Origin: a virus
DNA: 20,728 bases
IMG/VR virus record: IMGVR_UViG_3300029448_000555
Coordinates: 1 to 20,728 of that record
Strand: one strand, 5' to 3'
In this document: positions 1-20,728 of the stretch, piece after piece
Position numbering within the stretch: the stretch's first letter is position 1
Layout: each line of letters starts with the position of its first letter
The notes under the pieces: generated by a model
The model's database searches: none
Told to the model about the DNA's origin: nothing
Seen by the model: the letters and a program-made list of their open reading frames with translations, nothing else
Made by a program: the position numbers and the translations under genes

Positions 1-37
1 TATTTTGTATATTGTTTACTTTAATTATACTTGTCAT
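1..37 (-). CDS. Start of another tail fibre/decoration gene (partial, runs off left edge)
   Basis: Only the first 12 codons are in the window, reading MTSIIKVNNIQN. The ATG at 37 follows a strong AGGAGG ribosome binding site about 4 bases upstream. The peptide matches the short N-terminal tag (Met, small residue, hydrophobic pair, then Asn/Asp-x-Ile-Gln) that opens several fibre genes just upstream, so this is inferred to be a further member of the same array of jelly-roll tail proteins. Nothing can be said about its C-terminal domain. Confidence 0.6.
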   Translation of the reverse strand, partial: MTSIIKVNNIQN

Positions 38-46
38 GCTATCCTC

Positions 47-604
47 CTATAATTGAAAACCACCAAAATATGTTTTTGCAGTTGTTGCATCTCCTTGTAA
101 AGTTCTTGTGCCAGCTGTAGTCATAGCAGTACAATAGTAATAATCATTAGCATCTGTTTGTTCTACAATAACTTCTACAAACACAGATGTATTATAAGTT
201 TCAGTTCCTTGACCCATTTCACCCTCTGCAATATCAGTAGTTGAACTCCCGCTATTGTCATATTTTATTATTGTTAATTCAACTCTATCTGTTGGTGATG
301 ATATATAATTAATTTGAAGTGCAGCAAATAATCTATATATACCTACAGGTGGGGTAAATCTATATGTACTTGCATTATAATAACTACCCACATCAAACTT
401 TTCTGATGGAAAAGCTATAGTAGTCTCTGTATTTTGTGAAATGCTTTGACCAGTTCCTTGAGCATAAAAAATTGGTCTTTGAGGTTGTATTAGACGATTA
501 TTAAATGTAACTACTCCACCACTACTTACGCTTGCAGCAGTAGTTCCATTAGTATGTTTTATATTTGCTGTTTGCAAATTTGTTGCTTCTATTATTCCAC
601 TCAT
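47..604 (-). CDS. C1q-like jelly-roll tail fibre/decoration protein (185 aa)
   Basis: Likely a virion surface protein, probably part of the tail fibre or adhesin set that contacts the host. Residues 1-35 form the array's docking tag (MSGIIEATNLQT) and end in a Gly-Gly-Val-Val-Thr-Phe-Asn turn. Residues from about 45 resemble a C1q/TNF-type jelly roll: an aromatic opening (FYAQGTG), a Phe-x-Pro-Pro-x-Gly-Ile-Tyr strand near the middle (YRFTPPVGIYRLF), alternating polar/hydrophobic strands and a short C-terminal strand ending GGFQL. The ATG at 604 has AGGAGG seven bases upstream. It is separated by 12 bases from the preceding gene and 9 from the next start, within one leftward operon. The fold is from family resemblance; the ligand is unknown. 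Confidence 0.72.
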   Translation of the reverse strand: MSGIIEATNLQTANIKHTNGTTAASVSSGGVVTFNNRLIQPQRPIFYAQGTGQSISQNTETTIAFPSEKFDVGSYYNASTYRFTPPVGIYRLFAALQINYISSPTDRVELTIIKYDNSGSSTTDIAEGEMGQGTETYNTSVFVEVIVEQTDANDYYYCTAMTTAGTRTLQGDATTAKTYFGGFQL

Positions 605-616
605 ATTATATTCCTC

Positions 617-1213
617 CTATACCGATGGACACAGTTTTATAATTTGTAATCTTGTTTTGTCCACAGTATTACCAGCTCGTACTGTTAGATTACCACCTCC
701 AGCAATAGTATATTGAAATTTTTGATTAGCAATATCTGTAACATTAAATACATGAACTAAAGGAATTGTACCATGATAATTAGTAGAACTTATTCCCATA
801 TATGCTTGAGCACATTGTATCAGAGTACTACCATCAGTTGTAACTGAAAGTCTTACACCATAACTTGCTGCAGCTCCTCCAGAGCCATAAAATTTAAAAC
901 TTAAATTTGTATACCAAATACCTGTTGATGGAAATGAAAAAATTCCAGAGCTATTTGACATTCCAGGATTTTTAATTGCATGACCAGTAGCTGAGTAAAC
1001 TCCATCAGTATCAGCTACAGCTGGATCTAATCTATACCAACTATTATTTAACAAAGCTCCGTTATTATGTGCAACATCTGTAGTATGGTAATACCAGTTT
1101 TCTACTACATTTATAAAAGGATCTTTTCCTGTTGGAAAAATTGGAGTTTGATTAAAAGCTATATTACTATTAGCTGTTTTAGCATCTATTGTGTCTACGA
1201 ATATTTTACTCAT
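617..1213 (-). CDS. Tail fibre/decoration protein with docking tag (198 aa)
   Basis: Probable virion surface protein of the fibre array. It opens MSKIFVDTIDAKTANSNIAF, the same Ile-x-x-x-x-Ile-x-x tag as its neighbours, followed by a Gly/Ser/Thr/Asn-rich beta-strand domain. The strand around residues 85-105 (GIFSFPSTGIWYTNLSF) corresponds to the 'tapxxGvY' strand of the C1q-like paralogues. The start ATG (1211-1213) overlaps the stop of the upstream gene in an ATGA junction, so the two are probably translationally coupled. The same ATGA arrangement links the related pair at 4626-5126 and 4048-4629. A Cys near the C-terminus (LCPSV) is unusual for the set. Exact role not determinable. Confidence 0.68.
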   Translation of the reverse strand: MSKIFVDTIDAKTANSNIAFNQTPIFPTGKDPFINVVENWYYHTTDVAHNNGALLNNSWYRLDPAVADTDGVYSATGHAIKNPGMSNSSGIFSFPSTGIWYTNLSFKFYGSGGAAASYGVRLSVTTDGSTLIQCAQAYMGISSTNYHGTIPLVHVFNVTDIANQKFQYTIAGGGNLTVRAGNTVDKTRLQIIKLCPSV

Positions 1214-1674
1214 ACTACTGTTAAAACTCCATTTACTGTTAGTGTTACACCATTAGCAACGGAGATATCTCCAGCTACCATAGCTCTTTCTGTACTAGCT
1301 ATAGTTATATCGGTGTCAATACTATCATCGTTAATTCTTAATGGGTCTCTAAATAATGTATTAGATAACTGTGCTGCTTGAATAGATCCACTAGAAGGTG
1401 TACCTGTATCTAAATTATTCCCCATGACTAATACGTAATTAATAACATCATTACTTGTTAATGCATCACTAAATGTTATTTGACTACCACTTATAGTATA
1501 AGCATCTCCAGGAGCTTGTGTTACTCCGTTAAGACTTACAATACATTGCTCGGCAGTTCCAGGACTAAATGCTGCACCACCTCTTAATAAATTATAAGTA
1601 GCAGTAGCACTAGCTGTTATTGCATCTAGCTTTATATACTCCCCATGTAAGGGTTCTTTTCCTATATATGGCAT
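1210..1674 (-). CDS. Short tail fibre module, Tyr-Ile-Gly type (154 aa)
   Basis: Probable fibre or fibre-adaptor protein. It starts MPYIGKEPLHGEYIKLD, matching the Met-x-Tyr-Ile/Val-Gly opening seen in many marine phage fibre N-termini. A beta domain follows containing VSLNGVTQAPGDAYTISGS (residues about 46-64), the 'hNGVxQxPgxxYtvsG' signature, then a short linker and a C-terminal stretch (VANGVTLTVNGVLTVV) typical of fibre stems ending in a beta-helical tip. It is a paralogue of 4626-5126, which has the same order of motifs and the same ATGA coupling to a downstream jelly-roll gene. RBS GGAG lies eight bases before the ATG. Family recognition is by motif only. Confidence 0.7.
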   Translation of the reverse strand: MPYIGKEPLHGEYIKLDAITASATATYNLLRGGAAFSPGTAEQCIVSLNGVTQAPGDAYTISGSQITFSDALTSNDVINYVLVMGNNLDTGTPSSGSIQAAQLSNTLFRDPLRINDDSIDTDITIASTERAMVAGDISVANGVTLTVNGVLTVV

Positions 1675-1684
1675 ACTTTACTCC

Positions 1685-2011
1685 TTAACTTGGTTTTGTT
1701 GGAAAGTTGACATGAGTTTTAGTTTTTTCATCAAACTTCATTTTTTCTTGCACCTTTTCAACTGTATCCAAACCATTTGTTATATCTCTCATTTGTTGTC
1801 TGTAAGTTTTCCAAGCATCTGACATAGTTACATCTGAATTACCCATATAATCGGAATCATTTAATATATTATTTCTAATAGTTCTAAGCCAATTAAGTTC
1901 TCTATCTAATGCACCTTTTGCATATTCAGCCTCTTCTTTTTCTAGTTGTGCTTGTTCTGCATCTGTTAATTCTATCTCAATACCATTTACATTTTTTATT
2001 CTATTAGCCAT
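1685..2011 (-). CDS. Phage tail/fibre assembly chaperone-like protein (108 aa)
   Basis: Resembles the Phage_tail_APC type of small assembly protein usually encoded beside tail fibre genes. Diagnostic residues: LRxxRNNILNDSDY at about 42-55, a Trp-x-x-Tyr-Arg-Gln-x-Met-Arg-Asp-Ile block (WKTYRQQMRDI) at about 67-77, and an Asn-Phe-Pro-x-Lys-Pro C-terminus. The N-terminal third is a charged helix (DAEQAQLEKEEAEYAKG). In known phages such proteins assist fibre folding or attachment; that role is inferred here. The ATG shares its A with the TAA stop of the preceding gene (TAATG), indicating coupling. It lies in the middle of the fibre array, consistent with a helper for its neighbours. Confidence 0.7.
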   Translation of the reverse strand: MANRIKNVNGIEIELTDAEQAQLEKEEAEYAKGALDRELNWLRTIRNNILNDSDYMGNSDVTMSDAWKTYRQQMRDITNGLDTVEKVQEKMKFDEKTKTHVNFPTKPS

Positions 2012-2688
2012 TATACAACTCCGTATATTTTAAATATACCACTAGCAATATCGCCACTTCGAAATTTTAATCTTAAACCATTAATAGTATCTGAATCTGA
2101 AGCATGAGAACCTATACTATTTGTATGTATTTGATAAACACTTTGACCATATCCAAAAAATTGCCCATTAAATACAGTTCTTTGTCCAGAGCCTAAATAA
2201 TCAACAAGAATAGTGCCAGTAACACCACCTCTACTAGCAGTAGCCGAAGTTCCTTGATCATGGTTTAATGCAAAATCATTGACATAAGCACTATCGTTTC
2301 CAGTTGAACTTCCATTACTATAATGTCTATGGTATACAGAATTATATTGACTATCTCCATCATAGTTACTGCCACTATCACTACTTGTGTAAAGATTAAA
2401 CTGAGCTTCTGTTGTTGATATAGCGTTATCTATAGTTATTTCATATCTTGAATAAGTTGAATCTAAAACCACACCATTAGAGCCATGCACAAAATCAACA
2501 GAATTTGTATTACTAGATATTGTAACTGATCTTAAAAGTCTTTTTGAACCAGTACCACTTACAGTACCACTAAAAGCATAGCTACCAGCAAGATCTAATA
2601 TAGTATTATCAACTGCATCTGCTGCAAGCTGAGTTGTGTCTACTGCAGCATTAGCAATAGACGAAGTTATTATTTGACTTTTTGCCAT
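2011..2688 (-). CDS. Tail fibre/virion structural protein (225 aa)
   Basis: Probable fibre-array protein with a different N-terminus from its neighbours: residues 9-30 read SSIANAAVDTTQLAADAVDN, the 'sIsNaavdttqLaadAV' heptad-like repeat common near the attachment end of marine phage fibres. The remainder is Ser/Gly/Asn-rich beta structure, ending in INGLRLKFRSGDIASGIFKIYGVV, where the Ser-Gly-x-Ile-Ala-Ser-Gly-x-Phe-x-x-Tyr-Gly motif is a recurrent C-terminal strand of marine phage structural proteins. GGAG lies about six bases before the ATG. Its stop overlaps the next gene. Host-binding is inference. Confidence 0.66.
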   Translation of the reverse strand: MAKSQIITSSIANAAVDTTQLAADAVDNTILDLAGSYAFSGTVSGTGSKRLLRSVTISSNTNSVDFVHGSNGVVLDSTYSRYEITIDNAISTTEAQFNLYTSSDSGSNYDGDSQYNSVYHRHYSNGSSTGNDSAYVNDFALNHDQGTSATASRGGVTGTILVDYLGSGQRTVFNGQFFGYGQSVYQIHTNSIGSHASDSDTINGLRLKFRSGDIASGIFKIYGVV

Positions 2689-2691
2689 GCT

Positions 2692-2973
2692 CTACTCCTT
2701 TGAATATTTATCTTTTACTGCTTTAATAGCTTTTTGAAAATTATCTCCACCTTGACCAGCATGATATATCATATCTAATTGATCACCTATAGATGGATAA
2801 TCTTCTTCTCTATCTCTTTGATATTTTTTAGCTTCCCACTCTGTTTTAAGAGTAGCTATATGTTTAGCTCTTTTTGTATCATCTTTATAATCTGATAAAC
2901 CAAATCGAGAAACTATTTCTTTATAAATGGAACTATGTTCTTCTTTCCATGTTTTTAATTTTAAATATTTCAT
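2692..2973 (-). CDS. Small protein with PSIGDQLD motif, probable fibre assembly factor (93 aa)
   Basis: Contains YPSIGDQLDMIYHAGQGG at about residues 59-76, a motif well known from marine phage tail modules, where it occurs either as a small stand-alone protein or at the end of fibre-assembly proteins. The N-terminal half is highly charged and helical (RAKHIATLKTEWEAKKYQRD). No membrane segment or signal is visible. The gene starts at a TAATG overlap with the preceding fibre gene and has no obvious Shine-Dalgarno, so translation probably relies on coupling. Function unknown; placement among fibre genes and the family context suggest an assembly role rather than a virion component. Confidence 0.62.
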   Translation of the reverse strand: MKYLKLKTWKEEHSSIYKEIVSRFGLSDYKDDTKRAKHIATLKTEWEAKKYQRDREEDYPSIGDQLDMIYHAGQGGDNFQKAIKAVKDKYSKE

Positions 2974-3512
2974 TATTTTAATCTACAACCTCCCCATGAG
3001 CAGTGTGGTGGATACCAATCACAACCAGTTGTAGCAATAACTGCCATTGTATCTCCACTTGTTAAAGGAACAACAATAGAAACTGTTTGTTGATGGTCAT
3101 CATCAGAACTATTTAAACCAGTAAATTTATCATCTGTACCATGAGAATAATCAATTTTTCCACTATTTTTTAAAAAACCAAATTCATTACCAGTATCTTG
3201 ATTTGCAGTATATATAGTGTACCAAAATATATAAACACCAGTAGCAGGTGCAGTGTACTTATACGTTGATGTATTATAATTAGAATCTGTATCAAAGCTG
3301 TCGCCAGTACTAACATTATTAAAACCAAGTATTCCATTAGTACTTAATGTAGCCCAAGTTGTTGGTGTAGTAGCTCTAGCTGAAAATGCACCAGTGCCAG
3401 CTGCACTAGCATTAACTGGAAGACTATTAAATGTAGCTACCCCTGTGTTAGCTACAGTCATAGCAGCATTACCTGTTGTGCTTTGTATAGCACCGACTTT
3501 TAATGTACTCAT
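2973..3512 (-). CDS. C1q-like jelly-roll tail protein (179 aa)
   Basis: Clearest C1q-like member of the array. Residues 1-30 are the docking tag (MSTLKVGAIQSTTGN, then GVATFNS). The jelly roll begins near residue 42 with GAFSARATTPTTW and continues through ILGFNNVSTGDSFD, YKYTAPATGVYIFWYTIYTA, a polar loop with several Asp, and a final SGDTMAVIATTG strand. Order and spacing of the 'FsA', 'Fn', 'taPxxGvY' and 'GD' elements match C1q/TNF-type virion proteins of marine phages. Two Cys and several aromatic residues lie in the last 20 residues (CDWYPPHCSWGGC), which may form a disulfide or metal site. GGAGGA lies six bases before the ATG. Ligand unknown. Confidence 0.75.
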   Translation of the reverse strand: MSTLKVGAIQSTTGNAAMTVANTGVATFNSLPVNASAAGTGAFSARATTPTTWATLSTNGILGFNNVSTGDSFDTDSNYNTSTYKYTAPATGVYIFWYTIYTANQDTGNEFGFLKNSGKIDYSHGTDDKFTGLNSSDDDHQQTVSIVVPLTSGDTMAVIATTGCDWYPPHCSWGGCRLK

Positions 3513-3513
3513 G

Positions 3514-4038
3514 TTATCCTCCTATTTCCATAACTGAAATACTTGAAGTAGCAGCATATACAGTAGAATTATCAGAAGCTAGTCCACCTCTATTTAAGTA
3601 CCATGTTCCACCACTTTGTTCAGCTGCTGCTTGTATTTTATATGTAAGTGCATTAGTTGTAGAAGGTTCATCTAAAAAGAATATAGGAAGGGTAGTATCG
3701 ATAATATTTCCACCACTACCTTGATGTGCTACTGTTGATACTGTTCTACTACCAGCACTAGTTGCTATGGAAATATCAGTGCTTCCTCTTACAAGACGCA
3801 ATGCAAATCGGAATCCGTTAGTTGCACCCATACTTACATGGGACATAACATAAATTTTACTGCTCGTTGAGCTAGGAGTAATATCTATAGTTAAGCCAGT
3901 ATCAGTAAATGTAGTTCCTGAATTTGAAGTGCCACTAGTTGTAACTGTCATTGATTGTACCTGCAACACTGCTCCAGGAATTATAGGAGATGCTGTTCCA
4001 GCGATATCCGTAATTCTATTTGATCTTAATTCACTCAT
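3514..4038 (-). CDS. Virion structural protein with 'VLQVQ...ITPSSTSSK' beta domain (174 aa)
   Basis: Fibre-array member with a second, non-C1q beta domain. After the tag MSELRSNRITDIAGTASP, residues 23-62 read GAVLQVQSMTVTTSG...LTIDITPSSTSSKIYV, a signature I recognise from many marine phage tail/virion proteins, and the protein ends SSISVMEIGG, the usual 'SsItlmEIg' C-terminus of that family. An additional family landmark is the WYLNRGG segment (about 146-152). RBS GGAGC is seven bases before the ATG. The gene follows the previous one with a 9-base gap. Likely a receptor-binding or decoration component; the precise site on the virion is not known. Confidence 0.74.
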   Translation of the reverse strand: MSELRSNRITDIAGTASPIIPGAVLQVQSMTVTTSGTSNSGTTFTDTGLTIDITPSSTSSKIYVMSHVSMGATNGFRFALRLVRGSTDISIATSAGSRTVSTVAHQGSGGNIIDTTLPIFFLDEPSTTNALTYKIQAAAEQSGGTWYLNRGGLASDNSTVYAATSSISVMEIGG

Positions 4039-4047
4039 ATTATGCTC

Positions 4048-4629
4048 CTATTGTGCATCTGCTAAACGTTTAAATACTAATGCACATTTTCGATTAACAC
4101 CACCACTACCTCTAAACATTACATTACTTCCTTCAGCAGAAATTTTAACTCTAAATCTAAAAGTAGATGCAGTTGCTATATTATAATACCTAATAAAATT
4201 ATGATGATGATGAGTTGAACCACTATTTACATGAACTGCACTAGTATACAAATCTTCATTTGTATAATTACTTCCACTATCTGTACTAGGTTGAAAATCA
4301 ATTTGAACATAATCATTATTACTAGTTGTACTTAAAGATGCTATAAAAATAACTTCATATAAGCCATTAACAGAAGGTGTAAATACACCACTACTATTAG
4401 ACCATGCAGTTCCTATTCTTTTAAATAAATCATTATCATGCCCATCAGCCCAAGACGTAAGAATAGTTGGAGTAGTTGTACTAGTAACATTACCATCTAA
4501 TCTAAAAAGTTGTAAATTTGAAACTCCAACATTTATAGGTGGATTAGTAAAATTGACTACACCACCACTAATATTTGCTGCAACGTTTGTACTTGTATCT
4601 TGTATTTGATTTGTTCTTAATATACTCAT
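4048..4629 (-). CDS. C1q-like jelly-roll tail protein with His-rich loop (193 aa)
   Basis: Tag MSILRTNQIQDTSTNVAANI followed by SGGVVNFTNPP, nearly the same linker as in the gene at 47-604 (SGGVVTFNN). The jelly-roll part includes LFRLDGNV, a GVFTPSVNGLYEVIFIASL strand near residue 88 and a polar loop carrying four consecutive His (about 139-142). The His cluster could bind metal, as single-site metal ions are common on trimer axes of phage fibres, but this is conjecture. The ATG overlaps the stop of the preceding Tyr-Val-Gly gene in ATGA, matching the pair at 1210-1674/617-1213. Probably a trimeric surface fibre or decoration. Confidence 0.72.
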   Translation of the reverse strand: MSILRTNQIQDTSTNVAANISGGVVNFTNPPINVGVSNLQLFRLDGNVTSTTTPTILTSWADGHDNDLFKRIGTAWSNSSGVFTPSVNGLYEVIFIASLSTTSNNDYVQIDFQPSTDSGSNYTNEDLYTSAVHVNSGSTHHHHNFIRYYNIATASTFRFRVKISAEGSNVMFRGSGGVNRKCALVFKRLADAQ

Positions 4630-5126
4630 ACTATTGACAATGCTCCTCCACTAGTTATTGTTAGTGTAACACCACTTGCTATTGTTAATGGACCACTAGC
4701 TATTCCATTAGTATTAGCATCAATAGTTACATTTGTGTTTAATTCATTTTCATGTACTCTTATAATAGCACCAAGATCTTGTGAAGTATCACCTTTGAAT
4801 ATTCCTAAACCATGTACAACACCACTACCTAGTTTGGCACTAGTTACTGAACCATCTGGTGTTACTGTTGTTTGTTGACCTTTACCTAAATATACAACAT
4901 ATATATCATCAGAACCAGCTACAGTATAACCTTGTAATGTTACAGTAGTTCCACTTGCTGTATAAGATGTTGCAGGTTCTTGTCTAACATTATTAATGTA
5001 TAATGCTATTTCATTTTCATTTGCAACTGCATTTGACAAAGTTAATGTACTACCAGTAGCTCCTGTAAGATCTTGCTTAGTAATGCTATTAAATGCAACA
5101 GCTGCTTGATTTCCTACGTATCCCAT
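4626..5126 (-). CDS. Short tail fibre module, Tyr-Val-Gly type (166 aa)
   Basis: Opens MGYVGNQAAVAFNSITKQD, then a beta domain with ALYINNVRQEPATSYTASG (residues about 41-59), the 'hNnVrQePxxsYtasG' version of the signature also present in 1210-1674, then VYLGKGQQTTVTPDGSVTSA, a linker typical of marine phage fibres, and a C-terminal ASGVTLTITSGGALSIV tip. Paralogue of 1210-1674 with the same layout and the same coupling to a following jelly-roll gene. GGAG lies eight bases before the ATG. Likely a fibre/adaptor protein to which other fibre parts bind, by analogy only. Confidence 0.74.
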   Translation of the reverse strand: MGYVGNQAAVAFNSITKQDLTGATGSTLTLSNAVANENEIALYINNVRQEPATSYTASGTTVTLQGYTVAGSDDIYVVYLGKGQQTTVTPDGSVTSAKLGSGVVHGLGIFKGDTSQDLGAIIRVHENELNTNVTIDANTNGIASGPLTIASGVTLTITSGGALSIV

Positions 5127-5135
5127 TTAACTCTC

Positions 5136-5507
5136 CTATGTGCTTATTGCATCTACAACAGACACCCATGCATCTAATGAACTTGCTGTATCAGATTGAA
5201 TCCATAATCGATCACCATCTTGAACAACAACTTTAGCACCACCATCCATTACTTGTAATGCCGATCCTGCTGGTATAGGTGCATCTTTTAATAAGTAATA
5301 GGTATTATTCGGATTATTTGTTGGATCATCATCAGCATCGTCATTATAGTCTGTGATAAATACAGTTGCGTTAATTGTATTAGATGTTCTATTTGCTAAA
5401 TGTATTCCTATTATTGTATCGTATGAATTAAAATCAGTACCATCAGGAGCATCTGCTGCTGTTGTACCTATGCTTCTTAATGCATATCTTCTAAAATTTT
5501 GTGCCAT
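5136..5507 (-). CDS. Conserved marine phage virion structural protein (123 aa)
   Basis: Matches a small structural protein family that I recognise from T4-like cyanophages and other marine phages. Landmarks: MAQNFRRYALRSIGTTA at the start, DTIIGIHLANRTSNTINATVF (about 30-50), an acidic Asp/Asn insert (DDADDDPTNNPNN), TYYLLKDAPIPAGSALQVMDGG (about 69-90), then KVVVQDGDRLWIQSDTASSLD and a SVVDAIS end. The 'PIPxGSxLQVxdGG-KxVxqxGD' pattern is the family signature. The fold is probably an all-beta sandwich. The acidic loop may bind divalent cations. RBS GGGAGA is five bases before the ATG. Function in the particle (tail or fibre collar) is not established. Confidence 0.75.
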   Translation of the reverse strand: MAQNFRRYALRSIGTTAADAPDGTDFNSYDTIIGIHLANRTSNTINATVFITDYNDDADDDPTNNPNNTYYLLKDAPIPAGSALQVMDGGAKVVVQDGDRLWIQSDTASSLDAWVSVVDAIST

Positions 5508-5517
5508 TATTTTCTCC

Positions 5518-7086
5518 CTATAAGGCTATTGCCATTGCAATTGTAAAACCTGCAGAAGGTAAGCCTGCTGTACTTACTGCTGCAACTTCCCAAGCTGATC
5601 CATTGTAAACTTTTAAATCACTACTTCCAGTATGATAATACAAATCTCCAGTTGTTAATGCATCTCCATCGTTATCTTGTGTAGGATCAGAACTCTTCGC
5701 TCCAAGATAAACATCATCAAAACTATCTGCTGAAGCTGCTGCTTGTTCTGCCCAATATTTAGCTGAATATTGACTACCAGCTACTGCTGTACTTGTAGTA
5801 AATCCAGAACCACCACCAATAGCCCATTGTTTAGCTGATCCAGCACTTTGACCTGATTGAGTTCCTATTGCATATTCTTTAGCACTATACTCTGCATTAT
5901 CAACTGTATTAGTAGTATCTGTTGCCCAATCTTTAGCACTACCTCCACCTGAAGCATTATCAATTCCTGTGCCACCTACAGCCCAAGCTTTAGCAGAATA
6001 ATCTGATGTACTTGGTACAACTCCATTTACTTTAGTAGCATAATTCTGTGCAGTAGTAGCATGACCACTTGCTGTATCTTTATGACCACTTGCAGTACTT
6101 GCACTATTACCTGATGCTGTTGCACTGTTTGCACTAGCAGTTGCACTAGCAGATGACTTAGCTGCATAGTGTTTAGACGAGTATTCTCCTCCACTAACTG
6201 CACTATCTTCTGCAGTTGTCGCCCATTCTTTTGCAGAACCTGCAGGTACTGTAGTTCCTATTGCGTATTCTTTAGCACTGTATTCCGAAGTATCAACTGC
6301 ACCACCTGTAGTTGTTGCCCACTCTTTCGCAGCTCCTCTAGAACCCGTTGTTGTTACACCAGTTCCACCTAATGCCCATGCTTTAGAGCTATAGTCAGAA
6401 CCAGTTATTGCTCCATCTACCTTTAAAGCATAAGACTTAGAACTAGTTGCAGTTGTACCAATAGCATATTCTTTAGACGAATATTCAGAAGTATCAACAG
6501 CTCCACCAGTTGTTGTAGCCCATTCTTTTGCAGCACCTCTCGAGCCAGTTGTAGTTATTCCTGTGCCACCTATTGACCATGCCTTAGCACTGTAATTAGT
6601 ACTAGCTACTGCACCATCGACTTTATTTGCATAGCTATTTGCTGTTGTAGCATTAGCATCTGCAAGAGCTTGATAATGTAATGCAGAAAAATAATTTTGA
6701 CCATCATATGTAAAGGCTGAATTCGCAGCTCTTACTGCAAAGTTTTGTGCATCAGTCCTAGCAGTTGTTGCTAAGGATGTTTGATTAGATACTTCTGTAG
6801 CATAATGTAAAGCGGAAAAATAATTACTACCACTATAAGCAAATTGAGTATTATGTGCATTAGTTGCAAATTGTTGTGCAACAGTTGCATTTCCACTTGA
6901 ATTAGTTTCACTTGTTGCGGCATTCGTTGCACTTGTTGCAGCATTAGTAGCTGAAGTTTGTGCGGCTGTAACGTCAGCGGCTACTAAATCAGATATACCA
7001 CTAAGTAAGGTTGTTCCAAAGTAACTACCAGATGAGGCAGTATCAGTAGCACCTGTAAAGCTACCTGGTCTTGCAGGAGTTGTCAT
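5518..7086 (-). CDS. Long repetitive tail fibre protein (522 aa)
   Basis: Probable main tail fibre or its attachment shaft. Residues 35-75 are an Ala/Thr/Asn-rich helical run (AAQTSATNAATSATNAAT). Two copies of a 'FAxxAxNxxFxYxGxNYFSALHY' unit lie at about 73-95 and 116-138. Three copies of a 66-70 residue unit follow (about 155-220, 221-289 and 351-422), each containing Tyr-Ser-x-Lys-Ala-Trp, a Lys-Glu/Asp-Trp-Ala segment and YSxKEYAIGT. The C-terminal part (about 456-500) is FDDVYLGAKSSDPTQDNDGD...LYYHTGSSDLKVYNGSAWE, a widespread fibre motif. The gene starts in an ATGA overlap with the adaptor gene. The shaft probably trimerises; host receptor unknown. Confidence 0.82.
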   Translation of the reverse strand: MTTPARPGSFTGATDTASSGSYFGTTLLSGISDLVAADVTAAQTSATNAATSATNAATSETNSSGNATVAQQFATNAHNTQFAYSGSNYFSALHYATEVSNQTSLATTARTDAQNFAVRAANSAFTYDGQNYFSALHYQALADANATTANSYANKVDGAVASTNYSAKAWSIGGTGITTTGSRGAAKEWATTTGGAVDTSEYSSKEYAIGTTATSSKSYALKVDGAITGSDYSSKAWALGGTGVTTTGSRGAAKEWATTTGGAVDTSEYSAKEYAIGTTVPAGSAKEWATTAEDSAVSGGEYSSKHYAAKSSASATASANSATASGNSASTASGHKDTASGHATTAQNYATKVNGVVPSTSDYSAKAWAVGGTGIDNASGGGSAKDWATDTTNTVDNAEYSAKEYAIGTQSGQSAGSAKQWAIGGGSGFTTSTAVAGSQYSAKYWAEQAAASADSFDDVYLGAKSSDPTQDNDGDALTTGDLYYHTGSSDLKVYNGSAWEVAAVSTAGLPSAGFTIAMAIAL

Positions 7087-7955
7087 ATCATACCTCTTCC
7101 ATTAAAGTTCATTTGTACATTACCACCTGATGTTTGCCTTTGTTTATCTTCATCATTCAGTTCTTTTATTTCACCATAAAATAATTTATCATACTTTGCA
7201 GCTTGAACATCATCTTGAGTAAAAGCAAATATTTGAGCTAATGCACCATATAATAGTATTCTTTCATTTTCATCTCTAAGCCAATGAGGTACATCGATAC
7301 CTATATAGTTTGCTGTATTTGTTCCAGCACCATCAGCAGCTGCTGTAGCTTCTGTCGCTGTTGCATAAGCCGTTGTTGTATTCCCATTAACAAAATGTAA
7401 TGCTGTTGTACCACCCGTAGTCGTAAGTAAACCAGCAGCATAGTTAAGAACTGTAACCGCATACTTACTATTAAGTGCTGGTAATCGTCTATAATAATAT
7501 ACTTCTATATTAGCAGCTGTTCCAAGATTAGAAAAACCAAAACCTGGACTTACATAAATAATATTTCTTTCTCTTGTAAAGTAATTATTATTAGTATATC
7601 TTTCAGCAAATGGATCAAAGAAAGTTCTTGAATCTAATTTTTCATTAAAGACTCTTATTGTATTATTAGCTGAATCAGTTTCTTTTATAGAAATTATTTC
7701 AACTAAATCTTGTGGTATTTGTAATTCAGTTTTACTTGGACTAATATTAGTTGCAGCAACAGTTGCGTTTGTTAATGCATTATCAGCATTAGTGAAAACA
7801 GCAACATTTTCTAAAGGAGGTACTCTTAAAGTTCTATATGCTTTATCTGCTGCATATTGTAAAGTATCTTGAATAACTGAATCAGATACAACTTCTTCAT
7901 CTCTATTTGACCATTGTCTAACTAATGAAGTTAATTCAGTATATGTTAAAGCCAT
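7083..7955 (-). CDS. SU10-like head-tail adaptor protein (290 aa)
   Basis: Predicted connector protein forming a ring under the portal. The N-terminus MALTYTELTSLVRQWSNRDEE, followed by a helical region (DTLQYAADKAYRTLRVPPLE), matches adaptor proteins of SU10/phiEco32-like podoviruses, which start with a short helical bundle of this form. The middle contains IPQDLVEIISIKETD and FFDPFAERYTNNNYFTRERN, typical of the adaptor family's beta insertion; a Thr/Ala-rich segment (about 185-215) seems to be a variable insertion. The C-terminal helix (RDENERILLYGALAQIFAFTQDD) is well conserved in the family. Strong AGGAGG is five bases before the ATG. It sits between the head genes and the fibre genes, as expected. 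Confidence 0.72.
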   Translation of the reverse strand: MALTYTELTSLVRQWSNRDEEVVSDSVIQDTLQYAADKAYRTLRVPPLENVAVFTNADNALTNATVAATNISPSKTELQIPQDLVEIISIKETDSANNTIRVFNEKLDSRTFFDPFAERYTNNNYFTRERNIIYVSPGFGFSNLGTAANIEVYYYRRLPALNSKYAVTVLNYAAGLLTTTGGTTALHFVNGNTTTAYATATEATAAADGAGTNTANYIGIDVPHWLRDENERILLYGALAQIFAFTQDDVQAAKYDKLFYGEIKELNDEDKQRQTSGGNVQMNFNGRGMI

Positions 7956-7964
7956 TATAACCTC

Positions 7965-8306
7965 CTAAGAATTATACATAAGATGCGGATATTCTGTTTG
8001 TAATATTTTTTTAAACTTTGCTTTCTTATCTATATCTTGCATAAAGGTAGGATCATGTAAATCAATACCATATTTTTCATTAATATCAATTGCTACTATA
8101 TCAGGTATTGTGGCCATTTTTCTATAACCTTTATTTGTAATACCATAGTACTCTTGTTTTTGTTTTTCAAGATTTACATGTTCTTTAAAATGTGTAACAT
8201 CTTGTTCAGCAGACCAGCTACCTGTTTGTAAATCAAAGTTTGCTTTAATATCTTTTTTATTTTCAACAGTACTACTACCAAATTTAAATTCGTATTGTTC
8301 AGACAT
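7965..8306 (-). CDS. Conserved phage protein of unknown function (113 aa)
   Basis: Not assigned to a function. The C-terminal half has a recognisable marine phage pattern: GYRKMATIPDIVAIDINEKYGIDLHDP (about 60-86) and FKKILQTEYPHLM (about 98-110). The N-terminal half is charged and polar with no motif. There is no signal peptide or membrane segment. RBS GAGGA lies seven bases before the ATG. The position between the capsid-related small genes and the adaptor suggests a virion or assembly component, but that is location only. Confidence 0.6.
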   Translation of the reverse strand: MSEQYEFKFGSSTVENKKDIKANFDLQTGSWSAEQDVTHFKEHVNLEKQKQEYYGITNKGYRKMATIPDIVAIDINEKYGIDLHDPTFMQDIDKKAKFKKILQTEYPHLMYNS

Positions 8307-8318
8307 ATCTAATCCTCA

Positions 8319-8540
8319 TTATGTAGCAGGTTCAGTAATTGCTATAAACCTACCTGACTTACCAATATAACCTAATTCATCTCCAGCTGTTGCCGCTGCT
8401 GGATTAGCGTTTGTGGCTACACTTGCAGCATTTGCTGTAAAGTGTGTTAACTTATATCCACCAGTAGTAACTTGTGCTACTCTAAATACTGATCGATCTA
8501 CTGGATATATATTTCCGTTTGCCGCTTTTATAACGTACAT
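8319..8540 (-). CDS. Small protein of unknown function (73 aa)
   Basis: Unrecognised small protein: YVIKAANGNIYPVDRSVF, then an Ala/Asn-rich linker (ANAASVATNANPAAATAG) and a beta-like C-terminus GYIGKSGRFIAITEP. The composition (small residues, few charges) is like capsid-decoration or head-completion proteins, but there is no diagnostic motif. A strong GGAGGG site lies six bases upstream of the ATG. It lies 12 bases before the next gene in the same leftward operon. Confidence 0.5.
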   Translation of the reverse strand: MYVIKAANGNIYPVDRSVFRVAQVTTGGYKLTHFTANAASVATNANPAAATAGDELGYIGKSGRFIAITEPAT

Positions 8541-8558
8541 TGTTCCCTCCGTTATTAA

Positions 8559-8684
8559 CTACTTTTTCTTTTTAGTTTTAGGTTTTACATTAGTCATCTT
8601 TTGACCAGTTTTTTTTGCATGCTCTTTAGCTTTTTTCATTCCTGCTTGTGTATATGCAAAATGTTTGCTTCCTACTTTTGGCAT
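8559..8684 (-). CDS. Very small basic protein 'MPKVGSKHFAYT' type (41 aa)
   Basis: A 41-codon gene that fills the gap between its neighbours. It reads MPKVGSKHFAYTQAGMKKA, then a Lys-rich helix and a poly-Lys end (KPKTKKKK). The opening 'MPKVGxKxFxYTxxGMxxAkxxAkkTG' is a pattern I know from small proteins in marine phage structural regions. The ATG at 8684 has AAGGGG about eight bases upstream and the TAG is at 8559-8561. Highly positive charge suggests nucleic acid or capsid interior binding, which is inference. Its consistent recurrence in phages argues that it is a real gene rather than chance. Confidence 0.66.
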   Translation of the reverse strand: MPKVGSKHFAYTQAGMKKAKEHAKKTGQKMTNVKPKTKKKK

Positions 8685-8688
8685 ATCA

Positions 8689-8991
8689 TTACCCCTTTTT
8701 CTTTGACGCTATAATTTTCTTTTGTAACATTTCTGGTAAGTTTCTTTGCTTGTCTGTAAGCATTTCTCTACCACCCATAATTTCACCACCATGAGCATAG
8801 TACTTACTTTTAATCATACCACCATGTGCTTTAAAAACACCTTGCTCTTTTCCTACTTTAAGCATAATGTCAGCAAATGGATCTTTTATTTTACCAGCTT
8901 TGTTAGCATCTTTAGCAGATTTGCTTAAGCCCTTTTTTAGTTCATTATACATTTTATCGCTATATGTATCACTATATTTTTTGCCAGGCAT
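8689..8991 (-). CDS. Small protein with KAHGG/YYxxGG motif and Lys-rich tail (100 aa)
   Basis: Helical charged N-terminus (DKMYNELKKGLSKSAKDA), then KAHGGMIKSKYYAHGGEIMGG (motif centred at residues 54-74) and a C-terminal MLTDKQRNLPEMLQKKIIASKKK. The motif KAHGG-x-I-x-SKYY-x-x-GG-x-x-x-x-G-R is shared with the C-terminus of the adjacent upstream protein (8991-9356). Small proteins with such Gly-Gly/Tyr motifs are common in marine phage head modules, without known function. The ATG is within a TAATG overlap with the preceding gene and also has GGGAGAGA about four bases upstream. Location right after the major capsid gene hints at a capsid-associated role. Confidence 0.58.
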   Translation of the reverse strand: MPGKKYSDTYSDKMYNELKKGLSKSAKDANKAGKIKDPFADIMLKVGKEQGVFKAHGGMIKSKYYAHGGEIMGGREMLTDKQRNLPEMLQKKIIASKKKG

Positions 8992-9356
8992 TAGTCTCTC
9001 CCTGTAATAACCATACCACCATCTTTGTAGTATTTAGATATTTTTCCACCATGTGCTTTATACTGTTTATTTTTATAATTATTATAAGCAGCTTCCATTG
9101 CAACAGTTGGTGATAAAACCATACCAACACCTTTAGCAATCTTATCTGTCATAGTTGGCTTCTTTGGCATTTTACCAAATGTTTTTGTAAATGCTTTATC
9201 GTAGTGTTCACCATAAGAATAATTTCTTTTATATTTTAAATCTTTCTTTGGTTTAATTGCAAGCATATCTTTAGTTTTATTTTGTCCTTCAATGCCTTGC
9301 TTAGACTTTTTCTTTTTATTAGACTTCTTCTTTGTAGGTGTAATTATAATCGGCAT
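8991..9356 (-). CDS. Basic protein ending in KAHGG/YYxxGG motif (121 aa)
   Basis: N-terminal 30 residues are extremely Lys/Ser rich (PTKKKSNKKKKSKQGIEG). The middle is KDLKYKRNYSYGEHYDKAF and a PKKPTMTDKIAKGVGMVLS segment, weakly hydrophobic but not a clear membrane helix. The last 24 residues contain YKAHGGKISKYYKDGGMVI, the motif also carried by the following gene product. The ATG has GGGAGA six bases upstream. It lies downstream of the capsid terminator, so it may depend on read-through or on a separate promoter. Function unknown; strongly basic, so DNA or acidic scaffold contacts are possible. Confidence 0.56.
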   Translation of the reverse strand: MPIIITPTKKKSNKKKKSKQGIEGQNKTKDMLAIKPKKDLKYKRNYSYGEHYDKAFTKTFGKMPKKPTMTDKIAKGVGMVLSPTVAMEAAYNNYKNKQYKAHGGKISKYYKDGGMVITGRD

Positions 9357-9370
9357 TTCATTCTCCCTGT

Positions 9371-9403
9371 AAAAAAAGGGAAGATTAATTAAAACCTTCC
9401 CTT
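9371..9403 (-). terminator. Rho-independent terminator after the capsid gene
   Basis: On the minus strand an 8-bp perfect stem (AAGGGAAG pairing with CTTCCCTT; plus-strand arms 9396-9403 and 9376-9383) closes a 12-base AT-rich loop and is followed by seven T (the A run at 9371-9377). The hairpin lies eight bases past the capsid stop codon. It is the only strong intrinsic terminator I see in the late block, so it probably enriches capsid mRNA over downstream tail genes by partial termination. Confidence 0.85.
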
Positions 9404-9410
9404 AGATACT

Positions 9411-10589
9411 TTAGTTAAGACCGTAGATTGCTCCACATCCTTTTGGATTTCTTACTTCGAAAGTACACTCTTCGACCATCATACCGACAGTTGAATCACC
9501 TTTCTGCCCTACATCAACCTCTTGTAAAGGTCTTAGGGTAGCAATAGCAAACCACATTGGATCATAGATTAATGCAGCATAGTCTTTCATATTTGGAATA
9601 CCACTACTAGTAAACTTAGTAGACGCATGACCATCACCTAAGATAGAAGCATGGTTATTAGTTAATCCCATAATATAGTTAGGAATAACCATAACATCAC
9701 CAAAGTCAGACATATATACATCAACTGATTGTCTTAGCTGACCAGTAGAACCGATCTCTCTCTTAACACCAGTATCACTAATCATTAAGTCAGAAAAATC
9801 CCTTCTTAATTTTGGTGATAACATGATCTTAGAAGCCTTACCTCCTTCTTCATATATCTTTTGCATAACCTGATCTATATCAGTTAATGCTAAAGATCCT
9901 CTAGTAGGAGCAGCTGAAGAAGATGCATTTACGCTAGCTCTTGGTATTGCTGTACCATTATTATCAGTACCTGCACCAGTAGTAGCTTGAGAAGGAGCTT
10001 CCCATTGACCTACATAATTACAAGTTGCTGTACCATTAATAAATGCCTGGTATCCACCAGCTGATCTTGCAGTATTACCCTGCGCACCTAAAGCAGCTGA
10101 AATATTATAAGAATGAATCATATCAAATTCTAAGTCACGTCTCATTTCTGTACCACGTTTCTTAAGTTGATAAGCATACTCATCAGCTACACCGGCTTGA
10201 TCAACAGCTTGTCTTGTACCAGAAACAGCAAGAGTCTTACCATTAATCTGAGTATAGTTTCCAAGTCTAGTTCTAGTTGGTCCGGATAAACCAAACTTTG
10301 CACCAACTGCTGGACTTAAAGATAAAGCCGAACTTGCAGGTTCAGCATAATCTTGACCCTCAGCAATTCTTGAATCGCCTGGAGTATCTAGTTCATCAGT
10401 TTGCCATTCATGATAAATAGCAGTTGCTTTTGATTTTCCAATGTCAGAAATAAAAGGAGTTTCATCTCTTGTTATCATTGTAATAAAATTTGCGAGATCT
10501 TCTCTTTGAGAGACAGTCTCATTAGTGCTAGTTCCACGAGCTGGACCACCTGGTCCTTCTACGTGACGCACTCCAATAGTAGTAGTCAT
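9411..10589 (-). CDS. Major capsid protein, SU10/DUF5309-like (392 aa)
   Basis: Forms the icosahedral or prolate shell, HK97-type fold by family. The start ATG at 10589 is chosen because GGAGGG lies five bases upstream; an in-frame TTG at 10601 would place that Shine-Dalgarno inside the coding region. Landmarks: VSQREDLANFITMITRDETPFIS (about 25-47), HEWQTDELDTPGD (about 57-69), the KKRGTEMRRDLEFDMIHS helix (about 140-157) and the C-terminal FAIATLRPLQEVDVGQKGDS and FEVRNPKGCGAIYGL. These match the capsid family of SU10/phiEco32-like phages. It sits immediately after an acidic scaffold gene, the classic order. Two Cys occur, one near the C-terminus. Confidence 0.9.
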   Translation of the reverse strand: MTTTIGVRHVEGPGGPARGTSTNETVSQREDLANFITMITRDETPFISDIGKSKATAIYHEWQTDELDTPGDSRIAEGQDYAEPASSALSLSPAVGAKFGLSGPTRTRLGNYTQINGKTLAVSGTRQAVDQAGVADEYAYQLKKRGTEMRRDLEFDMIHSYNISAALGAQGNTARSAGGYQAFINGTATCNYVGQWEAPSQATTGAGTDNNGTAIPRASVNASSSAAPTRGSLALTDIDQVMQKIYEEGGKASKIMLSPKLRRDFSDLMISDTGVKREIGSTGQLRQSVDVYMSDFGDVMVIPNYIMGLTNNHASILGDGHASTKFTSSGIPNMKDYAALIYDPMWFAIATLRPLQEVDVGQKGDSTVGMMVEECTFEVRNPKGCGAIYGLN

Positions 10590-10615
10590 ATAACCCTCCA
10601 AAGGTTCCTATAAGT

Positions 10616-11722
10616 TTACATTTTACTTAGGGATCTTTGAGCTAGAGTTTTTAGAAAAGCGTCTTGATCAGATTGTGATGAATCTGCTTTTAAAGCACGA
10701 GTTCGTAAATCATTTGCTTTCTGAACTTTTTTTTCAGATGGTGATTTACTTTTTCTTATAGGTACACGTTTAGTAGAAACTGCTTTTCTTTTTGCAGATC
10801 CTTTTGTTACACCTTGCTTTAACTTACGATAATCATCAACAAACTTAACAATACTTGGATCAACGATTACATCAATGACTTCAGCTTTAACACCTTCATC
10901 AATAGCAAATTGTCTTATTGATTTTGCAGTATCATCACTGTAGTCCGGAATAAAATCAGAAATTGTTTTATTAAAATTATCAACTTGCTTTTGCCAACCT
11001 TCTTTAAATTGGTTATCTGCATTTTCTTTAATCTCTTTTAAAACAGTTTCTCTTTTATTACGTGCTTTCCAATAAGCTTCTTGTGCTTGCTCACGTTCAT
11101 CTTTAAGTTCATTAATCTTATATGCATCATTATCTTTTCTTGCTTCAGTAATTTTAGCTTCAATATCATGATACACTTTAGCATGCGCTTGCTCTTCTGA
11201 ATATAATATATTAGCCGACGCAGATCCCAACTGCTGTATGTCTTCTAGTTTTTTATTATATTCTTCCTCTAGGTTTTTTCTTTGATCACCTAGTTCTCGA
11301 CCCTTTTTTGAAAGAGATTGTTCAGTAGAGTAACCTTTAATAAGATCACTAAAAGAAACATCAGTATTTTTACCATCAATTTTAATGGATACTTTTGCAT
11401 CTAAATCTAAGTCTTCAGTTGTATAAACATCAGTTTGGGTAGCGACTTCTTCAGTGGCATCCTCTTCTGTTGCTTCTACTTCTTCTTCATTAGTTTCTTC
11501 TTCAACTTCTTCGCTTTCGGATTCTTCAGTAACCTCTGGGTCTTCTGGTACTGTTTCTTCCGGGTCTAACTCAGGAACTTGCTCTTTGGGTAGAGATTCG
11601 TCGCTCTTCAACAATGGTGAATTACGCATAATGTCAGCCAGCATTTTCTCTTCTGTTTGACCACCGGGAGCTATAGAGTCATCCGATTGGGTAGAGTCTA
11701 TTGTTGCTTCGGTACTATTCAT
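10616..11722 (-). CDS. Capsid scaffold protein (368 aa)
   Basis: Directs capsid assembly and is then lost or cleaved (known family role; inferred from order and composition). Residues 41-95 are extremely acidic (TEESESEEVEEETNEEEVEA). A short ordered domain follows (VSIKIDGKNTDVSFSDLIKG, about 111-130, ending in KKGRELGDQRK). Residues 140-240 are a long charged coiled coil. The C-terminal part from about 300 is strongly basic (SAKRKAVSTKRVPIRKSKSP), the usual capsid-binding end of scaffolds. The gene lies directly before the major capsid gene with a 26-base gap. GGAGGT is eight bases before the ATG, which overlaps the preceding gene by eight bases. Confidence 0.82.
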   Translation of the reverse strand: MNSTEATIDSTQSDDSIAPGGQTEEKMLADIMRNSPLLKSDESLPKEQVPELDPEETVPEDPEVTEESESEEVEEETNEEEVEATEEDATEEVATQTDVYTTEDLDLDAKVSIKIDGKNTDVSFSDLIKGYSTEQSLSKKGRELGDQRKNLEEEYNKKLEDIQQLGSASANILYSEEQAHAKVYHDIEAKITEARKDNDAYKINELKDEREQAQEAYWKARNKRETVLKEIKENADNQFKEGWQKQVDNFNKTISDFIPDYSDDTAKSIRQFAIDEGVKAEVIDVIVDPSIVKFVDDYRKLKQGVTKGSAKRKAVSTKRVPIRKSKSPSEKKVQKANDLRTRALKADSSQSDQDAFLKTLAQRSLSKM

Positions 11723-11912
11723 TAGTGCTTACCTCCGTTTTAGATGTAGGCTTTTTAGAATTCTTTTCATATATTTCTTTTAATTTAAATAAGTTAATAA
11801 GTGTCTGAGCATTAACTTTTGTTTTGCCTGGACTTCTACTAGAATCATATTCTAATACATTAATCATTTCATTAATATTTGTTAATAACTTATCGTTTTC
11901 AATTAGTCTCAT
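11715..11912 (-). CDS. Small unknown phage protein (65 aa)
   Basis: Unrecognised. MRLIENDKLLTNINEMINVL forms a probable amphipathic helix; residues 35-55 (NAQTLINLFKLKEIYEK) form a second. The tail is polar. A two-helix protein of this size between a head gene and the scaffold is common in phages, without clear role. RBS AGAGG lies about nine bases before the ATG. It overlaps the previous gene by 14 bases and the scaffold by 8, in a compact head operon. Confidence 0.55.
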   Translation of the reverse strand: MRLIENDKLLTNINEMINVLEYDSSRSPGKTKVNAQTLINLFKLKEIYEKNSKKPTSKTEVSTNE

Positions 11913-12243
11913 TTACGTTGTCCTCTTTTAAGTATGGTACATTTTTACCATAAGTTTCAAATTGAATCATTTTTTCTTTTACACTTCCTAAAGCCATAGC
12001 TGTGGAGTATAAAAATTCTCTAGACTTAGTTTCGTGAGATTCAGTTTTTAACCACTCACCAAATAAATCTACTAATACTTCACCATAAACTTCATCAAAA
12101 AATTCATCTCTTTCTTTTGCAGCGAAGTGCCCTTTAACATGAGCACGCCGCGCTAATTCTTCGGGATGTATTTTATGATTGCCATAGGATTTAGCATTAC
12201 CTAGCTTCGTCTCAGCTACCTTCTTGTATTTTTCCTTAATCAT
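11899..12243 (-). CDS. Conserved phage head-module protein of unknown function (114 aa)
   Basis: Contains KLGNAKSYGNHKIHPEELA (about 13-31), a FFDEVYGEVLVDLFGEWLKT helix (about 48-67) and KSREFLYSTAMALGSVKEKM (about 73-92). I recognise the 'KsREfLYxxxmxLGSVKe' pattern from marine phage genes that lie between portal and scaffold; no function is established to my knowledge. No strong Shine-Dalgarno is visible before the ATG, only AT-rich sequence, so the start is less certain. All-helical composition. A role in head assembly is inference from position. Confidence 0.6.
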   Translation of the reverse strand: MIKEKYKKVAETKLGNAKSYGNHKIHPEELARRAHVKGHFAAKERDEFFDEVYGEVLVDLFGEWLKTESHETKSREFLYSTAMALGSVKEKMIQFETYGKNVPYLKEDNVNETN

Positions 12244-12258
12244 ATTATAATACTTTAT

Positions 12259-12564
12259 TTATGCACTAGCTAAAGTGACATAAACAATCTCTGCATTTTG
12301 TGCAGCAGTACCATGTGCAGTACTAACACTTGTTAAAGTTTGAGCACCATTATTAAGTCCAGTAATTCTTGCAAAACTTTTTTCTGCAAGTTTTAAACCA
12401 GATTGTACTACCGTACCTGCTGTTGCTACATTATATGTAATTGGTGAATCAGTATCGTTACATACCATAATAACACCTGCACCTGAGCCAGCAGCAGTAG
12501 TAATAGTACCTGATTGAGTACCACCTACACCGGCATTTGTCATTGTTACTGTTCCTACAGCCAT
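12259..12564 (-). CDS. Possible capsid decoration/head structural protein (101 aa)
   Basis: A Gly/Thr/Ala/Ser-rich beta protein with few charges: GTVTMTNAGVGGTQSGTITT, ICNDT-like segment VMVCNDTDSPITYNVATAGT (about 32-51) and IVYVTLASA at the end. This composition is typical of head decoration or small fibre proteins, but no family motif is certain. GGGAG lies eight bases before the ATG. It is flanked by Hsp20 and small head genes, supporting a head role. The alternative is a minor virion protein of another kind. Confidence 0.5.
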   Translation of the reverse strand: MAVGTVTMTNAGVGGTQSGTITTAAGSGAGVIMVCNDTDSPITYNVATAGTVVQSGLKLAEKSFARITGLNNGAQTLTSVSTAHGTAAQNAEIVYVTLASA

Positions 12565-12575
12565 AATCTTTCTCC

Positions 12576-12980
12576 CTAATTAATTTTAATTACTCTAGGT
12601 TTCTTTTCGTCTGGAATAATTTTTTCCAGATTAATTGTTAGCATACCATTATTTAATGATGCTTTTTTAACTTCAACATCATCAGCTAATGTAAATACTC
12701 TATTAAATTTTCTATAAGCAATACCTTTATATAAAGCATCATCCTCATTTTTATTTTCTTTAATAGATTTTATAGAGAGCTCACCATCAGCAACTTTAAT
12801 TTCTATATCATCTTTACCAAAACCGGCTAAAGCAATTTCAATAGTAAAATTATAATCACCATCTTTTTTAATATTATAAGGTGGGTATCCACCAGTAGGA
12901 ATATTAAAGTCTCTATTTAACATATCAAACATACGATCAAAGCCTATCGTATAAGGCATAAGTTGGTCTATATTAACCAT
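12576..12980 (-). CDS. hsp20: Small heat-shock protein Hsp20 (IbpA-like, 134 aa)
   Basis: ATP-independent holdase chaperone. The alpha-crystallin domain spans about residues 31-120: GYPPYNIKKDGDYNFTIEIA, then LAGFGKDDIEIKVADGELSI, a Tyr-Lys-Gly-Ile-Ala-Tyr-Arg-Lys-Phe strand (84-92) and the diagnostic A-x-x-x-NG-x-L (ASLNNGMLTINL, 107-118), followed by a short IKI-type C-terminal anchor. The tandem 'GYPPYNI...Y.I.iAlAGF' is specific to the IbpA branch. Phage Hsp20 genes are well known in T4-like marine phages; here the gene sits in the head module of a podovirus-type genome, eight bases overlapping the portal stop. It probably assists capsid or portal folding, which is inference. Confidence 0.93.
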   Translation of the reverse strand: MVNIDQLMPYTIGFDRMFDMLNRDFNIPTGGYPPYNIKKDGDYNFTIEIALAGFGKDDIEIKVADGELSIKSIKENKNEDDALYKGIAYRKFNRVFTLADDVEVKKASLNNGMLTINLEKIIPDEKKPRVIKIN

Positions 12981-15153
12981 TAGGTTCTCCTTTTAAAGCG
13001 AGATCATTTGAGCCTTGTTGTAACAGCTCTTTTGCCATTTGTAATATTTCACCATATTGTGGATGCGGTTGTAATTGTGCACCCTTGTCGGTGGCCTTAA
13101 TATTAAGGTCTGCCCATTCTTGAAAATGCCTATCAATAGACACAGCTAATTGTTTTGCATTATCGTCAAATGTATTCTTTGTTTGTGCATTAGTAAAAGC
13201 AACATTGGCTTCCGCTAACGCGGCATCAGCCATAGCTTTTCTTTGGTCTGCTTGTTTCTTTCCTTGGGCTGCTTGAGATTGTTCTTGTAAAACTTGAACA
13301 GCTTTTTGTTTAAATTCATCTGTTGTGTAATCTTCAAGAAAATCATTACTATCAATATTCATTGCTTCTATTAATTTAGTTGCTAATACGGCAGGAGCTT
13401 CAGGTTTAATAACCATACCTGCGCCTTGTGAATTTAATGCTGGTAATATTTCTTTACCAATTCTAGTTAGTTTTCCGATTCTGTTTGAATTTGAATTTTC
13501 CCCAATGTCTAATAAAATTTCCACATCCATCTTCGATGGAAGTGCAGACATATCAATAGTATCATATATACCTTCAAGATTATAAGATATTTTTCCTTTC
13601 ATATTTTTATACATTGTTTCATAAATGCCGGCAGCTAATTTTTTAAAGCCCGTCTCAGAAAATCTTCTAGCAATATGTTGTATTCTTTTTTGCGCTGCAC
13701 TTTGAACAGCTCCTAGCTTTTGTTCAGAGTTGCCAGAAACATACAATGTGTCATTTAAACCTTGAGCAGCTTTAGACATACCCGTTGCCTGTTCTTTTAT
13801 TAATTGTAAATGTTCTAATAAAGGAACTGTACTTGTAGAAATTGTTTCAGGTGCTAATGCACTTACTGCACCATTTGGATTTCCATTAGTTGGTATAATT
13901 TGTTTAGGTTTCATATTTTGTAATGCACTAAAATCTACGACATTTGGATCAGCAAGCTTTGGTGCATAGTTTGTTAAATATGTATTCTCTATAAAACCTC
14001 TTAAAATTGCAGTACTAGCTAATGTACTACTACGTGTAAAGTCAGCCATTGATAAACCAAAGAATTCATGAGGTATATCAATAGGTACAATAGAAGCTAA
14101 AGGAATAGAATCAATATCATCTTCAGCTAATATATAACTACCAACGGTAATAAGATGTTTTAGTTCAGCAATACCATCACCATCTCTATCTACATTAACC
14201 CAACATTCTGTAACTGTTAATGCTCTGTTTGCTTCTAATGGACTTTCTTCATGAGTTAAAGCGCTATCATGATATTCTTGTCCTGTAATTAATTTACGTG
14301 CAGCAACATCTTCAGAGTATGTTGCTACAGACATTGCACTGCCTTCACCTAATTCATCAAAGTCAATTTCTTCTGCAGCTTCTGGATAATGCATTCTTAT
14401 TTCAGAACGAGTCATTTCAGTTTGTATTCCAACAAAAGAAGCATCATATATTGATGTAGCTTCTCGTGAAATACGAAAATTTTCTGGTGGAACTAATTCA
14501 ATTTTAACTTTTGATTTATCTAATTTTTTTCTTACTCTAACATTAATATATACTAATTCTGCATCAGGTCCTGCACTTGATAATGGATCTGCATCACTAA
14601 AAGTATTTTCAAATTCTAAGTCACCAACAATTTCTATATTATCATCTGCAAGTAATTCATCTAATTTAGATTGTGAAATACTTTCAAACTCTTCAAAAAC
14701 ATATTGTGTATCTTCAACATAATACCAGCGACAAATAGCATTCTTCCATAATAACGCACACTTAATCCATTGCTGCATTAGTTCCCAACCATTATTCTTT
14801 TTAAATAAACAATAGTTAACTAGAGCTGATGCATCTTTTGCAGCTTTAAATGAGCCAGGTGTTTCATCATAAGGAACAAACCTAGCTAATCGGCTATTTG
14901 ACAAAAACAAATCGGATATAACAGCAGTATATGCTTCAATAACTTCAGTAGTTGACGTATCAACAATCGTACTAACACCTTGTGGTGATAAGTGATAGTT
15001 TGCTAATCCTGCATATTCATATGTAGATTTTAATCTTTCTCTTGCTAAATCAGTTGCATTTAGCCAATCACCAGAGGAATTATAAATACCACTTTCAATT
15101 AGTTGAAAAAGTTGTTCATCAGTTACTGCTTCTTTATATCCTGCGGAGGCCAT
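12973..15153 (-). CDS. Portal protein, SU10/P22-like (726 aa)
   Basis: Dodecameric DNA channel at one capsid vertex and docking point for the terminase. The length fits the long P22/SU10-type portals (about 700 aa). Landmarks: an N-terminal helical wing with IVDTSTTEVIEAYTAVISDL (about 63-82), WIKCALLWKNAICRWYY (about 129-145), VPPENFRIS (about 221-229), NVDRDGDGIAELKHLIT (about 320-336, a Ca-binding-like DxDxDG loop) and IPHEFFGLSMAD, common in these portals. The clip/stem region is followed by a C-terminal Ala/Gln-rich coiled coil (QAAQGKKQADQRKAMADAAL, about 630-650), a possible barrel. GGGGGT lies seven bases before the ATG. Confidence 0.88.
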   Translation of the reverse strand: MASAGYKEAVTDEQLFQLIESGIYNSSGDWLNATDLARERLKSTYEYAGLANYHLSPQGVSTIVDTSTTEVIEAYTAVISDLFLSNSRLARFVPYDETPGSFKAAKDASALVNYCLFKKNNGWELMQQWIKCALLWKNAICRWYYVEDTQYVFEEFESISQSKLDELLADDNIEIVGDLEFENTFSDADPLSSAGPDAELVYINVRVRKKLDKSKVKIELVPPENFRISREATSIYDASFVGIQTEMTRSEIRMHYPEAAEEIDFDELGEGSAMSVATYSEDVAARKLITGQEYHDSALTHEESPLEANRALTVTECWVNVDRDGDGIAELKHLITVGSYILAEDDIDSIPLASIVPIDIPHEFFGLSMADFTRSSTLASTAILRGFIENTYLTNYAPKLADPNVVDFSALQNMKPKQIIPTNGNPNGAVSALAPETISTSTVPLLEHLQLIKEQATGMSKAAQGLNDTLYVSGNSEQKLGAVQSAAQKRIQHIARRFSETGFKKLAAGIYETMYKNMKGKISYNLEGIYDTIDMSALPSKMDVEILLDIGENSNSNRIGKLTRIGKEILPALNSQGAGMVIKPEAPAVLATKLIEAMNIDSNDFLEDYTTDEFKQKAVQVLQEQSQAAQGKKQADQRKAMADAALAEANVAFTNAQTKNTFDDNAKQLAVSIDRHFQEWADLNIKATDKGAQLQPHPQYGEILQMAKELLQQGSNDLALKGEPNG

Positions 15154-15299
15154 TAGTATCTACCCCCTTTTAAATTTAGCTTCTTAGCTTCTTCTAATTC
15201 TTTTGATGTGTAGGATCCTGGTCTAGGTATAACTCTTTCTTTTTCTTTTTTGGGTTTTTGTTTTGGTTCCACCTGGGTCTGTATATATCTTTTGTTCAT
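15153..15299 (-). CDS. Small Lys-rich protein upstream of portal (48 aa)
   Basis: A 48-codon ORF with strong AGGAG six bases before its ATG at 15299 and a TAATG stop/start overlap with the portal, which are signs of a real gene. It reads MNKRYIQTQVEPKQKPKKEK, then PRPGSYTSKELEEAKKLNL and a GGRY end. No family known to me. It overlaps the 3' end of the larger ORF at 15223-15525 in another frame by 77 bases, so one of the two products may be minor. Its role may be to couple translation into the portal gene. Confidence 0.6.
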   Translation of the reverse strand: MNKRYIQTQVEPKQKPKKEKERVIPRPGSYTSKELEEAKKLNLKGGRY

Positions 15300-15525
15300 G
15301 ATCCACTCCTGGGTTCATTCTTTCTTTTAATTTAAATCGACATTGTTCGCGCATTGTTAGTTGCTGTTTAAACTTATCTTTAACTTCAGGATTATTATTT
15401 GAATTTGCAATATAAAGTTTTATTGCAATATAGCTATTACCTTTAAACATTAACTTATTATTATCATAAAGTAATCCTTCAGATCCTTCAATAACTAAGG
15501 TATTATTTAAATATGTATATATCAT
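15223..15525 (-). CDS. Hypothetical protein (100 aa), overlaps next gene
   Basis: Unrecognised. It begins MIYTYLNNTLVIEGSEGLLY, a beta-like stretch (FKGNSYIAIKLYIANS), then a charged helix (KDKFKQQLTMREQCRFKLKE) and a polar C-terminal tail. The ATG lies in a TAATG overlap with the EF-hand gene. The last 25 codons are read in a second frame by the 48-residue gene at 15153-15299, so this tail may not be constrained. Real by position and coupling, but function unknown; coding potential of the tail is doubtful. Confidence 0.5.
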   Translation of the reverse strand: MIYTYLNNTLVIEGSEGLLYDNNKLMFKGNSYIAIKLYIANSNNNPEVKDKFKQQLTMREQCRFKLKERMNPGVDHEQKIYTDPGGTKTKTQKRKRKSYT

Positions 15526-15833
15526 TATTTTTTAATTTTATTAAAACCCATGTACGCACCAACAATACCTGCACCTGACAAATAAAATAAATTACTTATA
15601 TCAGATAATGCATTAACGCGTTCTAAGGGGATAAAAAACATCGCAACAGTAAAAACACCCATTGCTATTAATGTATATCTTGCCATTCTTAATTGTGCTA
15701 AATGTTTTCGCAAAGCTGTCTCTGTTTCTTTTATTTCTTTCATATGTGCTAATTCGGAATCAGAAACTATACCATCTCCATCTTCATCATATTCATTATA
15801 TTTAGATTCAGCCTGTAGTTTTTTTGTTGTCAT
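15525..15833 (-). CDS. EF-hand membrane protein (102 aa)
   Basis: Carries a textbook EF-hand calcium loop at residues 16-27 (DEDGDGIVSDSE: Asp at 1, 3, 5, Gly at 6, Ser at 9, Glu at 12), followed by a charged helix and two hydrophobic segments, about 54-71 (YTLIAMGVFTVAMFFIPL) and about 82-98 (FYLSGAGIVGAYMGF). The start at 15833 (MTTKKLQAESKYNEYD) is chosen because it gives the compact family-like N-terminus; a GTG at 15926 would add 31 residues fully overlapping another gene. The Shine-Dalgarno is weak for either. It lies in the lysis cluster; an antiholin, spanin-like or calcium-sensing role is possible, none proven. Confidence 0.66.
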   Translation of the reverse strand: MTTKKLQAESKYNEYDEDGDGIVSDSELAHMKEIKETETALRKHLAQLRMARYTLIAMGVFTVAMFFIPLERVNALSDISNLFYLSGAGIVGAYMGFNKIKK

Positions 15834-15948
15834 TTTGAGTTTTTGAAACCTCTCGGATTGCTTCCTCAATTGACGGTATATAGTTTCCTCGGCTTGCCTG
15901 ACTATTTTGATAACGTATAGCAGCACGCCTTATTTTTTTATGCGACAT
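15808..15948 (-). CDS. Nested small basic ORF in lysis cluster (46 aa)
   Basis: A 46-codon frame, MSHKKIRRAAIRYQNSQASR, then NYIPSIEEAIREVSKTQND and a short Lys-Thr-Gly end. It bridges the gap between the 45-residue membrane protein (11-base overlap) and the EF-hand gene (26-base overlap), matching the overlapped layout of the whole operon. Shine-Dalgarno support is weak (GGAT about 11 bases upstream). No family recognised; predominantly helical and basic. Moderate confidence that it is translated. Confidence 0.5.
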   Translation of the reverse strand: MSHKKIRRAAIRYQNSQASRGNYIPSIEEAIREVSKTQNDNKKTTG

Positions 15949-16075
15949 GATATAAATATCCAATTACTATTCCAACTATTAAAAACATAAATTCTTTTCT
16001 TTTAATAATTTCCCATATAATACAAATAGGCAATGCTATAATAGATATAATAGTAAGAGCTATATTTTTAAACAC
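15938..16075 (-). CDS. Candidate holin, two membrane helices (45 aa)
   Basis: A GTG-started 45-codon ORF that begins inside the last codons of the lysozyme gene (8-base overlap). It encodes two hydrophobic segments, about residues 4-22 (NIALTIISIIALPICIIWE) and about 29-43 (FMFLIVGIVIGYLYH), joined by a basic turn Lys-Arg-Lys. A two-helix hairpin of this size directly downstream of an endolysin is the expected position and shape of a small class II-like holin or pinholin, which would permeabilise the inner membrane at lysis. The assignment rests on topology and location only; the start codon GTG and lack of a strong RBS keep the call tentative. Confidence 0.55.
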   Translation of the reverse strand: MFKNIALTIISIIALPICIIWEIIKRKEFMFLIVGIVIGYLYHVA

Positions 16076-16508
16076 TTTTCATTCTTTCAATTAATCTGTT
16101 TGCACGATTTGTAACTTGTTTATGCCAGCGACTATCTTCCATTTCAATTGCAGCATTTAACCAATTATGTTCTGCTAAGGCAACTTTAAATTTAAGAAAT
16201 TTACTCATTCGAGGACGACCCATATTAAACATCATATTTGCAACAATGTGTTGGACTTCTTCTGGAAGATCATTAAAGAAAACATATTCTATTTTACAAT
16301 CAGCAATAACAACTGCTATATCTTTTTCAAACACTTCATGCACACGCTCATCAATTACTTGTGCACCAATTTCTAAACCATATTCAGGATCGGTGTTAAG
16401 CACAAGGTGACCAATCCCAAAAGTAGGATAACCGAGATGATCTTTATAAATTTCATATTTACAACCTTCATCAATTGTTAGTTCTTCTTTTAATTTCTCT
16501 ATATTCAT
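16068..16508 (-). CDS. T4-type lysozyme/endolysin, GH24 (146 aa)
   Basis: Peptidoglycan muramidase for lysis. The catalytic triad is intact with the same spacing as in T4 lysozyme: Glu14 (in TIDEGCKY), Asp23 (IYKDHLG) and Thr29 (GYPTFGIGH), plus the GIGH loop. Further landmarks are EEVQHIVANMMFNMG (about 83-97), the 'qxaLvnfxfNxG' helix of the family, and RWHKQVTNRANRLIERM at the C-terminus. At 146 residues it is near the length of T4 lysozyme (164), slightly shorter. No signal peptide, so it needs a holin. RBS GAGGA is eight to ten bases before the ATG, which overlaps the upstream stop in ATGA. Confidence 0.93.
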   Translation of the reverse strand: MNIEKLKEELTIDEGCKYEIYKDHLGYPTFGIGHLVLNTDPEYGLEIGAQVIDERVHEVFEKDIAVVIADCKIEYVFFNDLPEEVQHIVANMMFNMGRPRMSKFLKFKVALAEHNWLNAAIEMEDSRWHKQVTNRANRLIERMKSV

Positions 16509-16828
16509 ATTTTGTTGTCCTCGTTTTCTGGCGTAAAGATAATGTCTATTTCTTCTTCTGGTGATTCAATTGAATTAAGATCCCACTCAGTAATTTCTTT
16601 TAAGCTACCCATATATTCAATTAAGCCAAATTCAGAAAGCACATCTAACGCATCAGATATATTATTACATTCTAATATTAATAATCGTTTTGATTGTGTA
16701 AAAACGCAGCCAATTTTTTTTGCTTTACAAAAAGCCATTATAGCTATAACTTCTGATTCATCTAAAGATTCTGTAAAAGTAATTTCTTTTTTATTTTTAC
16801 ATACTGCCGACAGTGTTTTACCAGCCAT
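16505..16828 (-). CDS. Unknown small alpha/beta protein (107 aa)
   Basis: No family recognised. The start at 16828 (MAGKTLSAVCKNKKEITFTE) is preferred because AAGGGG lies nine to eleven bases upstream; an in-frame ATG at 16846 would overlap the previous stop in TAATG, so a six-residue longer form is possible by coupling. The protein looks like alternating strands and helices (EVIAIMAFCKAKKIGCVFTQ; LLILECNNISDALDVLSEFG) with an acidic tail. Three Cys occur. It lies between three basic proteins and the lysozyme. Regulatory or structural role cannot be told. Confidence 0.5.
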   Translation of the reverse strand: MAGKTLSAVCKNKKEITFTESLDESEVIAIMAFCKAKKIGCVFTQSKRLLILECNNISDALDVLSEFGLIEYMGSLKEITEWDLNSIESPEEEIDIIFTPENEDNKI

Positions 16829-16845
16829 AAGATATGTCCCCTTCA

Positions 16846-17097
16846 TTATCGATGACGCGCTACTTTTTTTGCAATTCTTTTAGGTTGTTTTGAATGTTGC
16901 TTACCTGCTCTAGTATCTTTTTTCTTCTTCCTAGAAGTTGCGGCGTATTCAGCTGGCGTGAGAGAGCGTATAGCTGAAGACGGCATGTAGCGCTCGCCAG
17001 TTGCTTTCGGACCCACTGTAGAATTCTTACCACTTTTTGTCCTCCACTTTTCTTTACCCCATTTCTTTAAGCTCTTTTGTCCTTTACTTAGAGCCAC
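16846..17097 (-). CDS. Small basic phage protein, 'ALSKGQKSLKKW' type (83 aa)
   Basis: Strongly basic protein with marine-phage-like landmarks: ALSKGQKSLKKWGKEKWRTK, ATGERYMPSSAIRSLTPAEY (about 31-50) and GKQHSKQPKRIAKKVARHR at the C-terminus. The pattern 'xLSkgQKSLkkWgkqKWrTksGk...ERYlP' is one I recognise from many cyanophage-type phages; function unreported to my knowledge. The start GTG at 17097 is chosen because GGAGG lies five bases upstream; a GTG at 17109 would put that site inside the gene. It overlaps the previous gene by 14 bases. Confidence 0.65.
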   Translation of the reverse strand: MALSKGQKSLKKWGKEKWRTKSGKNSTVGPKATGERYMPSSAIRSLTPAEYAATSRKKKKDTRAGKQHSKQPKRIAKKVARHR

Positions 17098-17266
17098 GGT
17101 AACCTCCACCTTTAGCTTTATATTGTTTCGCTAACATCTGTGCTTTACGTGCACTCCATTGTCCAGGTCTTCCACCTTTATCACTTGCTTTAATTCTACT
17201 GAATAACGCTTTTCTCATTGTAGGTTTTGTATAGTTACCTGCTTTGTTTACTGTACTTTTTGCCAT
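17084..17266 (-). CDS. Small basic phage protein with 'GQWSARKAQ' motif (60 aa)
   Basis: MAKSTVNKAGNYTKPTMRKA, then FSRIKASDKGGRPGQWSARK and AKQYKAKGGGYRGSK. The 'GGRPGQWSARKAQxLAkxYkakGGGY' motif is recurrent in small phage and some cellular proteins, with no firmly assigned role. The ATG at 17266 is used because a longer frame beginning at 17422 would overlap most of the upstream gene and lacks family-like sequence. GGTGA lies six bases upstream. High Lys/Arg content suggests nucleic acid binding. Middle of three consecutive small basic genes. Confidence 0.64.
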   Translation of the reverse strand: MAKSTVNKAGNYTKPTMRKALFSRIKASDKGGRPGQWSARKAQMLAKQYKAKGGGYRGSK

Positions 17267-17270
17267 ATCA

Positions 17271-17546
17271 TCACCATTTAACTTTATGAGACCAATACTT
17301 TGCAGACATCTTACTACTAGGTTTACCCTGTGCATTATGTCTTGCATAGTAACTTTTCTTACGAGCTTTATCTTTAGCACTGGTAGGATTCTTACCTGCA
17401 CCTCGAACACCTTGTTGTCCAAATCTTATTAATCTTACTTTATCACCTTCTTTTGCTAATACAGCATGTGATTTTGTTTTATGTCCAGGTGTTCTTTTAG
17501 GTTTGTTATAACCTGCAAAGCGTTCACCAGATTTTTCAATAGCCAT
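17271..17546 (-). CDS. Conserved small basic protein 'IRFGQQGV' type (91 aa)
   Basis: Contains KPKRTPGHKTKSHAVLAKEG (about 15-34), RLIRFGQQGVRGAG (about 38-51), then KARKKSYYARHNAQ and a KMSAKYWSHKVKW C-terminus. The 'GkxxKxIRFGQQGV...RrksfxaRHakn...sa.yWa.KvkW' pattern is widespread in phages and recognised here without known function; DNA or RNA contact is plausible from the charge. First gene after the terminase, with GGAGGG six bases before the ATG, about 75 bases after the terminase stop. Confidence 0.7.
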   Translation of the reverse strand: MAIEKSGERFAGYNKPKRTPGHKTKSHAVLAKEGDKVRLIRFGQQGVRGAGKNPTSAKDKARKKSYYARHNAQGKPSSKMSAKYWSHKVKW

Positions 17547-17568
17547 AGTTCCCTCCTATATCTATAAG

Positions 17569-17595
17569 TGGCGGACATATCCCCTCCCTCCGCCA
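17569..17595 (-). promoter_or_regulatory. Hairpin between terminase and downstream gene
   Basis: A perfect 7-bp stem, TGGCGGA pairing with TCCGCCA, closes a 13-base loop (on the minus strand GGGAGGGGATATG) in the only sizeable gap of the late operon. There is no T run after it, so it is not an intrinsic terminator. The loop holds a strong Shine-Dalgarno-like GGGAGGGG. It may protect mRNA ends or control translation; role unproven. Confidence 0.5.
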
Positions 17596-17620
17596 TAGGA
17601 GTGAGGACAACGGGATCCAG

Positions 17621-19291
17621 TTAAATCCACTCGGTATCATCTTGTTCAAATGTTTCAAACTTCTGAGACCACGGGACTTTATCTCTTGTTAACTTATCAT
17701 AATGTGTACGCAATGTTTCTAAACCAATAGCCATTGCCATAACAGTATCATCATGACACCCAGGAGCTGCTTCTGTTTTTCCTGAGTTTGTACTAATATA
17801 ATCTTTTAATTCTTGAATTATAACACTAGAACCAATCCATATATCATCATTTTCAACAGCGTTTTTTAAATTACCAATAATGTGAGGCTTAGTTGCCTGG
17901 GTTGTTCTAAAACCTGGAACTTGTCCTTCTTCTTTTGATATAGCTGAAATCTTTGTTTGCTTATATAAATTAATATAATTCATTTGTGTTAGACGTGATA
18001 AGGTTGCAATACCCATTGAATTACTTTCAACAGTTAATAATGCATTATTATAGTATCTTCCTAAATAAAATAACAAATCACCAAACTTACTAGGATCAAT
18101 ATGGTTATCTCTATACAAACCAATTATCCTTCTTTCTGTATCCATAACTATTGCTGCTGAATAATCTTGACCTACCCCTAAGGATACATCAGCCGCAACT
18201 ACATAGTTAGAATCCCAATCAGGATAATCCCATATATAAAAATTTCCTTCATTTGTATCTTCCCACATTGAAGCATTGAAATCAAATCTCATTCTTTTTT
18301 CTGGAGCAATAGCTTCTAATGCAGATAACTTATCTAAAGCAAATACTGAAGAGCCTGCCGTAATAAATGCTTCATCGGGAGTTGCTGGGTATTCTTGGCG
18401 GAACTTTAGTTCCCCACCTTCAGCAATCTTCAACCGACGCCAGTAGAGCTGACCATCATTTAGATCGTACTGTTCTACTAGTAGCTCTTCTTCACTTGAG
18501 CGTTCGAATGTTTCTGGAGGATCTCTATAATATTCTTTTGTAATAAACCATGGTAAAAATATTGGAGTATATTCATTTTCACCCTCAAGAGCTCCTCTCC
18601 ATAATCTATAAAATTCTCCTGTTGCACCATTAGCTGTGGACTCAAGAATAACTTCAGTACCCTCAGCTTCAGATATACCCTGGAACAAACCAGCTAATAT
18701 CTTTTCATCATGTTGCCAGAATGCAATCTCTGATAAATGTGCAATAGTAGGTGTTGTACCTCTTCCAGCTTCAGGCGAACCTGCTGTGTATAATCTATAT
18801 GATGCTACAGGTTTTTCACCAGATGTATCTTTTTTAAATTGAGGTGACGATATAACAATTTCTTTTGCATTTGATTTTAATTCTTTTGGCTTATATGTAG
18901 GTGCCATATTCCTAATAAGATTTCTACTCATTGTAAACAACGCATCTGAGGTTGCACTATCATGTGCCATAACAACTGAACGTGCATGTGGTGTAAAGTA
19001 TGTTTTCCAAAACACTCTTCCTGCACAATATGTACTTATACCTTGTTGTCTTGCTTTTAATATGATTGCTCTTACTTTACCTGTAGTAGCAAGTTGCGTA
19101 TCTAAAATTTCTGATATTTGTTTTTGACAATCATTAAAAGTAAAATTTACAAAACCCCTTTTAGCGTCTTTAGTAATAATCTTTAAGTTATCAGCAGCAA
19201 ACTTTTCAAAGTTATTTTTATATTGGTTTATATCTTTACGCTTCTTACGCTCTTCCAATAACTTTAACAACTCTTTTGTTTGACTACTCAT
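17621..19291 (-). CDS. terL: Terminase large subunit (556 aa)
   Basis: Motor ATPase and nuclease that packages DNA into the prohead through the portal. ATPase: Walker-A-like KARQQGIST at residues 79-87 (the R-x-Q-G-x-S/T form), Walker-B region IAHLSEIAFW with Ser-Glu at 187-188, and coupling segment VILESTANG at about 214-222. Nuclease (RNase H-like): VVAADVSLGVGQDYSAA with Asp368, VESNSMG with Glu422, and GCHDDTVMAMAIG with Asp514/515. The length is usual. The gene is the first of the leftward operon with AGGA 8-11 bases before the ATG. No small subunit is recognisable on either side in this window. Confidence 0.96.
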   Translation of the reverse strand: MSSQTKELLKLLEERKKRKDINQYKNNFEKFAADNLKIITKDAKRGFVNFTFNDCQKQISEILDTQLATTGKVRAIILKARQQGISTYCAGRVFWKTYFTPHARSVVMAHDSATSDALFTMSRNLIRNMAPTYKPKELKSNAKEIVISSPQFKKDTSGEKPVASYRLYTAGSPEAGRGTTPTIAHLSEIAFWQHDEKILAGLFQGISEAEGTEVILESTANGATGEFYRLWRGALEGENEYTPIFLPWFITKEYYRDPPETFERSSEEELLVEQYDLNDGQLYWRRLKIAEGGELKFRQEYPATPDEAFITAGSSVFALDKLSALEAIAPEKRMRFDFNASMWEDTNEGNFYIWDYPDWDSNYVVAADVSLGVGQDYSAAIVMDTERRIIGLYRDNHIDPSKFGDLLFYLGRYYNNALLTVESNSMGIATLSRLTQMNYINLYKQTKISAISKEEGQVPGFRTTQATKPHIIGNLKNAVENDDIWIGSSVIIQELKDYISTNSGKTEAAPGCHDDTVMAMAIGLETLRTHYDKLTRDKVPWSQKFETFEQDDTEWI

Positions 19292-19320
19292 TTATTTTAT
19301 CCTCGCAATAAATATCTTTT

Positions 19321-19348
19321 AGGGGACATTTAATTTTAATTGTCTCCT
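19321..19348. other. Inverted repeat between terminase start and late promoter
   Basis: AGGGGACA (19321-19328) pairs with TGTCTCCT (19341-19348), 8 bp with one G-T wobble, around a 12-base AT-only loop. It would lie in the 5' leader of the terminase mRNA. Possible mRNA structure or protein-binding site; nothing further is supported. Confidence 0.45.
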
Positions 19349-19353
19349 TTAAG

Positions 19354-19458
19354 AGGGGGCCAGATATATAACTATACATATAACTATAAGCTCTTAAGAG
19401 TGTGAATCAATTTAACTCTATATTTTTTTATATATACCTATATATCTTCTAACCCCCT
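19354..19458. other. Long imperfect inverted repeat spanning late promoter
   Basis: AGGGGG (19354-19359) complements CCCCCT (19453-19458), and AGATATATA (19362-19370) complements TATATATCT (19439-19447), giving two nested arms that enclose the promoter and its palindrome. This could form a cruciform or an RNA stem. Two direct copies of ATATAACTATA (19366-19376 and 19378-19388), separated by one base, lie on the left arm. Could be an operator or origin-like site; function unknown. Confidence 0.5.
19383..19410 (-). promoter_or_regulatory. Candidate leftward (late) promoter with palindromic spacer
   Basis: On the minus strand TTGATT (-35, plus 19405-19410) and TATAGT (-10, plus 19383-19388) are 16 bases apart, matching sigma70-type boxes at 4/6 and 5/6 positions. 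The 10-bp perfect palindrome CTCTTAAGAG (19391-19400) lies wholly inside the spacer, as an operator would. Transcription would start near 19376, about 85 bases before the terminase ATG. Sequence match only. Confidence 0.5.
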
Positions 19459-19494
19459 ACTTTCTAATATCTCTCTTTATATCTATATACTCTT

Positions 19495-19516
19495 AAAATC
19501 TCTATCGAGATTTTTT
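19495..19516 (+). terminator. Hairpin/T-run element, class A copy 1 (TATC loop)
   Basis: An 8-bp stem AAAATCTC/GAGATTTT closes loop TATC and runs into six T. It shares a conserved block of about 31 bp with the copies at 19918 and 20410. Which transcript it would end is unclear, because no rightward gene lies before it; it may insulate the early promoter that follows at once. Confidence 0.65.
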
Positions 19517-19545
19517 ATTACACTTATTATAAAATCAATTATAAT
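19517..19545 (+). promoter_or_regulatory. Candidate rightward (early) promoter
   Basis: ATTACA (19517-19522, 4/6 to TTGACA) and perfect TATAAT (19540-19545) are separated by 17 bases. The -35 box abuts the T run of the class A hairpin. A start near 19552 would give a leader of about 14 bases carrying the CGGAG ribosome binding site for the G-poor ORF. Strong by pattern, unproven. Confidence 0.62.
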
Positions 19546-19565
19546 ATTCACACACGGAGCACGAT

Positions 19566-19835
19566 ATGTACCAATTTATTAATCCTTTATATAATCAACA
19601 ACAAATTCAAAACTTCTCTAATTACTTTCTTAATCCTAAAGTAATTCCCTTAATTCAAAATAAACAATTCTCTTTATCTTATATTATTATAAATAATCAA
19701 ACTAATATTCCTTATACTAAATTTCATAATAATATAAACTCCTTTCTTAATATTAAACCTACTCCTAATAATATTAATAATACTCAACAACTACCTTCTT
19801 CTCCAACTCCTGAAGAACCTCCTCTACCTCTCTAA
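19566..19835 (+). CDS. G-less early ORF encoding Asn/Gln/Pro/Ile-rich protein (89 aa)
   Basis: No known family. The ATG at 19566 has CGGAG about six bases upstream, a promoter just before it, and a strong terminator four bases after the TAA. The coding strand has only four G in 270 bases (start codon, one Val, two Glu) against about 60 C. The protein therefore lacks Ala, Gly, Asp, Arg, Trp and Cys entirely and has about 17 Asn, 10 Gln and 12 Pro. It begins MYQFINPLYNQQQIQNF and ends in a Pro-rich tail (PSSPTPEEPPLPL), with no membrane helix or motif. In-frame TAA is absent although TAA is common in the other frames, which favours true coding. Low-complexity and probably disordered or aggregation-prone; a role in host takeover is only a guess. 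Confidence 0.66.
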   Translation: MYQFINPLYNQQQIQNFSNYFLNPKVIPLIQNKQFSLSYIIINNQTNIPYTKFHNNINSFLNIKPTPNNINNTQQLPSSPTPEEPPLPL

Positions 19836-19839
19836 AACT

Positions 19840-19863
19840 AAAGGGCCTAACGGCCCTTTTTTT
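19840..19863 (+). terminator. Terminator, class B copy 1 (TAAC loop)
   Basis: Perfect 8-bp stem AAAGGGCC/GGCCCTTT with loop TAAC and seven T. It starts four bases after the stop of the G-less ORF, giving a monocistronic unit. High confidence as an intrinsic terminator. Confidence 0.9.
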
Positions 19864-19939
19864 AAAGTACTACCATCCTCCACCGAGATCCGAAGGAGAG
19901 CTGGCGTACCGTAGTCCAAAATCCTTATCAGGATTTTTT
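19864..19939 (+). ncRNA. Candidate small structured RNA between two terminators
   Basis: About 50 bases without any ORF lie between the class B terminator and the next class A hairpin. ACTAC (19869-19873) can pair with GTAGT (19911-19915), and CTCC (19878-19881) with GGAG (19895-19898), forming a stem with internal loops and a purine-rich apical loop. The base composition (G-rich) contrasts with the flanking G-poor unit. No promoter directly upstream is evident, so it would need read-through of the previous terminator or an unrecognised promoter. A small RNA or an antitermination site are the alternatives. Confidence 0.4.
19918..19939 (+). terminator. Hairpin/T-run element, class A copy 2 (TATC loop)
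   Basis: An 8-bp stem AAAATCCT/AGGATTTT with loop TATC and six T. Continues into TTATACTT, the conserved downstream part of class A, which contains a -10-like TATACT (19942-19947) ahead of the zinc-ribbon gene. Confidence 0.82.
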
Positions 19940-19971
19940 ATTATACTTTAAACTAACTGAGGAGAATCTAA

Positions 19972-20142
19972 ATGGTTGATGTCGATTACTGGTCAGCTTA
20001 TGAAATACTAGAAGGTGAAGAAGGTCAATGTGATAACTGTTATCATCCCGAAGACTTTCCACATCTTACAATAGCTGAAGCGAAAGAAAAGTTCGACGAC
20101 GTAAAAGTCGGACATCGGATATGTATGTATTGTCTGAGATAA
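19972..20142 (+). CDS. Small zinc-ribbon-like early protein (56 aa)
   Basis: Reads MVDVDYWSAYEILEGEEGQ, then Cys20-Asp-Asn-Cys23, a helical middle (IAEAKEKFDDVKVG) and Cys51-Met-Tyr-Cys54 two residues from the end. Two CxxC knuckles 27 residues apart with several His between are a typical zinc ribbon or treble-clef-like site, used in small phage regulators and RNA polymerase-binding or anti-sigma-like proteins. No specific family is recognised. GAGGAG lies seven bases before the ATG. It is followed eight bases later by a class B terminator and so forms its own unit. Zinc binding is inferred from the cysteines. Confidence 0.72.
   Translation: MVDVDYWSAYEILEGEEGQCDNCYHPEDFPHLTIAEAKEKFDDVKVGHRICMYCLR
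20111..20121. repeat. Direct repeat GACATCGGATA, copy 1 (copy 2 at 20189-20199)
   Basis: An 11-base perfect direct repeat, one copy inside the zinc-ribbon gene and the other in the leader beyond the terminator, 67 bases apart. It could be a protein site or base-pairing target; may also be chance. Confidence 0.4.
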
Positions 20143-20150
20143 CGTGTGTG

Positions 20151-20180
20151 CTAAGGGCGGCTAACGCCGCCTTTAGTTTT
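20151..20180 (+). terminator. Terminator, class B copy 2 (TAAC loop)
   Basis: An 11-bp stem CTAAGGGCGGC/GCCGCCTTTAG (one G-T pair) closes loop TAAC, followed by four T. Same loop and a similar CTAA-GGGC lead as the class B copy at 19840. It ends the zinc-ribbon unit. Confidence 0.82.
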
Positions 20181-20188
20181 AGATAACC

Positions 20189-20290
20189 GACATCGGATAC
20201 CGAAGTCCGGCGGGTTTGTAGCTAACGCAGCAGTTTACTAGAAGTTTATCTCCAAGAATAACTGCGAGTAACCACCCGTCCTAACTTATA
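20189..20290 (+). promoter_or_regulatory. Structured leader upstream of the membrane peptide
   Basis: About 120 bases without an ORF. GGCGGGT (20209-20215) pairs with ACCCGTC (20274-20280), 7 bp with one G-U, and inside it GCAGTT (20230-20235) pairs with AACTGC (20260-20265), or alternatively CGCAG with CTGCG. TACCGAAGTCC (20198-20208) matches TACCGTAGTCC in the earlier small structured segment (19907-19917) at 10 of 11 positions. The region ends just before the AAGGA ribosome site of the peptide. It looks like a riboregulator or antitermination leader. Confidence 0.5.
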
Positions 20291-20304
20291 GAAAGGAAAT
20301 AGAT

Positions 20305-20406
20305 ATGGATTTATTCATCTTCATATATACTTTTATTCATATACTAGCATTCTTATGGATCTTATGGTTTGCTTATAGCATCATTAAAATCCATAATAAC
20401 TCTTAA
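20305..20406 (+). CDS. Early single-helix membrane peptide (33 aa)
   Basis: A short ORF with AAGGA eight bases upstream of the ATG. Residues 2-26 (DLFIFIYTFIHILAFLWILW and onward) are one continuous hydrophobic, aromatic-rich membrane helix; the end is basic/polar (KIHNNS), suggesting an N-out or C-in tail. It is followed within three bases by a class A hairpin, so it is again its own unit. Small membrane peptides are common in early phage regions, where some affect host membrane proteins or block superinfection; role not known here. Confidence 0.6.
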   Translation: MDLFIFIYTFIHILAFLWILWFAYSIIKIHNNS

Positions 20407-20409
20407 TCT

Positions 20410-20431
20410 AAAATCGCTAACGCGATTTTTT
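20410..20431 (+). terminator. Hairpin/T-run element, class A copy 3 (TAAC loop)
   Basis: An 8-bp stem AAAATCGC/GCGATTTT, loop TAAC, six T, then the conserved TATTATACT flank. It ends the membrane peptide unit. Confidence 0.85.
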
Positions 20432-20460
20432 ATTATACTAAACTATATTACTCATACATC

Positions 20461-20488
20461 TATAATCATATCAAAAGATCACTGTGAT
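20461..20488 (+). promoter_or_regulatory. Possible -10 box and operator-like palindrome before the SSB gene
   Basis: A perfect TATAAT (20461-20466) has no convincing -35 at 16-18 bases, so promoter activity is uncertain. Twelve bases on, ATCAC-T-GTGAT (20478-20488) is an odd-length perfect palindrome lying where a repressor would cover the start site. Confidence 0.4.
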
Positions 20489-20505
20489 TAATTAGTTATC
20501 TACCA

Positions 20506-20562
20506 GATGCGCTAAAATTCAACTTCCTGCGCGTAAGCCATGAGAAGAAATTTTAGCGTATC
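20506..20562 (+). promoter_or_regulatory. Long hairpin in leader of the SSB gene
   Basis: GATGCGCTAAAATT (20506-20519) pairs with AATTTTAGCGTATC (20549-20562) over 14 bp with a single G-U. A short internal stem CTTC (20523-20526)/GAAG (20543-20546) continues it. No T run follows, so it is not an intrinsic terminator. Located 33 bases before the ATG of the DNA-binding protein gene, it probably acts as an mRNA leader structure or an autoregulation site, or as a DNA cruciform. Confidence 0.65.
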
Positions 20563-20595
20563 TTTCATTAAACTCAAGCCTGAAAGGTACTATTC

Positions 20596-20728
20596 ATGAC
20601 TACATTTGAACCAAGAAATTTTCGCATCGATAACGTAGAAATCAACTGGGCTAAATTAGCTAAACCAGTTAATCCATTCGGTACAGAGCAATGGGAAGTG
20701 CAAATTGCTACTACAGATAAAGCTGTTG
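20596..20728 (+). CDS. Single-stranded-DNA-binding protein, N-terminal part (partial, runs off right edge)
   Basis: The first 44 codons read MTTFEPRNFRIDNVEINWAK, then LAKPVNPFGTEQWEVQIATT and DKAV. The 'FexrxfRidnvxInWaKLxkPVxPFGxEqWEvQixTtDKA' opening is one I recognise from phage ssDNA-binding proteins (T7 gp2.5-like function) of marine phages. It would coat single-stranded DNA during replication. GAAAGG lies nine or ten bases before the ATG, and the gene begins the replication module. The C-terminal acidic tail expected for such proteins is outside the window, so the call rests on N-terminal resemblance. Confidence 0.66.
   Translation, partial: MTTFEPRNFRIDNVEINWAKLAKPVNPFGTEQWEVQIATTDKAV

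Follow-up and report, generated by a model that had tools for sequence, protein, structure and literature searches.

Transcribed stretches without guanine are known from G-less cassettes used in vitro and from G-free leaders such as TMV omega, and strand-asymmetric mitochondrial genes offer coding sequence in which one strand is G-poor. The former are, however, man-made or short untranslated leaders, and the latter are mutational, genome-wide and incomplete, whereas the locus described here is natural and coding, reaches 1 kb and is affected even at its start codon, with a loss of G that is local, near-absolute and, as argued below, selective. To our knowledge, no natural gene does without one base on its coding strand, start codon included, and we know of no described phage in which a gene has a cytosine-free template strand; a partial literature search turned up no relevant account of G-free phage genes. 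Two kinds of phage provide points of comparison. Cytosine-modified phages of the T4 type carry dCMP hydroxymethylase genes, as do the phages considered here, and Roseobacter phage CRP-7 has a terminase, DNA polymerase, RNA polymerase and SSB akin to theirs but, unlike the phages that carry the G-poor unit (the cassette), has neither this unit nor a dCMP hydroxymethylase gene.

The window, by which we mean the whole analyzed stretch of 20,728 nt, holds homologues of the CRP-7 terminase and SSB, and the DNA polymerase and single-subunit RNA polymerase of the CRP-7 group were checked in relatives, outside the window; judged by these genes, it belongs to a CRP-7-like marine podovirus. The start of its SSB is 82% identical to that of G001, a genome of 58,008 nt with identical 77-nt ends that is probably complete. 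The G-poor zone lies between the terminase gene on the minus strand and an early block on the plus strand that opens with small ORFs and the SSB, and the elements of the locus are as follows.

17621–19291, minus strand: terminase large subunit, the divergent neighbor (60% identity to the CRP-7 terminase).
19322–19347, no strand assigned: conserved inverted repeat GGGGAC-N14-GTCTCC upstream of the terminase (nearly all group-1 relatives).
19405–19838, plus strand: G-excluded zone (C-free template) of leader, ORF and stop (counts, segment score, simulations).
19433–19459, no strand assigned: conserved border motif TATACCt-N-AACCCCCTA (aligned upstream regions).
19495–19516, plus strand: terminator-like hairpin AAAATCTC-TATC-GAGATTTTTT within the zone (sequence).
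19517–19545, plus strand: sigma-70-like ATTACA-17-TATAAT ahead of the ORF (sequence match).
19556–19559, plus strand: Shine-Dalgarno GGAG (sequence).
19566–19835, plus strand: NPLYN-family ORF of 89 codons (profile-found relatives, dN/dS).
19840–19863, plus strand: closing terminator AAAGGGCC-TAAC-GGCCCTTTTTTT, the stem of which may hold G (sequence).

An earlier, sequence-only reading of the window had reported eight G in 19405–19811, long G-free runs, a strand-specific loss and a nearly G-free ORF, and our recount bears this out in full. The 407 nt contain A151 C83 G8 T165 on the coding strand, with G at 19507, 19509, 19556, 19557, 19559, 19563, 19568 and 19641, and G-free runs of 170 nt (from 19642), 102 nt (from 19405) and 72 nt (from 19569). 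Because C in the zone (20%) equals that of the window (4088/20728), the loss is specific to one strand. The binomial probability of eight or fewer G in 407 nt at p = 0.142 is 8e-18, and none of 300 simulations from a first-order Markov model of the window reaches either the G-poor score of the actual sequence (308, best-scoring segment 19405–19842) or the length of its longest run (170), the simulated maxima being 108 and 89. Outside the zone, the longest G-free and C-free runs in the window are 79 and 32 nt, respectively. The ORF has 4 G in 270 nt (start, one Val, two Glu), the two Glu G lying ahead of the terminator and beyond 19811, where the earlier count stops, and its product consists almost exclusively of amino acids with G-free codons. 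An Rfam search gave zero matches, the sigma-70-like matches in the 19517–19545 region are not enriched over shuffles, and the composition of a Rho utilization-type site (C up, G down) was not found, C being no higher in the zone than in the window at large (20% in both) and 13% in L034.

Terminase searches returned 126 loci in two main groups (terminase 63% identical between groups), and a G-poor unit stands at the same place in about 40 related contigs. Two units lack G altogether, namely L182 (1047 nt) and L160 (identical to L106; 603 nt), and others come close, with 6 G in the 956 nt of L039, 5 G against 290 C in the 1072 nt of L149, 3 G in the 721 nt of L005, and 7 G against 213 C (35% C) in the 615 nt of L029. 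The earlier reading had allowed that the feature could be one of chance or mutation if related phages carried G at ordinary frequency in this locus, or if similar stretches were common in the genome. This reservation is borne out only in part. Relatives with ordinary G do exist (L004, with a terminase 93% identical, L022 and L141), but all are without the cassette, which is also absent from CRP-7 and its 61 related loci. Comparable G-free stretches elsewhere in the genomes were not found: the longest G- or C-free run outside the locus is 117 nt in 376 kb scanned, and in G001 the zone scores 783 as a one-base-free segment, far above the 188 of the runner-up in that genome. We note that in four loci without the cassette (L141, L159, L178 and L181) GG-rich early ORFs follow a short G-poor leader upstream of the terminase, and that in L150–L152 and L174 a leader of some 255 nt containing 2 G precedes a Lys-rich ORF of normal G content, such that a leader may be G-poor without a G-poor gene.

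Most units encode members of the NPLYN family, a small domain, duplicated in some, followed by a Pro/Gln/Thr-rich tail. Used as a single query against viral contigs, the window ORF gave no matches, and a profile (A1) was needed to recover relatives; none were found in the phage collection or in the genome contigs, and the ORF matches no PHROG family and no Pfam entry above cut-off. The window protein alone gives a poor structural model (pLDDT 61). For the L034-type protein, modeled with a core pLDDT of about 88, no Foldseek match reached E ≤ 0.001, the top VIA hit was a designed binder with Z = 5.7, and no clear fold match emerged. Other units carry unrelated G-poor ORFs, i.e., a different 84-aa ORF in L032, two membrane mini-proteins in L043, three ORFs in L052, and two further unrelated sets in L045 and L055; relatives of the L052 mini-proteins occur in L021, where G is more ordinary. 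With at least five unrelated ORF sets in the unit, the exclusion of G is a property of the locus and not of one protein, and such exchange of early genes at one site is a pattern expected of a counter-defense gene locus.

The exclusion also persists through divergence. The zones of L034 and L039 are 17% diverged, and their 133 substitutions comprise 55 A/T, 48 C/T and 29 A/C exchanges and a single A/G. When dN/dS is counted on a three-letter alphabet, the NPLYN ORF gives 0.10–0.61 in ten close pairs, in line with its being a coding sequence under purifying selection, and 0.86 in the very divergent pair L139–L182. Taken with the recurrence of the exclusion across the five or more unrelated ORF sets, its persistence favors selection over drift, as had been proposed, and we regard selective exclusion of G at this locus as well supported. 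It extends to initiation: in L182 and L160, the aligned ATG reads ATA or ATC (ATC in L160) with the reading frame kept, and a conserved G-free 25-nt element occupies the Shine-Dalgarno position ahead of the start. As every NTG start contains G, these genes need a non-standard start codon, if they are translated.

The gene content of the relatives suggests what might be avoided. Group 2 encodes a relative of the T4 dCMP hydroxymethylase (E = 3e-59 to the solved T4 enzyme), and group 1 a more distant ThyA-family protein that carries Asp instead of Asn at its base-reading residue, a change that in ThyA favors dCMP. On this basis, 5-hydroxymethylcytosine (5hmC) probably replaces cytosine in the DNA of these phages. 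The window does not extend far enough to show a dCMP-hydroxymethylase-like gene, which is known from relatives, being present in 16 of the 20 records searched (all but CRP-7 and three incomplete records) and in all six longer records with a cassette (G001, G004, G005, G011, G017 and G024). Ten relatives have the gene with no cassette seen, so the gene does not predict the cassette; it may be necessary for it, though not sufficient. A TET-associated glucosyltransferase (TAGT) occurs only in G018 and G020, both without the unit, and a search for this family found none in the cassette phages; as a marker of the cassette it was dropped, two relatives, both without the cassette, being too few. In G018, the gene (L204:18219-19172, Pfam TAGT 1e-13) adjoins that for dCMP hydroxymethylase. 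By eye, a ThyX-like thymidylate synthase is also seen in group 2 (L137, reverse complement 2830-3474).

Two described glycosylases act on such DNA: Brig1 removes modified cytosine from phage DNA and leaves abasic sites (PMC11078745), and Brig3 excises 5hmC with the same outcome (PMC13160076). Abasic sites in the template, in turn, stall bacterial RNA polymerase (PMC10881389). T4 escapes Brig1 by altered glucosylation. RNA without G means a template strand without C, and the reading we prefer, tentatively and in the expectation that it is somewhat likelier to fail than to hold, is that selection keeps (modified) cytosine out of the template strand, which would leave the gene transcribable after attack by a 5hmC glycosylase. 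Putative host glycosylases would convert 5hmC to abasic sites, which on the template strand would stall RNA polymerase, while a C-free template would receive none and stay readable despite abasic sites and nicks in the other strand. The cassette, presumably transcribed early by the host polymerase, would then supply exchangeable counter-defense genes from damaged DNA. Such a mechanism would explain the strand specificity and near-absoluteness of the exclusion, its inclusion of leader and hairpins, its independence of the protein, and the exchangeable early genes. Its fuller form, a damage-proof counter-defense gene in which a C-free template makes transcription immune and even the start-codon G is removed, leaving G-free genes started by AUA or AUC, is possible but rather doubtful.

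Where G survives bears on this template reading and on a rival at the RNA level. The claim that G is kept just where elements need it is supported, with residual G found in ribosome sites, the start codon and terminators, and toward the 3′ end of the ORF. Across 23 NPLYN-type units, with the ATG left out, G amounts to 0.13, 0.26, 1.09 and 2.42% in the four successive quarters of the ORF, a relaxation that the template model ascribes to the low cost of a transcription block late in the ORF. Leader G is 1.1% in the same units, mostly owing to L010, L012 and a palindrome in L013, and two to six leader G remain in some units. The palindrome of L013 (about 2370-2475) is a G-rich insertion of about 95 nt, with its G paired inside the hairpin. 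Both the remaining leader G and this palindrome weigh against the template model. It is unlikely, in our view, that selection instead acts on the RNA, through a host or phage endoribonuclease or RNA-modifying toxin that attacks G in an mRNA that must survive infection. Such an attack would fit the absence of G from precisely the RNA-like strand, its retention in terminator stems and ribosome sites, and the relaxed 3′ part. However, residual leader G is paired no more than randomly placed G (0.72 vs 0.75), the start codons of L182 and L160 have lost their G though ribosomes would shield the start, adjoining early mRNAs have normal G, and a partial literature search found no guanine-specific antiphage ribonuclease.

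We consider it improbable that a function of the DNA itself, for instance as an origin of replication or as an extended single-stranded tract, needs the C-free strand, with the ORFs adapting to it. The zone does lie between divergent gene blocks and adjoins the border motif, which occurs once per genome searched, at the left zone edge in relatives both with and without the cassette, and its internal terminators point to more than one transcript. Against this, L004, L022 and L058 are close relatives with the motif but without a G-free stretch, AT-richness is not universal among the zones (C reaches 35% in L029), and coding genes under purifying selection lie within them. The motif remains a candidate promoter, operator or origin element; its single copy per genome rules out a repeated phage promoter. 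In the window, three alike elements (19495-19526, 19917-19948 and 20410-20439) consist of a hairpin AAAATC...GATTTTTT followed by TTATTA(T/C)AC, and each looks like a terminator with the beginning of the next unit.

Structure-independent translation would be another reason to dispense with G, and an unstructured mRNA was among the purposes first proposed. RNA without G has little structure, and several units of group 2 have no Shine-Dalgarno sequence, as might suit a leader and ORF made for fast translation in the manner of G-free viral leaders. We nevertheless give this little credence, since conserved A-U hairpins persist inside the units and the loss of every G, start codon included, exceeds what fast translation requires. 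Internal hairpins occur in G-bearing or A-U-only form, the most extreme units lacking G even in stems. The hairpin at 19495–19516, for instance, contains both leader G of the window (19507 and 19509), each predicted to be paired, and has A-U-only counterparts in L005, L007, L034 and L182. That such hairpins are retained indicates that the absence of structure is not the aim. We also observe a conserved loop like ATCATATCAAAATATCAC in long A-T-only inverted repeats in the zones of L034, L039, L005 and L007, and again at 20455-20500 of the window, outside the zone.

Expression of the unit while GTP is very scarce would make a single G matter, and the leader is as strict as the ORF, but this is very improbable, given that translation itself requires GTP and that G still stands in terminator stems; we know of no antiphage system that depletes GTP. 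The alignments of G-bearing with G-less sequences (L004 to the window, L021 to L052) speak against extreme deamination, which had also been offered: of 45 lost G, 26 became A, 13 T and 6 C, whereas simple deamination, or hypermutation by a deaminase, predicts A only. Mutational pressure through strand-biased cytosine deamination on the template strand, which does predict a strand poor in G but ordinary in C, can thus hardly have stripped the G, the more so as the L160 start became ATC, most units retain the ribosome-site G and the ORF is under purifying selection.

If the template reading holds, it would describe a new way of protecting information, in which the phage, rather than repairing or hiding its DNA, leaves the attacked base out of the transcribed strand. 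An essential early gene would be encoded around the attacked base, some eleven amino acids, those with G-free codons, would suffice to build working proteins, and the phages would provide a natural case of non-AUG starts.

Two further genes were noted in passing. A small early ORF of the window (19972-20142) encodes a zinc-finger-like CDNC...CMYC, and a protein resembling, by eye, the phosphate-binding protein PstS is encoded in G001 (reverse complement 46947-47975).
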